A stretch of 64,000 bases of DNA from Acidimicrobiales bacterium (GTDB lineage Bacteria > Actinomycetota > Acidimicrobiia > Acidimicrobiales > SHLQ01). The translations under genes were made by a program, and so were the position numbers. Positions 1 to 64,000 of this stretch are shown here, piece after piece (the stretch's first letter is position 1; every line of letters begins with the position of its first letter). The notes below the pieces were generated by a model. The model worked only from the letters and a program-made list of their open reading frames with translations, searched no databases and had not been told where the DNA came from. The stretch is from positions 1 through 64,000 of the forward strand of contig JAHDCX010000006.1 in the NCBI GenBank assembly GCA_020629635.1, read 5' to 3'.

Positions 1-1
1 C

Positions 2-1009
2 ACCACCGCGACTTTCGCTGAGCACAGATCGCGGCATCCGCTGAGCTCTCACAGCAACCACGAACCACTCGTTTCCGAAGCAACCTGGCAGAAAGTGCAA
101 GACACGCTGCAAGCCCGAGGCCGCTCGGGCGAGAAAGACCGCAAGCACCCGCACTATCTGAAAGGCACCGTGTTCTGCGGAGACTGCGGCTCACGCCTGC
201 TCGTATCGAACAACCGAGGCAAGAGCGGCAAGATCTACCCGTACTTCATCTGCCCCGGTCGACAACAGAAGACCACCGACTGCTCGCAGAAGGCCGTACT
301 GATCGAAACTGTCGAATCCCTCGTTGAACAGCACTACAAGCGTGTGCAGCCGACCTCGAAGCTTCTCGACCAGCTGCGAGACCTGATCCTCGATGAGATG
401 CAGCTCCAGAAAGCCGCAGCCGACCAGGAACACGAAACTCAGACCAAACGCAAGCAGCGCCTTCTCGACGAACAAGCCAAGCTGCTCCAGGCGCACTACG
501 CCGATGCGATACCGCTCGATCTCATGAAGTCCGAACAGCACCGCATCGAGAACGAGTTGAACGGCATAGACGTCAGACTCCGAGCCACAGCTATTCGCTT
601 CGAAGAAGTCGAGGCGAACCTCAATCGGGCACTCAACCTTGCCAACGAATGGTCCAGCGCCTGCCGGTCCGGCGGGCCGACCATCCGACGCCAGATGAAC
701 CAATCGATCTTCAAGAAAATCTACGTCGACGACGAGGGTGGCGTCACGAGCGAGTTCAGCGAACCCTTCGAGCTGCTGCTCAGTCAAGAGGTCGTCGAAG
801 CCGCACGAGACCACGCCGAAGTGCTCGAAGCCGAACCGAGCTTCATCGAGCAGCAACTCTCCGAGCTTGCAGCCGAGTGGCAGCAGGAGAAGGCGCTCGT
901 TGGTGCTGGGGCCGAAAAACACAAAACCCCGCCGCAAAAGCGACGGGGTTTGAACTACGACATTTTGGTGGGCGTTGAGGGACTCGAACCCCCGACCCTC
1001 TCGGTGTAA
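2..1009 (+). CDS. Large serine recombinase/integrase, C-terminal part (5' end outside window)
   Basis: The open frame enters from the left edge; about 335 residues are visible and the catalytic serine domain is missing. Visible are the end of the recombinase domain (EATWQKVQDTL near residue 30), a recombinase zinc beta-ribbon with paired cysteines (CGDCG, then FICPG and DCSQ) and a long Glu/Arg/Gln-rich coiled coil. This order is that of large serine integrases of phages and integrative elements. The last dozen codons (GVEGLEPPTLSV) are the antisense of a tRNA-Val gene, so the stop lies inside the tRNA and the C-terminus was probably fixed by the integration junction. By eye the base composition is less GC-rich than the genes to the right. 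Family assignment is sure; the exact C-terminus and activity are not. Confidence 0.85.
   Translation, partial: TTATFAEHRSRHPLSSHSNHEPLVSEATWQKVQDTLQARGRSGEKDRKHPHYLKGTVFCGDCGSRLLVSNNRGKSGKIYPYFICPGRQQKTTDCSQKAVLIETVESLVEQHYKRVQPTSKLLDQLRDLILDEMQLQKAAADQEHETQTKRKQRLLDEQAKLLQAHYADAIPLDLMKSEQHRIENELNGIDVRLRATAIRFEEVEANLNRALNLANEWSSACRSGGPTIRRQMNQSIFKKIYVDDEGGVTSEFSEPFELLLSQEVVEAARDHAEVLEAEPSFIEQQLSELAAEWQQEKALVGAGAEKHKTPPQKRRGLNYDILVGVEGLEPPTLSV
914..951 (-). terminator. Intrinsic terminator of tRNA-Val
   Basis: Read on the minus strand, a 12-bp stem (AAACCCCGTCGC with GCGGCGGGGTTT, one G-U pair) closes a TTTT loop and is followed by TTTTGTGTTTTT. It begins about 15 bases beyond the tRNA 3' end. 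It lies inside the recombinase reading frame on the other strand. Confidence 0.75.
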
Positions 1010-1042
1010 ACGAGATGCTCTAGCCAACTGAGCTAAACGCCC
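966..1042 (-). tRNA. tRNA-Val (anticodon TAC)
   Basis: On the minus strand the gene folds as a complete cloverleaf. The acceptor stem is GGGCGTT/AACGCCC, the D-arm is GCTCAGTTGGCTAGAGC, the anticodon stem TCTCG/CGAGA holds loop TTTACAC (anticodon TAC), and the T-loop is GTTCGAGTC. The discriminator A and CCA are encoded. The 3' end faces the recombinase, which is the usual geometry for a tRNA gene used as an attachment site. The tRNA is intact, so it should remain functional after integration. Confidence 0.96.
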
Positions 1043-1063
1043 GGGGTTGACAGGATAGCGGCC

Positions 1064-1597
1064 TCAGGCCTCGGTGTCGGGTGGTCGATCGTCGGGCATG
1101 GCGCCGGTCACGACGACGGACGGGCCGTCCTTGGGCGCGCGCTGGCGAATGAACAGCTCCTGGCTCATGTCCGGGATGGTCTCGGGCAGCTGGTCGGGTT
1201 CGAACCAGCCGATCTCGAGGATCTCCGATGCCTGGGGGCGGATCGCGTCGGGGTCGGCTCCGCCGACCGGGCGAGCGTTGTAGATGAAGTTGACCCGCTG
1301 CATCGTCGTCTCGACGAGCACGACAGGGTCGCCGATCACCTCGATCGCCAGCCCGGTCTCCTCGAGCGCTTCCCGACGGATCGCCTCCTCGGGGGCCTCG
1401 CCAGGATCGAGAAGACCACCGGGCATTCCCCAACGCCAGCGATACGCCGGCTTTACGAGCAGGATTCGTCCGTCGCTTCGCTCGATGCGGGCCTGGGAGC
1501 CCAGGGTGTAGCTGGGGGCCACGGTCCGCACCGCACGCTGACGCAGGCCTTCGGGCATGGCGCGAAACACTCGAAGCATCGGGCGGGGGAGATGCAC
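1064..1597 (-). CDS. Nudix hydrolase
   Basis: This 177-residue protein carries a full Nudix box in its middle: a glycine in the GGLLDPGE stretch, five residues to a glutamate, then REALEETG. These are the magnesium ligands that hydrolyse a nucleoside diphosphate linked to another group. The N-terminal part (residues 1-35) is basic and precedes the beta strands. The C-terminal tail is acidic and probably disordered. The substrate cannot be told from sequence. It starts at ATG 1597, is transcribed away from the neighbouring minus-strand gene at 1660, and ends 21 bases from the tRNA-Val 5' end. Confidence 0.85.
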   Translation of the reverse strand: MHLPRPMLRVFRAMPEGLRQRAVRTVAPSYTLGSQARIERSDGRILLVKPAYRWRWGMPGGLLDPGEAPEEAIRREALEETGLAIEVIGDPVVLVETTMQRVNFIYNARPVGGADPDAIRPQASEILEIGWFEPDQLPETIPDMSQELFIRQRAPKDGPSVVVTGAMPDDRPPDTEA

Positions 1598-1659
1598 GAT
1601 CCCACCCTACGTCGCCGTCTCACGGACGAGCGGGCACGTCGCCTCGGCCGGTACGAACC

Positions 1660-2085
1660 TCAGACGAGGGTCAACAAGAACACCAGACCGGCCGCGATCA
1701 TGGCCGCCGTGATGGCGGACAACACCGCCGCCCACAGGGCCATGCGGCCGGTGCGTTGCCGGGCCCGGACCTCGGGGTCGGGCAGGGTTGCGCTCGGGGC
1801 CGCGAACGTGAGGGCGTAGGTGTCGGCTTCGTCGTCGGGTGGTGTCGGCGTCGTCGGCGTCCGCGGCCGGGCGACCGGGATCGGAGTCGCCTCGGGCGTC
1901 ACGACGACGATCTCGGGCGCAGGAGGGTCGGTTGAGGGCACGGTGGGCTCGGGTAGGTCAGGCGCCGACCACGTTCCGTCCTCGCCGATCACCCAACCGG
2001 GGAGCGGAGGCGTGTTCTCCGGCCACTCTTCGGGCGGTCGCCATTTGCCGTCCAAGTCCATCCACCAGCCGGGCCCGCGCCGCAT
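1660..2085 (-). CDS. Small C-terminally anchored protein with two GWW-type tryptophan repeats
   Basis: I see a 141-residue protein of unknown function. Its first 40 residues hold two related segments, GWWMDLDGKW and GWVIGEDGTW, like the short Trp/Gly repeats of DUF2510-type actinobacterial proteins. A Pro/Thr-rich linker follows, then a single hydrophobic segment (roughly residues 112-140, LWAAVLSAITAAMIAAGLV) at the very C-terminus, so the protein is probably tail-anchored with the N-terminus in the cytoplasm. The start is uncertain: ATG 2085 is used here, and GTG codons at 2094 and 2100 are in frame. An open frame continues to 2289 but would overlap the nuclease gene. It follows the nuclease gene and may be cotranscribed. 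Confidence 0.55.
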   Translation of the reverse strand: MRRGPGWWMDLDGKWRPPEEWPENTPPLPGWVIGEDGTWSAPDLPEPTVPSTDPPAPEIVVVTPEATPIPVARPRTPTTPTPPDDEADTYALTFAAPSATLPDPEVRARQRTGRMALWAAVLSAITAAMIAAGLVFLLTLV

Positions 2086-2155
2086 CTCGCTCACGGTCAC
2101 CGTCGACCGCCAGCGCTGCTGTGCCTCTTCGGGATTGGATAGAACGTCGCTCCCA

Positions 2156-3085
2156 TTACCGAAGATGATCGGCAGTCGACCCGTTCGGATCCAGCAGAAA
2201 TGCCGTGTCCCCGCCGTTGTTCCACACCGGCGGCTCGGGATCGCACCAGAAGACCTCGGCCGGGTTGGCGTCGCGGTCGTCCACTCCACAGCCCGTCCTC
2301 AACCTGAGCGCCCGCCCGGGCTCCAAAACCCATGAACCAAAAGTATGCCGGTGTCGCGTCGACTCGTCACGAACGGACCACCCGTCGAGATCGACAGGTA
2401 TGTCCCCTGTGTTCTCGATCAGGACCCATTCGCCGTTCGGGTTCTCTCGATCGTCACCGGGCGCGTCGGCCAACAGTTCGACGATCTCGAGTCGCCCCGC
2501 CGGTGGTTCGCCACATGCGCTCGGAGACCACACGCCGAGCTGTTGGTCTGCAGCGATCGTCTCGGCTGCCTCGAAATCGACGGTGTAGGGGTGATCGCTT
2601 TGCGCCCGAGCGACGACTTGTCCGGCTTGCACGAGTTCGAGATTCACGAGGCGGTCCGTCCACAGAAACGCGAGTGTCCGACCGAAGTCGTCCAGCTCCG
2701 CGGGCCACGGTTCGATGCGCACGTCGTTGTCATCGAGGAGCCGTTCCAGAGCCTCACGAGCCGGATCGCCGTGACAGCTCGTGCCCTCTGGCGCATTCAC
2801 GCCGATGAGTCGGATCTCGAGGTCTTCGCCGTCGGGACCGGTGGCAACGACAGAGTCCCCGTCGATCACCCGCTCGACGGTGATCGGTAGGCCCTCGCCG
2901 TTCGACACGGTCGCCGCGCCGCCGGTCGGCTGCGCTGCGGTCACCCCGCCCTCTCCGAGATTCTCCGACAGGCCGCACGCCGTCGCGGCAAGGGTGAAGA
3001 ACACTCCCAGGGCCACCGGGAGCGAAGCCCGAGCGCGTCCGGTGTCTGACGTCACAGCGGGCTGACGTTCGTTGGTCGAAAGCAC
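2156..3085 (-). CDS. Thermonuclease-like (SNase) lipoprotein with lamin-tail domain
   Basis: The 309-residue product begins with a hydrophobic signal (LGVFFTLAATAC) ending in a lipobox-like cysteine, so it is probably an exported lipoprotein. Residues about 65-190 form a staphylococcal-nuclease fold: ITVERVIDGDSV, IRLIGVNAPEG and GRTLAFLW supply the usual Asp, Arg/Glu and Arg positions. Residues about 198-309 resemble a lamin-tail (LTD) beta-sandwich (NGEWVLIENTGDIPVDLDGW), a module often attached to secreted nucleases. Inferred role: degradation of extracellular DNA or RNA at the cell surface. It is transcribed divergently from the penicillin-binding protein gene. Confidence 0.82.
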   Translation of the reverse strand: MLSTNERQPAVTSDTGRARASLPVALGVFFTLAATACGLSENLGEGGVTAAQPTGGAATVSNGEGLPITVERVIDGDSVVATGPDGEDLEIRLIGVNAPEGTSCHGDPAREALERLLDDNDVRIEPWPAELDDFGRTLAFLWTDRLVNLELVQAGQVVARAQSDHPYTVDFEAAETIAADQQLGVWSPSACGEPPAGRLEIVELLADAPGDDRENPNGEWVLIENTGDIPVDLDGWSVRDESTRHRHTFGSWVLEPGRALRLRTGCGVDDRDANPAEVFWCDPEPPVWNNGGDTAFLLDPNGSTADHLR

Positions 3086-3154
3086 GACTTACACTCAAAC
3101 ACATCACGGCGCATCAGTCGCCGGTGACTGGATGTCTTTCCCCCGAGACTTCTA

Positions 3155-3205
3155 GTTCTTGAAGAACCTCGCCGATCCCCCCTCGGCGAGGTTCTTCCAA
3201 TTTTT
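3155..3205 (+). terminator. Intrinsic terminator, possible attenuator, ahead of the PBP gene
   Basis: A 15-bp perfect stem (GAAGAACCTCGCCGA at 3161-3175 with 3183-3197) closes a C-rich 7-nt loop and is followed by CAATTTTT. It ends 43 bases before the PBP start, and no plus-strand gene lies between 3086 and 3160. The left arm overlaps a second palindrome, GTTCTTGAAGAAC (3155-3167), that could form a competing hairpin. This suggests leader attenuation or the end of a short RNA; neither is proven. Confidence 0.6.
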
Positions 3206-3247
3206 GCCCACGCTGCTGACACCCGCCATCGTTTTTGGCCGAGTAGC

Positions 3248-5728
3248 GTGAAGGCAATGCGACTCGTGTTGCGATGGCTCTACGGCCTCGGCCAGCTGGC
3301 GATCGCGATGGCACTCGGCGGTGCCGCCCTCGCGCTGACGTTGGCGGCACTCGGTCCATCGCTCGCCGACATCTGGGGGGCGAAGACGACGGCGTCGACC
3401 GACGTCGACCTCTCGATCCTCGAGCAGACCACCAAGGTCTTCGATGCCAATGGCGAACTGATCGCCGAACTCAAGGCCGAGATCGACCGCGAATACCTCC
3501 CGCTGTCGCAGATGTCGCCCGCCGTCATCGAAACGGTGCTCGCCGTCGAGGACGCCAAGTTCTACGAGCACAAGGGCATCAACGTCGCCGCCATCACCCG
3601 CGCGGCCGTCACCAACGTGTCGGCTGGCGGCATCGAACAGGGTGGTTCGACCATCACCCAGCAGCTGGTGAAGCTCGGCGTGGTCGGTGATGAGCAGGTG
3701 CTCGAGCGAAAGATCCCAGAAGCCGCAATCGCCATGCGGCTCGAGGAGCAGATGACCAAGGACGAGATCCTCGAGCGCTACATGAACGCCGTGTACTTCG
3801 GCGGCGGCGCCTACGGCGTCCAAGCGGCCGCCGAGCTGTATTTCAACAAGGACGCCTCGGCGCTCGACTACGGCGAATCGGCCCTTCTCGCCGGGATCAT
3901 CTCCAATCCGAGCCTCTACGACCCGGTCTACCGTCCGACGAACGCCTTGAACCGTCGAGATGTGGCCCTCGGGCGACTCGTCGCCGAAGGGTTCATCGAC
4001 GAAGAAGAACGGGCGATCTACGCCTCGACCGCCCTCCCGCGTTACCGGCAGTTTGCGAGCGACGTCTTCCTCGACACGTACTTTGTCGAAGAGGTCAAGC
4101 AGCGACTGCTCGACGACCCTCGTCTCGGTGAGACCCGGGCGGACCGCATCAACACGCTGTTCCAGGGCGGGCTCGAGGTTCACACGACGTTCGATCCGGT
4201 TGCGCAGGCGCTCGCAGAAAACGCCGTCGAGACCCAGTTCAACCTCGACAACAACATTGGCATCATCGCCGGGCTCGTCTCCATCGAGCCGGGTACCGGC
4301 GCAGTGAAGGCGATGGTCGGCGGACCCGGCTTCGAGCAGTTCAAGTTCAACGTGACCACACAAAAAGGACGCCCGACCGGCTCGTCATTCAAACCGTTCG
4401 CATTGGCGGCCGCCTTCGAAACCGCTGGGCTTGTACCCGACGATCGCATCGACGCCAGCTCGCCCTGCACATTCGACAATCCGGGCGGCTTCCCCAACCC
4501 GTACGAAGCGGGTGACTACAACGGCTCGCGGCGGTCCGGCTCCTTGACGATCGAAGACCACACGCTTCGCTCCACCAACTGCGGCTACATCCGCCTGTCC
4601 AAGCTGATCGGCTTCAACAACGTGGTGGAGACGGCGCAGAACCTGGGTATCACCTCCGAGATCGCCGGCGTGCTGACCCTGCCCCTCGGCGTCTACGACG
4701 TCACCCCAATCGAAATGGCCAATGCCTACGCCACCTTCGCCAACGATGGCATCCGAGTCGAGCCGCACCTGATCACCCGCGTGACCCGAGGCAACGAAAC
4801 GCTCATCCTTCACGACCCCGAACCGTTCCGGGCGATTCAGCCGCAGACCGCCCGACTGGTGACCGACGTTCTGGAGAAGAACGTCAACTGTCGCGCTGGC
4901 GCCTGCACCGGTCGACGAGCGCAACTGGCCAATCACCCGGCCGCAGGCAAGACGGGCACCGGCCAGCGCAACTACGACGCCTGGTTCGTGGGATACACGG
5001 CCCAACTCGCGACCGCAGTGTGGGTCGGCGGACAAGAAGGTCAGATCGGGATGCGGTACGACCGCAACAGCCCGGACTTCACCCGCGAGGACTACCTCGA
5101 CGCGTTTGGCGAGTTTGCCGATCCCGGAGTGACCGGTGGTTCGATCCCCGCACAGATCTGGGGCCGGTTCATGAACGACTACATGGCCGGCTTGCCCGTC
5201 GTCGAGTTCATCGAACCCGACCGCGGGCGCCGAGGCGAACGCCTGGCGGTCGAGGAGAACGAACAACCCGACGTCGTCACGGTCAGCCCGTGCGGTGGGG
5301 CGAACGCCGAAGTCGATGAGGACGGCGACGGTGACGTCGACTGGTGTCGCAACCTCGGCGGCGTTCCGTACAGCAGTCGGACCGGTTGTCCCAGCCTTCT
5401 GGTTGCCGTCGATCAGAACGATGACGGTCGACTCGACCGATGCATCGCTCGGATTCGTCCCGACGACGCGATCGACCCCAACACGACCACGACCACCGAT
5501 CCAAACGCCTCGTCGACGACCTCCACTCCAGATGATGGCGGCGGAGGAGGTGACGGCGGCACCACCGTGGCCCCGACGACCCAGGCGCCCACCACCACGG
5601 CGGCGACGACGACAGCTCCGCCCACGACGGCGGCCACGACCACCGCAGCGCCGCCAACGACGGCGGCGACGACCACTGCGGCGCCACCCACGACGGCAGC
5701 GACCACCACCACCGCTGCCGGAGGCTGA
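3248..5728 (+). CDS. Class A penicillin-binding protein (transglycosylase/transpeptidase)
   Basis: The 826-residue bifunctional enzyme polymerises lipid II and cross-links peptidoglycan at the outer face of the membrane. A membrane anchor spans residues 10-40. The GT51 domain has EDAKFYEHKG (catalytic Glu about 101) and GGSTITQQL (132-140). The transpeptidase domain shows SSFK (379-382), STN (442-444) and KTGTG (568-572). Beyond it are two Asp-rich loops, DEDGDGDVDWC (690-700) and DQNDDGRLDRC (722-732), resembling calcium-binding EF-hand/dockerin loops. A Thr/Ala/Pro repeat tail (745-826) ends the protein. The GTG start at 3248 fits the family; ATG 3257 is the alternative. A strong hairpin terminator upstream may regulate it. 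Confidence 0.95.
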   Translation: MKAMRLVLRWLYGLGQLAIAMALGGAALALTLAALGPSLADIWGAKTTASTDVDLSILEQTTKVFDANGELIAELKAEIDREYLPLSQMSPAVIETVLAVEDAKFYEHKGINVAAITRAAVTNVSAGGIEQGGSTITQQLVKLGVVGDEQVLERKIPEAAIAMRLEEQMTKDEILERYMNAVYFGGGAYGVQAAAELYFNKDASALDYGESALLAGIISNPSLYDPVYRPTNALNRRDVALGRLVAEGFIDEEERAIYASTALPRYRQFASDVFLDTYFVEEVKQRLLDDPRLGETRADRINTLFQGGLEVHTTFDPVAQALAENAVETQFNLDNNIGIIAGLVSIEPGTGAVKAMVGGPGFEQFKFNVTTQKGRPTGSSFKPFALAAAFETAGLVPDDRIDASSPCTFDNPGGFPNPYEAGDYNGSRRSGSLTIEDHTLRSTNCGYIRLSKLIGFNNVVETAQNLGITSEIAGVLTLPLGVYDVTPIEMANAYATFANDGIRVEPHLITRVTRGNETLILHDPEPFRAIQPQTARLVTDVLEKNVNCRAGACTGRRAQLANHPAAGKTGTGQRNYDAWFVGYTAQLATAVWVGGQEGQIGMRYDRNSPDFTREDYLDAFGEFADPGVTGGSIPAQIWGRFMNDYMAGLPVVEFIEPDRGRRGERLAVEENEQPDVVTVSPCGGANAEVDEDGDGDVDWCRNLGGVPYSSRTGCPSLLVAVDQNDDGRLDRCIARIRPDDAIDPNTTTTTDPNASSTTSTPDDGGGGGDGGTTVAPTTQAPTTTAATTTAPPTTAATTTAAPPTTAATTTAAPPTTAATTTTAAGG
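5626..5725 (+). repeat. 33-bp coding repeats (Thr/Ala/Pro tail of the PBP)
   Basis: About three imperfect copies of a 33-bp unit encode the 11-residue period TTAATTTAAPP at the end of the penicillin-binding protein. The tail looks like an extended wall-spanning or glycosylatable linker. Such repeats may vary in copy number between strains. Confidence 0.7.
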
Positions 5729-5809
5729 GACAGCAGCGGGCGCACAACAGGGCCTCACGTCGCACCCGTGACTAGCGTCGTGGAACGACACGGTCGAAAG
5801 GGGAGCGGG

Positions 5810-6538
5810 TTGCCAGACCTCGCCATGCTCGAAGCACTGCTCGATGTCCAAAACCTCGACAACGAGATCGACCAGCTCGATCATCGCAATGCGTTCCTCG
5901 AGGAACGCGGTCAGATCGACAGCCTCACCGAAGAGCTGTCGGCGCTCGCCGCGGCGGTCGCGTCGACCGAAGCCCAGCGCGAGGAGTTGCAACGCCGCCA
6001 GCGAGCGCTCGAGACCGACGCCGGGGATCTCGAGCAGAAGGCTGCTGGGCTCGATGCGAAGCTCTACGACGGAAGTGTGACGAGTCCCAAGGAGGCGACT
6101 GCGCTCGGCGAGGAGATCGCCGGACTCCGAGAGCGTCAGTCCGCACTCGAGGAACAGTCGATCGAACTCCTTGTGGAGATCGAGCCCCTCGACGAACAGA
6201 TCGCCAAGGCCGGCGAGGCTCGGTCGGACCTCGAGTCACGTGTCGCCACGCTGAGCGCCACGCTCGAAACGAAGAGCGACGAGATCGGCGTCGCCCGACA
6301 GGCGGCCGTCGAGTCGCGTGGAGCCGCCGCCGGGCAGATCGACGCCGAGCTGCTCGGCCGCTACGACAAGTTGCGAATCACGTTCGGCCCCTCAGGCGTG
6401 GTGCACTTCGACGCCGGCAAGGGCGGCGGCTGTCCCGTGGCGATGTCGGCGGTCGAACTCGACCGGTGGAAACATCTTCCGGCGGGGACGCTGGAGCCGT
6501 GCACGGACTGTGGACGGCTCGTCGCCAAGACCGACTGA
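5810..6538 (+). CDS. Coiled-coil protein with C-terminal C4-type zinc ribbon
   Basis: The 242-residue protein is almost wholly a helical hairpin coiled coil (residues 5-180, rich in Leu, Glu, Ala, Arg), followed by GPSGVVHFDAGKGGGCP and CTDCGRLV. This is the layout of the actinobacterial zf-RING_7/CT398-like family, whose role is unknown (nucleic-acid or protein binding has been suggested). The first zinc knuckle is degenerate: CPVA replaces the usual CxxC, leaving three cysteines. TTG 5810 is chosen because AAGGGGAG sits 4 bases upstream; a GTG at 5768 is in frame but has no clear ribosome binding site. The gene may follow the PBP in one transcript. Confidence 0.7.
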   Translation: MPDLAMLEALLDVQNLDNEIDQLDHRNAFLEERGQIDSLTEELSALAAAVASTEAQREELQRRQRALETDAGDLEQKAAGLDAKLYDGSVTSPKEATALGEEIAGLRERQSALEEQSIELLVEIEPLDEQIAKAGEARSDLESRVATLSATLETKSDEIGVARQAAVESRGAAAGQIDAELLGRYDKLRITFGPSGVVHFDAGKGGGCPVAMSAVELDRWKHLPAGTLEPCTDCGRLVAKTD

Positions 6539-6546
6539 CCCGCCCC

Positions 6547-7029
6547 ATGTTCTTCTGGTTTGCGGGGCTGTCGTTTCTGCTCGTCCTCGTCGTGTTCTCT
6601 TCACCCGCGCTCGACTACCGGTTGGTGATGTTGGGCGCGGCCGTGCCCGCCGGGGAGATCGTGTTTGGTGGGGCAGGTCCGGCACACTCGATTGTCACGC
6701 CCATCGTCGTGCTCGCCGTGGTGATGGGAGCGACGACTGGTCGCCGGCTTCTCCGGCGCCAACTGCTCGGATTCCCGATCGGGCTGTTCATGCACCTGGT
6801 GCTCGACGGGTCGTGGTCGACGAGCACGTTGTTCTGGTGGCCATTGCTCGGCACGGACGTGGACGGTTCGGAGGCGGTCGAGTTCGGCAGATCGTTCGGC
6901 TCGCTTGCCCTGATGGAGGTCATCGGTCTGATGGCGCTGGGCTTCCTCGTACGCCGATTCGATCTGTTGGGTGAGGGGCGCGACCGATTCGTGTCCACCG
7001 GCCAGGTCGCTCGTGCGCTGATGGGCTGA
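6547..7029 (+). CDS. Small membrane protein, DUF457/YdjM-like
   Basis: The 160-residue protein has four or five hydrophobic segments (about 2-20, 28-45, 50-70, 80-100 and 125-150). Conserved-looking polar residues are GPAHSIV near residue 42 and HLVLDG near residue 85, spaced like the His and His/Asp pairs of the DUF457 (YdjM, inner-membrane metal-dependent hydrolase-like) family. Function is unknown. ATG 6547 lies 9 bases after the zinc-ribbon gene stop, so the two are probably cotranscribed. The family match is tentative. Confidence 0.6.
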   Translation: MFFWFAGLSFLLVLVVFSSPALDYRLVMLGAAVPAGEIVFGGAGPAHSIVTPIVVLAVVMGATTGRRLLRRQLLGFPIGLFMHLVLDGSWSTSTLFWWPLLGTDVDGSEAVEFGRSFGSLALMEVIGLMALGFLVRRFDLLGEGRDRFVSTGQVARALMG

Positions 7030-7045
7030 CGCAAAACGCGGTCGA

Positions 7046-7070
7046 GCCCGACGACGGTTCGTCGCCGGGC
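7046..7070. terminator. GC-rich hairpin between convergent genes
   Basis: The stretch from GCCCG at 7046 to CGGGC at 7070 can form a GC-rich hairpin around a GGTT loop in the gap between the plus-strand membrane protein gene and the minus-strand hsp20 gene. There is no clear T-tract. It may act as a weak bidirectional terminator. Confidence 0.35.
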
Positions 7071-7099
7071 CCCGGCCGTGCCGTTCGTGGGCGTTGCGC

Positions 7100-7492
7100 T
7101 CAGACCTCGCTTGACGAAGGAATCGCATCAGCGGTCGTGCCGACCAGGACCTTGCGGGGCTTTGCGGACTCCGCAAAGGGGATCGTCACGGTGAGTACCC
7201 CCAGGGCGTAGTCCGCCTCGAGGCGGTCCGCGTCGAGTTGCTCGCCGAGATGGAATCGCCGGTGCAGCGTCCCGGTCCGGCGGCGAGCGACGACCGTGCC
7301 CTCGGCCCGGGCCGGTCGGTCGGCCCGCAGGACGAGGCTGCGGCCGTCGACCGTGAGGTCGACGTGTGCCGGGTCAATGCCCGGAATGTCGACGTGGACC
7401 TGCACTCCGTCCTCGGTGCGAACGACGTCATACTCGGTGCCGCGCTCCGAAGTGTGGGAGAGGTTTCGGTAGGGATCAATGGTGCGGAACAT
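7100..7492 (-). CDS. Hsp20/alpha-crystallin small heat-shock protein
   Basis: The 130-residue protein has a short N-terminal arm (MFRTIDPYRNL), an alpha-crystallin domain (about residues 20-110: VQVHVDIPGIDPAHVDL, LHRRFHLGE, then the hallmark GVLTVTIPF) and a short tail. It is an ATP-independent chaperone that holds unfolding proteins in cytoplasmic oligomers. ATG 7492 is chosen because AAGGAGAT lies 5 bases upstream; a longer in-frame ATG at 7543 lacks such a site. A HAIR-like inverted repeat 22-42 bases upstream suggests repression by HspR, as known for actinobacterial chaperone genes. Confidence 0.92.
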   Translation of the reverse strand: MFRTIDPYRNLSHTSERGTEYDVVRTEDGVQVHVDIPGIDPAHVDLTVDGRSLVLRADRPARAEGTVVARRRTGTLHRRFHLGEQLDADRLEADYALGVLTVTIPFAESAKPRKVLVGTTADAIPSSSEV

Positions 7493-7513
7493 GACTATCT
7501 CCTTGTGGGAAAA

Positions 7514-7534
7514 CATGAGTTGAAGTGACTCAAT
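7514..7534 (-). promoter_or_regulatory. HAIR-like operator (HspR box) upstream of hsp20
   Basis: The sequence holds TGAGT, seven bases, ACTCA, matching the core of the known HspR-associated inverted repeat (CTTGAGT-N7-ACTCAAG). It lies just upstream of the hsp20 ribosome binding site. On the minus strand a TTGACC hexamer lies nearby upstream, so the operator would overlap the promoter. Confidence 0.65.
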
Positions 7535-7605
7535 TTCGGTCAACGTGTCGTCAGCTCCGGTATTCCCCCGTCGGGGTGCTGTTCGGGCGTCAGTGCGGCG
7601 ATCTG

Positions 7606-7998
<393 letters not shown>

Positions 7999-8054
7999 GG
8001 CACCATGATGCCCGACGTAGTCTTCGACGGCGAGTCCGCACCGGAGGAAGCACC

Positions 8055-9110
8055 ATGACGAACGCAGAGACCGCAACGCTCACCGAGCTCGGCGGGTGGC
8101 CGAGCGTGCTCGGTGCGCTTCAGGCGGGCGAGGACCTCGACGCCCAACGCACCGAGGCGGTGCTCGCCGCCATCCTGGACGGGCAGGCGACCGACGCGCA
8201 GATCGCCGCATTCATCGTCGGGATTCGCCAGAAAGGCGAGACGGTGGATGAGCTCGTCGGCCTCGTGCGGGCGATGCACGGCGCGGCGACGCCGCTCACC
8301 ATGCCGTCCGACGCGATTGACATCGTGGGAATGGGTGGTGCGCCGTCACGACGACGAGCGGCCCTGAACGTGTCGACGATGGCCTGTTTCGTCGCCGGGG
8401 CTGCAGGCGCCACCGTGTGCAAGCACGGCAATCGGAAGGCGTCGTCGACCTCGGGCAGCTTCGATCTGCTCGAAGCGCTCGGCGTCGGGTTCGAACTTGA
8501 TGCCGCCGCTTTGGAGGCTGCGGTGGCTGAAGCAGGCGTCGGCTTTGCGTTCGCCCGCATCTTCCATCCTGCGATGCGCCACGTCGGCCCGGTGCGCATG
8601 GAGCTCGGAATCCCCACCGTGTTCAATGCGCTCGGTCCACTTGCGCATCCCGCACGACTGGCCCGACAGGTGGTCGGAGTCGCCGACGATCGACTGGCTG
8701 ACCGCATGATCGCCGTGCTGAAGGAGACCGGATCGGAGCACGCCTGGGTCGTCACCGGAGAAGGACCCCTCGATGAGTTGTCCATCGATGGACCGACCGT
8801 TGTTCGGTCGCTCCGATCGGGGGAGATCACGACCTTTGAGGTCGATCCGCAATCGCTCGGTATCGCCCCGCCAGCGCCCGGGGCACTCGACGGTGGCGAC
8901 GCCACCCAGAACAAGGCCATTCTCGATCGGCTCGTCGCCGGGGAGGAGACCGGACCAATCCACGACATCGTGTGCCTGAATGCCGCAGCGGGCCTCGTCG
9001 TGGCCGGAATCGCCGACGATCTGACCGACGGCTTCGCCCGTGCAGCCGATGCCGTCGCCAGTGGCGCAGCTGCGACGACGCTGCAGCGTGTGGTCGCCGC
9101 CACCAACTGA
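8055..9110 (+). CDS. trpD: Anthranilate phosphoribosyltransferase (divergent PRPP loop)
   Basis: The 351-residue protein matches TrpD, which transfers phosphoribose from PRPP to anthranilate in tryptophan synthesis. Conserved segments are NVSTM, KHGNRKASSTSGSFDLLEALGV, HPAMRHVGPVRMELGIPTVFNALGPLAHP and a late-domain GGDATQNKAILDRLVAG. The PRPP-binding GTGGD loop is altered: the sequence reads GMGGAPSRRRAALNVST, so the Thr and Asp are missing and Arg residues follow. It may therefore be a divergent TrpD or a related phosphoribosyltransferase with another substrate. ATG 8055 is preceded by GGAGGAAG. No other trp gene is in the window; the next gene starts 6 bases after the stop. Confidence 0.8.
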   Translation: MTNAETATLTELGGWPSVLGALQAGEDLDAQRTEAVLAAILDGQATDAQIAAFIVGIRQKGETVDELVGLVRAMHGAATPLTMPSDAIDIVGMGGAPSRRRAALNVSTMACFVAGAAGATVCKHGNRKASSTSGSFDLLEALGVGFELDAAALEAAVAEAGVGFAFARIFHPAMRHVGPVRMELGIPTVFNALGPLAHPARLARQVVGVADDRLADRMIAVLKETGSEHAWVVTGEGPLDELSIDGPTVVRSLRSGEITTFEVDPQSLGIAPPAPGALDGGDATQNKAILDRLVAGEETGPIHDIVCLNAAAGLVVAGIADDLTDGFARAADAVASGAAATTLQRVVAATN

Positions 9111-9116
9111 TCGACG

Positions 9117-10340
9117 ATGCCGAGCGAGCTGCTCCACCCGGTGCTCGAGTTCGCCGTTGGCGAGGCCAAGGCGGCCTCGAAGTCCGCCACGGCTGCCGCG
9201 GGTCTCGATCGAGTGCCCCCGACCCTCGAACCGTTCTTCCGATTCAGAAAGCTCCCCTCGAGGGCGATGTCGGTGGTTTACGACGTCATCGAAACCGACG
9301 AAGCATTCCGTACCTGGCTCGCGCCGCGGGTCATCGAAGCTCGGCATGGGCGCGTCGGTGTGCTGTTCGTTCAGCGCCCCGACCGATGGCGTGAGGACCT
9401 CGAACGGCTGATCGGGGCGTGGGACGAACCCGCCCTCGACATCGCCGCCGACGCCAAGCGTCTCCAACGTCGACTCGACGTCGCCGAACGCGCACGCGAG
9501 CGAGCGGAGACCGAGAACGCCCAGCTCCGCCTTGAACTGGACAAGCTCACCGGCGAGCTGTCCTCGGCCGCCGCACGGCTGGATGCGATCGATTCGACGA
9601 GGGACGACACAAGCGAACGTCTCGAGGCCCTGGAGTCGGAACGACGGCGGGCCGTTCAGGAGCTCAAGGCGACCGAGCAGATCCTTGCTCGTCACCTCGA
9701 CGAGAAGCGGGGGCTGCAGGCCCAACTGGACGCGATGACGGCAGCCCAGCTCGGTTCGACGACGATCGGTCCGGACCTCGATGACGCAACGGTCCGATCG
9801 CTTGCGTCGTCGATCGGTGCTGCGCTGAACGCTGCTGCCGCTGAGGTGGAGGAACTCCGCCATCGCGCGACCCCGACGCGTCAGAAGGCGCCGCAGCGAC
9901 GTCCGCTTCCGCTCCCGCCGGGCCTACTCGACGACTCCGATGAGGTCGCCGACTACCTGCTCGGCGTGCCCGGGATGCGTCTGCTCGTCGATGGCTACAA
10001 CGTGACGAAGACCGTGCATGACCATCTCCAGCTGAGCGATCAACGTCAGTGGCTGAACGATGGGCTCCGGGCTCTCTGCGCTCGAAGGCAGTCGACGTCG
10101 GCGACCATCGTCTGGGACGGCGTAGACGTCGGCGCAGTGCCCGGCGGCGGGGGACCCGTGGATGAACGGTTCACCGCCGAAGGCCGCGAAGCCGACGATG
10201 AACTCATCGATCTCGTCGGCCGGATCGAGCGCACGACGCCCGTCTGCGTCGTGAGCAGCGACAAGCGGGTCCGCGATGGCGCCATGGCTGGCGGCGCAAA
10301 CGTGCTGCACAGCCGCCAGTTGATCTCGGCGATGGGCTGA
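9117..10340 (+). CDS. NYN-domain (YacP-like) putative RNase with coiled coil
   Basis: The 407-residue protein has an N-terminal domain (1-110), a long coiled coil (115-255, Glu/Arg/Leu heptads) and a C-terminal NYN/PIN-like domain. That domain starts at MRLLVDGYNVTKTVHD and contains TIVWDG, ADDELIDLVGR and VVSSDKRVRDGA. These supply the acidic residues of PIN-fold nucleases (Asp in DGYN, Asp in ADDE, Asp in SSDK). YacP-type proteins in other bacteria act on rRNA or mRNA. It is probably a cytoplasmic endoribonuclease or RNA-binding protein, cotranscribed with trpD (6-base gap). Confidence 0.82.
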   Translation: MPSELLHPVLEFAVGEAKAASKSATAAAGLDRVPPTLEPFFRFRKLPSRAMSVVYDVIETDEAFRTWLAPRVIEARHGRVGVLFVQRPDRWREDLERLIGAWDEPALDIAADAKRLQRRLDVAERARERAETENAQLRLELDKLTGELSSAAARLDAIDSTRDDTSERLEALESERRRAVQELKATEQILARHLDEKRGLQAQLDAMTAAQLGSTTIGPDLDDATVRSLASSIGAALNAAAAEVEELRHRATPTRQKAPQRRPLPLPPGLLDDSDEVADYLLGVPGMRLLVDGYNVTKTVHDHLQLSDQRQWLNDGLRALCARRQSTSATIVWDGVDVGAVPGGGGPVDERFTAEGREADDELIDLVGRIERTTPVCVVSSDKRVRDGAMAGGANVLHSRQLISAMG

Positions 10341-10348
10341 AAACCGAG

Positions 10349-10555
10349 TCAGCGCGCACGATGCTTCAGTTCCGGAACGAGGCCGGCACTGGCGAGCATC
10401 CGCATCGCTCGCAGGTCGGAGAGCTCGATCACGACAGCGTCGTCAGGCTCGCGGTTGCAGATGTAGGTGACCACGCAGTCATCGCAGGCCTCAGAATGCT
10501 GCATGACACACGAGTCACAGTCGATGGTCGTCGAATCGGGGGACATGTCGAGCAC
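10349..10555 (-). CDS. Small cysteine-rich protein, putative zinc binding
   Basis: The 68-residue protein begins MLDMSPDSTTIDCDSCVMQH and contains CDSC, CDDC and one more Cys (YIC) within residues 12-35, spaced like a small zinc or Fe-S knuckle. The rest is a helical segment (VIELSDLRAMRMLASAGL). Similar short proteins occur in actinobacteria without known function. It is transcribed divergently from queG with 14 bases between starts, so the promoters overlap. The start could also be ATG at 10546. Confidence 0.65.
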   Translation of the reverse strand: MLDMSPDSTTIDCDSCVMQHSEACDDCVVTYICNREPDDAVVIELSDLRAMRMLASAGLVPELKHRAR

Positions 10556-10569
10556 ACTAGAGACGCCCT

Positions 10570-11673
10570 ATGACAGCACGATCGCTCGAGGAGGACCTGC
10601 GGCAGCTCGGTGCCGAACACGGACTCGACGCGGTCGGGTTCTGCACCGCAGAACGCTTCGATGACGTTCGGGCGGTCCTCGAGCAGCGGAAAGCCGACGG
10701 GCTCTCGGCAGACATGAACTTCACCTACCGAAACCCGTCTCGCAGCACCGATCCGACACGCACCCTCCCCGCAGCACGATCCATCGTCGTCGCCGCACAC
10801 TCGTTTCGGCGACGAGCCAGCCACCCCGAGGGCACCGTTGCACGGGTCGGCGAATATGTGTGGGAGCCCCACTACGCCCACCTTCGTGCGGGACTCGACG
10901 TCGTGGCCGACCGCCTCCGCGATCGGGGCCATCGTGCCGTCGTGCTCGTCGATGACAACGCCCTCGTCGACCGGGCGGCGGCGCATCGAGCTGGGCTCGG
11001 ATGGTGGGGCAAGAACTCCAACATCCTCCTGGTGGGGAAGGGGAGTCGGTTCGTACTCGGGTCCATCCTGACCGACGCCGAACTCACCCCGGACCTGACG
11101 GTCGACGATCAGTGCGGTCCGTGCACAAAGTGCATTGACGCCTGTCCGACCGATGCGATCGTCGATGGTCGAGCTGTCGACGCACGCAAGTGCCTGGCGT
11201 GGCTCGTGCAGTCTCCCGGAGCGTTCCCACGCGAGTACCGCGCTGCGCTCGGCGATCGGCTCTACGGTTGCGACGACTGCCAGGACGTGTGCCCGCCCAA
11301 CCGCGTCCTCGACCGCAACGATCCTGCGACCTCGACAACCGGTGACGCCTTTGTCGACATCCTCGACCTGCTCGAGTCTTCCGACGACGAGCTGCTCGAA
11401 CGGCATGGTGCCTGGTACATCCCCCGGCGAGATCCGGCGTACCTGCGACGCAACGCGCTGATAGTGCTCGGCAACACCGGAGACGGCCGAGCTCCCCGAG
11501 CGGCCGACGTCCTGGTCAGCGCACTCGCCGACGACCGGGCCGTGGTTGCCGCACATGCGCTGTGGGCGTCACGGCGTCTCGGGCGTGAGGACCTGGCGGC
11601 GGCCGCCATCGACGCCTGGGGAGACGAGCCCGACCCAATGCTGGCCGACGAGATTGCTGCGGTCGGCGTATGA
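10570..11673 (+). CDS. queG: Epoxyqueuosine reductase
   Basis: The 367-residue protein matches QueG, the cobalamin-dependent Fe-S enzyme that reduces epoxyqueuosine to queuosine in tRNA wobble positions. Seen are the DUF1730 segment (ARVGEYVWEPHYAHLR, residues 91-106), AGLGWWGKNSNIL, and two 4Fe-4S motifs, CGPCTKCIDACP and YGCDDCQDVCP. A C-terminal helical repeat segment (HEAT-like: RRNALIVLGNTGD, ALADDRAVVAAHALW) ends the protein. Length is close to the family norm. No other queuosine gene is visible. The stop overlaps the ATG of the next gene (ATGA), so translation is probably coupled. Confidence 0.93.
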   Translation: MTARSLEEDLRQLGAEHGLDAVGFCTAERFDDVRAVLEQRKADGLSADMNFTYRNPSRSTDPTRTLPAARSIVVAAHSFRRRASHPEGTVARVGEYVWEPHYAHLRAGLDVVADRLRDRGHRAVVLVDDNALVDRAAAHRAGLGWWGKNSNILLVGKGSRFVLGSILTDAELTPDLTVDDQCGPCTKCIDACPTDAIVDGRAVDARKCLAWLVQSPGAFPREYRAALGDRLYGCDDCQDVCPPNRVLDRNDPATSTTGDAFVDILDLLESSDDELLERHGAWYIPRRDPAYLRRNALIVLGNTGDGRAPRAADVLVSALADDRAVVAAHALWASRRLGREDLAAAAIDAWGDEPDPMLADEIAAVGV

Positions 11674-12815
11674 GCCGCCACCTTCTCGTCACCAACGACT
11701 ACCCGCCGAAAGTCGGCGGGATCCAGCAGTACCTGTGGGAGCTCTGGCGCCGACTCGACCCCGACAACTTTCGGGTGGTGACCACCCCGCATCCTGACGC
11801 AGCGGACTTCGATGCCGCGCAGGCCCACGACATCATCCGAAGTCGAGAACCCGTACTCCTGCCGTACCCCTGGCTCACCGCCAGATTGGATCGATTGGCA
11901 ACGGACTTTGGTGCGGACCTGCACGTGATCGACCCGGCGGTCCCACTCGGAGCAATCGGACCGAGCTTGCAGCGGCCGTACGCGGTCGTTTTGCATGGCG
12001 CCGAGGTGACCATTCCGGGGCGCCTTCCGGGGTCACGCCAGATCCTTGCGCGCGTGCTCGATCGCGCCACGGGCGTGATCAGTGCCGGGGAATACGCGTT
12101 GGCGGAGGCAGAACGTTGTGTTGGCCGCGAGCTGCGGTCCGTCGTCGTGCCGCCCGGCGTCGACGTCGACCGTTACCGTCCGATCACGGATCACGCGCGC
12201 GGCGAGGTCCGTGAGAAATACGGCATCCCCGCAGACGCGCCGTTCGTGCTGTCGCTCTCGAGGCTCGTGCCACGAAAGGGCATGGACGATCTCGTGGCCG
12301 CGGCGGCGCGCCTCGAACGACGGCATCCCGGACTTGTCGTGGGTATTGCGGGCTCTGGACGCGACCACGCCCGGCTCGAACGTCTCGTCGCTCGGACCGG
12401 AGCCCCCGTCCGGCTTCTCGGTCGCGTCCCCGAAGCCGACAAGCCTGCGCTGTACGGCGCGGCTGACGTCTTTGCCATGTTGTGCCGAACACGATGGAGC
12501 GAACTCGAACAAGAGGGTTTCGGCATCGTGTTTCTCGAAGCTGCGGCCGCCGGCGTTCCACAGGTCGCGGGAGCGTCAGGAGGTGCGGCCGAGGCGGTGG
12601 CGGACGGCCAGACCGGCTTCGTCGTGCGCCGGACGGACGGACTCGATGCGACGGTCGATCGGCTCGACGGGCTCCTCCGCGATGCCGAACTTCGAAGGTC
12701 CATGGGGGTGGCAGCGCGGGCACGTGCGGTCTCGGAGTTCTCCTACGACGACCTGGCCGGCCGGCTCGCCGCAGCGATCGAGGCGTGGTCGAATGATCCC
12801 GGAGGTAGGCCATGA
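11670..12815 (+). CDS. pimB: GT4 glycosyltransferase, PimB'-type mannosyltransferase
   Basis: The 381-residue enzyme is a GT-B fold, GT4-family transferase. The N-terminus LLVTNDYPPKVGGIQQYLW is characteristic of PimB', which adds the second mannose to phosphatidylinositol monomannoside from GDP-mannose on the cytoplasmic face of the membrane. Other markers are VVLHGAEVTIPG, VVPPGVDVDRYRP, LSRLVPRKGMDDLV and the donor-binding EGFGIVFLEAAAAG (E-x7-E). It overlaps queG by 4 bases and the next gene by 4 bases. The exact acceptor is inferred from the family; a related lipid or glycan acceptor is possible. Confidence 0.82.
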   Translation: MSRHLLVTNDYPPKVGGIQQYLWELWRRLDPDNFRVVTTPHPDAADFDAAQAHDIIRSREPVLLPYPWLTARLDRLATDFGADLHVIDPAVPLGAIGPSLQRPYAVVLHGAEVTIPGRLPGSRQILARVLDRATGVISAGEYALAEAERCVGRELRSVVVPPGVDVDRYRPITDHARGEVREKYGIPADAPFVLSLSRLVPRKGMDDLVAAAARLERRHPGLVVGIAGSGRDHARLERLVARTGAPVRLLGRVPEADKPALYGAADVFAMLCRTRWSELEQEGFGIVFLEAAAAGVPQVAGASGGAAEAVADGQTGFVVRRTDGLDATVDRLDGLLRDAELRRSMGVAARARAVSEFSYDDLAGRLAAAIEAWSNDPGGRP

Positions 12816-13252
12816 CGTCGACTCACGATGCGACGACCGCGGCCCGACCGCTCATCAACGCCGCAAGGATTGCCACGGTGATCTGGATCGTGCTGTCGGT
12901 GGCGACCGATCGGCTCGCTGACGCACTCGATCGCCCCTATGCCGTCGTGTGCACGGTCCTGTTTGCCGTCGGCATCAGCCTGTTTCTGCTGGGGTTCTGG
13001 AACGGCGTCCAGCGGAGCCGCGTCGACGAGGTGACCCTGCCCGGCCTCCTGGCCGTGTCGACAACGAACGTGCCTCGATCGGTTCGGAACGACGTCTGGC
13101 TGATCGTGGCGATTCAGGTCATCGTGGCCGTGGCGACGGGATCGTTGCGCCCCTTCACCGAGCAGGCGTTCGCGTTGCTCGTCCCGATGCTCGGGATCGG
13201 GGTCGCCGCGCTGGTCGGGTCCCGAGTGGGGCAATTCCACCCGCGGGGCTGA
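12812..13252 (+). CDS. Uncharacterised membrane protein with four helices
   Basis: I do not recognise the family. The 146-residue protein has hydrophobic segments at about 20-35, 45-65, 95-112 and 118-137, with a polar N-terminus and a 30-residue loop (QRSRVDEVTLPGLL) between the second and third. It overlaps the upstream mannosyltransferase by 4 bases and precedes an SRPBCC protein. The neighbourhood (mannosyltransferase, SRPBCC protein, ROK kinase) is conserved around PimB'-type genes in several actinobacteria, which hints at an envelope role. Confidence 0.65.
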   Translation: MTSTHDATTAARPLINAARIATVIWIVLSVATDRLADALDRPYAVVCTVLFAVGISLFLLGFWNGVQRSRVDEVTLPGLLAVSTTNVPRSVRNDVWLIVAIQVIVAVATGSLRPFTEQAFALLVPMLGIGVAALVGSRVGQFHPRG

Positions 13253-13340
13253 CGGCGCACGCGCGACTGACGCCGGCTGACTCGCTGACGGGCACCCGTG
13301 GAGTACGATCGTCGTTGCCCTGCAGGACCGGAGAGATGTC

Positions 13341-13781
13341 ATGACGGACCACGCCGCCGAACGAATCGAGATCGACGCGTCGCCGGAGGCGTGTTTCGCG
13401 GTTGCGCTCGACTTTGAGCAGTACCCCGATTGGGCGACCGACGTGAAAGAGGCGACGATTCTCGCTGCCGACGACGACGGAAGAGGCGGCGACGTCGCCT
13501 ATCGAGTCGCCGCGATGGGGCGATCGACGTCGTACACGCTGCGGTACTCCTACGGGTCCAATCCGCTCCGCCTGTCCTGGCGGCTCATCGAAGGTGATGT
13601 GATGGAGCGCATCGACGGCGAGTACGAATTCGTCGCGCTCGACGACGGCAGGTGCGAGGTGCGCTACTACGTGTCAGTCGACATGTTGGTTCCGCTTCCG
13701 GGCTTCGTGAAGCGTCGTGCGGAGGCGAAGATCCTCCACACCGCGCTGACGGACCTGAAGCAGCGGGTGGAGTCGGCCTGA
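13341..13781 (+). CDS. SRPBCC (polyketide cyclase/START-like) family protein
   Basis: The 146-residue protein matches the SRPBCC helix-grip fold. The N-terminus ERIEIDASPEACFAVALDFEQYPDW is the family signature, followed by beta strands (VAYRVAAMGRSTSYTLRY, LSWRLIEGDVMERIDGEYEF) and a C-terminal helix after PGFVKRRAEAKI. The fold forms a deep hydrophobic cavity for lipids or other small ligands; no ligand can be assigned. A TACGAT hexamer at 13304-13309 is a possible -10 element and GGAGAGATGTC precedes the ATG. A homologous gene sits near pimB and glucokinase in other actinobacteria. Confidence 0.85.
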   Translation: MTDHAAERIEIDASPEACFAVALDFEQYPDWATDVKEATILAADDDGRGGDVAYRVAAMGRSTSYTLRYSYGSNPLRLSWRLIEGDVMERIDGEYEFVALDDGRCEVRYYVSVDMLVPLPGFVKRRAEAKILHTALTDLKQRVESA

Positions 13782-13793
13782 GGGCAGCCGATC

Positions 13794-15146
13794 GTGGCCA
13801 CGGTTGCTCCGGATCGCGTCGATGAAGCTCGACACCGGCGTCGGTTGGCTGCGTCGGTCCCGGTGGACGCGATGGCGCGACTGATCGAAGTTCACTCACC
13901 CGGAGGGGATGGGGTGTCGCTGCGATTCGGCGACCAGATGACGATCCTCGACGGTCTCCGGTCCACGGCGACCGGGTCGCTCGCGGCGACGTTCCGTGCG
14001 CTCCGGACAGGGGACACCTCCGGAGCGCTCGACGGTGTCGCCTCGATCAATGGAGAGATTCGCCCCATCGACACGATTCACGCCCAGCCGGTCGCTTCCG
14101 CCTCGAATGAGATTGTGCACGTCCCGAGCGTCGAGGCGAGCACGGAGACGGACGAATCATCCGAGCTGCGCGAGTTGGGTTCGCTCGTCTCGGCACTGGA
14201 GCGCGCAACGGCGTTGGGAGCCGCAGAGCTTCGGGGCGCTCGTCAAGTCCTCGACGACCTCGAGGACGCCGAGCCCGATCAACCGCCGCTGCCGAAGACG
14301 CAGGCGGACCTCGACGAACTCGCCGATACCATCGCTGCGCTCGACGCCGCACTGCCTCGAGCAGACATCGTCAGCCGCATCGATGTCGCGCTCACGACGG
14401 TCGACCAACTCGCACACGATGCCGAGGCCGCCGACCGGATCGTTGCGCAGGCCCAGATGAGCATCGATCGGCTCCAGCCGACCGACGCCCCTTCCGTCAG
14501 GGCGGGACTCGAGGAACAGCTCAACCTGGCGTCCGCGGACGCTCGCCGGGCGCGTGAAGGCGCCACCGAGCAACACACGCTGCTCTCGGGCGCGATCGAG
14601 CAGCTCGGATTGGCCGGGGACGACCCGGTCGCCACGGGTCGGCGGGTTCTGGCTGAACGACTCGAACTCCTTCGGGTGCGGGCGCGTCTCGAGGAGGCGT
14701 TCCACACCGACCTCGACCCACACGACGCCGCGTCCGACGTCGTCCCCGACGCCGACGCGACCAGCCTCGGTCGTGGCAGCCTCGAACGGTTGATCGACGA
14801 CATGCAGCGCCGGCTGGAGGGTCACCAACACCTCCTTGCGTCCGCTCGCGAACAGTGGATACTCGGCTACATGCACGGGGACAGTGCCCTGCACGACGCT
14901 GCGCTGCACCGCACGCTGGCGGTCGAGTCCGCTGCGCCCGCGGTGCTCCTCGATCGCCCATTGCAGGACCTGCCGGAGAGCCGGTGGTCGAGCGCAGCCG
15001 ATGTCGCTGTACGCGCCGCGAGACTCGGCCAGATCGTCGTCCTCCCGAGCCGGGCAGGCCACCACGTCTGGGCGGAGCGGTCAGGGGCCGACGTCATCCA
15101 TCTGAGGGCCGAAGGCTGGTTCGCCGAGGAGGACGCGCCGTGTTGA
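13794..15146 (+). CDS. Coiled-coil protein resembling an ABC/SMC ATPase without Walker A
   Basis: The 450-residue protein has an SMC-like outline. The N-terminus (residues 28-75: RLIEVHSPGGDGVSLRFGDQ, then MTILDGLRS) looks like the first strands of an SMC/RecF head, but where GxxGxGKST should be it reads RSTATGSLAAT, so no P-loop is present. Residues 125-350 are predicted coiled coil. The C-terminus (APAVLLDRPLQDLPESRW and QIVVLPSRAGHHVW) resembles Walker B, D-loop and H-loop of such ATPases, with Asp but without the usual second acidic residue. I infer a degenerate, probably non-hydrolysing head protein. It starts at GTG 13794 and overlaps the ROK kinase gene. Confidence 0.6.
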   Translation: MATVAPDRVDEARHRRRLAASVPVDAMARLIEVHSPGGDGVSLRFGDQMTILDGLRSTATGSLAATFRALRTGDTSGALDGVASINGEIRPIDTIHAQPVASASNEIVHVPSVEASTETDESSELRELGSLVSALERATALGAAELRGARQVLDDLEDAEPDQPPLPKTQADLDELADTIAALDAALPRADIVSRIDVALTTVDQLAHDAEAADRIVAQAQMSIDRLQPTDAPSVRAGLEEQLNLASADARRAREGATEQHTLLSGAIEQLGLAGDDPVATGRRVLAERLELLRVRARLEEAFHTDLDPHDAASDVVPDADATSLGRGSLERLIDDMQRRLEGHQHLLASAREQWILGYMHGDSALHDAALHRTLAVESAAPAVLLDRPLQDLPESRWSSAADVAVRAARLGQIVVLPSRAGHHVWAERSGADVIHLRAEGWFAEEDAPC

Positions 15147-16090
15147 CCATCGGTTTCGATGTCGGCGGTACCAACGTTCGGGGTGTGGCGCTTCGGCCAG
15201 GCTCGACCGAGCCGCTGGCGATCCGTCGTTCGAGAACGCGCCCTGACGGCGACGTGCTCGTGGAGACGATCGTCGACGTCACCCGACAACTCGTCGACGA
15301 CATCGGCGAACCCGTCGATGCGGTTGGCCTGGGCATGGCCGCCCTCATGGACCAGTCCGGGGTCCTTCGGTACGCCCCAAACATTCCCGGAGTGGTCGAC
15401 TACCCGCTGGTCGCCAACGTCACCGAACAGCTGGGCGTGCCGGTCGTGGCGGAGAACGACGCGACGGCGGCAACCTGGGCGGAGGCCCAATTCGGAGCCG
15501 GCCGCGGATACGGCGACATGGCCTTTGTCGCTCTCGGCACCGGAATCGGCACCGGCTTCGTGCTCGGTGGCCGCCTGCACCGTGGCGCCAACGGCTACGC
15601 CGGTGAGGCCGGCCACATCACCGTCCAACGGGACGGCCCTCAACACATCACCGGGGCCAACGGCCCGTGGGAGTACTACGCGTCGGGCAACGGACTCGGC
15701 CGCCTCGCTCGCAAGTGGGCCGCCGAAGGTCGGGTCGATGCCCTCATCGAGCGTGCCGGATCGGTCGCGGACATTCGAGGCGAACACGTCAACGAGCTCC
15801 TCGACGCAGGCGAGCCCGCCATCATTCCGCTCATCGCCCGCTTCGCTCGGGATGTTTCGGTCGGAATGGCCGATCTCGTGTACGTACTCGATCCCGAAGT
15901 GTTCGTGCTCGGCGGTGGTCTCGTCGGTCTCGGCGAGCCGCTCCGTGCCAACATCGAGCGCCATCTCGCACAACGGCTGCTCGGGGCGGAGCATCGTCCC
16001 AGAGTGCCGGTGGTCATGGCCGAGCTCGGCTCGTTCGCCGGCGCCATCGGATCGGCCGCGCTCGCTGTCGATCTCCTCGAAGGCCGCTAA
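15140..16090 (+). CDS. ROK family sugar kinase (glucokinase-like), no zinc cysteines
   Basis: The 316-residue protein is an ASKHA-fold ROK kinase. FDVGGTNVRGV (phosphate 1), ENDATAATWAE (catalytic Asp), LGTGIGTGFVLGG (phosphate 2) and FVLGGGLVG (adenosine) are all present. The likely reaction is ATP-dependent phosphorylation of glucose or a related sugar. The ROK zinc motif CxCGxxGC is missing: where it should stand the protein reads GPQHITGANGPWEYYASG, although the preceding zinc-ligand His (GEAGH) is kept. GTG 15140 is preceded by GAGGAGG at the right distance and overlaps the previous gene. The sugar specificity is not certain. Confidence 0.83.
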   Translation: MLTIGFDVGGTNVRGVALRPGSTEPLAIRRSRTRPDGDVLVETIVDVTRQLVDDIGEPVDAVGLGMAALMDQSGVLRYAPNIPGVVDYPLVANVTEQLGVPVVAENDATAATWAEAQFGAGRGYGDMAFVALGTGIGTGFVLGGRLHRGANGYAGEAGHITVQRDGPQHITGANGPWEYYASGNGLGRLARKWAAEGRVDALIERAGSVADIRGEHVNELLDAGEPAIIPLIARFARDVSVGMADLVYVLDPEVFVLGGGLVGLGEPLRANIERHLAQRLLGAEHRPRVPVVMAELGSFAGAIGSAALAVDLLEGR

Positions 16091-16155
16091 CGTCAGGCGG
16101 GTCCAACCCGGGCCCGCAGCGTCGCATCGGCCCGTCGTCGTAACGAGGAGCCGAG

Positions 16156-17334
16156 ATGGACTTCAGGCGGATTCACGGGTTGCCCCCGTATGTCTTCACG
16201 ATCATCAACGATCTCAAGATCGAGGCGCGGCGTGCCGGCGAGGACGTGATCGACCTCGGCTTCGGCAACCCGGATCTGCCGAGTCCCGACATCGCCGTCG
16301 AGAAGCTGCAAGAGGCGGCCGGCAACCCCCGCAACCATCGATACTCACTGAGCCGTGGCCTACCCAAGCTCCGCGAAGCCTTCACCGACATGTACCAACG
16401 TCGGTTCGGTGTCGAGCTCGACCCCGAGACCGAGGTGATCAACACGATCGGGGCCAAGGAAGGGCTCAGCCACCTGATGTGGGTCCTGCTCCAGCCCGGC
16501 GACGCGGCACTCGTGCCATCCCCGTCGTATCCGATTCACCTGTATGCGCCGCTCTTCGCCGGGGCAGAGGTGCGCGAGGTGCCGCTCGGCGTCGGAGATG
16601 ACTTCTTCGAAGCGATGACCGAACGCTGGGAGTACTCCTGGCCCAAGCCCCGAGTCATCCTCCTGTCGTTCCCGCACAACCCGACCACGACCTGCGTCGA
16701 CCTCGAATTCATGCAGCGCGTTGTCGACTTTGCCCGCGAGAAGGAGGTGCTGTTGGTCCACGACCTGGCCTATGCCGACCTCGGTTACGACGGGTACCTT
16801 CCACCGTCGATCCTTCAGGCCGAAGGCGCGAAGGACGTCGCGGTCGAGTTGTACTCGATGACGAAGTCGTACTCGATGGCCGGGTGGCGCGTGGCCTTCC
16901 TCGCCGGTAACCCCGACGTCGTCGCCGCACTCGCAAAGTTGAAGAGCTACCTCGACTACGGGACCTTCCAACCCATCCAGATCGCGGCGACCGTCACGAT
17001 GAACGAAGCCCTCGACTATCCGAAGGAAGCGTGCGCAATCTACGAATCCCGGCGCAACACGCTCGTCGAGGGTCTGGCGAGGATCGGTTGGGAGATCGAG
17101 CCCCCGCAAGGGACGATGTTTGCGTGGGCTCGGATCCCCGAGCCCTACCGTGAGCTCGGCTCGGTGGAGTTCTGCTCGAAGCTCGTCCGTGAGGCCAACG
17201 TCGCCCTCTCACCCGGAAAGGGCTTCGGCCCTGGGGGAGAAGGCCATGTGCGATTTGCGCTGATCGAGAACGAACAGCGCATCAATCAGGCCACACGGAG
17301 TCTTGGTCGGGCGCTCAGCGACCTACAGCCCTGA
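16156..17334 (+). CDS. alaC: Class I/II aminotransferase, AlaC-type alanine transaminase
   Basis: The 392-residue PLP enzyme resembles E. coli AlaC closely. RIHGLPPYVFTIINDLKIEA, IDLGFGNPDLP, TIGAKEGLSHLMW, PSPSYPIHLYAPLFAGAEV, SFPHNPTT, HDLAYADLGYDG and SMTKSYSMAGWR (with the Schiff-base Lys) line up in the same order, and VRFALIEN near the end holds the substrate-carboxylate Arg. The expected reaction is pyruvate plus glutamate to alanine plus 2-oxoglutarate. GAGGAGCCGAG precedes the ATG. The C-terminus faces glpK, 12 bases away. Activity on related amino acids is possible. Confidence 0.9.
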   Translation: MDFRRIHGLPPYVFTIINDLKIEARRAGEDVIDLGFGNPDLPSPDIAVEKLQEAAGNPRNHRYSLSRGLPKLREAFTDMYQRRFGVELDPETEVINTIGAKEGLSHLMWVLLQPGDAALVPSPSYPIHLYAPLFAGAEVREVPLGVGDDFFEAMTERWEYSWPKPRVILLSFPHNPTTTCVDLEFMQRVVDFAREKEVLLVHDLAYADLGYDGYLPPSILQAEGAKDVAVELYSMTKSYSMAGWRVAFLAGNPDVVAALAKLKSYLDYGTFQPIQIAATVTMNEALDYPKEACAIYESRRNTLVEGLARIGWEIEPPQGTMFAWARIPEPYRELGSVEFCSKLVREANVALSPGKGFGPGGEGHVRFALIENEQRINQATRSLGRALSDLQP

Positions 17335-17346
17335 GCGCGGCTGCGC

Positions 17347-18819
17347 TCAGCCAGCCCAGCCGCGGGATCGCTCGACGGCCTGGAGCCAGCGGGCGTGCAA
17401 CGCATCCGCGTCGGTACGGTCGTCGGACGGCTCAAAAACGCCGTTTGATCGCCAGGCGGCGGAGACTTCGTCGGTCGAGTCCCAGACACCCTCCGCAATC
17501 CCGGCGAGATAGGCCGCGCCCAGCGCCGTCGTTTCCGTGATGGCGGATCGATGTACGGGTACGCCGATCTGATCAGCCTGGGTCTGCAGGAGAAAGTCCA
17601 TGACCGAGGCGCCGCCGTCGACACGCAGGCTCTCGACTTTCACCCCACCGGCACTCGCCATCGCGTCGATGACGTCTCTCGATTGCAGCGCCATCGATTC
17701 GACGGTCGCCCGGGCGATGTGCGCTCGCGTGGTGCCGCGAGTGAGACCGACAATCGTCCCGCGTGCGCCGGCGTCCCACCACGGGCTTCCGAGCCCGGCG
17801 AAGGCCGGCACCAGAAACACATCGTCGGTCGATTCGACGCTCGTCGCCAGCGGGCCGATCTCCGCCGCTTCGTCGATGATCCCGAGCCCGTCACGCAGCC
17901 ACTGAATCGCCGCCCCCGTGACGAAGACCGCACCTTCGAGCGCATAGGTGGTCGAGCCGTCGGCGAGCGTCCACCCGACCGTCGTCAAGAGTCCGTCGAC
18001 GGGATCTGGCATCGCCGAGCCGACGTTCATCAAGATGAACGAACCCGTGCCATAGGTGTTCTTCGCCGAACCGGTTGCGAAGCAGGCCTGCCCGAACAGC
18101 GCAGCCTGTTGATCCCCGGCGATGCCCGAGATCGGGATCCCGCCGGGCACAGGCAGGTTGGTCGCAGTCACGCCGAACCGTCCCGACGAAGGTCGAACCT
18201 CTGGCATGACCGACGCGGGGACGCCGAACAGGTCCAGCATGTCCTCTGACCACGCCATCGCGCCGATGTCGTAGAGAAGCGTGCGTGATGCGTTCGTCGT
18301 GTCGGTGATGTGCGCCTCGCCGCCCGTCAATTTCCAGACGAGCCAACTGTCGACGGTTCCGAACGCCGTATTGGCGTCGACCTCGATGTGGCCACCGGCG
18401 ATGAGCCACTCGAGCTTCGAACCGGAGAAGTAGGGGTCGAGCACCAGACCCGTGGTTCGTCGAACCAGGTCGAGGTGTCCCGCATCACGAAGTTCGTCGC
18501 AGCGTGCGGCGGTTCGGCGATCCTGCCAAACGATCGCCTTGTGGAGTGGCTCGCCGGTCGACTTGTCCCAGACCACCACCGTTTCGCGCTGGTCGGTGAT
18601 GCCGATCGCCGCAACCGGTTGGTCGATGCCAGCCATCAGCTCCGTGAGCGTGACAACCACGGCATCCCAGATCTCCTGAGCGTCGTGTTCGACCCATCCG
18701 GGCGACGGGAAGTACTGCGGAAATTCGCGATAGGACGACGACAACGGAAGCCCGGTTTCGTCGAAGGCGATGGAGCGAACACCGGTTGTGCCCGCATCGA
18801 TTGCAAGAACGACAGCCAT
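17347..18819 (-). CDS. glpK: Glycerol kinase
   Basis: The 490-residue FGGY-family kinase phosphorylates glycerol to glycerol 3-phosphate with ATP in the cytoplasm. Seen are AIDAGTTGVRSIAFD (phosphate loop), GITDQRETVVVWD, IVWQDRRTAARC, SKLEWLI, GIAGDQQAALFGQ (catalytic Asp), KNTYGTGSFILMN, LVPAFAGLGSPWWD and RVDGGASVMDFLLQ. The length matches the family. No glpF or glpD neighbour is visible. It is divergent from the phosphofructokinase gene with 37 bases between the starts, so both promoters must be packed in that gap or overlap the coding ends. Confidence 0.96.
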   Translation of the reverse strand: MAVVLAIDAGTTGVRSIAFDETGLPLSSSYREFPQYFPSPGWVEHDAQEIWDAVVVTLTELMAGIDQPVAAIGITDQRETVVVWDKSTGEPLHKAIVWQDRRTAARCDELRDAGHLDLVRRTTGLVLDPYFSGSKLEWLIAGGHIEVDANTAFGTVDSWLVWKLTGGEAHITDTTNASRTLLYDIGAMAWSEDMLDLFGVPASVMPEVRPSSGRFGVTATNLPVPGGIPISGIAGDQQAALFGQACFATGSAKNTYGTGSFILMNVGSAMPDPVDGLLTTVGWTLADGSTTYALEGAVFVTGAAIQWLRDGLGIIDEAAEIGPLATSVESTDDVFLVPAFAGLGSPWWDAGARGTIVGLTRGTTRAHIARATVESMALQSRDVIDAMASAGGVKVESLRVDGGASVMDFLLQTQADQIGVPVHRSAITETTALGAAYLAGIAEGVWDSTDEVSAAWRSNGVFEPSDDRTDADALHARWLQAVERSRGWAG

Positions 18820-18856
18820 GGTCCGACACTAGTCACGACGCCCGTAGGCTGACCGC

Positions 18857-19882
18857 ATGCTGCTCGGAGTGTTGACCGGAGGCGGGGATGCTCCCGGTCT
18901 CAATGCCGTCATTCGTGGAGTCGTCCGGGAGGCCTCCGTCGAAGGCCACGAGGTGATCGGATTCCACGATGGCTGGCGTGGCGTGATGGACGGGGACCAC
19001 ATGGAGCTGACGGTCGAGGGCTGTCGCGGTCTGCTCGACAAGGGTGGCACCGTGCTCGGAACGACTCGCATCAATCCGTTCATGCGCGACGACGGTCCGT
19101 CCGCATGTCGACAATCCCTCGACGCGTTGGGCGTCGACGCGCTCATTTCGATCGGGGGAGAGGGCACGCTTTCGTGCACCCAGGAGATGTACAAGCTCGG
19201 CTTTCCGGTTGTCGGCGTGCCGAAGACGATCGACAACGACATCGGGCTGACCGAGATGACCTTCGGTTTCGCAACCGCCGTCGACATCGCCACCGAAGCG
19301 ATCGGCCGACTGCACACGACGGCCGAGTCCCACGACCGGGTGATGGTGATCGAAGTCATGGGCCGTCACGTCGGCCACATCGCCACCTGGGCGGGGATCG
19401 CGGGCGGAGCGACCGTGACGCTGATCCCCGAGCACCCCTTCGACATCGTCGAAGTCTGCGACGCGTTGCGGCGCCGCCACCAACGAGGCAAGTACGCCTC
19501 GATCGTCGTCGTGGCCGAGGGCGCCAAGCCCGTCCCTGGCTCGCTCGACGTTCCCGAGGACACCTTCGACGAGTTCGGACACATTCGACTCGGGGGGATC
19601 GGCGAACTCGTCGCTGGCGAGATCAGCTCTCGGACGGGATTCGAGACCCGTACCACCGTGCTGGGGTATGTCCAGCGAGGTGGTCAGCCCAACGCGTATG
19701 ACCGAGTGCTATCGACCTGGTACGGCGTCGAAGCGGCCCGGGCGGCAATCGATGAGGACTTCGGAGCGATGGTCGCCTATCAGTGCGGCACGGTCCAGCG
19801 AGTTCGGATCGCTGACGCGGTCGACGGACTCAAGTACGTCCGGCCCGAGCTCTGGAACGTCGCCAATCGGTTCTTCGCGTAG
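18857..19882 (+). CDS. pfkA: 6-phosphofructokinase
   Basis: The 341-residue protein is a group-A phosphofructokinase of glycolysis. LTGGGDAPGLNAVIRG, SIGGEGTLS (101-105), VPKTIDNDI (121-129), MGRHVGHIA and GYVQRGGQPNAYDR are the hallmark blocks. GGEG has Gly at the position that is Asp in PPi-dependent enzymes, pointing to ATP as donor, while the Lys of PKTIDND is the residue typical of PPi enzymes. This mixed pair is known in actinobacterial PFKs. ATG 18857 is assigned; the gene is divergent from glpK and convergent with the lpqB-like gene. Confidence 0.95.
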   Translation: MLLGVLTGGGDAPGLNAVIRGVVREASVEGHEVIGFHDGWRGVMDGDHMELTVEGCRGLLDKGGTVLGTTRINPFMRDDGPSACRQSLDALGVDALISIGGEGTLSCTQEMYKLGFPVVGVPKTIDNDIGLTEMTFGFATAVDIATEAIGRLHTTAESHDRVMVIEVMGRHVGHIATWAGIAGGATVTLIPEHPFDIVEVCDALRRRHQRGKYASIVVVAEGAKPVPGSLDVPEDTFDEFGHIRLGGIGELVAGEISSRTGFETRTTVLGYVQRGGQPNAYDRVLSTWYGVEAARAAIDEDFGAMVAYQCGTVQRVRIADAVDGLKYVRPELWNVANRFFA

Positions 19883-19933
19883 GCCAATCGATCCTTGGTG
19901 TCGGCGGGGAGCGCCGGCGAAGGAACGTCCGCG

Positions 19934-20572
19934 TCAGCCTGGGGGAACGATCGGCCGGAGGCTGGGGTAGTCCTCGCGGCCGACGGGGCGTTCGACATTG
20001 CCCTCCTCGGCCTCGGTCAGCACGCTGATGAACTCGTTCTCGCCGTCCTCGTTGCGGACCAGGAACGAAACCGCATCGACCGACTCGAGTTCGGTCAGCG
20101 TGAAGACCACTTGGGCGAACGCCGTGATGCGGGCAGTTCCCTCGACCGACGGCGCTTCGGTCAACACGATGTCGAGTCGTCCGTCTGCCGGGCTGGCGGT
20201 CTCGAGGACGGCAAGGGGAGCTTCTCCCGAGGGGACGAGGAGTGTGGACAGCAGCTTTTCGGTCTGCTCCTCGTTGGTGGGCCCGGCGAAGAGCTGTTCG
20301 AGGATGAGCGCCTCGAGTTCGGTCCCGCTGTCGACCAGGGCGACCTGACGCTCCACGCCGACGAGGCGGGGTTCGCCCTCGTTGGGGTCGACCAGATAGA
20401 TGACGACGGCCTCCGCGAGCTGTTCTGGCACGCTGGTCGTGGTCGTCGTCGTGGTTGGCTGCAGCGCCGCCGGGAGCTCGTCGACGGCGATGGTCTCCGG
20501 GGCATCGTCGAGTGGGATGCCACATCCGGCACCGAGAACTGCGAGGGCGATCAGGCAGCCGATCCGCCTCAT
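19934..20572 (-). CDS. GerMN-domain lipoprotein, short LpqB-like
   Basis: The 212-residue product begins MRRIGCLIALAVLGAGCG, a signal peptide with a clear lipobox (LGAGC), so it is a membrane lipoprotein. A Thr-rich linker leads into one GerMN domain (about residues 50-185: AVVIYLVDPNEGEPRLVGV, LEALILEQLFAGPT, ARITAFAQVVFTLTELESVDAV). Its start codon overlaps the mtrB stop (ATGA), which is the position of lpqB in the mtrA-mtrB-lpqB operon of other actinobacteria. Known LpqB is far longer, with a beta-propeller after GerMN that is absent here. LpqB modulates MtrB; the same job is inferred. Confidence 0.82.
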   Translation of the reverse strand: MRRIGCLIALAVLGAGCGIPLDDAPETIAVDELPAALQPTTTTTTTSVPEQLAEAVVIYLVDPNEGEPRLVGVERQVALVDSGTELEALILEQLFAGPTNEEQTEKLLSTLLVPSGEAPLAVLETASPADGRLDIVLTEAPSVEGTARITAFAQVVFTLTELESVDAVSFLVRNEDGENEFISVLTEAEEGNVERPVGREDYPSLRPIVPPG

Positions 20573-21978
20573 GCCATCTCCTCGTCGAGGTCTTCGCTGA
20601 TCGGAAGCTCCACCACGAATCGTGCTCCCCGGTGCCCGTCTGGGCGATCCTCGACCCACACTCGCCCATGGTGGAGGTTCACGTGTTCTGCAACGAGGGA
20701 CAGACCGAGTCCGACACCGGTGTCGTAGCCGCGACGTCCCCCAGCTCCACCACGGCTGAACCGATCGAAGATGACGAAACGCTCTTCGAGCGGCACGCCC
20801 GGCCCCGCGTCCTCCACCGCCATGAGCACGGTCGCCGGCGTCCTCGTCAGATGAACCCGAGTCGCGCCGCCGCCGTACTTCGCCGCGTTGTCGAGGAGGT
20901 TGGCGACCACGCGCGCCAGCCGTCGCTTGTCTGCGTCGACCACCACGTTCTCGACGTTTGGTTCGACCTCGACGGGGATCACCTGCATCGACGCGGCGTC
21001 CACCGCCGCCCGAACGAACTGGGCGTACAGCAGCGGATCCGCCTGGAGCGATGCGGTACCCACATCGAATCTGGAGATCTCGAGAAGGTCTTCGACAAGC
21101 GTCTGGAACCGCGTGATGTCGCTCGCCAGGAGATCGAGTGCCGTTTGGGAACGGGCCGGCATCTCGTTGCGGTTGTTCTCGAGGACCTCGACGGACGCGG
21201 TCAACGTCATCAAGGGGCTTCGCAGCTCGTGACTCACTTCGCTGGCGAAACGGGCATCGCGCTGAATGCGCTCTTCGAGGCTCCCCGCCATCTCGTTGAA
21301 CGAGGCAGCGAGCCGCTCGAGGTCTTCGTCTCCTTGGGTGTCGAGACGGGTGTCGAGGCGTCCTCCGGCGATCGCCTCGGCTGCCTCGGAGACGTCCACG
21401 AGCGGACGCAAGGCCCGGGTTGCCGCAAAGCGGCCGACGAGGGCAGCGAGGGCAGCCACGATCAGTCCACCGCCCACCAGAACCAGCTGCAGGGTCTCGA
21501 GCGTGTCTTCGACCTCCGCGAGCGGGACCGCCTCGAAGTAGACGACGTCGCTGAACCCGGCGATCGGCACGCCGTACACGATTGCGGGGATGTCCTGCAC
21601 GGTTGTCCGCATCTTGGCGGCACGGCGGTCGAACGCAAGTGATTGCAGCTCGCTCGGGACATCCTCGAGCGAGAACGCCGACGCGTCACGAGCGAAACTG
21701 CCGTCATTGCGAATCAGCAGCGGCCGCGAGCCCGCTCGCGTATTGAGGGTCTCGACGATGCCATTGAGCGCGCCAGCGTCGAGATCGGGTGTCAGCTGGG
21801 CCTTGACCCGCGACGCATTGGCGAATGCGACGACCTCGGCAGCATCCTCCCGCTGCGAAAGCAACACCTGACGCGTGATGCCGAGCGTGAGCACGGTGAG
21901 CAACAACGTGACGAGCAGCCCACCGATCGCGAACGCCAGGGTGACCCGGGATCGCAGACCGAGTCGAAGTCGATCCAC
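20569..21978 (-). CDS. mtrB: Sensor histidine kinase MtrB
   Basis: The 469-residue membrane kinase has transmembrane segments at about 13-36 and 164-184 flanking an extracytoplasmic domain, then a HAMP domain (RFAATRALRPLVDVSEAAEA). The dimerisation/phosphoacceptor helix follows (EVSHELRSPLM, His 250), then the ATPase domain with NLLDNAAKYGG, VEDAGPGVP and GVGLGLSLVAEHV. It phosphorylates MtrA, encoded 9 bases upstream. In related actinobacteria MtrAB controls peptidoglycan hydrolases, division and osmotic response. The assignment as MtrB rests on its place between the regulator and the GerMN lipoprotein. Confidence 0.9.
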   Translation of the reverse strand: MDRLRLGLRSRVTLAFAIGGLLVTLLLTVLTLGITRQVLLSQREDAAEVVAFANASRVKAQLTPDLDAGALNGIVETLNTRAGSRPLLIRNDGSFARDASAFSLEDVPSELQSLAFDRRAAKMRTTVQDIPAIVYGVPIAGFSDVVYFEAVPLAEVEDTLETLQLVLVGGGLIVAALAALVGRFAATRALRPLVDVSEAAEAIAGGRLDTRLDTQGDEDLERLAASFNEMAGSLEERIQRDARFASEVSHELRSPLMTLTASVEVLENNRNEMPARSQTALDLLASDITRFQTLVEDLLEISRFDVGTASLQADPLLYAQFVRAAVDAASMQVIPVEVEPNVENVVVDADKRRLARVVANLLDNAAKYGGGATRVHLTRTPATVLMAVEDAGPGVPLEERFVIFDRFSRGGAGGRRGYDTGVGLGLSLVAEHVNLHHGRVWVEDRPDGHRGARFVVELPISEDLDEEMA

Positions 21979-21987
21979 TGGTCGGAC

Positions 21988-22668
21988 TCAGGTTTGGAGC
22001 TTGTAGCCGAGGCCCCGGACGGTGACCACGTGCTGAGGGTCGGCAGGGTCCTCTTCGATCTTGGTCCGCAGGCGTCGAATGTGGACGTCCACGAGGCGGC
22101 CATCGCCGAAGTACCCGTACCCCCACACCTTCTCGAGGAGCATCTCTCGGCTGAAGACCTTGCCAGGAGCAGAAGCCAGTTCGACAAGAAGGCGAAACTC
22201 CGTCTTTGTCAGGTGGACTTCTTCGCCACCCTTCTTGACCATGCCCTGATCGGGGATGACCTCGAGATCGCCGAATGCCATGTCTGGCGCCGGAGCCTCG
22301 GTCGTTCGGCTCCGCCGAAGCAACGCTCGGATACGGGCCGAGAGCTCCTTTGGCGCAAACGGCTTGGTGAGGTAGTCGTCTGCGCCAGCTTCGAGTCCGG
22401 CGACGACGTCGTGGGTGTCGGCTCGAGCGGTGACCATGACGATCGGGACGTCAGACACCCGCCGAATCGAGCGGCACACGTCAAACCCGTCGATGCCGGG
22501 CAACATGATGTCGATCAGCACCACGTCGGTGGGTTGCTGGCCAAACATCAGCAGCGCGTCTTCGCCATTGTCCGACTCGGCGACTTCCCAGCCCTCATCC
22601 TCGAGAGCCATGCGCACCGCGGTACGGATGCGTTCGTCGTCCTCGACGGTCAGGATTCGGGTGCCCAT
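21988..22668 (-). CDS. mtrA: Response regulator MtrA (OmpR/PhoB type)
   Basis: The 226-residue regulator has a receiver domain (VEDDE acidic pocket, phosphorylated Asp 53 in LIDIMLPGIDG, MVTARAD, and the conserved Lys in TKPF). Its C-terminal winged helix (LTKTEFRLLVELASAPGKVF, VDVHIRRLRTKIEEDP, VRGLGYKL) binds DNA. As MtrA it would regulate wall and division genes together with MtrB. The GGGGAG stretch abuts the ATG at 22668, too close for a normal ribosome binding site, so the message could be leaderless. An open frame extends to 22833 but overlaps the phosphatase gene. Confidence 0.92.
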   Translation of the reverse strand: MGTRILTVEDDERIRTAVRMALEDEGWEVAESDNGEDALLMFGQQPTDVVLIDIMLPGIDGFDVCRSIRRVSDVPIVMVTARADTHDVVAGLEAGADDYLTKPFAPKELSARIRALLRRSRTTEAPAPDMAFGDLEVIPDQGMVKKGGEEVHLTKTEFRLLVELASAPGKVFSREMLLEKVWGYGYFGDGRLVDVHIRRLRTKIEEDPADPQHVVTVRGLGYKLQT

Positions 22669-22700
22669 CTCCCCGACACTAGGCGCGACGCCCGCTGGGT

Positions 22701-23462
22701 TCAGGCACCCGCGCCTTCGATCAATCCACCGAACGCATCGGCGAGCTGTGGACCGCACGCCCACGTCAGCGCATCGTCGACCACATGCGCGCCCGCCTCG
22801 GCGGCAATGAGGGCCCCGGCGGCCGAATCCCACGGCGACAGTCCACGCTCGAAGTAGGCGTCAACTCGACCGCAGGCGACCGCGCACAGATCGAGTGCGG
22901 CGCCGCCGAGGCGGCGAATGTCGCGAACGTGCGGCAGCACCCGGGTCAGGACGTCAGCTTGGTGGGCACGTCGTTCTGCGGCGTACCCGAAGCCGGTGGC
23001 GATCAGTGCCGTGGCGAGTTCGTCCTTTGACGAGACGCTGATCGACGAGTCGTTTCGGTGGGCGCCACCGCCGAGAGACGCGGAGAAGAGTTCGTCGCGG
23101 ACGGGGTCGTACACGGCGCCAGCCAGCGCTCGAGTCCCGTCCGATGCCGCGATCGACACGCTCCATCCAACGATGTCGTACAAGAAGTTCGTCGTGCCGT
23201 CGATCGGATCGATGACCCAGGAGATGCCTGACGTGCCGGTGCGATTGGTTCCCTCTTCGCCGATCAGTCCGTCGTCTGGGCGGGCCTGCCCGATCCTCGC
23301 AACGATCGTGTCCTCCGCCCACGTGTCGATTTCGGTGACGACGTCGGCGCTGGACGACTTCGTCGACCACGAGAATCCGGTCTGGCGCCGCTCAGCAGCC
23401 TCGGTGCCGACGTCGCGGGCGATCGTGCGGGCCAGGTCGAGGAGCTCGACGGGATCACTCAT
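22701..23462 (-). CDS. Inositol monophosphatase family protein
   Basis: The 253-residue protein has the metal-binding motifs of the IMPase family: GEEGTNRTG (first Glu), DPIDGTTNFLY (Asp-Pro-Ile-Asp-Gly-Thr) and WDSAAGALIAAEAG (last Asp). Likely substrates are inositol phosphates, with histidinol phosphate or other sugar phosphates as alternatives that the sequence cannot exclude. Inositol phosphate turnover would fit an organism that makes mycothiol and phosphatidylinositol mannosides, both suggested by other genes here. It overlaps the upstream small membrane protein gene by 4 bases and lies 32 bases before mtrA. Confidence 0.88.
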   Translation of the reverse strand: MSDPVELLDLARTIARDVGTEAAERRQTGFSWSTKSSSADVVTEIDTWAEDTIVARIGQARPDDGLIGEEGTNRTGTSGISWVIDPIDGTTNFLYDIVGWSVSIAASDGTRALAGAVYDPVRDELFSASLGGGAHRNDSSISVSSKDELATALIATGFGYAAERRAHQADVLTRVLPHVRDIRRLGGAALDLCAVACGRVDAYFERGLSPWDSAAGALIAAEAGAHVVDDALTWACGPQLADAFGGLIEGAGA

Positions 23463-23779
23463 GACAGACCTCGCTCACGGCGAGCTCGGTCTCGATTCTC
23501 GATCGCTCGCCACTCGGACATGGCCCGCAAGGTGAGCACCGCGACCACGGCAACGCCGATCGCAAACACAACCGCCGACACCACACCCGCGATCACCGCG
23601 GAGGTGCCACAGTCCCCCGAACACTGAAGATCGAACGCTGACCAACCGATCAATCCGCCTGCGCCGCCAGCGATCACGATCGCTGCGACCGCAACGATGC
23701 GAGCCCAGACCGGAGGCGCGGCGTCCGGGAGCGCGTCTGTCGTCGAGTTGTTCACGGAGCCCGAGGATAGCGACGGCAT
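23459..23779 (-). CDS. Small membrane protein with two helices
   Basis: I do not recognise a family. The 106-residue protein has two hydrophobic segments (about residues 28-48 and 61-84), a short loop with two cysteines (LQCSGDCGTS) that could form a disulfide outside, and an Arg-rich cytoplasmic tail. It ends with a 4-base overlap on the inositol phosphatase gene, so the two are translationally linked and may be the first genes of the mtrA operon. Only 14 bases separate its start from dinB on the other strand; a later GTG (residue 9) may be the true start. Confidence 0.55.
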   Translation of the reverse strand: MPSLSSGSVNNSTTDALPDAAPPVWARIVAVAAIVIAGGAGGLIGWSAFDLQCSGDCGTSAVIAGVVSAVVFAIGVAVVAVLTLRAMSEWRAIENRDRARRERGLS

Positions 23780-23793
23780 GAAAGACTCGACGG

Positions 23794-25074
23794 GTGGTCC
23801 GGACAATCCTGCACGTCGACATGGACGCCTTCTACGTCTCGGTCGAGCTCGTGCGTCGACCGGAGCTCCGGGGCCGGCCGGTGGTGGTCGGAGGAACGGG
23901 GCGGCGAGGAGTCGTCGCCGCAGCGTCCTACGAGGCCCGTTCCTATGGCGTCTTCTCGGCGATGCCGTCTGCCCGAGCCCGACAGTTGTGCCCCGACGCC
24001 ATCTTTCTCGCCGGCGATCACGGGCACTACAGCGACGTCTCGGCCCGGGTGATGGGGGTGTTCGCCGAGGTGACGCCGCTGGTCGAACCAATCAGCCTCG
24101 ACGAAGCGTTTCTCGACGTGACCGGCGCGCTCCGCTCGCGTTCGGCCACCCAGATCGCCTCGGAGCTACGGAGCGCCATCTGGAAACAGGAGGAGCTGTC
24201 GTGCTCTGTCGGTATCGCCCCGAACAAGTTCCTCGCGAAACTCGCCAGCGAAGCCGCCAAGCCGAAGCCATCGCGTCGAGGGCCGGTTCGCGGCCCGGGG
24301 GTCACCGAGGTCCGGCCCGGCCGCGAACTCGAGTTCTTGCATCCGCTGCCGGTGTCGGCGCTCTGGGGCGTCGGTTCCGCCACGCAGGCCCGCCTCCATG
24401 CGCTCGGCGTCCAGACCGTCGGAGACCTCGCCGCGTTGCCGGTCGTCACCCTGACCACCTCGGTCGGCCAGGCGGTTGGGCGGCATCTTCATGCCTTGGC
24501 CCAAGGGGTGGACGAGCGGCCCGTGGAACCCGACCGCGAGACGAAATCGATCTCCCACGAGGAGACCTTCGCCTACGACCTGACCGACCCCGACGCAATC
24601 GACACCGAACTCGTTCGGCAAAGCGATGCGGTCGCCCAACGGTTGCGCAACCACGATCTCGCGGCGCGGACCGCAACCGTCAAGGTGCGTTTCGGAGATT
24701 TCACGACGATCACCCGGCGAAGCACGTCCGACCGTCCCTTCACCACGGCCGACGAGCTACTGCGTGCGGCACGCCAGCTGTTCACGACGATCGACCCGAG
24801 CGCGGGGATTCGACTGCTCGGAGTGGGTGTGGCCGGGCTCACTGCGGACCCCGGCAAACAGCTCTCCTTCGAGGATTTGCTGGGCGACACGCCCGCTTCG
24901 GCAGCCGAGACCGCCGCCGTCATCGATGACGTCCGCGCCCGATTCGGTGACGGGGCGATCGGGCGAGCATCGGCAACCGTCGACGGCCAGCTTCGGGTGA
25001 CTCGTCGAGGGGCCCAGCAATGGGGGCCCGATGCCCCCGACGCAACCGAGGGCGTCGACACGAAGGATCAGTAG
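23794..25074 (+). CDS. dinB: DNA polymerase IV (Y family)
   Basis: The 426-residue translesion polymerase begins ILHVDMDAFYVSVE (catalytic Asp) and has SYEARSYGV, PISLDEAFLDVTG (catalytic Asp-Glu) and SVGIAPNKFLAKLASEAAKP. Helix-hairpin-helix segments (WGVGSATQARLHALGVQTVGDL) and the little-finger domain (TATVKVRFGDFTTITR) follow. The GKQLSFEDLL segment near residue 355 could be the sliding-clamp binding site. It copies past damaged bases with low fidelity. GTG 23794 gives the normal N-terminus. No LexA-like palindrome was found just upstream. Confidence 0.95.
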   Translation: MVRTILHVDMDAFYVSVELVRRPELRGRPVVVGGTGRRGVVAAASYEARSYGVFSAMPSARARQLCPDAIFLAGDHGHYSDVSARVMGVFAEVTPLVEPISLDEAFLDVTGALRSRSATQIASELRSAIWKQEELSCSVGIAPNKFLAKLASEAAKPKPSRRGPVRGPGVTEVRPGRELEFLHPLPVSALWGVGSATQARLHALGVQTVGDLAALPVVTLTTSVGQAVGRHLHALAQGVDERPVEPDRETKSISHEETFAYDLTDPDAIDTELVRQSDAVAQRLRNHDLAARTATVKVRFGDFTTITRRSTSDRPFTTADELLRAARQLFTTIDPSAGIRLLGVGVAGLTADPGKQLSFEDLLGDTPASAAETAAVIDDVRARFGDGAIGRASATVDGQLRVTRRGAQQWGPDAPDATEGVDTKDQ

Positions 25075-25127
25075 TTGGGGTGAAATGCCCTTGGTTTCCC
25101 GCTACGAAGTGCCGATTGGATCCTTAG

Positions 25128-25143
25128 GGTGCATAGACGCACC
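25128..25143. promoter_or_regulatory. Small inverted repeat in the 130-bp leader of the DUF3040 gene
   Basis: The gap 25075-25204 carries the promoter region of the DUF3040 gene. GGTGC (25128-25132) and GCACC (25139-25143) form an inverted repeat around ATAGAC. I could not fix -35 and -10 boxes. No other structure stands out. Confidence 0.3.
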
Positions 25144-25204
25144 GGGCAACCTGTGAGAAGATTATCGAACGCCACCAAGCCCTGACGGCGACGAGGAAAC
25201 CCCT

Positions 25205-25588
25205 ATGCCACTGTCCGAGGACGAACAGCGCATCCTCAGTCAAATCGAACAGCAGCTCTACGAGTCGGATCCCGGCCTCGCGCACGAGGTGTCCTCGACC
25301 ACCGTCTTTACGCACGGCTTCAAGCACATCCGTCTCGCTGCGGTCGGCCTCGTCGCCGGTCTTGCCTTCTTGTTGTTCACCCTCTCGGTGAGCTTCTGGC
25401 TGGCGTTCGTGGGCTTCCTCATCATGTTGGGAAGCGCCTGGTACGGCGAGCGCAACCTCCGTCGTGTCGGCAAGGCCGGACTTCAGCAGGTGACCCAGAA
25501 CGTGCGGGGCACGGAGAGTCAGGGGTACTTCGGCAACGCCGGTCAACGACTCCGTGATCGCCTGAACAACCCCGAAGACGACAGCTGA
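25205..25588 (+). CDS. DUF3040 membrane protein
   Basis: The 127-residue protein starts MPLSEDEQRILSQIEQQL, the DUF3040 signature, continues ESDPGLAHEVS, and has two hydrophobic helices (about 45-60 and 62-78) followed by a polar tail. DUF3040 proteins are small actinobacterial membrane proteins, commonly found near the dcw cluster; their function is unknown. Here mraZ lies about 6 kb away, separated by minus-strand genes. ATG 25205 has GACGAGGAAACCC upstream. Confidence 0.88.
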   Translation: MPLSEDEQRILSQIEQQLYESDPGLAHEVSSTTVFTHGFKHIRLAAVGLVAGLAFLLFTLSVSFWLAFVGFLIMLGSAWYGERNLRRVGKAGLQQVTQNVRGTESQGYFGNAGQRLRDRLNNPEDDS

Positions 25589-25606
25589 TCTCGCGCCTCC
25601 GCCGCT

Positions 25607-27958
25607 TCAGCGGAGGTGGCCCCAGAGCCCGGCGCGATCCCTCCAGACGTTCACAGGACTGATGTGGCGCCACCACCATTCCGCCGCGCCACGACGCGCA
25701 CGTGCCGTTCGGGCGAGCGAGGTCGTCAACGCCTCGGCGCGGTCTGCGTGCTGGGGTTCGACTCGGTCCGGTCCGTAGGTCGCCGCGACCACCTGCTCGG
25801 CCAGTGAACTGAGCGGAGCGCTCGTCGATTCGGGTTCGGTCTGGGCGACGAGCGAGACGAGCTCACCGGGCGTCTGGGCATCGTCGACGTCGATGCCGAG
25901 CATTGCGACGGCCTGGCGGGCGTCGCTCCAGGCGAGGCCGATTCGTCGACGGGGATTGCCTTGGACGGCGCGACGGGCTCGGCGCGCCCGTTGCACGCCC
26001 CAGACGAGCGGCACCACGATGAGCGCAAACAGCGACCCGAGAGCCAACAGCCACCCGAGGATGACGCGACCGGACACCCCGGAGTCGCCGATCACGCCAG
26101 ATTCGGCACGATCGGACTGCGGTGCGGCGGTCGTCGTGGTCGCCAGTGCGGAGCCTTCGTCGAGGGGGATCGAGGTCTGCGTCGGGATGTCCGCAGGCGC
26201 CGGTGCGGGCGCGGGAAGGCCGGTCGATGGATCAACCGCGTTCTCGGCCTGATCGAAGGGGAAGCCGGTGTACGCCTCGTCGCGTGGGCCGCCGCGGCCA
26301 GGCGTGGGCTCGAACCGCAGCCACCCGACATCTTCGATCCAGACCTCGGGCCAGGCGTGCGCGTGCTTTCCGGAAACGCGATAGACCTCGTTCGTTGCGT
26401 CGTACACGCCCGGAGTGAAGCCGACCGCAACCCGGGCCGGGAGCCCAACCGCACGTGCCAGGGCGGCGTACGCCCCAGAGAACTGCTCGCAGTAGCCGAC
26501 CCGCACCTCGAACAGAAAGTCCTCGAGCCGTTGAGAGGAGTGCCCGTTGCTGACGTCGAGGCTGTACTGGAACAAGGACGGATCCCTGAAGAAGTTCTGG
26601 AGAGCGAGTGCTTTCTCGTAGGGCGTTTCGGCGTTTGCCGCTTCGATGATGGTGAACGCCTGCGAACGGACCCGCTCGCTGAAATCGTCGGGCAGCTCGA
26701 GGTACCGGTCGGCGATCTCGCTTGGTATCGAGCTCCCGGCGTCTGAGATCGCGGCCACGTCGCGGGTCGGGACGGCGGAGAGCAAGGTGTACTCGAGGCC
26801 GTCGGAGTCCGCACGCTCGCGGTTGACGATGAGCGTCCCGGACTCGGGCTCGTACTCGAACCCGACCCCTTCGGTCGCGGCGAGGATCTCGGCCGGTTCG
26901 TACGCGGCGGGGACCCAGATTCCACCGAGTCGGGACACGTTGAACCGCTGATCCACGGCCTCGAACGCAGTGCCGTCAGGGAGGTCGGTGTCGAGCTCGC
27001 TGCGCACGTCCTCGAATGACCCGCGAGACCGCCAGATACGTCCGTCGAAGACGTCGAGGCTGGTCATTCGCCAGTAGTCCGGCTGGCTCGTCGCCACGGT
27101 GAAGACTTCGACATCGGGCTGGTCGATCAGTCGGGAGCGGATGTCGACCAGAGGAGACAGCACGACCCGAGGTTCTTCGGGGTCGTCGAGTTCGGTGAGG
27201 TCCCAAACGGGCTCTTCTTCGTACCCGGGGAGGAACTGTGCCGTGCTCAAGCCGCCCACGAGCGTGAGTGCAGCCACGGCGGCCCCCACCCGAAACATCG
27301 CCGCCTGCCCGCGGGCTTGTGAACCATTGCCGAGCCAGGTGCCCCACCGCCCGGCATCGCTCAGGCGATGCAACAAGACGAACGCAAGACCCGCTCCGAC
27401 CATGATCGCGGCGGTCGAGACCCGACTCTGGTCGGCAGAGAAGACCGACCCGAAGATGTAGACCGCCGCACCCGGGATCAGGGCTTCGGCGGGGGCGCGG
27501 AGCCGGAAGCCCGCCCAGTCGGACAGGAAGGCGACAAGCCACATCACGAGGGCGATCAGCAGTAGGAATGGCGCCGTGACCTCCGCTGGAGCCGACACGG
27601 ATTGGAACTGGTCCCAGGCCAGCTCGAGGTCGCTTCCGAATCCTCGCATGACGGCCTGGGACAAGAAGCCGTCCTCGGGAGTGCCGGTGGTGGGCGGAAA
27701 GAGGATCGCGGAGGTGACGATTGCTCCGAGAACGGCGACAGGGATCGTGAGGAGCAGGCCACCACGCGCCCACCGCACCGCCGCGAACAGCACGTGGGCC
27801 GAAACGGCTGCGGCAGCGAGCGGAACGAAGAACGACCCGTCGGCGAAGAGTCGAGAAAACCCGGCGATGACGGCCACGGTGTACCCGATCAACGCGAGCT
27901 CGGCGAGCACGTCCCACGTCGATTCGGGCATCGTCCGGGCCCGTCGGGCGCTCGTCAT
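25607..27958 (-). CDS. TgpA-like membrane transglutaminase-family protein
   Basis: The 783-residue protein has five or six N-terminal membrane helices (residues 15-250, DUF3488/TgpA_N) and an extracytoplasmic domain with a transglutaminase core (RVGYCEQFSGAYAALARAVG with the catalytic Cys, then KHAHAWPEVWIEDVGW with His, and RFEPTPG). Near the C-terminus there is another helix (about 665-690) and a DUF4129-like cytoplasmic tail. The known relative TgpA is an envelope transglutaminase; substrate unknown. ATG 27958 is chosen for its GGAGAT site. It is the last gene of the MoxR-DUF58-TgpA set, a frequent chaperone/envelope cassette. Confidence 0.88.
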   Translation of the reverse strand: MTSARRARTMPESTWDVLAELALIGYTVAVIAGFSRLFADGSFFVPLAAAAVSAHVLFAAVRWARGGLLLTIPVAVLGAIVTSAILFPPTTGTPEDGFLSQAVMRGFGSDLELAWDQFQSVSAPAEVTAPFLLLIALVMWLVAFLSDWAGFRLRAPAEALIPGAAVYIFGSVFSADQSRVSTAAIMVGAGLAFVLLHRLSDAGRWGTWLGNGSQARGQAAMFRVGAAVAALTLVGGLSTAQFLPGYEEEPVWDLTELDDPEEPRVVLSPLVDIRSRLIDQPDVEVFTVATSQPDYWRMTSLDVFDGRIWRSRGSFEDVRSELDTDLPDGTAFEAVDQRFNVSRLGGIWVPAAYEPAEILAATEGVGFEYEPESGTLIVNRERADSDGLEYTLLSAVPTRDVAAISDAGSSIPSEIADRYLELPDDFSERVRSQAFTIIEAANAETPYEKALALQNFFRDPSLFQYSLDVSNGHSSQRLEDFLFEVRVGYCEQFSGAYAALARAVGLPARVAVGFTPGVYDATNEVYRVSGKHAHAWPEVWIEDVGWLRFEPTPGRGGPRDEAYTGFPFDQAENAVDPSTGLPAPAPAPADIPTQTSIPLDEGSALATTTTAAPQSDRAESGVIGDSGVSGRVILGWLLALGSLFALIVVPLVWGVQRARRARRAVQGNPRRRIGLAWSDARQAVAMLGIDVDDAQTPGELVSLVAQTEPESTSAPLSSLAEQVVAATYGPDRVEPQHADRAEALTTSLARTARARRGAAEWWWRHISPVNVWRDRAGLWGHLR

Positions 27959-28034
27959 GAGATCTCCATGGAGACGATCGTGACAGACGCCGGCCCGACT
28001 CTGAGCTCGCGAATCGGCATCCTTGACTGGTTCT

Positions 28035-29207
28035 TCATCGACGAGACGCACTCGACAGGAGGGTGGTGATCGCTCGAGTCCACAGTCCGGGAAGATCGGC
28101 GACGGTGGCGAGTTCGAGTCGGATTTCGCCGTTGACCACCTCGACCGAACTGGCCGAGCGGGCGGTTCCCTCGTCCCATGCGGACGGAGAGATCTGCAGC
28201 CACATCACGCGTCCGAAGCGGTCGAGCTCGGCTCGGTCGATCGATGGTGACCCGGTCGTGACGACGACGACGGCTCCTTGGGGGGCGACCGGAGACGAGA
28301 GCAGTCGTCGGTCGGTTTGGTGATCGATGACGGCGAGGATCGCGAGCGCAGTGTCGATACCTCCCGAGCCGAGCACGTAGCCCGTGTCCTTGCCGTCGAC
28401 CGTCACGAGTCGAAATGGATCGGCGCGGTTGCGCATCGAAGCAATCAAGGATCCCGCCACCGTGGCGGCTCGGTCCATCGCAAGGCCGTCCGGGATCGCC
28501 GCATTGTCGAGGAGGACGGTCAGGTGGTTCTGCGTCGGGGTCTCGTCCTCGCGGACGATCAGTTCGTCGTGTCGGGCCGACGCTGCCCAGTTGATTCGTC
28601 GGATGTCGTCGCCCGGGACATAGCTGCGCAGTGCGTGGAACTCTTCGCTCCGTCCACCAAGAAATTCCGGCATGTCCGTGTTCGAGCGGCGGTCGGTGGC
28701 GGGAGAAGGTGGAGCGGCCGGGAGCGCAATGATCTCGGGATACACGATGAGCGACCCCACACTCGGCGCGGTGAACTGTCGCCGGGCAAGACCGAACGGG
28801 TCGGTGGCATCGAAATCCACCGGCCCGATCTCGACGATTCCACGCCGTTCGGTCGGCAGCCGATATGCCGCTCGAACCACTTCCTCGGGCCCGAGCGGGG
28901 CGATGAGCAGTTGGGCTCCGGCGGTTCCGGCAACCCGATCGGTCATTCGCATGACGGGACCGCGTGACGAGCCGTTCCGGATGGCGACCTCGACCCTGCT
29001 CGTCGCTCCGACGTGGAGTCGAGGCGGGTTCACGGATCGCCCGACGCCGAGGCGTAGGGGCCGCATGACGGCGACGACGACGGCGATGATCGCCAGCGCG
29101 AGCAATGCGGCGCCAACGATGTACAGCTCGACCGGACCGAAGGCGAATCCGAGCCCGACACTGATCGCCCCAAGGGCAGCGCAGATCCAGCCGCGCAGGG
29201 TCGGCAT
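28035..29207 (-). CDS. DUF58 domain-containing protein
   Basis: The 390-residue protein has two N-terminal membrane helices (about 8-24 and 30-48), a beta-rich middle domain and the DUF58 signature SYVPGDDIRRINWAASAR (about residues 195-212). A von Willebrand A-like segment follows (TVLLDNAAIPDG). DUF58 proteins are usually encoded with MoxR ATPases and are thought to be their partners in assembling or activating envelope complexes. The ATG at 29207 overlaps the stop of the moxR-like gene by one base, so expression is coupled. The enzymatic role is unknown. Confidence 0.9.
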   Translation of the reverse strand: MPTLRGWICAALGAISVGLGFAFGPVELYIVGAALLALAIIAVVVAVMRPLRLGVGRSVNPPRLHVGATSRVEVAIRNGSSRGPVMRMTDRVAGTAGAQLLIAPLGPEEVVRAAYRLPTERRGIVEIGPVDFDATDPFGLARRQFTAPSVGSLIVYPEIIALPAAPPSPATDRRSNTDMPEFLGGRSEEFHALRSYVPGDDIRRINWAASARHDELIVREDETPTQNHLTVLLDNAAIPDGLAMDRAATVAGSLIASMRNRADPFRLVTVDGKDTGYVLGSGGIDTALAILAVIDHQTDRRLLSSPVAPQGAVVVVTTGSPSIDRAELDRFGRVMWLQISPSAWDEGTARSASSVEVVNGEIRLELATVADLPGLWTRAITTLLSSASRR

Positions 29208-30256
29208 CAGCCGACGGTTGGTACCGGGACCGACGCCATGATCTCGTCGATCACGTCGTTGGGTCCGGTGCCGGAGAGAAGCGCTTCGGGTGTGATCAAC
29301 ATCCGGTGGGACATGACCGAACGAGCGAGCGCCTTGACGTCGTCGGGGACGACATAGGCACGCCCGGATGCTGCAGCCAGGGCACGGGCGATTCGTTGGA
29401 GGCTGAGCAGACCACGAGGGGAAAGGCCGAGACGCAGCGCGGGGTGCTTGCGTGTGGCGGACGCGATGTCGAGGAGATAGTTCTTGAGCTCGGGCGCCAC
29501 GTGGACCGACGCCAGGGCGCTGGTCATCATGGAAACGTCGGCGGGGGAGACGACCGGGCCGAGGTTCGACACCGGATCTGCCTCACCATGACGGTCGAGA
29601 ATCTCGAACTCGGCTTCGCGATCGGGGTAGCCCAACGACACCTTGATCAGGAAGCGATCCAGCTGAGATTCGGGAAGCGGATAGGTGCCTTCGTGGTCGA
29701 GCGGATTCTGGGTGGCGATCACCATGAACGGGGTCGACAGTTCGTGTGTGGTCCGATCGACCGTCACGGTTCGTTCGGCCATCGCCTCGAGAAGGGCCGC
29801 CTGCGTCTTTGGAGACGCCCGGTTGATCTCGTCCGCAAGGACGACGTTGTTGAACACCGCACCTGGTCGAAACTCGAACTCACCCGTCCCGCGCTGCCAG
29901 ATCGACATGCCGACGACGTCGGCCGGCAGGAGATCGGGGGTGAACTGAATTCGTCCCGTCGAGCCGTCAACCGACCGGGCGAGGGCTTTGGCGAGCGTGG
30001 TCTTGCCGAGGCCGGGAGCGTCTTCGAGAAGCACATGTCCCTCGGCGATCATCGCAAGCACGGCAAGTTGCACGACGTCGTGCTTGCCATGGATGACCTG
30101 CTCGACGTTGGCGACGATGGAGCCGAATCGTGCGGAGAACGTGTCGGTCCTCGCGGGACTTGCGGGGCGGGCCGATTGGGGGGTTGTGGTCACCCGAGGT
30201 CTCCTGAACTCGTGGCCTGGTCGAGGACCGCCATTCGGCTCGACGTCTTCGGCCAC
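29207..30256 (-). CDS. MoxR-family AAA+ ATPase
   Basis: The 349-residue protein is a MoxR AAA+ ATPase: EDAPGLGKTTLAKALA (Walker A, about residues 78-93), VVLADEINRASPKTQAALLEAM (Walker B and following), VIATQNP (sensor 1) and a lid domain with SPRGLLSLQRIARA (sensor 2 Arg). MoxR proteins act as chaperones for metal insertion or complex assembly together with vWA/DUF58 partners. It heads the minus-strand trio with DUF58 and TgpA genes. The N-terminal 30 residues are Pro-rich and may not all be translated; the first strongly conserved residues are near 45. Confidence 0.92.
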   Translation of the reverse strand: MAEDVEPNGGPRPGHEFRRPRVTTTPQSARPASPARTDTFSARFGSIVANVEQVIHGKHDVVQLAVLAMIAEGHVLLEDAPGLGKTTLAKALARSVDGSTGRIQFTPDLLPADVVGMSIWQRGTGEFEFRPGAVFNNVVLADEINRASPKTQAALLEAMAERTVTVDRTTHELSTPFMVIATQNPLDHEGTYPLPESQLDRFLIKVSLGYPDREAEFEILDRHGEADPVSNLGPVVSPADVSMMTSALASVHVAPELKNYLLDIASATRKHPALRLGLSPRGLLSLQRIARALAAASGRAYVVPDDVKALARSVMSHRMLITPEALLSGTGPNDVIDEIMASVPVPTVG

Positions 30257-30279
30257 GTCACTGTACTGGGCACGGGTCG

Positions 30280-30588
30280 GTGACGACCGCGCCCCGAGTA
30301 GTGTGGCCTGCGATGTCGACGAACTCCACCGAGTCGGGTGTGGTCCCCGATCCGAAACGGCTCCGGTCCCTCGCGTGGGCGATCGCCAGGCGGCCAGACC
30401 TCTGGTGGGCAGCGGCCTCGTTGGCGGTGAAGCATCGCCGTGATGGCTGGTGGCGTCGTGCGCCCTACTTGCCCGTCCCCGACGCCTCCTGGCTGGCGTT
30501 TCGTCGCGAGACCGCCTTCGCCGACCCGGAGGGGCTTCCGACTCCTCACGAACTCACGGAGTACCTGGAGTGGTCGGCGACGATGTGA
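30280..30588 (+). CDS. Uncharacterised small protein
   Basis: The 102-residue protein has no domain I can name. It shows a basic, Trp-rich centre (ARRPDLWWAAASLAVKHRRD, then WWRRAPYLPVP) and an acidic C-terminus ending ELTEYLEWSATM. Similar short proteins with the RRPxLW...GWWRRxPxLPxPD pattern occur in other actinobacteria. GTG 30280 is used; ATG 30313 is the alternative. It overlaps the convergent lipoate-ligase-like gene by 35 bases, tail to tail. No function is assigned. Confidence 0.6.
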   Translation: MTTAPRVVWPAMSTNSTESGVVPDPKRLRSLAWAIARRPDLWWAAASLAVKHRRDGWWRRAPYLPVPDASWLAFRRETAFADPEGLPTPHELTEYLEWSATM

Positions 30589-31285
30589 CGAAGTCGGCGT
30601 GGCTACCGCTGAGGTGGTCCGTCATGGCGTCAATGACCGCCTCCTCATCGATGTCGAGCGGCGTCGCACACGTGGTCAGCTCGGAAGGGTCGGCTCCGTC
30701 GGGCTGAACGACGAGGCTGGCGAAGAGTTCGGGCTCCCATCGACGAAGAATGGCGACCTGGAAGCGTGCGGCGCTGCGATTGCGGCGTTGGGAGATGCCG
30801 ACGCACTTGCCCCCACCGCGCACCACGAGTTCGCCCGGTCCCAGGCCGGCAAAGCAAACGCGATCTGACCAGGCAGATCGCTGGAGTGTGCCGTTGTGCA
30901 TGAATGTGTGCACTCCGACCGCGGCGAGGGATCGTTGCACGGCGTGTCCGACGAACAGGAACGCGCGTCCGACATCGTTGGTCCACAACGGATCGCCACG
31001 GTCGATGACGACATCAACCCACAGGCAGTCGTGGGCAGAGACCATCACGGCGCCGCCGCCACTTCGACGCCGCACGAGCTCGATACCGAGGGCTCCGGCC
31101 CGATCCGCGTCGACGGTGTCGGGCCGTTGTGCGCTGCCGAGGACAAGCGTGCGTTTCGGGTCGAGATGGGGGAGCCAGAGCCGTCGACCGCCGGCCTCGA
31201 GTTCGCGGTGGTGGAACGTCTCGATGCTCTCGCGTACTCGTTCGATGCGGAAGGTCGATTCGGGGGAGACGTCGCGAGCCGTCAC
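30554..31285 (-). CDS. Lipoate/biotin ligase family protein (LplA-like)
   Basis: The 243-residue protein belongs to the biotin/lipoate protein ligase (BPL_LplA_LipB) fold. TLVLGSAQRPD, VRRRSGGGAVMVSAHDCLWVDVV and VVRGGGKCVGISQRR, with the substrate-binding RRxGGG and a Lys in the last motif, are the usual blocks. It likely attaches lipoate or octanoate to an acyl-carrier domain (E2 or GcvH), although short family members sometimes work on other substrates. The start is uncertain: GTG 31285 fits the first conserved strand, while the frame stays open to 31411 over a region with palindromes. It is divergent from mraZ. Confidence 0.75.
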   Translation of the reverse strand: MTARDVSPESTFRIERVRESIETFHHRELEAGGRRLWLPHLDPKRTLVLGSAQRPDTVDADRAGALGIELVRRRSGGGAVMVSAHDCLWVDVVIDRGDPLWTNDVGRAFLFVGHAVQRSLAAVGVHTFMHNGTLQRSAWSDRVCFAGLGPGELVVRGGGKCVGISQRRNRSAARFQVAILRRWEPELFASLVVQPDGADPSELTTCATPLDIDEEAVIDAMTDHLSGSHADFVTSSPTTPGTP

Positions 31286-31332
31286 AACCGAGCACGGTAG
31301 CGGCCTCGGGAGTGGGCGACCGTCACCGATCC

Positions 31333-31379
31333 GTGGGACGGCGTCCCACTGGCGGCCAATTGGTGGGACGGCGTCCCAC
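31333..31379. promoter_or_regulatory. Two identical 17-bp palindromes, 30 bp apart
   Basis: GTGGGACGGCGTCCCAC occurs at 31333-31349 and 31363-31379, each a perfect inverted repeat around a central G, and both are followed by TGG. A half-site (TCCCAC) follows at 31384-31389. Centre spacing of 30 bp is about three helical turns, so two protein dimers could bind on one face. The regulator is unknown. Confidence 0.6.
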
Positions 31380-31456
31380 TGGGTCCCACGGTCGGGTCGG
31401 GGCCAGCTCACCGGGCCCGTCAGAGCGAAATCGACCGAATTTCAACGAACAACTGG

Positions 31457-31470
31457 CGAACAAAAGTTCG
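31457..31470. promoter_or_regulatory. LexA-box-like palindrome
   Basis: CGAAC AAAA GTTCG matches the Gram-positive/actinobacterial LexA consensus arms (CGAAC-N4-GTTCG) exactly, and the next base (A) extends the actinobacterial form on one side. It sits between the paired palindromes and the MraZ-type repeats. A single match by eye; binding is unproven. Confidence 0.4.
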
Positions 31471-31524
31471 ATTCTATCCAACGTGACTTGCGGTTCCACC
31501 GCGTTCTGCCGAAAGAATGGGAAG

Positions 31525-31570
31525 AAAGTGCAAGAAAGTGTTGCCAAGTGTGGGGAAGTGTGGCAGTGTG
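31525..31570 (+). promoter_or_regulatory. Candidate MraZ operator: five GTG repeats at 10-bp period
   Basis: AAAGTG, AAAGTG, CAAGTG, GAAGTG and a weaker GTGTG unit end at 31530, 31540, 31550, 31560 and 31570, an exact 10-bp period. MraZ is known to bind its own leader at short direct repeats with about one helical turn spacing (AAAGTG-type in low-GC bacteria). The array ends about 58 bases before the mraZ start. Confidence 0.65.
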
Positions 31571-31628
31571 TCACACATGGAGTACGGAGCCCCCGCGTCA
31601 AGCGGAATCGAACGAGAAAGGGGAGAAG

Positions 31629-32054
31629 GTGCCGTTCGTCGGACGATTCGAGCACTCCCTGGACTCGAAGCATCGAGTGGTGCTCCCACGGAAGTTCCGG
31701 TCACAGCTGGGCGAAGCGGTCTACCTCGCCCCGCAGGGCAATTCCCTGGCCGTGTACTCCGAGGAGGAGTTCGAACGCCGGTCCGAGCGATTGGTCGCCC
31801 TGATCGAATCCAAGGAAGTTCCGCCAGCCGCCCGCTTGGCGCTCGCCTCCAGTTCGGAATTGATCGAGCTGGACTCGGCGGGGCGCATCACCATTCCGCG
31901 CCGGCACCGCGAGGAAGTCGGCCTGGAGGGCGACGTGGTCGTTGCGGGAGCGCTGAAGCACGTCGAGATCTGGGATCGGACAGCATTCGAGGAGCACGAA
32001 GCCTCGATGAAGGAACTGCTCTCCGAGCAGTTCAAGGACGGGGGCACGATCTGA
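31629..32054 (+). CDS. mraZ: Transcriptional regulator MraZ
   Basis: The 141-residue protein has two SpoVT/AbrB-like halves, each with the DxxxR signature: DSKHRVVLPRKFR near residue 11 and DSAGRITIPRRHRE near residue 83. MraZ forms octameric rings, binds repeats ahead of its own gene and controls the dcw cluster. GTG 31629 is chosen because GGGGAGAAG lies directly before it and the protein then begins VPFVGRFEHSLDSKHR as in the family. It is the first gene of the division and wall cluster; rsmH follows after a 167-base structured gap. Confidence 0.95.
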   Translation: MPFVGRFEHSLDSKHRVVLPRKFRSQLGEAVYLAPQGNSLAVYSEEEFERRSERLVALIESKEVPPAARLALASSSELIELDSAGRITIPRRHREEVGLEGDVVVAGALKHVEIWDRTAFEEHEASMKELLSEQFKDGGTI

Positions 32055-32111
32055 CGGGCACGGCCGCCCACGGGAGGGTCGCCTGAGCGAACTCCCACGA
32101 GCCCGCCTCGT

Positions 32112-32225
32112 TCATTGACAGTCTCCCGGTTGGCAGATGGAAGGCCCCTACTCCGCCCGCTTGCCATCAGCTCGATCGGGGGAGAAATCCCGACGTGCGC
32201 CCGCTGACCGGGGGACTGTCAATGA
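32112..32225 (+). ncRNA. Structured leader of rsmH (mraW RNA-like)
   Basis: TCATTGACAGTCTCCCGGT (32112-32130) and ACCGGGGGACTGTCAATGA (32207-32225) are inverted with 18 of 19 positions complementary. Inside are TGGCA/TGCCA (32131-32135 and 32162-32166) and a hairpin TCGGG/CCCGA (32176-32180 and 32189-32193) with loop GGAGAAAT. The 3' arm contains the rsmH ribosome binding site GGGGGA and its ATG, so the fold would hide translation initiation. A conserved mraW RNA motif is known upstream of mraW (rsmH) operons in some actinobacteria; this may be a member. Confidence 0.6.
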
Positions 32226-33214
32226 CCGAGGCAAATCGTGCGCTTGAGCGACGTGATCGACAATTGGTGGCTGCCGTGACCTCCCCTGTCTTCGACCATG
32301 AGCCGGTACTGCTCGACGAGACCCTCGAACAACTGTCGCAGGCGCCCGCAGGCGTCGTCGTCGACGGAACGCTCGGTGGTGGCGGGCACGCATCAGCGGT
32401 CCTGGCGAACGCCGGTCACCTCCGGGTGCTCGGGATCGATCAGGATCCGATCGCGATCGAGGCGGCCACGCGAAAGCTCGAGCCCCATGGCGAACGAGCG
32501 ACGATCGTTCGCGCCCGATTCGACGAGATTGCACGCGTGCTCGACGAGCACGACATTGTCGAGATCTCGGGCTTCCTGCTCGATCTCGGCGTCTCGTCGC
32601 CGCAACTGGATACCGGTTCACGCGGGTTCAGCTTCCGGTCAGATGCGCCGCTCGACATGCGCATGGACCCCGACTCGCCGCGCCGGGCGCATGATGTCGT
32701 CAACGGATATCCGCTCGGGGACCTCCGCGACGTCCTGTCCTCGTGGGCGGACGAACGCAATGCTGCCCGGATCGCAAGGGCCATCGTGGAGGCGCGGCCG
32801 ATCGAGACGACCCGCGGTCTCGCCGAAGTGGTCGAGTCTGCGACGCCTGCCCGCGATCGTCGCAAGGCAACGGTGCACCCGGCGACCCGGACCTTTCAGG
32901 CCATCCGGATCGAGGTGAATCAGGAACTGGAGATTCTCGGACCGACACTCGAGACGCTCGTCGACTCACTCGCCATCGGTGGCGTCGGTGTGGTGCTGAC
33001 CTATCACTCCGGCGAAGATCGCATCGCCAAGCACGCCTTCCGGACCGCAATCGAGGCGGGATCGCTGCCCGGGCTACCTCCGGTCTCGGATTTCGAGTGG
33101 GCGGTTCGAGGGGCGACCACGCCGAGCTCGGCGGAAATCGACCGAAATCCCCGTGCGCGATCGGCGAAGTTGCGGGCGATTCGCCGTCATGGCCGAGGAA
33201 CACGCAATGGGTGA
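32222..33214 (+). CDS. rsmH: 16S rRNA (cytosine(1402)-N(4))-methyltransferase
   Basis: The 330-residue SAM-dependent enzyme (formerly MraW) methylates N4 of C1402 in 16S rRNA. Markers are FDHEPVLLDETLEQL, VVDGTLGGGGHASAVL (SAM loop), LGIDQDPIAIE, DLGVSSPQLDTGSRGFSF, PLDMRMD, NAARIARAIVEAR, TFQAIRIEVNQELEIL and YHSGEDRIAKHAF. ATG 32222 has GGGGGA 7 bases upstream; an in-frame GTG at 32195 is the alternative. The start lies in the 3' arm of a long inverted repeat, which may control its translation. The stop overlaps the ftsL start by 8 bases. Confidence 0.96.
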   Translation: MTEANRALERRDRQLVAAVTSPVFDHEPVLLDETLEQLSQAPAGVVVDGTLGGGGHASAVLANAGHLRVLGIDQDPIAIEAATRKLEPHGERATIVRARFDEIARVLDEHDIVEISGFLLDLGVSSPQLDTGSRGFSFRSDAPLDMRMDPDSPRRAHDVVNGYPLGDLRDVLSSWADERNAARIARAIVEARPIETTRGLAEVVESATPARDRRKATVHPATRTFQAIRIEVNQELEILGPTLETLVDSLAIGGVGVVLTYHSGEDRIAKHAFRTAIEAGSLPGLPPVSDFEWAVRGATTPSSAEIDRNPRARSAKLRAIRRHGRGTRNG

Positions 33215-33674
33215 GCGAGGCGCGGCTGCGACGCGGCAGGCCGAGGCACGCCCGAAGCGAGAGCATCGATTGGGCGTACCGTTCGCGCTGGTCGCCGCGG
33301 TGATCGTGTTTGGTTCGCTTCTCGGGAATGTGGTCTTCCAGACCGCGATTCTCCAGACGAGACTCCAACTCGACGACGTCAACGGTCGCCTTGTCGAGGC
33401 ACGCGAGCAGAACCGCCGTCTTCGTCTGACGGTCATGGAACTCGAATCGCCGGACCGGGTCCTTGCGGGGGCGGTGGACGGGCTTGGCATGGTGCGCCCG
33501 GACGCCCGGCGCTACCTGCCCGGCGTCGATCCGACCATCGACAGCATTCGTCAACCCGAGGGAGCAGATCCCTTCGGCCCGGGGCCGCTCCCGGACTTTC
33601 TTCGCGAACCCGAACCCGAGGACGAGACTGCCCGGGTTTCCGATGCGGGCGATGCCACGAACGAGGCGCCCTGA
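33207..33674 (+). CDS. ftsL: FtsL-like cell division protein
   Basis: The 155-residue protein fits FtsL by position and shape. It has a basic cytoplasmic N-terminus (about 1-24), one transmembrane helix (about 25-45, FALVAAVIVFGSLLGNVVF), a short coiled coil (50-80, with heptads in LQLDDVNGRLVEAREQNRRL) and a disordered acidic tail. FtsL joins FtsB and FtsQ at the division site and activates FtsW/FtsI. ATG 33207 has GAGGAA upstream and overlaps rsmH by 8 bases; ATG 33189 is an alternative. The stop overlaps the ftsI start by one base. Confidence 0.8.
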   Translation: MGERGAAATRQAEARPKREHRLGVPFALVAAVIVFGSLLGNVVFQTAILQTRLQLDDVNGRLVEAREQNRRLRLTVMELESPDRVLAGAVDGLGMVRPDARRYLPGVDPTIDSIRQPEGADPFGPGPLPDFLREPEPEDETARVSDAGDATNEAP

Positions 33675-35422
33675 TGGTCGCCACCCGACTCGTGCCGCCG
33701 AAACAGCCCCCACAGCAGAGCCTTGCCGACTGGCGCCTCGTGGTCGCCGCAGGCCTGATGGCGGCGTGCGCCGCGATCATGATCTGGCGACTCGTGTCGC
33801 TGCAGGTGCTCGAGCCAGATCGCTATGTCGAGCACGGTGAGAGCCAACGGGTTGGTTCGCGAGAGCTCGTTGCTCAACGGGGGGCGATCGTGGATCGCCA
33901 CGGGGTCGAGCTCGTTGTTTCGAGTCCGCGCAAGGTGGTGACCGCCGACCCGCGACTCGTCACCGATCCAGCCGGTCTCGCCGAGGCGGTCGTGCGACAT
34001 CTCGGCGGCGACTTCGATCGAACCCTCGAGCTGCTTCAGCGCCCCGGATCCAAGTTCGCCTACCTCGGGCGGCAGCTCGATGACGAGGCCGTCGAGCGAT
34101 TCATGTCCGAAGGTCACGCTGGGGTGTACGTGAGCGAGGAACCGGCGCGCATCACCCCCGCCGGGAGCAACGTCGCCGCAGGGATTCTCGGGCGAACCGA
34201 CATCGACGGCGCCGGCGTCTCCGGCCTCGAGAAGCAGTACGACGACATCCTCCGAGGTACCGAGGGTCGCGTGGTCTTCGAACGCGGTCGAGTCGCCGAC
34301 GAAGGTCGACGAGTGACGATCCCCGACGGCCAGTACGAGCTCATCGCTCCCACGCCGGGAGCCACGCTCACGCTCACGATCGATCGTACGATCCAGTTCG
34401 AAGTCGAACGAGCGCTCACTGCTGCGGTCCAAGAGGCGGGTGCCGAGTCCGGCACCGTCATCATGACCCGCCCTTCCAGCGGAGAGATCCTCGCGATGGC
34501 GACGATCACCCGCGCTGACGGGGCCTTCGGCGTCGGCACGCGCAACCGAGCGGTCACCGACCGCTACGAGCCAGGCTCGATCGCCAAGCCGCTCGCTATC
34601 GCCGCCCTGCTCGAAGAGGGCGAAATCGACCGGAACACGACCGTCGAGACCGTCGAACGTCTCGAGATCTACGATCTCGAGTTCCGTGACGAAGTCCGTT
34701 CTGACAAACACCTCCTCACGACTGCCGACGTGCTGGCCAATTCGTCCAACGTCGGCATGGCGCTGTTGTCGAAACGGCTCGGCGAGGAGCGCATGCACGA
34801 ATATCTCGACGCGTTCGGCATCGGAGAAACCACGCGTCTCGGTTTCCCGGGGGAGACGGCGGGCAACCTTCCCGAACTCGACGATTGGTCGGGCGTTTCC
34901 CTCCCGCAGATGTCGATCGGCTACGAGTTCTCCGCCACGCCACTGCAGATGCTCCGGGCCTACAACGTGCTCGCCAACGACGGCGAGCTCGTCGAACCGC
35001 ACGTCGTCTCGCATGCGGTCGGAGCCGATGGAGAGCTCGACATTCTCAGTCCGCGATCGGCGACGCGCGTGATCTCGGAGTCCACCGCAACCGAAGTGAC
35101 CACGCTGCTCGCCGAGGTGGTCGATCGCGGCACGGGCGTTCTGGCGTCGGTTCCGGGCTACGAGATCGCCGGCAAAACCGGTACCGCGCAGGTGTACCAG
35201 CCGGAGACTGGCTCGTACGCCGACGCCGACGGGAACGTCCACCTGTTGACCTCGTTCGTCGGCTACCTGCCCGCGGCCGATCCTGAGCTCTCGATCATCG
35301 TGATGATCGAGGACCCGGCCGAGGAGAGCTCGGGTGGGCGTCTCGCAGCCCCGCTCTTCGGCGAACTGAGCAATTTCGCGCTCCAGCACCTTCGCATCCC
35401 GCCGGCGAGGGAGGCTCGCTGA
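33674..35422 (+). CDS. ftsI: Division-specific class B penicillin-binding protein (FtsI/PBP3)
   Basis: The 582-residue protein has an N-terminal membrane helix (about 22-40), a pedestal domain (RGAIVDRHGVELVVS, GRTDIDGAGVSGLEKQYDD) and a transpeptidase domain. The domain shows EPGSIAKPL (Ser-x-x-Lys), ANSSNVGM (SxN) and AGKTGTAQVY (KTG). It cross-links septal peptidoglycan as partner of FtsW. No PASTA domains are present. The first motif reads SIAK where FtsI proteins commonly have STFK or SVFK, an acceptable variant. It overlaps murE by one base. Confidence 0.95.
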   Translation: MVATRLVPPKQPPQQSLADWRLVVAAGLMAACAAIMIWRLVSLQVLEPDRYVEHGESQRVGSRELVAQRGAIVDRHGVELVVSSPRKVVTADPRLVTDPAGLAEAVVRHLGGDFDRTLELLQRPGSKFAYLGRQLDDEAVERFMSEGHAGVYVSEEPARITPAGSNVAAGILGRTDIDGAGVSGLEKQYDDILRGTEGRVVFERGRVADEGRRVTIPDGQYELIAPTPGATLTLTIDRTIQFEVERALTAAVQEAGAESGTVIMTRPSSGEILAMATITRADGAFGVGTRNRAVTDRYEPGSIAKPLAIAALLEEGEIDRNTTVETVERLEIYDLEFRDEVRSDKHLLTTADVLANSSNVGMALLSKRLGEERMHEYLDAFGIGETTRLGFPGETAGNLPELDDWSGVSLPQMSIGYEFSATPLQMLRAYNVLANDGELVEPHVVSHAVGADGELDILSPRSATRVISESTATEVTTLLAEVVDRGTGVLASVPGYEIAGKTGTAQVYQPETGSYADADGNVHLLTSFVGYLPAADPELSIIVMIEDPAEESSGGRLAAPLFGELSNFALQHLRIPPAREAR

Positions 35423-36876
35423 TGTCGACGCTGCAGGAACTCCTCGGCAATCTCCGATCCGCCGGCGTGGACGTCGTCGATCGGCCCGACGATCCGGCAG
35501 CGCTCGGGGCCGTCGAGGTCGATTCGGTCACGGCGGACTCGAGAACGGTCGTTGCGGGGTCACTGTTCGTGGCTCGAGCAGGGTCGGTCTTCGACGGTCA
35601 CGAACACATCGACGCCGCGGTCCGGGCGGGTGCTGTCGCCGTCATCGCCGAACGCTCGCTGGTCTGCGCCGTGCCGCTCGTGGTTGTCAACAACTCCTCC
35701 AAGGCACTCGGGGTCGTCGCGTCCGTGCTGGCGGGATCGCCGTCGAACGCCCTCGACGTCGTGGGGGTGACGGGCACCAACGGCAAGACGTCGATCGTGA
35801 CGATGATCGAAACGCTCGCAACCGCGAGCGGCTCCGCTGCTCGTTCGATTGGCACCCTCACCAACTCACTGACGACGCCGGACGCGGTCGCGTTCCAGGC
35901 GCTCCTTGCACAGGCGCAGAAAGAGGGAGCCACGCTCGTTGCCGCTGAGGTGTCCTCGCACGCTCTGGACCAGTTCCGGGTCGCCGGCACGAGGTTCGCC
36001 GTTGCGGTCTTCACCAATCTGACGCAGGACCACCTCGACTACCACGTCGACATGGAGGGCTACTTCGCGGCCAAGGCGATGCTCTTCAGCCGTGAGTACA
36101 CGGATCGAGCGGTGATCGACTGCAGCGACACCTGGGGACGTCGACTCGCAGAGATCGCCAGAGCGCGCGGTGTCGAGGTCCTCGAGGTCGACGGCGCGGC
36201 GCTCGTCGAGTCGGCCAGCTGTACGTCCGAGGGGGCATCGTTCGAGTGGCGCGGGCATCCGATCACCATTCCGGTTTCGGGAGCGTTCAATGTCGTCAAC
36301 GCCGTTCTGGCGGCCGAGGCGTGCGTGGCCATCGGTCGGAGCGTGGAGGACCTCGTCGACGGTCTGGGGAGTCTTCCCCAGGTGCCGGGACGCTTCGAAT
36401 GGATTCGTGAAGGGCAGGATTTCGGCGTGATCGTCGACTATTCCCACACCCCCGCAAGCGTCGAGGCGGCAATCGCGTCGGCCCGAGCGCTCACGGCCGA
36501 CCGCGTCATCGTTGTCTTCGGCGCCGCCGGCGACCGAGACCCCGGCAAACGACCATTGATGGCCCGTGCAGCCGCGGCCGCCGACATCGCGATCGTGACG
36601 TCTGACAATCCACGGTCGGAGGATCCTGCGGCGATCATCGACGACGTCGTGGCCGGATTCGCCGACGCGCCCGCGACCCCCGCGCGAATCGAGGCCATCA
36701 TCGATCGGCGTGACGCGATCCGCTCCGCCGTCGCCGAAGCCCGTCCGGGCGACATCGTCCTGATCGCGGGCAAAGGGCACGAGGACTATCAGATCGTCGG
36801 TGCCGAACGGCTGGACTTCGACGACCGCGTCGAAGCTCGGTCCGCGCTGGCGGACCTCGAGGGGGTTGACTCGTGA
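35422..36876 (+). CDS. murE: UDP-MurNAc-L-Ala-D-Glu:meso-diaminopimelate ligase
   Basis: The 484-residue cytoplasmic Mur ligase adds the third residue of the peptidoglycan stem peptide. GVTGTNGKTSIVTMIE is the ATP loop; ALAQAQKEGATLVAAEVSSHALDQ, FTNLTQDHLDYH (with the carbamylated-Lys region shortly after) and VIVDYSHTPASVEAAI are conserved blocks. SDNPRSEDP is the DNPR motif that selects meso-diaminopimelate, so the wall should be DAP type. Its stop overlaps the GTG of mraY (GTGA). MurF, usually the next gene, is absent. Confidence 0.96.
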   Translation: MSTLQELLGNLRSAGVDVVDRPDDPAALGAVEVDSVTADSRTVVAGSLFVARAGSVFDGHEHIDAAVRAGAVAVIAERSLVCAVPLVVVNNSSKALGVVASVLAGSPSNALDVVGVTGTNGKTSIVTMIETLATASGSAARSIGTLTNSLTTPDAVAFQALLAQAQKEGATLVAAEVSSHALDQFRVAGTRFAVAVFTNLTQDHLDYHVDMEGYFAAKAMLFSREYTDRAVIDCSDTWGRRLAEIARARGVEVLEVDGAALVESASCTSEGASFEWRGHPITIPVSGAFNVVNAVLAAEACVAIGRSVEDLVDGLGSLPQVPGRFEWIREGQDFGVIVDYSHTPASVEAAIASARALTADRVIVVFGAAGDRDPGKRPLMARAAAAADIAIVTSDNPRSEDPAAIIDDVVAGFADAPATPARIEAIIDRRDAIRSAVAEARPGDIVLIAGKGHEDYQIVGAERLDFDDRVEARSALADLEGVDS

Positions 36877-37928
36877 TCCGGCTCCTGATCGCGGCCGCGA
36901 CCTCTGTCGCCGTGTCGATGTTCGGCACCCGCGTCCTCATCGACTTCCTCACTCGCAACCGTTTCGGCCAGCCCATCCGTGAAGACGGCCCAGAGGGTCA
37001 TGCCGTCAAGGCGGGCACGCCGACGATGGGCGGACTCGCCATCGTCGGGGGAGCAGCGATCGGCTACATCGCCGCCGACGTCATTCACTTCTTGGGGTTC
37101 GACACGCCGGCCGTGTTCACCCGTACCGGGCTGATCGTGATGGGAACGATCCTTGCCACGGCCGCGGTGGGGTTCCTCGACGACTGGATCAAGATCTCCC
37201 GTGAGCGGAACCTCGGGCTGAACAAGCGAGCGAAGATCATCGGCCTCGTCACGGTCGCCGTGACCTTTGCGGTGTTGATGGTCACGTTGACCAACGTTCA
37301 CACCGAGTTGAGCTTCGTTCGATGGGATTCGATCGGCTTCGATCTCACCCGAATCGGGTGGTCGATCTGGGCGATCTTCCTGCTCATCGCGACGGCGAAC
37401 GCCGTCAATCTGACCGACGGTCTCGACGGCCTCGCCGCCGGTGCCGCCATCTTGAACTTCGCCGGATTCACCTTCGTGGCGTTCTGGGCGTTTCGCCATC
37501 CCGATGCCTACGACGTGCCGCACGCGCTCGATCTCGCCGTCATCTCGGTCTCCATGCTCGGGGGATGCGTCGGTTTCTTGTGGTGGAATGCCGCGCCCGC
37601 CCAGATCTTCATGGGCGACACCGGCTCGCTCGCCGTCGGTGCCGGTCTTGCCGCGTTGGCGCTGGCCACCAATACACACCTTCTCCTCCCGATCATGGGC
37701 ATGCTCTTCGTCACCGAGACGGTTTCGGTGATCCTCCAGATCCTGGTGTTCCGCTTTCGAGGTGGCCGCCGACTGTTCCGCATGGCGCCGATTCACCATC
37801 ACTTCGAACTGGTCGGGTGGCCCGAGACGCGCGTGATCATCCGATTCTGGCTGTTGTCGGGACTGACGACCGGCGTTGGTATCGGCATCTTCTACTGGGA
37901 CTCGATCCGACAGGGGATCACCGCATGA
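36873..37928 (+). CDS. mraY: Phospho-MurNAc-pentapeptide translocase
   Basis: The 351-residue integral membrane enzyme makes lipid I by joining phospho-MurNAc-pentapeptide to undecaprenyl phosphate. Ten membrane helices are predicted. Motifs include KAGTPTMGGLAIV, GFLDDWIKI (with the Asp-Asp pair), NLTDGLDGLAAG (catalytic Asp), FMGDTGSLAVGAGLA and MAPIHHHFELVGWPE (HHH metal/uridine site). GTG 36873 overlaps the murE stop. The stop overlaps the murD ATG. Confidence 0.97.
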   Translation: MIRLLIAAATSVAVSMFGTRVLIDFLTRNRFGQPIREDGPEGHAVKAGTPTMGGLAIVGGAAIGYIAADVIHFLGFDTPAVFTRTGLIVMGTILATAAVGFLDDWIKISRERNLGLNKRAKIIGLVTVAVTFAVLMVTLTNVHTELSFVRWDSIGFDLTRIGWSIWAIFLLIATANAVNLTDGLDGLAAGAAILNFAGFTFVAFWAFRHPDAYDVPHALDLAVISVSMLGGCVGFLWWNAAPAQIFMGDTGSLAVGAGLAALALATNTHLLLPIMGMLFVTETVSVILQILVFRFRGGRRLFRMAPIHHHFELVGWPETRVIIRFWLLSGLTTGVGIGIFYWDSIRQGITA

Positions 37929-39247
37929 TGGTGCCCGACCGCCACGTCCTCCTCGGCGTCGCTGCGTACGGGAGTGCGGTGGCTCGTGCGCTGCACTCGC
38001 GTGGCCATCACGTCGACCTTGTCGATGACCGGCCGAGCGATGCCGCCCGCTCGCTCGCCGCCGACCTCGGGGTGCCACTGCACAGCGACCTGACCGAAGA
38101 TGAGTGGCGAGCCGCGCTCGGCGGCACGGATTGGTTCCTTCCCTCGCCGGGGATCCCGGAGTCGCATGTCTCGTTCCGGGTCGCTCGTGAGCTCGAGGTT
38201 CCGGTCCGGAGCGAGTTCGACTTGGCGCAGGCGTGGGATGACCGTCCGCGTGCGCTGATCACCGGCACCGACGGCAAGACCTCGGTCACCATGCTCGTCC
38301 AGGCAATGCTGGAGGCGTCTGGCGTTCGCGCCGCAGCCGTCGGCAACACCGAAACCCCGCTCGTCGCGGCGATCGACGATCCCGCCTGGGACGTCTTCGT
38401 GGTCGAGGCGAGCTCATTCCGGCTCGGGCACACCGGCCACATGGACGCCAAGGCCGTCGCGTGGCTCAACTTCGGGCCCGATCATCTCGACGTGCACGAA
38501 GACCTGGCCGCCTACGAACAGGCCAAGGCGCAGATCTTCGACATGGTCGTGGCCGACGGCCGCGCGGTGGTCGTCCGTGGTGAACCCGTCCCGGTGCGCC
38601 ACCTGCCGACCGGTGTGCGATCCCTTCAGGTCGGGCTCGACCCGGACTCGTCGGCGGGGGTCGTCGGGGGGATGCTGATGCTGGACGGTCAGCAACTCGT
38701 GGCCGTGGAGGAGCTGCCACGGCAATTTGATCACGACATCACCAACACGCTCGTTGCCGCCGCACTGGCACTCGAGCTGGGTGGCTCGGTCGACGGCGTT
38801 CGCGACGCCGCTCGCAACCATCGTGTGCTGCCGCATCGAATGGAGCTTGTCGCAGAACTCGATGGCGTCCGATGGTGGAACGACTCCAAGGCGACCGTTC
38901 CGCACGCCGTGGTGACCGCCGTTCGAGCCCTCGATTCGGTCGTGTTGATCGCAGGAGGGCGAAACAAGGACCTCGATCTCGGCGAGCTCTCGCCGGTGCT
39001 CGACACGACCCGAGCCGTCGTCGCGATCGGCGAAGCGGCGCCCGAGCTGGTCGAGGCGCTCGGCGAGACTGTCGTGGTGGCCGAGTCGATGGCTGACGCC
39101 GTCGACCGAGCGCGGCATCTCGCACAGGTCGGCGACGATGTGCTGCTCTCGCCCGGTTGCGCCTCGTTCGACTGGTATTCGACCTACGCCGAGCGTGGCG
39201 ACGACTTTCGCCGCTGTGTTCACGCACTCCTGGAGGCCAACACGTGA
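37925..39247 (+). CDS. murD: UDP-MurNAc-L-alanine:D-glutamate ligase
   Basis: The 440-residue Mur ligase adds D-glutamate to UDP-MurNAc-L-alanine. The ATP loop reads ITGTDGKTSVTML (Asp in place of the usual Asn). VVEASSFRLGHT, LNFGPDHLDVHEDLAAYEQAKAQIF (Mg and carbamyl-Lys region), NTLVAAALALELG, NHRVLPHRMELV, WWNDSKATVPHAV and LLSPGCASFDWYSTYAERGD follow in family order. ATG 37925 overlaps the mraY stop (ATGA-type); a second ATG follows at 37928. The stop overlaps the ftsW start by 4 bases. Confidence 0.95.
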   Translation: MMVPDRHVLLGVAAYGSAVARALHSRGHHVDLVDDRPSDAARSLAADLGVPLHSDLTEDEWRAALGGTDWFLPSPGIPESHVSFRVARELEVPVRSEFDLAQAWDDRPRALITGTDGKTSVTMLVQAMLEASGVRAAAVGNTETPLVAAIDDPAWDVFVVEASSFRLGHTGHMDAKAVAWLNFGPDHLDVHEDLAAYEQAKAQIFDMVVADGRAVVVRGEPVPVRHLPTGVRSLQVGLDPDSSAGVVGGMLMLDGQQLVAVEELPRQFDHDITNTLVAAALALELGGSVDGVRDAARNHRVLPHRMELVAELDGVRWWNDSKATVPHAVVTAVRALDSVVLIAGGRNKDLDLGELSPVLDTTRAVVAIGEAAPELVEALGETVVVAESMADAVDRARHLAQVGDDVLLSPGCASFDWYSTYAERGDDFRRCVHALLEANT

Positions 39248-40494
39248 CGACCACAACCCGCCCGACCCGTCGTCCTGCGGGGGCCGAGCGTCGCGCCTCA
39301 GGCTCTCGGCCGTCTGTCCGCCGAAGCGCAACCGCGGCGCGCGGTGGTCGGCCACCGGTGTCGCGACGTCAGACATCGACGAAAGCGGCGGCCCCGAGTT
39401 CGACGAAGGCGAATCCGGCGAATCTCCTCGCCGGAATCGTGGCGTTCCTCTCGTGCTTCGGGCTCACGATGATCCTGTCCGCGTCGTCGGTCACGCTGCT
39501 CGCCGAGACGGGTTCTGCGTGGGGTGAGTTCCGCAGCCAGGCCATGTGGCTGGGCATCGGATTCGGCGTCTTCATCGCGGCGGCCGTCGTCGACCACCGC
39601 CGTCTGCAGATGATCACGATGCTGTCGCTGATCGGGTCGCTCGTCCTGTTGGTCCTCGTCCTTCTCCCCGGGCTCGGCGTTTCGGTCAACGGCGCGCAAC
39701 GGTGGGTCCGCTTCGGGCCCGTCCAATTCCAGCCCTCCGAGATCGCAAAGCTCGTGCTCGTTCTGTTCGTCGCACACAATCTCGCCCGAACGTCCTCGGT
39801 CGACACCCGAAGGTCACTGCGACCAATCCTGGTCGTGCTGGCGTTCTACGGCGGTTTGATCCTCACCCAGCCCAATCTCGGCACGACGATCATCATCTTT
39901 GCCATCGGGGTCGCAATGCTGTTTGCCGGCGGTGCACGTGTCTGGATCGTCACCACGCTGGTTTCACTGAGCGCGCTCGCAGCGACGGTCCTTGCGCTTG
40001 CTGCGGACTATCGCCGGGATCGGCTCCTTGCGTTTCGTGATCCGTGGAGCGACCCGCTCGATACGACGTATCACACGCTGCAGTCGCTCGTCTCCGTTGC
40101 GAACGGCGGTGTGCGCGGCGTCGGCATCGGGGCGAGTCGAGGCAAGTACGGGTACCTGCCCGAGGCCCACAACGACTTCATCTTTGCGGTCACGGCCGAG
40201 GAGTTCGGTCTCGTCGGGAGCACCGTCGTCGTGTTGCTGTATCTCGCGTTCGGGCTTCTGTCGCTTTGGATCGCTCGTCACGCCGATCGGTACGGCGCGT
40301 TGATCTGCGTTGGCATCGCCACGTGGGTCGTGGCTCAAGCGTTCATCAACATCGGGGGCGTCCTCGGCGCGCTGCCAATCACCGGTGTCCCGTTGCCCTT
40401 CATGTCCGCTGGCGGTTCGGCGCTCGTGGTCACGATGTTCGCTGCCGGGGTCGTGGTGAACATCGGACGCGGGATCGATTGGAACGCTCGATGA
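39244..40494 (+). CDS. ftsW: SEDS-family septal peptidoglycan polymerase FtsW
   Basis: The 416-residue protein has a long basic, disordered N-terminus (1-58) and about ten membrane helices. SEDS signatures are RWVRFGPVQFQPSEIAKLVLVLFVAH split across residues 155-185, LTQPNLGTTIIIFAIG, RDRLLAFRDPW, QSLVSVANGGVRGVGIGASRGKYGYLPEAHNDFIFAVTAEEFG (a block of more than 40 residues) and PFMSAGGSALV near the end. FtsW polymerises lipid II at the septum together with FtsI. GTG 39244 gives a 4-base overlap with murD, and the stop overlaps murG by 4 bases. Confidence 0.96.
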   Translation: MTTTTRPTRRPAGAERRASGSRPSVRRSATAARGGRPPVSRRQTSTKAAAPSSTKANPANLLAGIVAFLSCFGLTMILSASSVTLLAETGSAWGEFRSQAMWLGIGFGVFIAAAVVDHRRLQMITMLSLIGSLVLLVLVLLPGLGVSVNGAQRWVRFGPVQFQPSEIAKLVLVLFVAHNLARTSSVDTRRSLRPILVVLAFYGGLILTQPNLGTTIIIFAIGVAMLFAGGARVWIVTTLVSLSALAATVLALAADYRRDRLLAFRDPWSDPLDTTYHTLQSLVSVANGGVRGVGIGASRGKYGYLPEAHNDFIFAVTAEEFGLVGSTVVVLLYLAFGLLSLWIARHADRYGALICVGIATWVVAQAFINIGGVLGALPITGVPLPFMSAGGSALVVTMFAAGVVVNIGRGIDWNAR

Positions 40495-41627
40495 CTGTCC
40501 GAACCTGGATTGTCGGAGGCGGGACGGCCGGACATGTGCTCCCCGGTCTCGCGATCGGCCGCGCCCTCGTCGAGGCAGGCCATGAGCCATCGTCGATCCA
40601 TTTCGTCGGAAGCGAACGCGGCGTCGAGGCGACGCTCGTGCCCGATGCCGGATTCGAACAGACGCTGCTTCCCGGACGAGGGATCCAGCGACGCCTCACG
40701 ACGGACAACATCGGAGCGGTTGTCGGCCTTCTTCGGGCCTTTTCGACCGCATTTCGGCGCCTTCGTCGGGATCGGCCCGACGTCGTCGTCGCCCTGGGTG
40801 GGTACGCGAGCGTTCCGGCTGGCGTGGCAGCGATCCTGACCCGGACCCCGATCGTGGTTGCCGAGCAGAACGCCGTGCCGGGACTCGCCAACCGGTTGAT
40901 CGGCCGCTTCGCGAAACGATGTGCGGTCAGCTTCGACCGGACTGACCTCCCGCGGGCCGTGTGGACCGGGAACCCGGTGCGAGCGGAGATCCTCGCCGTC
41001 GCGTCACCCGACCCAGTTCGGCGGACGACCGCTCGTCAAACCGTCGGCGTCGACGACGGCACAACCCTGGTCGTGGTCTTCGGCGGTTCCCTCGGGGCAC
41101 GCCGAATCAACAACGCTGTCGTCGACGCCCTCCCCAGCATCGCCGAACGTGAGGCCCTGCACATCCGCCACATCGTGGGACGGCGAGACTACGACGACAT
41201 CATCACTCGTGTACCCGAAGCGGTCGGGAGCGACCGCTACAGCGCCGTCGCGTACGAGCACGACATGGCCGCCATGTACGACGCCGCCGATCTCGTCATT
41301 TGTCGGGCGGGAGCAACGAGTTGCGCCGAACTGGCCGTGACGGGCACTCCGGCGGTGCTGGTGCCGCTCCCTGGCGCGCCGGGCGACCACCAAACGGCAA
41401 ACGCTCGGGGACTCGAGGCTGTGGGTGGGGCCGAGGTCATCGCCGACCACCTTTTCGACGGCGAGCTTCTCGTCGCGACCATCGACCGCCTGGCGTCCGA
41501 CCCCGTCATTCTCTCGGCCATGTCCGAAGCAGCCCGTTCGGTGGCTCGGCCCGACGCCGCTTCCGCTGTTGCCGAACTCGTCGACGCACAGCGACAACAG
41601 ACGATTCGGGAGGGAGCGCCGACATGA
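40491..41627 (+). CDS. murG: UDP-GlcNAc:lipid I N-acetylglucosaminyltransferase
   Basis: The 378-residue GT28 enzyme converts lipid I to lipid II on the inner membrane face. GGGTAGHVLPGLAIGRAL (the glycine-rich acceptor loop), VVALGGYASVPAGVAAIL, EQNAVPGLANRLIGRFAK, TGNPVRAEI, FGGSLGARRINNAV and CRAGATSCAELAVTGTPAVLVPLPGAPGDHQ (donor-binding region) match the family. The start at ATG 40491 overlaps ftsW; the stop overlaps murC by 4 bases. Confidence 0.96.
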   Translation: MTVRTWIVGGGTAGHVLPGLAIGRALVEAGHEPSSIHFVGSERGVEATLVPDAGFEQTLLPGRGIQRRLTTDNIGAVVGLLRAFSTAFRRLRRDRPDVVVALGGYASVPAGVAAILTRTPIVVAEQNAVPGLANRLIGRFAKRCAVSFDRTDLPRAVWTGNPVRAEILAVASPDPVRRTTARQTVGVDDGTTLVVVFGGSLGARRINNAVVDALPSIAEREALHIRHIVGRRDYDDIITRVPEAVGSDRYSAVAYEHDMAAMYDAADLVICRAGATSCAELAVTGTPAVLVPLPGAPGDHQTANARGLEAVGGAEVIADHLFDGELLVATIDRLASDPVILSAMSEAARSVARPDAASAVAELVDAQRQQTIREGAPT

Positions 41628-43045
41628 CGAGAGGACGACCCGACCTCAGCGCGCCGAGCCGGATTCATGTCATTGGCATCGGCGGTGCGGGCATGGGCGC
41701 GATCGCCGAGGTCCTGCTGGGCCTCGGGCACACCGTCACCGGAAGTGACCTTCGCGACTCTGCGCTGCTGGATCGCCTCCGCGGCTTGGGTGCGGATGCT
41801 CGAGTCGGTCACGATCCGTCAAATCTGCGGCTCGCGGACGACCAGTCGGCACCCGACGTGGTCGTGCGGTCGACGGCGATCCCGGATCACAACGCCGAGG
41901 TCGTCGCCGCGTCGGAAATCGGACTCGTCGTCCATGCGCGCCACGAGATCCTCGGTTCGCTCACCCGGCTTCGTCGCCCGGTCGCCATCGCCGGTACACA
42001 CGGCAAGACGACCACGTCGTCCATGCTCGCCGTCATGGCGGTGGAGGCCGAAACCGACCCGAGCTACATCATCGGCGGAGACGTCCACCAGCTCGGGTCC
42101 GGCGCCCGGGCGGGAACAGGGGAGTGGTTCATCGTCGAGGCCGACGAGAGCGACGGCACCTTCCTCGAGCTCGGTCACGAGATCGGGGTCGTCACGAACG
42201 TCGAACCCGACCATCTCGAACACCACGGAGGCGAGGACGAACTTCGTGACGCCTTCCGGCGGTTCGCCGGCCAAGGCCGCGAATCGATCGTGTGCGCCGA
42301 CGATCCTGGGGCGGCCGCACTCGCGTTCGAGCCCGGCGTGGAAACGTACGGCACCTCAGCGGAGGCGACCCACCGAATGGTGGACCTCGAGCGAGGCGCC
42401 GACTCGGTCTCGTTCGTCTTGACCGGCCCCGGGGGTGGTCGAGCTCAGATCTCGCTCCCAATGCCGGGCATGCACAATGCCCGCAACGCTGCCGCGGCTG
42501 CCGTGGCTGCTCGACGGATGGGCATCAGCGACGCCGAGATCGAACAGGGCCTGGCCGCGTTTCGTGGCGTCGGCCGCCGATTCGAGTTCCGTGGTGAGAC
42601 GGCGGGCATCCGATTCGTCGATGACTATGCACACCTGCCGACCGAAGTCGGCGCGGCGATCGACGCGGCTCGAGATCACACGGACGGGCGACTTGTCGGT
42701 GTGTTCCAGCCGCATCGCTACAGCCGTACCCAGGCGCTGGCTGCGGACTTCGAGGGGGCCTTCGATGGTCTTGACGAACTGATTCTCACCGACGTGTACC
42801 CCTCCGGGGAGGCGCCTCGGCCCGGCGTCGACGGGCGTCTGGTCGAGTCGGCGGTTCGGCGCCGAGCCGGCCATCCGACGCTGTCGTATCACGCCGAACG
42901 ATCGTCGCTCGCAGCGTTCGTCGCGGGTCGGCTGCAACCTGGCGACCTGTGTCTCACGCTCGGCGCCGGTGACACGGTGGAACTCCCGGAGGAGATCATC
43001 GCGATCCTCTCGGACGTCTCGCCGTTCGGGGAGCCCCGTTCATGA
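41624..43045 (+). CDS. murC: UDP-N-acetylmuramate:L-alanine ligase
   Basis: The 473-residue Mur ligase adds the first stem-peptide residue, L-alanine. RIHVIGIGGAGMGAIAEVLL (nucleotide-sugar domain), IAGTHGKTTTSSMLAVM (ATP loop), VEADESDGTFLEL, NVEPDHLEHHGG, GMHNARNAAAAAVAARRMG, FRGVGRRFEFRGE, VDDYAHLPTEV and FQPHRYSRTQAL are all in order. It starts at ATG 41624 with GGAGCG upstream, overlapping murG by 4 bases, and ends overlapping murB by 4 bases. Confidence 0.97.
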   Translation: MTRGRPDLSAPSRIHVIGIGGAGMGAIAEVLLGLGHTVTGSDLRDSALLDRLRGLGADARVGHDPSNLRLADDQSAPDVVVRSTAIPDHNAEVVAASEIGLVVHARHEILGSLTRLRRPVAIAGTHGKTTTSSMLAVMAVEAETDPSYIIGGDVHQLGSGARAGTGEWFIVEADESDGTFLELGHEIGVVTNVEPDHLEHHGGEDELRDAFRRFAGQGRESIVCADDPGAAALAFEPGVETYGTSAEATHRMVDLERGADSVSFVLTGPGGGRAQISLPMPGMHNARNAAAAAVAARRMGISDAEIEQGLAAFRGVGRRFEFRGETAGIRFVDDYAHLPTEVGAAIDAARDHTDGRLVGVFQPHRYSRTQALAADFEGAFDGLDELILTDVYPSGEAPRPGVDGRLVESAVRRRAGHPTLSYHAERSSLAAFVAGRLQPGDLCLTLGAGDTVELPEEIIAILSDVSPFGEPRS

Positions 43046-44058
43046 CCGCGGTTTCGGACGGTCGCACGCTCGATGCGCTCGAGGCGAGACTTGTGGCTCT
43101 GCCGGGCGTCTCGGTCGATCGCGATGCACCTGCGGGCTTTGCGTGCACGTATCGGACCGGGGGGCATTTCGCCTTGCTGGTGACGATCGACGACCACGCT
43201 TCGGTCGAGCCCGTTGCTGTGGCGATCGCCGGCACGGACGTCGAGACCATCCCGGTCGGCAAGGGCTCGAATCTTCTGATCTCGGACGCCGGGTTCCCCG
43301 GAGTTGCTGTCCGTCTCGGGGAAGGCCTCGCGGCGATCGACATCGTTCGGTCCGACGCCGCCACCGACTCCACAGACAGCACCGAAGACGGGCGGGTGCT
43401 CGTGCGTGCTGGAGGTGCCGCGGGCCTGCCGATCGTTGCCCGAGCGACGGTCAAGGCCGGGCTCGCCGGATTCGAATGGGCGGTGGGTGTGCCCGGAACG
43501 ATCGGCGGCGCCGTCTTCATGAACGCTGGCGGGCATGGCAGCGACATGTCGGCGTCGTTGGCCGAGGTGACGGTCGCCGACCTGCGTTCGGGCGAGCTCG
43601 ACGTCCGAAAGGCGGAGTCGCTCGACCTGGGCTACCGGAGGAGCAATCTCGACTCCAGCGAGCTCGTGGTGTCGGCGACGCTCGCTCTCGAGGTGGCAAC
43701 CGATGACGTGGATGGGGACGCGCTCTTGAAGGAAATCGTTTCGTGGCGACGTGCGAACCAGCCCGGCGGTCCAAATGCGGGTTCGGTGTTCACGAACCCC
43801 GTCGGAGACTCCGCTGGTCGCCTGATCGACACGGCAGGCGGCAAGGACCTCGCCGTCGGTGGGGCGTCGGTGTCGTCCAAGCATGCCAATTTCATTCAGG
43901 CCGGCGATGGGGCCTCGGCCGACGACGTGGTGACGCTCATGGAGCACGTGGCCGAGCTGGTCGAACGCGTGCACGGTGTGCGCCTCACGGCCGAGACGAG
44001 ACTCATTGGCTTCGACCCCGAACGGGTGGCGCGGTTGCACGGCGAGGGAGCGACATGA
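43042..44058 (+). CDS. murB: UDP-N-acetylenolpyruvoylglucosamine reductase
   Basis: The 338-residue FAD enzyme reduces UDP-GlcNAc-enolpyruvate to UDP-MurNAc with NADPH. FACTYRTGGHFALLV and PVGKGSNLLISDAGFPGVAVRL form the FAD domain; GFEWAVGVPGTIGGAVFMNAGGHG is the family signature. YRRSNL, GSVFTNPVG (catalytic Ser region), SAGRLIDTAGGKDL and VSSKHANFIQ follow. It overlaps murC and ftsQ by 4 bases each, so it is translated as part of the chain. Confidence 0.96.
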   Translation: MTAVSDGRTLDALEARLVALPGVSVDRDAPAGFACTYRTGGHFALLVTIDDHASVEPVAVAIAGTDVETIPVGKGSNLLISDAGFPGVAVRLGEGLAAIDIVRSDAATDSTDSTEDGRVLVRAGGAAGLPIVARATVKAGLAGFEWAVGVPGTIGGAVFMNAGGHGSDMSASLAEVTVADLRSGELDVRKAESLDLGYRRSNLDSSELVVSATLALEVATDDVDGDALLKEIVSWRRANQPGGPNAGSVFTNPVGDSAGRLIDTAGGKDLAVGGASVSSKHANFIQAGDGASADDVVTLMEHVAELVERVHGVRLTAETRLIGFDPERVARLHGEGAT

Positions 44059-44963
44059 AGGCCGAGATGACGACGGAGATGAACGCAACGACGCGGCGAC
44101 ACCGACAGCAGCGTCGCGCGAAGAGCCGGGCGGCGGCCCCCGGCCCGCGAGGGCGCCGACCCCAGTCTCAAAGCCCGTCGGCGAAGTCGGCCGAACCTCG
44201 CGAAGTCCGCGGACGCCACCCGCTCGATGGTTGGCGCGGTTGGTTGCTCGTCGGCGCGTTCGCCGTCGCGGCTGCCGTGTTCGTCGTCCTGAAGGCGCCC
44301 GTCTTCTCGATCGACGAGGTGCAGATCAGCGGAGCGGCACGCACGAGCGAGGGCGCAATCCTGTCTGCGCTCGACATTCCTAGCGGGACTGCGCTGGCCA
44401 CCTGGGATGCCGGCCCCGGCACCGAGGCGATTGCCGCGCTTCCGTGGGTCGAAGAGGTTCGGATCACGAAGGCGTATCCCGCCACGGTCCGGGTCGTCGT
44501 TCGAGAGCGAGCGGTGACGGCCAGCGTCGGATCGCCGATTCGTCAGGAGTGGCTCGTGATCTCTGAGGACGGCCACGTGCTCGAGCGGCGGATGACCCCA
44601 GCAGGGGACTCGCGGATCGTCCTGGCGCCGGCATACGTCATCGACGACGCAATGGTGGGGGATCGTGTGTCCGACGTTGATCCCGCAATCGTCGCGTCGA
44701 CCGGCCTCCCTCTCCAGCTCGATGCGTGGGTCGACCACTGGCGAATCGACGCGGACGGTGCCGTGACGATCGGTCTGGTCGGTGGAGCGGAAGCCCATCT
44801 CGGTCGCACCGGTGAGCACCGGACCCAGTACGTGTCGCTCGCGTCGATCCTCGACGGGGGCACGAGCCTCGTCTGCATCGACCACATCGATCTCGAGGTT
44901 GCCGACACTCCGGTCATCACCCGCGATGCCGAGTGTCTCGTGGCCGCTGCCGCCTTCGGGTGA
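44055..44963 (+). CDS. ftsQ: Cell division protein FtsQ
   Basis: The 302-residue protein has a basic, disordered cytoplasmic tail (1-55), one membrane helix (about 61-78, WLLVGAFAVAAAVFVVLKA) and a POTRA domain (VFSIDEVQISGAARTSEGAI, about 80-150). The FtsQ beta domain (LPWVEEVRITKAYPATVRVVV, DGHVL) follows. It links FtsB/FtsL to the septal machinery. Start ATG 44055 overlaps murB by 4 bases. It is the last gene before the 255-base ftsZ leader. Confidence 0.93.
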   Translation: MKAEMTTEMNATTRRHRQQRRAKSRAAAPGPRGRRPQSQSPSAKSAEPREVRGRHPLDGWRGWLLVGAFAVAAAVFVVLKAPVFSIDEVQISGAARTSEGAILSALDIPSGTALATWDAGPGTEAIAALPWVEEVRITKAYPATVRVVVRERAVTASVGSPIRQEWLVISEDGHVLERRMTPAGDSRIVLAPAYVIDDAMVGDRVSDVDPAIVASTGLPLQLDAWVDHWRIDADGAVTIGLVGGAEAHLGRTGEHRTQYVSLASILDGGTSLVCIDHIDLEVADTPVITRDAECLVAAAAFG

Positions 44964-45031
44964 GCTGCCGAACACGACTCTTGAGCGACCCCGTGCGGAC
45001 GACCCCGATCTCGTTTTGCGGAAACCGGCGT

Positions 45032-45054
45032 CAGGTGGTTTCCTACTTCACCTG
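45032..45054. promoter_or_regulatory. Inverted repeat in the ftsQ-ftsZ gap
   Basis: CAGGTG (45032-45037) and CACCTG (45049-45054) form perfect 6-bp arms around 11 bases. It lies 165 bases before the ftsZ start, upstream of two strong hairpins, and might be an operator of an ftsZ promoter. No promoter boxes could be fixed with confidence. Confidence 0.35.
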
Positions 45055-45107
45055 CGGTGCTTGATGTACCACAGAGAGCGAGTAGGGGTCAGTGGCGCAT
45101 GCCCACG

Positions 45108-45184
45108 CCCCGACCACCCGCAATGCCGATACGGTCGGCACCGTCGGGTGGTCGGGGATGAGGGTGGCTCCACTGCGTGGAGCC
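45108..45184 (+). ncRNA. Structured ftsZ leader (two strong hairpins)
   Basis: Positions 45108-45120 (CCCCGACCACCCG) pair perfectly with 45145-45157, and inside the loop GCCGA/TCGGC (45125-45129 and 45135-45139) form a second helix. A separate 8-bp hairpin follows, GGCTCCAC (45166-45173) with GTGGAGCC (45177-45184). The ftsZ ribosome binding site is 20 bases further on and remains outside the stems. The arms are too perfect to be chance; the function is unknown. Confidence 0.55.
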
Positions 45185-45218
45185 GTACGCGAAGATCGGG
45201 ACCGGAGGAACCAGCCCC

Positions 45219-46412
45219 ATGAACGGAATACCGCAGAACTACCTCGCCTTGATCAAGGTCGTCGGGGTGGGCGGCGGCGGCGTGAACGCCGTCAACCGGA
45301 TGATCGATGCCGGACTCAAAGGCGTCGAGTTCGTCGCCGTCAACACTGATGCGCAGGCGCTGCTCATGAGCGATGCGGACATCAAGCTCGACATCGGCCG
45401 TGAGCTCACCCGCGGGCTCGGAGCCGGCTCGGACCCCGAGGTCGGACGTCAGGCCGCGGAGGATCACCGCGAAGAGATTCGCTCCGCACTCGAAGGCTCG
45501 GACATGGTGTTCATCACCGCCGGCAAGGGCGGCGGCACCGGAACCGGTGCCGCACCGGTCATCGCCGAGGTTGCCCGCGAATGCGGTGCACTGACGATCG
45601 GCGTCGTCACGAGGCCATTCGGCTTCGAGGGTCGCCGACGTGCCGTCCAGGCCGAGCAGGGCATTCAACGGCTGAAGGACAACGTTGACACCCAGATCGT
45701 CATCCCCAACGATCGATTGCTGACCGTCTCGAACGAGAACACGAGTGTCCTCAATGCATTCAAGATGGCCGACGAGATCCTCCTGCAGGGAGTGCAGGGA
45801 ATCACCGATCTCATCACGACTCCTGGCTTGATCAACACCGACTTCGCGGACGTGAAGATGATCATGTCCAACGCCGGATCCGCCCTCATGGGCATCGGCT
45901 ACGCATCGGGAGAAGGGCGGGCACTGGCCGCCGCCCGCGCCGCCATCAGCTCGCCGTTGCTCGAGGCCTCGATCGAGGGCGCACGCGGCATCCTGCTCAA
46001 CATCTCGGGTGGCTCTGATCTGGGGCTCTTCGAGGTCAATGAAGCCGCCGAGGTCATCCACGGCGTGGCCCATCCGGACGCCAACATCATCTTCGGCGCG
46101 GTGATCGACGACGAGATGGGAGACGACGTTCGTGTCACCGTGATCGCGGCAGGATTTGAGCGTTGGGAGAACTCGACGTCAACGGCGGCGACTACTCCGG
46201 CCACTGCGTCGACGCCGTCGGAGAGCACGTCGGTGTCGGCGGCTTCGGAGACGTCGACAACCCCGTCCACCGTCGCGGAGTCTGCGGACACCTTTTCTAT
46301 TGCGCGCGACGATGACGATCTCGAGATCGCGGACGTCTTCGCCGACCCGGTGGACGCCGATGGTGACGGCGACGATGACGACGACTTCGACGTCCCGTCC
46401 TTTCTTCGCTGA
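45219..46412 (+). CDS. ftsZ: Cell division GTPase FtsZ
   Basis: The 397-residue tubulin homologue polymerises into the Z-ring. [44 protein letters not shown] (tubulin signature), TRPFGFEG, and the T7 loop region [20 protein letters not shown] are present. After the core (to about 315) comes a Ser/Thr/Ala-rich linker and an acidic tail ending [11 protein letters not shown], the conserved C-terminal peptide that binds SepF. ATG 45219 is chosen over GTG 45177 because GGAGGAA lies 8 bases upstream. ftsA is absent; sepF is 1.4 kb downstream. Confidence 0.98.
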
Positions 46413-46442
46413 CCGACCCCGGTCGAGTCGAGCGGATCGTCG

Positions 46443-47126
46443 ATGATTCGCCATTCGATCGCGCGCCAGGACGGATCGCGGGTGGAGATCTGCGTGACCG
46501 AGGTTCACGACGGCGACTTTCACATCGACGCCGACCCGGTCGAACTCGGCGCCCGCCGTTCGGCGGTTCTCCCCGGGTCGTGGCACGTTGTGCGTCAGGT
46601 CCACGGCAACAACGTGGCGGACGCCGACGACAAGGCGACGTGGCTCGATGGCGGCGCGCCACAGGCAGACGCGATCTTCACCCGACAGACCGGAACCGTG
46701 ATCGCGGTTCAGGGCGCGGATTGCGCGCCGGTGGCGATGCTCGGGACCAACGGCACGATCGGTCTGGCTCACGCCGGCTGGAAAGGGCTCCGAGACGGCG
46801 TGCTCGACGCCTTGGCCGACCGGGTCGGCCCCGTCGAACAGGCGATCCTCGGCCCCGCAATCGAGCCGGGGTGCTACGCGTTCTCCGAACCCGACCTGGA
46901 GGCGCTGGTCGAGGTCCTGGGAGATCGAGCCCGTGGGGTGACCGCGGCCGGAACGCCGGCATTGGATTTGCCCGGAGCGATCACTGCACGGCTCGAGGCC
47001 CTTGGTGTGGTTGCGGTCGAACGTCTCGGCGGCTGTACCGCCTGCTCCCCGAACTGGTTCAGCCATCGGGCGCGGCGCGATGGAGCACGCCACGCCATGG
47101 CGGCGCGTCTCGTGGCGGCCACATGA
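46443..47126 (+). CDS. pgeF: PgeF family protein (purine nucleoside phosphorylase/peptidoglycan editing factor)
   Basis: The 227-residue protein matches the YfiH/laccase-domain family. VRQVHGNNV, VIAVQGADCAPVAML, GLAHAGWKGLRDGVLD, LGPAIEPGCYAF and CTACSPNWFSHRARR hold the His, Cys and His zinc or copper ligands. Members have been described both as purine nucleoside phosphorylase/adenosine deaminase and as a factor that removes wrong residues from peptidoglycan precursors. The gene often lies between ftsZ and yggS in actinobacteria, as here. The stop overlaps yggS by 4 bases. Confidence 0.9.
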   Translation: MIRHSIARQDGSRVEICVTEVHDGDFHIDADPVELGARRSAVLPGSWHVVRQVHGNNVADADDKATWLDGGAPQADAIFTRQTGTVIAVQGADCAPVAMLGTNGTIGLAHAGWKGLRDGVLDALADRVGPVEQAILGPAIEPGCYAFSEPDLEALVEVLGDRARGVTAAGTPALDLPGAITARLEALGVVAVERLGGCTACSPNWFSHRARRDGARHAMAARLVAAT

Positions 47127-47782
47127 TCGACGTCGAACTCGTGGCCGACCGGGTCAGCGCCATTCGCGAGGAGATCGTGCGATACGGACGGCCGGACTGT
47201 CGGTTGGTCGCCGTGACCAAGGGCTTTGGACCGGATGTCATCACGCTGGCGCGTGCACTCGGGCTCGATGATGTCGGGGAGAGCTACGCCCAGGAGATCG
47301 ATCACAAGCGGCGGGCCATCGGCGACGCACGCCTGCACTTCATCGGGCGCATCCAGCGCAACAAGGTTCGAAAGATCGCCGACGCCGTCGATCTCTGGCA
47401 CTCGGTCGATCGCATCGAGATCGTCGACGAGATCGCCAAACGATCACCGGGAGCGCCGATCCTGCTCCAAGTTCAGCCGTCGGGCGATGAAACAAAGGCG
47501 GGCTTCGTTGCCGAGGAGATCGAGTCGGTACTCGCATACGCCGTCGACGCCGAACTCGATGTCCGGGGCCTGATGACGATGGGTGTGCACGGCGACGAGG
47601 CCGCCACCCGCCAGACGTTCGACCGCGTGACGGCGCTCGCGGATCGGCTCGACCTCGCCGAGCGGTCGATGGGTATGAGCGGCGACCGGCTGGCCGCCCT
47701 TGGCGCGGGCTCGACGATGTTGCGGGTGGGCTCGGCGCTGTTCGGCCCACGCCCTGAGCGACCCGTGGTTCCACCGATCTGA
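47123..47782 (+). CDS. YggS-type pyridoxal phosphate homeostasis protein
   Basis: The 219-residue protein is the single-domain PLP-binding (PLPBP/YggS) family. CRLVAVTKGFG holds the PLP lysine; HFIGRIQRNKVRKIA, LLQVQPSGDETKAGF, RGLMTMG and MSGDRLAALGAGSTMLRVGS (phosphate-binding end) match the family. It controls free PLP and amino-acid balance rather than catalysing a known reaction. It overlaps pgeF by 4 bases and is followed by sepF, the usual order in actinobacteria. Confidence 0.92.
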   Translation: MIDVELVADRVSAIREEIVRYGRPDCRLVAVTKGFGPDVITLARALGLDDVGESYAQEIDHKRRAIGDARLHFIGRIQRNKVRKIADAVDLWHSVDRIEIVDEIAKRSPGAPILLQVQPSGDETKAGFVAEEIESVLAYAVDAELDVRGLMTMGVHGDEAATRQTFDRVTALADRLDLAERSMGMSGDRLAALGAGSTMLRVGSALFGPRPERPVVPPI

Positions 47783-47804
47783 CCACACCGAGTACTCTGT
47801 GTGG
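47783..47804. promoter_or_regulatory. Inverted repeat just upstream of sepF
   Basis: CCACAC and GTGTGG form 6-bp arms around CGAGTACTCT, itself containing GAGTACTC, a perfect 8-bp palindrome. It ends 14 bases before the sepF start. TACTCT could serve as a -10 element. An operator or short hairpin is possible. Confidence 0.4.
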
Positions 47805-47818
47805 CGCAGGAGGAGCGA

Positions 47819-48490
47819 ATGTCCAGCTTCTACAAAAAGGCAGTCGTCTGGCTCGGCCTCAACGAGGAGTACCCCGAGGACGACCATCGCGAGCTGCCGC
47901 ACCGCGAACCCTCGCGTCGCGCGCCGCAGGAACGTCGCGGTCCTGAGGTGCGAGAGCGGCCCGTTGGTCCGTCGCCGGCCCCAGTCCGGTCGGGTGCCGC
48001 CGTTCAGACGCCTCGGCCGGCCGCTGACCGCGGGTCGAGCGAAGTCCGCGCCGTTCCGATGTCTGGTGCCCCGACACAAAGCGAGGTGGACGCCGTGTCC
48101 GAACCCCGAGTCTCCCGCCCGTCGAACCGCCCAGCAGGCGCGCTGCCGGAAGGGGCTGTCCGAGCCATCCCGATGGAGGACCCGCCGGAGGCCTCGGCGA
48201 TCGGAACCGTTCGACCGGTCGCGGGCCCGACGACACGGCGCCCAAATGTCGTGATCCCAAAGTCGTTCAACGACGCGCAAGAGGTCGGCGATCTTTTCAA
48301 GGACGCCCAGCCCGTCATCGTCAATCTCGAGAACGCCGAGCGTGATCTCGCTCGGCGGCTCATCGATTTCGCATCCGGGCTCTGTTACGGGCTCGGTGGT
48401 CAGATGGAGAAGGTGGCAAAGGACGTCTACCTTCTGACTCCGACGGACGTGTCGGTGTCCGAAGAGGACCGACGGCAGTACACGTCGTGA
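47819..48490 (+). CDS. sepF: Cell division protein SepF
   Basis: The 223-residue protein begins MSSFYKKAVVWLGLNEEYPE, the membrane-binding amphipathic helix typical of SepF. A long Pro/Arg-rich disordered linker (20-135) precedes the DUF552 domain (about 140-220: VVIPKSFNDAQEVGDLFKD, PVIVNLENAERDLARRLIDF, GLCYGLGGQMEKVAKDVYLL, TPTDVSVS). SepF anchors FtsZ to the membrane and replaces FtsA. ATG 47819 is preceded by AGGAGG; an in-frame GTG at 47801 is the alternative. Confidence 0.95.
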   Translation: MSSFYKKAVVWLGLNEEYPEDDHRELPHREPSRRAPQERRGPEVRERPVGPSPAPVRSGAAVQTPRPAADRGSSEVRAVPMSGAPTQSEVDAVSEPRVSRPSNRPAGALPEGAVRAIPMEDPPEASAIGTVRPVAGPTTRRPNVVIPKSFNDAQEVGDLFKDAQPVIVNLENAERDLARRLIDFASGLCYGLGGQMEKVAKDVYLLTPTDVSVSEEDRRQYTS

Positions 48491-48530
48491 TTGTCGTCCT
48501 GGCACTCCGGCAATTCCAGAGAGGTGAACG

Positions 48531-49958
48531 GTGGATCTGATTCGTGAGCTGAAGGACGTGCGCTTCGACCTGAATCTGCGCGGCTACGACTGCGATTCGG
48601 TGGACGCATTCCTGGCCAAGGTTCGTGGCGAGGTGGCCGATGTTCTGGCGACCAAGGAGTCTGCGGATCGGCGGGTTCAGGCGCTGGAAGAACAACTCGC
48701 GTCAGGCGAGTCGGACACCGAAGGCACCCTCCGACGCACCTTGGTCCTCGCCCAGCGGCTCGCGGACGAGACGGTCGCGGACGCCCGCAAGACAGCGAGC
48801 GAACTGGTGGACTCGGCAACGAGCGAGGCGAATGCCGCCCGTCAGAGCGCCGAAACCGAAGCCGAACAAGCCCGAAAGACGGCATCAGACGAGGCCGATG
48901 CCCTCCGCGAAGCGGCTCGTTCCGAGCTCGAGCAGGCGCATCTCTCGGCGACGGCCTCTGCCGAGGAGAGTGCCGCAGAGGCGGCCCGAATTCGCAGCGT
49001 CGCCAACGATGAGGCAGAGCGGCTGCTCGGCGAGACCGAACGAGCAGGCTCCGCCCGGATCAGCGAGATCGAGGAGGCTGCGCAGGCTGAGGCGGCGGCG
49101 ATGCGCGAGCCGATTCGCGCCGAGGTCACCGAACTGGAACGCATGCGGGAGGACCTCCTGACCGACATCGAGGTGCTCGAGCGGCATCTGGTCGAACAAC
49201 GATCGCGAGTCCGGACGGCGATCGACGCGCTGCGGACGGGAATGTCTGGATCGATCGATGATCTCGAACGTCTCGCTCAAGACGACGAGACGTTCAGCCC
49301 GGCGCCGAGGCCGGCGCTGTCGGGTGCGTCGGCAGCGTCGGTGGACATGGCGCCCGACATCGAGATCACGGAGTCTGTCCGAAACGCAGTCGGCGAGGGA
49401 CCACGTGTCGAATCGATCGCTGCCTCTGATGCAGTGCGGACACGAATCGACGAGCCATCGTCGTCCGCGACCGACACCGACGACACCGACGAGTCGACCG
49501 GGCGACCCGCCCATGCGACCAACGAGAGCCTCGATGACTTCGAGGATTCGACCCCACCAGCACATGCGAGTGCCGATGGCCCTCCGACGGAACGGATGCC
49601 GATCATCACCAATCTCGATTCTGGACCAGAGATCGTCGACGCCGAGCCGACGGCCGAACCGGAGACGGTCTTGGACCTCAACGGCGCGTCGGGAGGCGCC
49701 TTGTTCGTCACCGAAGTGGGCGAACCCGCAACTGTGGCCGCAGAACCGCCCAACTCGCCGGCGACGGCGTTCGCTGATGTCGACATCGACGATGCCAATG
49801 TCGTCGATGACAATGTCGTCGATGACAATGTCGTCGATGACAGTGTCGTCGATGGCCGTGTGTCTGCCACCGAGGAGACCGCGGTAGACGCCGGATTCGT
49901 GTCGGCTTTCACCGAGGCGATCGACGGACTGCCGGTCAGCACAGACGGCGCTTCCTGA
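48531..49958 (+). CDS. DivIVA-domain protein
   Basis: The 475-residue protein starts with a DivIVA N-terminal domain ([26 protein letters not shown] within residues 10-36), followed by a very long Ala/Glu coiled coil (40-245). The C-terminal 220 residues are disordered, acidic and Thr/Ser/Asp rich, including a VVDDN repeat near 425-440. DivIVA proteins bind curved membrane and organise poles, septa and, in actinobacteria, tip growth (Wag31). It sits at the usual place after sepF. The GTG start at 48531 has GAGAGGTGAAC upstream. It is longer than Wag31 owing to the tail. Confidence 0.88.
49797..49856 (+). repeat. Four 15-bp tandem repeats inside the DivIVA-like gene
   Basis: AATGTCGTCGATGAC stands at 49797, 49812 and 49827, with a fourth copy (AGTGTCGTCGATGGC) at 49842. 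They encode NVVDD units in the acidic tail. The frame is kept, so copy-number change would not disrupt the gene. Confidence 0.8.
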
Positions 49959-49976
49959 CGTCCGTCCGTCCGATCT

Positions 49977-49996
49977 GGCCTCACAGGCCGTAGAAT
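49977..49996 (+). promoter_or_regulatory. Promoter region of the DksA-like gene
   Basis: TAGAAT at 49991-49996 is a good -10 hexamer. It directly follows GGCCT-CAC-AGGCC (49977-49989), a short inverted repeat that could be an operator or the terminator stem of the DivIVA-like gene. No clear -35 was seen. Confidence 0.4.
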
Positions 49997-50025
49997 CTGC
50001 CGCTCGACACGGGAAGGTGGAGCCA

Positions 50026-50655
50026 ATGGCGAAGAAGTCCGCGACCAAGGCCACCGCAAAGGCTGGCAAGAAGAGCACGTCGACGGCGAAGAAGGCCGCC
50101 CCGAAGAAGGCGGCCAAGAAGGCTGCAGCCAAGAAGGCACCGGCCAAGAAGGCCGCAGCCAAGAAGGCACCGGCCAAGAAGGCTCCCGCGAAGAAGGCGA
50201 TCAGCGGAGTCGAACGGGCCGACGATGCTCGCCGCGCTGAAGCGGATCGCCTGAGCGAATGGAGGAAGGTCTCGTCGAAGGCCTTCAACAAGACATTCCT
50301 CAAGTCGCAAAAAGAAGAACTGCTCCGCGAGCGAGAGAAGTACACCCGATCGGCCGTCTCGTATCGGGAAGAAGCTGATGCGCTGATGCGAGATCGGGAG
50401 CCCGGCGACGTCCAGTTCGACGAGGAGTCCGGCGAAGGGGACACCCTCGCCGTCGAGCGCGAGCGTGATCTGGCGCTCAGCGCCCAGGCCCAACAGGCGG
50501 TCGACGAGATCGACGCGGCGCTGCAACGCCTCGAAGATGGCGTCTACGGCGTGTGTGTCGAGTCGGGCCTTCCGATTCCGGCAGAGCGCCTCGAAGCGAT
50601 CCCGTGGGCGGCGCAGCGGGTCGAGTTCAAGGTCGGCGGCCTCGGTCGCCGGTGA
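50026..50655 (+). CDS. TraR/DksA-like protein with histone-like Lys/Ala tail and no zinc finger
   Basis: The 209-residue protein opens with a Lys/Ala/Pro tail (1-58, repeats of [10 protein letters not shown]) like the tails of histone H1-type nucleoid proteins. Then comes a DksA-like coiled coil ([20 protein letters not shown], to about 155) and a C-terminal segment [20 protein letters not shown], then [16 protein letters not shown]. The second Cys of the first pair is Ser and the last pair is missing, so no C4 zinc site exists. It may bind RNA polymerase or DNA. ATG 50026 is chosen; GTG 50017 is the alternative. lspA follows at once. Confidence 0.8.
50125..50183 (+). repeat. 30-bp tandem repeat encoding the Lys/Ala tail
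   Basis: A unit running from GCAGCCAAGAAGGCACCGG at 50125 recurs at 50155 with 29 identical bases, giving a 30-bp period. It encodes [10 protein letters not shown]. Shorter related units surround it from about 50083 to 50199. Confidence 0.75.
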
Positions 50656-50665
50656 GGTAGTGCCG

Positions 50666-51196
50666 GTGACGACGTCGCCGTCTGGCGAGATCACGACGTC
50701 TGCGGTCGACGTCGAGTCAGCCCCGCTGACCCGGCGCGAGGTCGCCGCTCGGCGGTGGCAGCTCGCAACCATCGCGGTGGTCGTCATCGTCATCGATCAG
50801 CTCACCAAATCCTGGGCGTTGGATCGCTTGGCCGACGAGTCGATCGAGGGGCCGTGGGGTTCCTCGTTGCGACTGGTGTTCAACCGAGGTTCGGCCTTCT
50901 CGCTCGGCAGCGGATTCGGCCCCCTGTTCGGGGTGCTCGCATTGGTCATCGGTCTTGGGCTGTTCTTCGTCGTGCGCTCGGTTCGAGAGCGCTCCGTCGT
51001 GTTCGGCCTCGGCCTGGTTCAGGGCGGAGCGATCGGGAACGTCATTGATCGCGCGTTCCGAGACGGCGACGGATTTCTCGGCGGAGCGGTCATCGACTTC
51101 CTCGAGATGGGCGACTGGTGGCCGGTGTTCAACATTGCCGATGTCGCCATTGTCGTTGGCGGGATCATCGTGGTGTTGTTCGGGTCTCGTGCGTGA
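50666..51196 (+). CDS. lspA: Lipoprotein signal peptidase (signal peptidase II)
   Basis: The 176-residue membrane aspartic protease cleaves prolipoproteins before the lipidated Cys. Four helices are predicted, and VVIDQLTKSWALDRL, FNRGSAFSLG, GAIGNVIDRAFRDG (first catalytic Asp) and FNIADVAIVVG (second Asp) are the family blocks. GTG 50666 is chosen because TGAGGT lies 7 bases upstream, inside the end of the preceding gene; GTG 50660 is also in frame. The stop overlaps the next gene by 8 bases. It would process the lipoproteins seen elsewhere in the window. Confidence 0.95.
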   Translation: MTTSPSGEITTSAVDVESAPLTRREVAARRWQLATIAVVVIVIDQLTKSWALDRLADESIEGPWGSSLRLVFNRGSAFSLGSGFGPLFGVLALVIGLGLFFVVRSVRERSVVFGLGLVQGGAIGNVIDRAFRDGDGFLGGAVIDFLEMGDWWPVFNIADVAIVVGGIIVVLFGSRA

Positions 51197-52118
51197 GTCC
51201 GTCCCGTCGGCGCTTGACGGTGAGCGCATCGATCGAGTGATCGCCATGCTCACCGGGGCGTCTCGGTCGGCGGTGGCGGCGCAGATCGACGCAGGCCTCA
51301 TTCGTGTCGACGACACGACCGTGCAGTCGCGCTCACAACGGGTGTCGGAAGGCCAAGTCGTGGATTGCCCTGACCCCGACGTCGCCGAACAGGGTGGGCT
51401 CGCCCCGGAGCCCGACGTCGATGTCGAGGTGATTCACGCCGATACGGATGTCATCGTGGTCGACAAGGCTGCAGGGCAAGTGGTCCATCCGGGCTCGGGA
51501 AACGAGACCGGCACCATCGTGCAGGGACTTCTGGCCCGGTTTCCGGAGATTGCCGGGATCGGGGAGCCGCAAAGGCCCGGGATCGTGCACCGCCTCGACA
51601 AAGGAACGACCGGCGTCTTTGTCGTCGCACGGTCGTCGCGGGCGTATGCGGGGCTGTCGGCGCAGCTCCGAAACCGGTCGGCGGGACGTCGGTACCTCAC
51701 CTGGGCGTGGGGACGGCCAGAGAACGACACAGGGCTGATCGATGCGCCGATCGCGCGAGCGATTCGAGACCCGACTCGCATGTCGGTACGTGACGACGGC
51801 AAGCCGGCCCGGACTCGGTATGTCGTCGAAGCCCGGTGGCGCGACCGTGGTGTGGTGCGTCTGGGCTGTCGGCTCGAGACCGGCCGGACCCATCAGATTC
51901 GAGTGCATCTCGACGCGATTCGTCTCCCGGTTGTCGGCGACCCGAGGTATGGCCAGGGCCGCGACCCGCTCGGGCTCGATCGGCCGGCGCTCCACGCGGT
52001 CGAATTGACCTTCACCCACCCCGCGGACGATCGACCACGGACGTTCGAGTCGCCGTTGCCGTCCGACCTTCGAGCCATGGATGAAGAACTCGGGCCACCG
52101 GACGTGCCGATGCTGTGA
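51189..52118 (+). CDS. RluA/RluD-family pseudouridine synthase
   Basis: The 309-residue protein has an N-terminal S4 RNA-binding domain (ERIDRVIAMLTGASRSAVAA, residues 11-70) and a catalytic domain with IVHRLDKGTTGVFVVA (catalytic Asp), RRYLTWAWG, LGCRLETGRTHQIRVHL and VVGDPRYGQG. It isomerises uridines, probably in 23S rRNA as RluD does; the exact site is not predictable. GTG 51189 overlaps lspA by 8 bases, the common lspA-rluD order in many bacteria. Confidence 0.93.
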   Translation: MRESVPSALDGERIDRVIAMLTGASRSAVAAQIDAGLIRVDDTTVQSRSQRVSEGQVVDCPDPDVAEQGGLAPEPDVDVEVIHADTDVIVVDKAAGQVVHPGSGNETGTIVQGLLARFPEIAGIGEPQRPGIVHRLDKGTTGVFVVARSSRAYAGLSAQLRNRSAGRRYLTWAWGRPENDTGLIDAPIARAIRDPTRMSVRDDGKPARTRYVVEARWRDRGVVRLGCRLETGRTHQIRVHLDAIRLPVVGDPRYGQGRDPLGLDRPALHAVELTFTHPADDRPRTFESPLPSDLRAMDEELGPPDVPML

Positions 52119-52124
52119 CACCAT

Positions 52125-53237
52125 GTGGTCGTGCCGACGGCATCGAGCCTCCCAGTACCCACACTCCCAGACCATTCCCGGTCGAACGCGGCGATCATTC
52201 CGGCCGTCAGTTTCGGAGTGGCGAGCGAGGTTCTGCCAGAGCACGTCGTCCGGGCCGATCGAGTCGTCGTGCTCGTGCTCGATTCGCTCGGTTGGGAGCA
52301 GCTGGAGGCGCGCCGGCACCTGGCCCCCACGTTGTCCAGCCTCCCGGGCGGCCCCGTGACGACGGTGGCGCCCTCGACGACCGCCGCTGCACTCACCTCG
52401 ATCTCGACGGGGGTGCCACCCGGGGAACACGGAATCGTCGGGTACCGGTTTCGCGTCGATGGAGCCGTTCTGAACGCGCTGCGGTGGACCGTGAGCGGAA
52501 CCGATCACCGCGACACCTTCGATCCCGCGCTCGCTCAGCTCGCCACGCCGTTCGGAGGCACCGACTGGGAGGTGGTGGGGGATCGCCAGTACCGCGGCTC
52601 GGCCTTCACCGAGGCGTATCTGGGCGACGCTGCTTACCATCCGGTCTGGCACCCGTCCTCGATGATCGTGGAGGTGCGCCGGCGAATCGACGCGGGGGCG
52701 AAGCGGATCTATGCGTACTACGACGGCATCGATCATGTTGCGCACGTGTACGGGATGGAGACGGGCCATGTTGATGCCGAGTACGGCTTTGCGGACTGGT
52801 TTGTCCACCAGTTGATCGACTCACTCCCGGCGGGAACGGCGCTCGTGGTCACCGGCGACCACGGTCAGATCGATGCCCCCACCATTCAGCCCGTCTCGGG
52901 AGAGGTACTCGGCTTCGCCGACGGACGCTCTGGTGAGGCGCGATTTCGGTGGTTGCACGCCAAGCGAGGCGCCGCAGAGGATCTCCACGCTGCGGCACAG
53001 GACCAGCACGGTCATCACGCGTGGATCTGGTCGCTCGACGAGATCATCGATTCGAACCTGTTTGGACCGGTCGTGTCCGATGAGGCTCGACGGCGGTTGG
53101 GCGACGTGGCCTTGGTGCCCTTCGAACCCTTCGGGTTCGACGACCCGAATGAGCCACACCTCGATCGTCTGGTTGGACGGCACGGTTCGATGACGTCGGC
53201 CGAGATGCTCGTTCCCGTTCTGTACGCCGTCGTGTGA
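52125..53237 (+). CDS. Alkaline-phosphatase-fold phosphodiesterase/nucleotide pyrophosphatase family protein
   Basis: The 370-residue protein is of the type I phosphodiesterase/alkaline phosphatase superfamily. VVVLVLDSLGWEQL holds the first metal Asp, VAPSTTAAALTSISTG the nucleophile Thr/Ser region, YYDGIDHVAHVYG a metal Asp and His, and VVTGDHGQID another Asp-His pair. No signal peptide is seen, so it is probably cytoplasmic. Substrate unknown. The start at GTG 52125 is tentative (GTG 52131 is also possible), 6 bases after the pseudouridine synthase gene. Confidence 0.82.
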   Translation: MVVPTASSLPVPTLPDHSRSNAAIIPAVSFGVASEVLPEHVVRADRVVVLVLDSLGWEQLEARRHLAPTLSSLPGGPVTTVAPSTTAAALTSISTGVPPGEHGIVGYRFRVDGAVLNALRWTVSGTDHRDTFDPALAQLATPFGGTDWEVVGDRQYRGSAFTEAYLGDAAYHPVWHPSSMIVEVRRRIDAGAKRIYAYYDGIDHVAHVYGMETGHVDAEYGFADWFVHQLIDSLPAGTALVVTGDHGQIDAPTIQPVSGEVLGFADGRSGEARFRWLHAKRGAAEDLHAAAQDQHGHHAWIWSLDEIIDSNLFGPVVSDEARRRLGDVALVPFEPFGFDDPNEPHLDRLVGRHGSMTSAEMLVPVLYAVV

Positions 53238-53366
53238 TCTGACGTCACCGAGCCTGGCTCGGCCCGCGTGGGTCGATGTCACCGTCGTGCGATAGAACTG
53301 AATCACAGTGCGGTCATTTGCGACCCGAATACGCGAACCACGCTGAGGAGACACTGCCGAGGAGTC

Positions 53367-56300
53367 ATGTCGGGGTCCTTCACCCACCTGCACGTGCACA
53401 CCGAATACTCGATGCTCGACGGTGCGTCGCGCCTCGAGCCGCTCGTCGCGGCGGCCGCCGCCGATGGCCAGCCGGCGCTCGGGATCACCGACCACGGCAA
53501 CATGTACGGCATTCTCGATTTCTACAAGGCTTGCCGAGACCATGACATCAAGCCGATCCTCGGCACCGAGGCGTACATGGCCCACGAGCACCGCAGTGAG
53601 CGGCCCTCACGCCGCGGCAAGATGGACGATTCGGGTGGCTCGACCGATGGCGGCAAGAAGCTCTACTACCACCTGATCCTTCTTGCCGAGAACAACACCG
53701 GATACAAGAACCTCATCCAGGTCGCGAGCCGAGCGTTTCTCGAGGGCTACTACTACAAGCCGCGCTGTGATTGGGAGGTGCTCGCCGAGCACTCCGAGGG
53801 GCTGATCGCCACGACCGGCTGCCTCGGCGGTCAGGTCCTTCAGTCGCTCCTGCAGGGCAATTTCGATCAGGCGGTCGAGAAGGCCGGACGGCTGCAGGAC
53901 ATCTTCGGACGAGACAACCTGTTCGTCGAATTGCAGGATCACGGCATCCCCGAGCAGCACCGAACCAACCCGCAGCTACTCGAGATCGCAAAGAAGATCA
54001 ACGCGCCGCTGCTCGCCACCAACGACAGCCACTACACGACCCAGGTCGACCATGCGGCCCACGACGCGCTGCTGTGCGTACAGACGGGTTCGCTCCGAAG
54101 CGATCCCGACCGCTTCAAATTCCACGGGGATCAGCACTACCTCAAGACTGCGGCCGAGATGCGCCACATGTTCCGTGAGGTCGAGGTCGCGTGTGACAAC
54201 TCGTTGTGGATTGCCGAACGGTGTGACGTGGAGATCGAGTTCGGTGAGCCACAGCTCCCGAGCTTTCCGCTTCCCGAAGGCTTCGAGAACGACGACGACT
54301 ACCTCCGTCACCTCACGATGGAGGGCGCAAAGAAGCGATGGGGAGACAAGCTGCCAGAGGCAGTCGTGGATCGGCTTGTTTTCGAGCTCGACGTGATCCG
54401 GAACATGGGGTTTTCGTCGTACTTCATCATCACGTGGGACCTGATCCGCTACGCCCGGGACAACAACATTCGTGTGGGCCCGGGTCGTGGGTCGGCCGCG
54501 GGGTGCGCGGTGGCGTACTGCTTGTGGATCACGGATCTCGATCCGATCAAGTACGACCTGTTGTTCGAGCGCTTCCTCAACCCGTCCCGTATCTCGATGC
54601 CCGACATCGACATGGATTTCGACTCCCGCTACCGGGATCAGATGATTCGCTACTGCGCGGAGCGGTACGGCCGCGATCACGTCGCCCAGATCGTGACCTT
54701 CAGCCAGATCAAGGCTCGAGCCGCGGTCCGTGATGCTGCTCGGGTGCTCGGCTATCCGTACTCGGTCGGCGACAAGGTCGCCAAGGCGATGCCTCCCTTG
54801 ATCATGGGGCGCGACACCCCGCTCGAGTACTGCTTCACCAAGCACCCGAAGTACGACGCGGGCTACGCCCAGGCGGGTGAGCTCCGTGACATGGTGGCGA
54901 GCGATCCGGTGACCGCCGAGGTCGTCGAGGTGGCGAAGGGTCTCGAAGGTCTGCGACGTTCGGACGGAATCCATGCGGCAGCCGTCGTGATCACGAAGGA
55001 GCCGCTCACCGAGTACCTCCCGATCCAACGCAAGCCCGAGTCCGGACAGGACCCCGCCGACGCACCGGTCGTCACGCAGTACGAGATGAACGGGGTCGAG
55101 TCACTGGGTCTGCTCAAGATGGACTTTCTCGGGCTCCGAAATCTCGACGTCATCGAAGACACGCTGGAGATGATCGGGAGAACTCAGGGTCATGACGTCG
55201 ACATCGACAACGTCGATCTGGACGATCTTTCGACCTATGAGCTACTTCAGCGAGGCGACACGATTGGGGTCTTCCAGCTCGAGTCGACCCCGATGCGTTC
55301 CCTGATGCGTTCGCTCGGACCGACGTCGTTCGACGACGTCGCGGCACTCGTCGCGCTCTATCGGCCCGGCCCGATGGAAGCGAACATGCACAACGACTAC
55401 GCCGATCGCAAAAACGGCCGGCAGGCGGTCAGCTATCTCCACCCGGACGCCGAGGACATTCTCTCGGACACCTACGGACTCATGATCTACCAAGAGTCGA
55501 TGATGCGGGTTGCGCAGAAGTTCGCCGGGTACTCGCTCGCCGACGCCGACTCCCTCCGCAAGGCCTGCGGCAAGAAGATCCGTGAAGTCATGGCCAAGGA
55601 GAAGGTCAAGTTCATCGAGGGATGTGAGAACACCGGTTACGGGACCGACATCGGTGAGCAATGGTGGGCGATCATCGAGCCGTTCGCGGACTACGCGTTC
55701 AACAAGAGCCACAGCTACGGCTACGGCTTCGTCGCCTACCAAATCGCCTGGCTGAAGGCCCACTATCCCGTCGAGTATCTGGCCGCCCTGCTCACCTCGG
55801 TGAAAAGCTCGCTCGAGAAGGCCGCGGTCTACCTCAACGAGTGTCGAATCATGGGCATCGACGTGGTCGTTCCCGACATCAACGAGGCACGGGTCGACTT
55901 TCACCCAATCCCGGACCTGACCGACGCCGCCTCGCTCGGGCGCATCGTCTTCGGTCTGTCTGCGGTGCGCAACGTCGGCGAAGCGCTGGTCGAGTTGATT
56001 CTCGAGGAACGAGAGGCCAACGGACCCTTCGTCAGCTTCATCGACTTCATCGAGCGAGTCGACTATCAGGTGCTGAACAAGCGAACGGTGGAATCGCTGA
56101 TCAAGGCCGGCGCGTTCGACTCGCTCGGCCATCCGCGGAAGGGACTCCTCGCCGTGCACGAGGTGCTGATCGATCGCACCGTCGCGTCACGCAAGGAACA
56201 CGATCTCGGGGTCGCCACACTTTTTGGCGATCTGGGCGACGAGCCGTCCTTCGACGATCGCCCGGCAATTGCCGACATCGAGTTCGACAAGATGGCGAAG

Positions 56301-56906
56301 CTGGCCTTCGAGAAGGAGATGCTGGGGTTGTACATCTCCGACCACCCGCTGCTCGGCTACGAAGCGGCGCTCGCTCGGCGCTGCGATCTGACGGTCGGGT
56401 CGCTCGAGGAGCAGCCTGACGGAGCCTTCGTCCGCGTCGGTGGAGTCATCACCAACCTTCAGAAGAAGTGGACTCGCAAAGGCGATTTGATGGCGATCTT
56501 CGAACTCGAGGATCTCGCCGGTTCGATCGAGGTGATGGTGTTTCCCCGCACGATGACGGAGCATGGCCACAAGCTCACCGACGATGCCATCGTGATCGTC
56601 CGGGGCCGTCTCGACAAACGAGACGACATCCCCAAGTTCATCGCCCAGGACCTCGAGGTCTTCGACAGCTCGCAGGTGTCGGAGACCGCGCCGATCCGCA
56701 TTCAGCTCCCGACGATGGCCCACGATCCGTCGGTCCTCGACAACCTGAAGGTGCTCCTCCGAGAACACCCGGGAGAATCCGACGTGTTCCTGCATCTCGA
56801 CGATCGACAGATCATTCGACTTCCGGACACGTTTCGAGTCGACACCGGGAACGGACTCGTGGCTCACTTGCGGGTTCTGCTCGGACCTGACGCCGTCCGG
56901 ATCTGA
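53367..56906 (+). CDS. dnaE: DNA polymerase III alpha subunit
   Basis: The 1179-residue replicative polymerase begins with a PHP domain (FTHLHVHTEYSMLDGAS), then the palm/finger region (GPGRGSAAGCAVAYCLWITD, MPDIDMDFDSRYRDQMIRY with catalytic Asp residues, ALYRPGPMEANMHNDYADRK) and helix-hairpin-helix blocks (YAFNKSHSYGYGFVAYQIAW). Near residues 1010-1100 there is an OB fold (VGGVITNLQKKWTRKGDLMA). It is of the DnaE1 type. ATG 53367 follows GAGGAGTC at normal distance. The 129-base gap before it contains no gene. No other polymerase III subunit is nearby. Confidence 0.97.
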   Translation: MSGSFTHLHVHTEYSMLDGASRLEPLVAAAAADGQPALGITDHGNMYGILDFYKACRDHDIKPILGTEAYMAHEHRSERPSRRGKMDDSGGSTDGGKKLYYHLILLAENNTGYKNLIQVASRAFLEGYYYKPRCDWEVLAEHSEGLIATTGCLGGQVLQSLLQGNFDQAVEKAGRLQDIFGRDNLFVELQDHGIPEQHRTNPQLLEIAKKINAPLLATNDSHYTTQVDHAAHDALLCVQTGSLRSDPDRFKFHGDQHYLKTAAEMRHMFREVEVACDNSLWIAERCDVEIEFGEPQLPSFPLPEGFENDDDYLRHLTMEGAKKRWGDKLPEAVVDRLVFELDVIRNMGFSSYFIITWDLIRYARDNNIRVGPGRGSAAGCAVAYCLWITDLDPIKYDLLFERFLNPSRISMPDIDMDFDSRYRDQMIRYCAERYGRDHVAQIVTFSQIKARAAVRDAARVLGYPYSVGDKVAKAMPPLIMGRDTPLEYCFTKHPKYDAGYAQAGELRDMVASDPVTAEVVEVAKGLEGLRRSDGIHAAAVVITKEPLTEYLPIQRKPESGQDPADAPVVTQYEMNGVESLGLLKMDFLGLRNLDVIEDTLEMIGRTQGHDVDIDNVDLDDLSTYELLQRGDTIGVFQLESTPMRSLMRSLGPTSFDDVAALVALYRPGPMEANMHNDYADRKNGRQAVSYLHPDAEDILSDTYGLMIYQESMMRVAQKFAGYSLADADSLRKACGKKIREVMAKEKVKFIEGCENTGYGTDIGEQWWAIIEPFADYAFNKSHSYGYGFVAYQIAWLKAHYPVEYLAALLTSVKSSLEKAAVYLNECRIMGIDVVVPDINEARVDFHPIPDLTDAASLGRIVFGLSAVRNVGEALVELILEEREANGPFVSFIDFIERVDYQVLNKRTVESLIKAGAFDSLGHPRKGLLAVHEVLIDRTVASRKEHDLGVATLFGDLGDEPSFDDRPAIADIEFDKMAKLAFEKEMLGLYISDHPLLGYEAALARRCDLTVGSLEEQPDGAFVRVGGVITNLQKKWTRKGDLMAIFELEDLAGSIEVMVFPRTMTEHGHKLTDDAIVIVRGRLDKRDDIPKFIAQDLEVFDSSQVSETAPIRIQLPTMAHDPSVLDNLKVLLREHPGESDVFLHLDDRQIIRLPDTFRVDTGNGLVAHLRVLLGPDAVRI

Positions 56907-56987
56907 GCGGATCCCAGTTTGCGCAACCTGCCGCGGATCGGCTGGACTTGTGCAGGCGAGACCACGACCCAAAGGGCGCAATCTGCA

Positions 56988-57656
56988 ATGGCACTCGAGG
57001 TGGACACCAAAGACTGCAACGCACTCAGCGATGCGGAGATCGCCGAGATCTCCGACTTGTGTGCCGAAGGACCGGTTCCGTGGGAGGTCGGCACGATCTC
57101 GAAGCAGACCGAAGAGTGGGTCCTGTGTTCGCAGGCCACCGAGAACGGTCGGCTGAAGGGGTTCGCCTTCTACACGCTCGAGCGGATCGGGGGCACGCCG
57201 GCGATCATCATCGGTCTCGGAAGTGTCGCTCGTCAGTCCAAGCGCGACTCGGTCCTGAAGGGGATCGTCACCGATCTGATGCACCGTGCGGTGATGGCGT
57301 TCCCCGACGAGGACGTCATCGTCGGCGTGCGGCTTCAGACGGCCGCGGGGTTCGAACTGCTCAAGGCATTTGACGATGTCGTGCCACGGCCGGACCACAA
57401 GGCATCTGGCGAAGAACGTGCCTGGGGCCGTCGATTCGCGAAGCGTTTCGGCATTTCCCCGCTCCGGTACGCCGACCGGTCCTTCATCGGAAGCGGTGAT
57501 GGATCGCTGCCATGTGTGTTCGACCACGAGTCCTCGAAGCCAGAAGCGAGCGACGATTCGGTGACGGCGTTCTTTGCCGACGCAGACATCGCCAATGGCG
57601 ACGTACTGCTGGCGTTCGGCTGGGCGATGTCGGAGGACCTTGCCAAGTACGCCTGA
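56988..57656 (+). CDS. Uncharacterised protein, possibly GNAT-like
   Basis: The 222-residue protein has no certain family. Residues 60-145 (GFAFYTLERIGGTPAIIIGL, VLKGIVTDLMHRAVMAF, VRLQTAAGFELLKAF) have the strand-helix-strand look of an acetyltransferase-like (GNAT) fold, but no acetyl-CoA loop (R/QxxGxG/A) can be seen. ATG 56988 is used; a TTG at 56919 is in frame. It ends 14 bases inside the nitroreductase start region and is cotranscribed. The place between dnaE and a menaquinone gene gives no clear hint. Confidence 0.55.
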   Translation: MALEVDTKDCNALSDAEIAEISDLCAEGPVPWEVGTISKQTEEWVLCSQATENGRLKGFAFYTLERIGGTPAIIIGLGSVARQSKRDSVLKGIVTDLMHRAVMAFPDEDVIVGVRLQTAAGFELLKAFDDVVPRPDHKASGEERAWGRRFAKRFGISPLRYADRSFIGSGDGSLPCVFDHESSKPEASDDSVTAFFADADIANGDVLLAFGWAMSEDLAKYA

Positions 57657-58263
57657 CGACTTCGCACGGGTCATCCGGCGTCGCCGGATGACCCGCAACT
57701 TCGACGGGCGGCCGGTGGACCCGAAGGATCTCGAGCAACTCGAGTCGTGGTATTTCCGCGGCCCGAATGCGGGCAACACCGATGCGCTCGACCTTGTGGT
57801 CCTGAACGCTCCCGAGATTTCGGCGTATTGGACAACGACGCTGCCGTCGCCTCGCCGCGAACATTTCCCGTGGCCGGGACTCCTTAATGCACCGGTGTTG
57901 CTGATCCCGTATGTGAATCCCGACGCCTACGTGCAGCGGTACGGCGAGCCGGACAAGGCGACGACGGGATTTGGTGACGGGCAGGATGCCTGGCCGGTCC
58001 CGTATTGGTGGATCGACGGCGGAGCGGCAGTCGAGAACGTGCTGCTCGGTTGTGCTGCGCTCGATCTCGGCGTGTGCTTCTTCGGTCAGTTCGGCCACGA
58101 ACCGGCCGTCGCCGAGCTGCTGGGTGTGCCAGCCGGACGCCGCGCCCTTGGCACGCTCGCTGTTGGACACCGAGACGACAGCGACCGCCCCAGTGCGTCC
58201 GTGAGCCGGGTCCATCGGCCGCTTGGGGAGCGGGTCCACCGTGGAGGTTGGGGCCATGGCTGA
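57640..58263 (+). CDS. Nitroreductase-family FMN oxidoreductase
   Basis: The 207-residue protein matches the nitroreductase fold. DDFARVIRRRRMTRNFDGRP (FMN-phosphate Arg cluster), AAVENVLLGCAALDLGVCFF (helix under the flavin) and LLGVPAGRRALGTLAVGH are typical; YWWIDGGAAVE precedes them. Such enzymes reduce quinones, nitro compounds or flavin substrates with NAD(P)H; the substrate is unknown. TTG 57640 is chosen because GGAGG lies just upstream and the protein then begins near the first conserved residues; it overlaps the preceding gene by 17 bases. The stop overlaps menA by 8 bases. Confidence 0.75.
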   Translation: MPSTPDDFARVIRRRRMTRNFDGRPVDPKDLEQLESWYFRGPNAGNTDALDLVVLNAPEISAYWTTTLPSPRREHFPWPGLLNAPVLLIPYVNPDAYVQRYGEPDKATTGFGDGQDAWPVPYWWIDGGAAVENVLLGCAALDLGVCFFGQFGHEPAVAELLGVPAGRRALGTLAVGHRDDSDRPSASVSRVHRPLGERVHRGGWGHG

Positions 58264-59143
58264 TCCCGCGCCGCGCGGAGCGGCATTGTGGTTGGCGGGG
58301 GCCCGTCCAAAGACGCTTCCCGCCGCCGTCGTGCCGGTGATCGTGGGCACCGCTGCGGTTGCCGACGACGCCTTCGTGGCGTGGAGATTCGTCGCGGCGA
58401 TGGTGGTCGCGCTCGCACTCCAGGTCGCGACCAACTACGCGAACGACTACTCCGACGGGATCCGAGGCACCGACGATGATCGGGTCGGGCCGCTGCGATT
58501 GGTCGGGTCGGGGCTCGTTCCGGCTGCCCAGGTAAAGCGCGCCGTCATCATGTCCTTCGCAGTGGCGGCCGTCGCCGGGTTGACGCTCGTTCTGGCCGTT
58601 TCGCCCTGGCTTCTGCTCGTCGGCGTCGCGTCGATCCTGGCAGGGTGGTTCTATACCGGCGGCTCCAACCCGTACGGCTATCTGGGATTGGGGGAGCTGT
58701 TCGTCTTTGTCTTCTTCGGGCTCGTGGCAACGATCGGCTCCGCCTTTGTCCAGATCGAGACGTGGAGTTGGTTGTCGGCCGTCCTGGCGGTCCCCGTCGG
58801 TGTGTTCGCCACTGCGCTGCTCATCGTCAACAACCTCCGTGACCGGGTTGGTGACGCAGCGTCGGGTAAACGGACGGTGGCGGTCAGGATCGGTGATCGG
58901 GCGACGCGGATTCTGTACTCGGTCGCCCTGATCGGGGCCTTCGTCGTGATCGCCGTCACCGCGGTGTCGGTAGACCGGATCGGAATTCTGCTCGGCGGCG
59001 TCGGGCTCGTGGCAGCCGTGCCGGCGATTGGGGCGGTGCTCGGGGGAGCGACCGGGCGAGCGCTCATCCCGGTACTGGAAGCGACCGGACGAACCCAGCT
59101 CCTCGCCGGGGTCGGACTGGCGCTCGGCCTCGTGTTGACCTGA
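58256..59143 (+). CDS. menA: 1,4-dihydroxy-2-naphthoate polyprenyltransferase
   Basis: The 295-residue membrane prenyltransferase joins a polyprenyl chain to 1,4-dihydroxy-2-naphthoate, making demethylmenaquinone. Eight or nine helices are predicted. ARPKTLPAAVVPVIVGTA (N-terminal signature), QVATNYANDYSDGIRGTDDD (first Asp-rich site) and NNLRDRVGDAASGKRTVAVRIG (second Asp-rich site) are family hallmarks. ATG 58256 is used; it overlaps the nitroreductase gene by 8 bases. The convergent minus-strand menG supplies the next pathway step. Confidence 0.95.
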   Translation: MADPAPRGAALWLAGARPKTLPAAVVPVIVGTAAVADDAFVAWRFVAAMVVALALQVATNYANDYSDGIRGTDDDRVGPLRLVGSGLVPAAQVKRAVIMSFAVAAVAGLTLVLAVSPWLLLVGVASILAGWFYTGGSNPYGYLGLGELFVFVFFGLVATIGSAFVQIETWSWLSAVLAVPVGVFATALLIVNNLRDRVGDAASGKRTVAVRIGDRATRILYSVALIGAFVVIAVTAVSVDRIGILLGGVGLVAAVPAIGAVLGGATGRALIPVLEATGRTQLLAGVGLALGLVLT

Positions 59144-59917
59144 TTACGCAGCGCGAGTCGCGGTGATCAACTGTGCGGCGCCGAGTGTGAGTTGGCGGTG
59201 TTGGACCTCATGGAATCCTGCGCTTCGGAGGGTCTCGAGCAGCGTGTCGCGCGGCGGAAGGTACGCGAGCGATCGCGGAAGATAGGCATAGGCCCGACGA
59301 TCGGAGAGCAGGCCGCCGATCAGGGGAACGATGGTTCCGAAGTACAACCCATGTCCCGCTCGTGCGAGTGGATTGTCGGGTTCGGACGCGTCGAGCAAGG
59401 CAACTCGGCCCCCGGGGCGAACGATCCGACCGAGTTCGACGAAGACAGAGGCCAGATCAACAAAGTTGCGCAACGCGAATCCGCACGTGACCGCGTCGAC
59501 CGAACCCGTGGCCACGGGCATCGCCATTCCGTCTCCTTGGAGCAGAGGTGCATCGGTCCGCGCCGCTGACAACATGCCGAAACTGAAATCGACGCCGATG
59601 CTCCGGTAGCCGTGCTCGTCGAGCTCTCGGCAGAAGTCTCCGGTTCCGGTCGCAACGTCGAGGACCACCGATCCCGCCGGCAGGGCCAAGGAGTCGATTG
59701 CCTTGCGGCGCCACTTGACGTCGAGCCGGAAGGTCATGATCCGGTTGATGAGGTCGTATCGGGGGGCGATCGTGTCGAACATCGCCTGAACCGCCCGCCC
59801 TTTGTCCTTGCCTTGCGGCAGCGGTGCGTCGGGGTCGGGGAGCCCGGTTGTCGACCGGTCGACCGCACCGCGGCCCACCGGAGTCGATGAGGATCGTTGC
59901 GGTGTCGTCGGTTCCAC
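59144..59917 (-). CDS. menG: Demethylmenaquinone methyltransferase
   Basis: The 257-residue class I SAM methyltransferase completes menaquinone by methylating demethylmenaquinone (UbiE/MenG family). MFDTIAPRYDLINRIMTFRLD is the N-terminal signature; VVLDVATGTGDFCREL is the SAM loop. IGVDFSFGMLSAAR, CGFALRNFVDLASVFVELGRIVRPGG and LSDRRAYAYLPRSLAYLPPR follow. The first 40 residues are Pro/Ser-rich and unlike the family. Stop codons of menA and menG are adjacent (59143/59144), tail to tail. Both serve the respiratory quinone pool. Confidence 0.94.
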   Translation of the reverse strand: MEPTTPQRSSSTPVGRGAVDRSTTGLPDPDAPLPQGKDKGRAVQAMFDTIAPRYDLINRIMTFRLDVKWRRKAIDSLALPAGSVVLDVATGTGDFCRELDEHGYRSIGVDFSFGMLSAARTDAPLLQGDGMAMPVATGSVDAVTCGFALRNFVDLASVFVELGRIVRPGGRVALLDASEPDNPLARAGHGLYFGTIVPLIGGLLSDRRAYAYLPRSLAYLPPRDTLLETLRSAGFHEVQHRQLTLGAAQLITATRAA

Positions 59918-60002
59918 ATCGCAAGGCTACGGGCGGTGTCGGGTGTCTGGTTGATCGGTTGGTCCGGGATCCACGCGTCCCGCACCGCTATCGTGAGCGC
60001 CC

Positions 60003-60518
60003 GTGAGTGGAGACTCCCGCGAGGACGAAGTCGCTGACCTGGCCAAGCGTGCGGCGATGGCCGCTTCCGAACGTCGCCGTCGCCGTCGTTCGGGAGGAGG
60101 GCGCTCCGCCGACGAGGCGGATCCCGAAATGATGTTGCGCATCGGAGAGGCGCTCGAACGAATCCAGCAGTCGTGCACGTTGTTTGATGGTGCGCTGCTG
60201 GTGCGAGGAGTCGAGACCCTCCCGCTCATCAGTTTGCTTCCGGACGAGGATCCCGAGGAAGCGCGGCGGATATTGACCCGCGCCGCAACGAATACGCGTG
60301 GAGCGATGGATCAGTTCGTCGACGCACAGATTGGTGGATTCGTCGACCAGGTGACGTCCACCGAACGAGGCGCAATCCTCGCAAAACGACTCGGGGACGA
60401 TCTGTTGCTTGTCGCGACCGTCGGATACCCACCCGACATCGCCCCGGTATGGAAGGCGATCGCCGACGCGCAGGACGAGATCGTCGACGCCGCGGCCAAG
60501 CTGTTCGGCGACGACTAG
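60003..60518 (+). CDS. Uncharacterised small acidic protein
   Basis: The 171-residue protein has a basic N-terminal stretch (SERRRRRRSGGGRS, about residues 22-36), then a compact alpha/beta part with MMLRIGEALERIQQSCTLFD and VRGVETLPLISLLPDEDPEE, and a C-terminal helix. I do not recognise the family. GTG 60003 is the probable start; it is divergent from menG with an 85-base gap. Its stop lies 4 bases before the convergent rhomboid-like gene. Confidence 0.6.
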   Translation: MSGDSREDEVADLAKRAAMAASERRRRRRSGGGRSADEADPEMMLRIGEALERIQQSCTLFDGALLVRGVETLPLISLLPDEDPEEARRILTRAATNTRGAMDQFVDAQIGGFVDQVTSTERGAILAKRLGDDLLLVATVGYPPDIAPVWKAIADAQDEIVDAAAKLFGDD

Positions 60519-60522
60519 TCGG

Positions 60523-61428
60523 TCAGGATTCGCGGCGTTTGCGCATGTCCTTGGAGTGCTGTTCCAGTCGGCGCTTCTGTTCCTTGGTGAGACTCTCCAA
60601 GCCCTGCTCGGAGACCTGATCGAGAAGCGCATCGATCTCCGCGTCGCTCGCGGCGTTGGTCGGTGGCGGCACGGCCTGCAAGTGGTTCGACTTGTTGCGG
60701 GCTCGACGTCGCTTCGGGGCAGATTGACGACGAGGGGCGGATTCTCCGGTGACAAACGCCGGAACAGGCACGGTCGGGATCCACTCGACGGAGGGCGCGA
60801 ATCCGAGGGAGCGAGTTCCGATCAATCCGATTGCGCCGCTCGCCAGCAGCATGACGAGGTCGGGGAGACCGCGGCTGGCCAGGATGCCGAGCAGTCGCAC
60901 GACGAAGATGAACGCGACGAGCACCCAGAACGGAATCCCGAAGAACGACCGTGCCTGGGGCATGGCGGCCGCGAAGCCGGCGGCGAGTCCGAGGAACGGA
61001 AGGCTCAGCCCGAACTCGAAGGCCTCGGTGCCGACGATCGTCCCGGCCACGACGCCAAGGAACCCGGTGATCAGGATCAGCGCGCCCAACAGGGCCGCGT
61101 AGGGCTTGCGGCCGAGCATGCCCTCGAACTGGGTGCCGATCATGTAGAAGAACAACAGACCCAGCAGCGCCCAGAAGAAGTCGCTGTCGGGGGGAATGAA
61201 CCACGTGACGAGGCGCCACAGCTGCCCGCCGGTGAGGGCCGAGTTTCGGAGAATGAGCGCCTGGCTCACGGTGCCGATTCCGCCCTCGGCCACCACCAGA
61301 AGAATGCCGAGCACTCCGAGCCCCGTCACGGCGACCGTGGTGGTCACGGCCACCGAACCGAGGGTGAACCACGGGTCACCACCAGCACCGCGGGAGAACG
61401 GGCTCTGGAATGCATACCGGTCAGCCAT
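60523..61428 (-). CDS. Rhomboid-like membrane protein without visible catalytic dyad
   Basis: The 301-residue protein has about six hydrophobic helices (residues 22-46, 84-103, 108-130, 138-155, 164-182 and 190-205) and a loop WRLVTWFIPPDSDFFWALLG resembling the L1/TM2 region of rhomboids. The rhomboid GxSG serine motif and the His of TM6 are not seen; the matching region reads GLSLPFLGLAAGF. The cytoplasmic C-terminus has a conserved-looking helix (AEIDALLDQVSEQGLESLTK) also found on actinobacterial rhomboids. It is probably a pseudo-protease or distant relative. Confidence 0.65.
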   Translation of the reverse strand: MADRYAFQSPFSRGAGGDPWFTLGSVAVTTTVAVTGLGVLGILLVVAEGGIGTVSQALILRNSALTGGQLWRLVTWFIPPDSDFFWALLGLLFFYMIGTQFEGMLGRKPYAALLGALILITGFLGVVAGTIVGTEAFEFGLSLPFLGLAAGFAAAMPQARSFFGIPFWVLVAFIFVVRLLGILASRGLPDLVMLLASGAIGLIGTRSLGFAPSVEWIPTVPVPAFVTGESAPRRQSAPKRRRARNKSNHLQAVPPPTNAASDAEIDALLDQVSEQGLESLTKEQKRRLEQHSKDMRKRRES

Positions 61429-61467
61429 TGCGTTCAGGGTACATCGCCGCTGGCTGCGGTGGCCGAA

Positions 61468-62556
61468 CTACTCGGGGCGGCGTCGACGGCGTGGCGAGGC
61501 GACGGTGGCGCCGTTCGTGTCGGCCCGCAGCTGGCCGCACGCAGCGTCGATGTCGGTGCCACGGTTCTGGCGAATCGTCGCGTTCGTGCCTCGTTGGCGA
61601 AGCAGATCCCGGAACTCCTGGACCCGTGCAGGACTCGAGCCGACGGTTGGGTACCCGGGTGTCGGATTGAGCGGTATCAGATTGACGTGGGCTCGGAGCC
61701 GTCGGCACAGTGTGGCGAGCGCGACGGCTTGAGCATCGGTGTCGTTGACGCCGGCGATCATCGCCCATTCGAAGGTCAGGCGGCGCCGTGACGCTGCGGT
61801 CCACTCTTCGCAGGCGTCAGCGAGGACCTCGATGGGCCACCGCGAGTTGATCGGGATCATCTGGTCCCTGACTTCGTCGGTGGCGGCGTGGAGGGAGACG
61901 GCCAAACCGACTGGCAGCGCTTCTTTTGCCATGCGGCGAATCCCCGGCACCAGCCCGACCGTCGACACGGTGAGGTTTCGTGCGGACAAGCCGAGGTCAC
62001 CGTGAATTCGACGAATCGCAGTCCACACGGCGTCGTAGTTGGCGAGCGGTTCGCCCATCCCCATGAAGACGACGTTGGAGAGTCTCCGAGGCTGTGCCGC
62101 TCGTCGAGCCCGAATGACTTGTTCGAGGATCTCTCCGACGCCGAGCTGACGCCGAAATCCCATCTGGCCTGTCGCACAGAAGTCGCATCCCATCGCGCAC
62201 CCCGCCTGAGAGGAGATGCAGACGGTCGATCGATCTCGGTAATGCATGAGGACGGTCTCGACGGAGTCGCCATCGGCGAGGCTCCAGAGCCACTTGACCG
62301 TCTGATCGTTGTCGGCACGTTTCTGGACGTGTTCGACGAGCGAAACGGGGTGCGCCTCGGCGAGCTCGGCCCGAAGACGCTTGGGAAGAGTCGTGATCTC
62401 GTCGAGCGTTCGGCCTTCGGTGTACAAGCCCTCCCAGAGCTGGTCGATCCGGTACCGCGGTTCTCCGGCGAGGGCGTCGGCCAGCGCGGCCCGATCCAGG
62501 TCGTACAGCGTCGGCGGAGCATCGGGTCCGGGTGAGACCGCATCGGGCGGCGTCAC
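61468..62556 (-). CDS. rlmN: 23S rRNA (adenine(2503)-C(2))-methyltransferase, dual-specificity RlmN
   Basis: The 362-residue radical-SAM enzyme methylates C2 of A2503 in 23S rRNA and A37 of some tRNAs. GCAMGCDFCATGQMGF holds the CxxxCxxC cluster site; NVVFMGMGEPLANYDAV, TVSTVGLVPGIRRMA, LAVSLHAATDEVRDQMIPIN and NLIPLNPTPG match the family. A catalytic Cys is present near the C-terminus (DIDAACGQLRA). GTG 62556 is preferred because it overlaps the mshD stop (GTGA); the frame upstream is open only as a shadow. The order mshD-rlmN suggests one minus-strand transcript. Confidence 0.94.
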   Translation of the reverse strand: MTPPDAVSPGPDAPPTLYDLDRAALADALAGEPRYRIDQLWEGLYTEGRTLDEITTLPKRLRAELAEAHPVSLVEHVQKRADNDQTVKWLWSLADGDSVETVLMHYRDRSTVCISSQAGCAMGCDFCATGQMGFRRQLGVGEILEQVIRARRAAQPRRLSNVVFMGMGEPLANYDAVWTAIRRIHGDLGLSARNLTVSTVGLVPGIRRMAKEALPVGLAVSLHAATDEVRDQMIPINSRWPIEVLADACEEWTAASRRRLTFEWAMIAGVNDTDAQAVALATLCRRLRAHVNLIPLNPTPGYPTVGSSPARVQEFRDLLRQRGTNATIRQNRGTDIDAACGQLRADTNGATVASPRRRRRPE

Positions 62557-63227
62557 GCGACGGTCCAGAGGCGATCGCGTCGGTGGACTTCGAAGCCGAG
62601 TCGCTCGTAGGTCCGCCGGGCGGCGACATTGTCGGACTCGACGTAGAGCATGGCCGTCTCGAGTCCGACGCCGTGGAGGTGTGCCAACCCGGCGGCGGTC
62701 ATCGGGGCGCCAAGACCCTGCCCGGCGAAGTCCGGGTCGATCGCGATCACGAAGATTTCGCCGAGGGCCTCCGGGGAGCGATGGACTTTGGTCCAGCAGA
62801 AGCCGGCGAGTCGGCCATCGATCTCGTGAAGACGAAAGCCCTCTGCGTCGAACCATGATTCGGCGAGAAGCGCAGCGAGGCGTTCGGTTGTCATCCCGGA
62901 TTGCTCCGGATGCCACGCGAACGCCCGGTTGTTGATCTCGATGAAGGCCGCCTCGTCTCCGGTACGGAAGGGGCGGGTGGTCAGGACAGGCCCCGGTACG
63001 GGCAACGGCGCGCGCAGCTGAAGGAGGGTCCGGTTACTCCGCATGCCGACGCGCTCCATCGCTGCGTCGAGGTCGCCCGTGGTGCCATGAACCCACACTC
63101 GCTGGGCATCGCCAGCGTGAGCGGTCAGCCGGAACGCATCGATGACGTCGTCGACCGAATCGTCGCCCGACGGGGTCAGATGGACGACGGGCGCTGGCGT
63201 ATCGAGGTCCTCGATCCGAATCTCCAC
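62553..63227 (-). CDS. mshD: Mycothiol synthase-like acetyltransferase (short MshD)
   Basis: The 224-residue GNAT protein matches the C-terminal catalytic half of MshD, which acetylates Cys-GlcN-Ins in the last step of mycothiol synthesis. FIEINNRAFAWHPEQSGMT, GFCWTKVH, LGEIFVIAIDPDFAGQGLGA (acetyl-CoA loop) and MLYVESDNVAARRTYERLGF are close to the family. Known MshD has two GNAT domains in about 300 residues; here the N-terminal domain is reduced to about 75 residues. It overlaps rlmN (GTGA). It implies that this organism uses mycothiol as a redox buffer. Confidence 0.85.
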   Translation of the reverse strand: MEIRIEDLDTPAPVVHLTPSGDDSVDDVIDAFRLTAHAGDAQRVWVHGTTGDLDAAMERVGMRSNRTLLQLRAPLPVPGPVLTTRPFRTGDEAAFIEINNRAFAWHPEQSGMTTERLAALLAESWFDAEGFRLHEIDGRLAGFCWTKVHRSPEALGEIFVIAIDPDFAGQGLGAPMTAAGLAHLHGVGLETAMLYVESDNVAARRTYERLGFEVHRRDRLWTVA

Positions 63228-63299
63228 AAGCCGATCGTAGAGTCACCAACGGACATCTTCATCGCTTCTTGCCCTGTGGCTGGGACGAATGCGCCGGTC

Positions 63300-63430
63300 G
63301 GTGTTACGGTCTGGGTGTGCCCGCGGGTTCCGCCGCCTGGCGAGGCACGAGCGGCACACAAAGAGGGATCCGCCGCCCTCGTGCTGCACTCGGCGACGGG
63401 CACCTCGGTGCCCGTCGCCGTCGTTTTGCC
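63300..63430 (+). ncRNA. Structured intergenic RNA candidate ending in an intrinsic terminator
   Basis: A bulged hairpin (GCACGAGCGGC at 63345-63355 with GCCG-CC-CTCGTGC at 63373-63385) exposes a 17-nt loop containing AAAAGAGGG. A 14-bp perfect inverted repeat follows (CGGCGACGGGCACC at 63392-63405 with 63408-63421), then TCGTTTTG, an intrinsic terminator on the plus strand. TTACGGTCT at 63304-63312 may be a -10 region. The transcript would be a small RNA of about 110 nt or a leader attenuating the small gene and hisC downstream. No T-box motif was found. Confidence 0.45.
63392..63428 (+). terminator. Intrinsic terminator upstream of the small gene before hisC
   Basis: The 14-bp stem CGGCGACGGGCACC/GGTGCCCGTCGCCG with a very short loop is followed by TCGTTTT. 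It lies in the 225-base gap between divergent mshD and the small plus-strand gene, where no upstream plus-strand coding gene ends. Confidence 0.65.
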
Positions 63431-63452
63431 CATCGATCATCCAGGTGTCGCC

Positions 63453-63644
63453 ATGGAATCCGACCTTGCCGAGCTGTCGACCGTGTCCACCCAGGTGGAG
63501 GACCTGATCGAACGAGTGACCACGGTGGCCGAGCGCCACCGTGGAACGGATCGTGACGACGTCGCGATCCGACTCTTCGAGGTGGAGCGTGCTCTCCACA
63601 ACGCGCGTCGGGGACTGCAGTCCGCTGCCCGGTCGATGCGCTGA
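63453..63644 (+). CDS. Small helical protein ahead of hisC
   Basis: The 63-residue product (starts MESDLAELSTVSTQVEDLIE) is predicted to be two amphipathic helices, with a basic C-terminus (ALHNARRGLQSAARSMR). It resembles short coiled-coil proteins of actinobacteria and has no known function. The frame is open far upstream, but the upstream part is occupied by hairpins and lacks a ribosome binding site, so ATG 63453 is preferred. It ends 11 bases before hisC and is probably cotranscribed with it. Confidence 0.5.
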   Translation: MESDLAELSTVSTQVEDLIERVTTVAERHRGTDRDDVAIRLFEVERALHNARRGLQSAARSMR

Positions 63645-63655
63645 AGGAGTCGAGG

Positions 63656-64000
63656 ATGGGACGACCACGGGTACGAGACGACATTGCGCTGCGTTCGGGG
63701 TATCACTCGCCGCAGGTCACCGTCGATGTCCGTCTCAACACCAATGAAGCGCCGGTGCCGCCACCCGCCGGGTTCACCGAGGCCTTGCATGCAGCGATCG
63801 AGGAGATTGCGTGGAATCGGTACCCCGATCGTCGCGCCGCTGAACTGCGGTCGGCGATCGCCGAGCGGTACGGGCGGGCGACGTCCGAGGTGTTCGTCGC
63901 CAACGGCTCGAACGAGGTCATCCAGACCGTGCTTTTGACCTTTGGCGGTCCGGGAAGGACTGCGGCCGTCTTCGAGCCGACCTATGCGCTGCACTCACAC
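63656..64000 (+). CDS. hisC: Histidinol-phosphate aminotransferase, N-terminal part (runs off the window)
   Basis: The visible 115 codons match HisC, the PLP enzyme that transaminates imidazole-acetol phosphate in histidine synthesis. The N-terminus has VRLNTNEAPVPPP (substrate arm), NRYPDRRAAELRSAIAERYG and FVANGSNEVIQTVLLTFGGP (PLP phosphate region), and the visible end is EPTYALHSH. ATG 63656 has AAGGAG upstream at normal distance. The PLP lysine and C-terminus lie outside the window. Confidence 0.85.
   Translation, partial: MGRPRVRDDIALRSGYHSPQVTVDVRLNTNEAPVPPPAGFTEALHAAIEEIAWNRYPDRRAAELRSAIAERYGRATSEVFVANGSNEVIQTVLLTFGGPGRTAAVFEPTYALHSH

Follow-up and report, generated by a model that had tools for sequence, protein, structure and literature searches.

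A long RNA hairpin between mraZ and rsmH of Acidimicrobiia, separate from the mraW RNA, is a probable leader controlling rsmH translation initiation

The rRNA methyltransferase ErmC represses its own mRNA, and in autogenous ribosomal-protein leaders an RNA resembling an rRNA site lies beside the gene of the binding protein. The methyltransferase RsmH (MraW) acts on C1402 of 16S rRNA and needs the assembled 30S subunit, not naked 16S rRNA (PMC5053481); its human homologue METTL15 contacts the RNA backbone without sequence preference (PMC10828496). According to a preprint (PMC13317604), RsmH-modified ribosomes of B. subtilis are better at translating mRNAs with early stem-loops. The closest described structure is the mraW RNA (RF01746), whose reported taxonomic range is Actinomycetales (PMC2864571). 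It is a single unbranched hairpin with the loop ACUUCCCC. Transcript data from corynebacteria place the 5′ end of rsmH inside or downstream of this motif (PMC3890552, PMC5784534), which is a warning for any leader model of the locus described here.

The window (the whole 64,000-nt stretch of Acidimicrobiales DNA that was analyzed) contains rsmH, encoding the 16S rRNA C1402 N4-methyltransferase (32222..33214, + strand; PF01795, E=1.5e-93), preceded by mraZ (31629..32054, + strand; PF02381, E=2e-24). Downstream of rsmH comes the division and wall cluster. The element studied here is placed between mraZ and rsmH. An earlier note on this DNA had described 19-nt inverted arms at 32112–32130 and 32207–32225; these are present, and each extends to 26 nt (32105–32130 and 32207–32232), with 24/26 positions complementary (92%) and the arms 76 nt apart. 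In a scan of the window for repeats with 26-nt arms and a spacing of 30–150 nt this was the top pair, the next best reaching 20/26, and five copies of the window generated by a first-order Markov model gave no more than 21/26. The predicted helix reaches inward to about 32134/32203. The 3′ arm was also found to enclose, as the same note had claimed, both a Shine-Dalgarno-like GGGGGA (32210–32215) and, 6 nt downstream of it, an ATG (32222–32224), the first ATG of rsmH and in frame with the gene. A GTG at 32276, preceded by GGTGG, could be an alternative true start of rsmH, judging from the sequence.

A scan of 31300–32420 found no sigma-70-like promoter or terminator. A run of short direct repeats (GAAAGTG, AAAGTG, AAGTGTGGGG, AAGTGTGGC) resembling MraZ operator boxes occupies 31516–31578, upstream of the mraZ GTG at 31629. 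Elsewhere, the window contains a class A RNase P RNA (7606–7995, − strand) and a 6C RNA candidate at threshold (3125–3201, + strand; 47.5 against 47 bits).

RNA folding of the element gave −79.2 kcal/mol (z = −7.3 relative to dinucleotide shuffles). The predicted architecture is a three-way junction in which a 28–30 bp stem, P1, closes two hairpins, P2 (32136–32168) and P3 (32170–32198), both + strand, in agreement with the two further helices previously proposed for the loop. The 5′ (32105..32134, + strand) and 3′ (32203..32232, + strand) arms of P1 are each defined by the inverted repeat, the fold and covariation. P2 (GAUGG AAG ... CUU g CCAUC), drawn from the MFE fold with 98.1% of cells paired, shows a double change in one pair in an alignment of 30 members. 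Its apical loop GCCCCUACUCCGCCCG, delimited by alignment (32144..32159, + strand), includes the core CUCCGCCC at 32151–32158. P3 has a purine-rich loop, GGAGAAAU, and double changes in 4/10 pairs.

The arms do covary in relatives. In the 30-member alignment, double compensatory changes were found in 22/28 pairs of P1 and in 27/45 pairs overall, a number reached in 0/500 shuffles; sliding the pairing partners by one to three columns reduced the paired fraction from 93% to 44% or less. In a DNA search of the order, the identity of the element in the best matches (79–95%) exceeded that of the coding flanks (70–75%). P1 contains 75 G-U pairs against 7 A-C mismatches on the sense strand, indicating that selection acts on the RNA strand. 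Such an excess is expected of a sense-strand RNA and unexpected of a DNA palindrome, and these comparative sequence data identify the inverted repeat as an evolutionarily maintained RNA stem under RNA-level selection. A protein-coding reading of ATGGAAGGCCCCTACTCC (MEGPYSARLPS) was rejected, since the element lengths are spread over all frames (37/35/28); common 1-nt indels also contradict it.

The distribution of the element was examined with R1, a covariance model built from the family. R1 matched 297/395 sampled genomes of the class, which was judged to be Acidimicrobiia from the named records, most named matches being Acidimicrobiia/Acidimicrobiales. It matched 0/269 sampled genomes of the other classes of the phylum; among the sampled genomes, the element is thus known only from Acidimicrobiia. 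Genomes lacking an R1 match include degenerate forms and apparent losses. Weak or degenerate versions are retained at the f33 locus and at the inspected f23 loci with matches, and no comparable repeat before rsmH was found at the inspected f7-family loci. The gene context is constant: rsmH lies directly downstream on the same strand in 100/100 members inspected, and mraZ precedes the element in 98/98 members with enough upstream sequence and a recognisable match. The two members outside the latter count are L036, whose sequence begins 4 nt before the element, and L205, in which an mraZ match is absent within 1.5 kb.

Two shapes of the element were distinguished. The long form (approximately 120–140 nt), with P3, occurs in the order of the studied strain and some others; the short form (approximately 95–104 nt), found in several other orders, is unbranched, lacks P3 and keeps CUCCGCCC. 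A separate set of short forms also showed a covarying P1 (double changes in 13/23 pairs). The CUCCGCCC core is exact in 90/100 members, is mostly unpaired in MFE folds, and persists in small-genome members with elements of only about 44% GC. In most members of both shapes it starts approximately 47–49 nt from the 5′ end, and the median length of P1 is 28 pairs.

Some short forms (e.g. L148:1501–1604 and L166:1501–1600) carry a conserved GCCAGCG just before the 3′ arm of P1, a repeat of the GCCAGCC of the 5′ arm; from its sequence, GCCAGCG might pair with the 3′ arm instead, which makes a strand-exchange switch possible. A long-loop variant was also noted (L035, L036, L040, L041, L043, L221 and L225; e.g. 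GUACUUCUGCCCCACAACUCCGCCCG), which joins an mraW-like GUACUUC (or GUGCUUC) and the Acidimicrobiia core ACUCCGCCCG in a single loop.

The suggestion that the hairpin belongs to the mraW motif did not hold. RF01746 (gathering threshold, 50 bits) gave no match on 31950–32400 even at E≤10, none at E≤5 in six additional members, and none in 198 genomes of the class (0/198), whereas in the same kind of search it matched mycobacterial and related actinobacterial rsmH leaders. Reciprocally, R1 gave no match in five mycobacterial loci at E≤1, so that neither model finds the other RNA at the sensitivities used. The two RNAs nevertheless share their position in the mraZ–rsmH interval of actinobacteria, a long G+C-rich hairpin just before rsmH, and an apical loop rich in pyrimidines that contains AC-U-Y-C and runs of C. 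They differ in that the mraW RNA is unbranched, whereas the element either branches as a three-way junction or forms a hairpin of approximately 100 nt without branches, with the loop CUCCGCCC. On this sequence comparison, the element is a family separate from RF01746 and alike in position and general shape; a common origin may be considered. The family is in no RNA catalogue searched, and is absent from Rfam 15.

Long hairpins with CUUCCCC-type apical loops were also seen before rsmH at seven loci of other actinobacteria (L064, L071, L073, L078, L081, L094 and L098). L071, the sole scanned locus of the seven, was below the RF01746 gathering score. As judged from these sequences, RF01746 may be too narrow.

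The placement of start codons in P1 bears on its function. An ATG or GTG lies inside the 3′ arm in 76/100 members, preceded in 70 of these 76 by a Shine-Dalgarno-like purine-rich run. This codon opens rsmH itself in 52/100 members and another short frame in 24/100; in several members (L013, L008, L015, L196 and L179) the short frame ends on the rsmH start. The other 24/100 members have no ATG or GTG in the arm, and their rsmH begins tens of nucleotides downstream, which shows that start masking is not the sole constraint on the family. For most members, masking of initiation is the best-supported function.

We therefore favor, with somewhat better than even confidence, the explanation that the element acts in cis as a leader RNA and exerts RNA-level control of rsmH translation initiation; the hairpin probably sets the amount of RsmH enzyme made. 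A closed P1 would keep ribosomes off the buried start, and translation of rsmH would hinge on the state of the stem, which might be closed, slow to fold, opened or cleaved. That state would be set by a trans-acting factor docking on the apical loop. Among the downstream genes, the predicted anatomy bears on initiation of rsmH only; the on/off switch of the whole wall operon proposed in the earlier note would go beyond it. The absence of CCGCCC from the RF01746 loops counts against this explanation.

Given the likeness of the loop to the 16S rRNA target of RsmH around C1402, this enzyme itself would be the most economical candidate for such a factor. The best match of ACUCCGCCCG in the 16S rRNA of the same organism is ACACCGCCCG at 1396–1405 (E. 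coli numbering), with 9/10 identities; the next best site reaches 7/10. With a profile of the core, the C1402 site was the top-scoring 16S site (10.6 versus 1.9), and with a wider 25-nt profile it ranked second. An equally good match over C1402 was given by 4.3% of shuffled 25-nt loop consensuses, so the resemblance is a lead that is weak statistically. Feedback by RsmH through the loop is, on these sequence grounds, an attractive hypothesis. A related route, suggested by the B. subtilis result (PMC13317604), would dispense with direct RsmH binding: initiation on structured starts of this kind would be more efficient with RsmH-methylated ribosomes. By either route, rsmH expression would be self-adjusting.

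The described systems offer partial parallels. As with ErmC, an rRNA methyltransferase would govern its own translation by binding a leader; the target of ErmC, however, is 23S rRNA, and binding by RsmH is here only hypothetical. The element departs from ribosomal-protein leaders in that its gene encodes a modifying enzyme and that only a 10-nt stretch resembles rRNA. In B. subtilis cmpA and isp, an early stem-loop that surrounds the start codon makes translation dependent on C1402 methylation, but these are genes other than rsmH, and the accessible part of the preprint reports no conserved loop of the kind found in the element (PMC13317604).

Several other explanations were weighed against leader control of rsmH initiation. 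The specific version of the feedback idea, in which RsmH would repress its own synthesis by binding the ACUCCGCCCG loop as it does 16S positions 1396–1405 and locking the stem, gains from a 9/10 match falling exactly at C1402, the top core-profile site, and from the presence of rsmH downstream in all cases. The rate of equal matches among shuffled consensuses, the 30S requirement of RsmH, the backbone-only contacts of METTL15 and the variability of the loop position equivalent to G1405 all weigh against it, and we regard this form of repression as rather unlikely. We are similarly doubtful that P1 is primarily an RNase III site, although the stem length and near-constant geometry (P1 with a median of 28 pairs, the core at about position 48) would suit an enzyme that cuts the 28–30 bp duplex, parts mraZ from rsmH and frees the rsmH ribosome site, with the loop being secondary. 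In C. glutamicum, cell division requires cleavage by RNase III within the mraZ coding region (Maeda 2016, quoted in PMC8247434), but that cut is not in the mraZ–rsmH intergenic region, and RNase III leaves the near-invariant CUCCGCCC loop unexplained.

Pairing of the loop with a purine-rich RNA, either a small RNA or a Shine-Dalgarno region, would account for its being C-rich and unpaired, as are the C-rich actinomycete counterparts (CUUCCCC). Pairing to 16S or 23S rRNA was rejected, as no good complement was found (7/10 in the 16S rRNA of the same organism, and only 8/10 in an rRNA stretch of a relative). A kissing interaction between CUCC of the P2 loop and GGAG of P3 was likewise rejected: it would span just 4 nt, short-form members have no P3, and the nucleotides involved show no covariation. 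An antisense role for the loop thus seems quite improbable. The explanation we disfavor most strongly, and hold to be very improbable, is a DNA-level palindrome serving as a cruciform or protein operator. The repeat is indeed nearly palindromic and matches itself on the other strand, but the sense-strand bias toward G-U pairs and the R1 scores (141.7 bits for the sense strand versus 42.2 bits for the other) argue for RNA.

With the element, one of the best-conserved bacterial division gene clusters gains an RNA family that spans a whole class, and structured rsmH leaders in actinobacteria thereby come in two distinct forms. Its near-invariant loop is a precise starting point for finding what senses or controls RsmH. 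Should the loop be read by RsmH, the element would offer a clear example of a modification enzyme gauging itself via a copy of its rRNA target. There is a small chance, in our estimation, that the leader presents, throughout the class, a copy of the 16S decoding site (ACUCCGCCCG for ACACCGCCCG) atop a start-hiding stem, through which RsmH would control itself; if true, this would tie modification of the decoding center to the gene that comes right after mraZ in the division and wall cluster.
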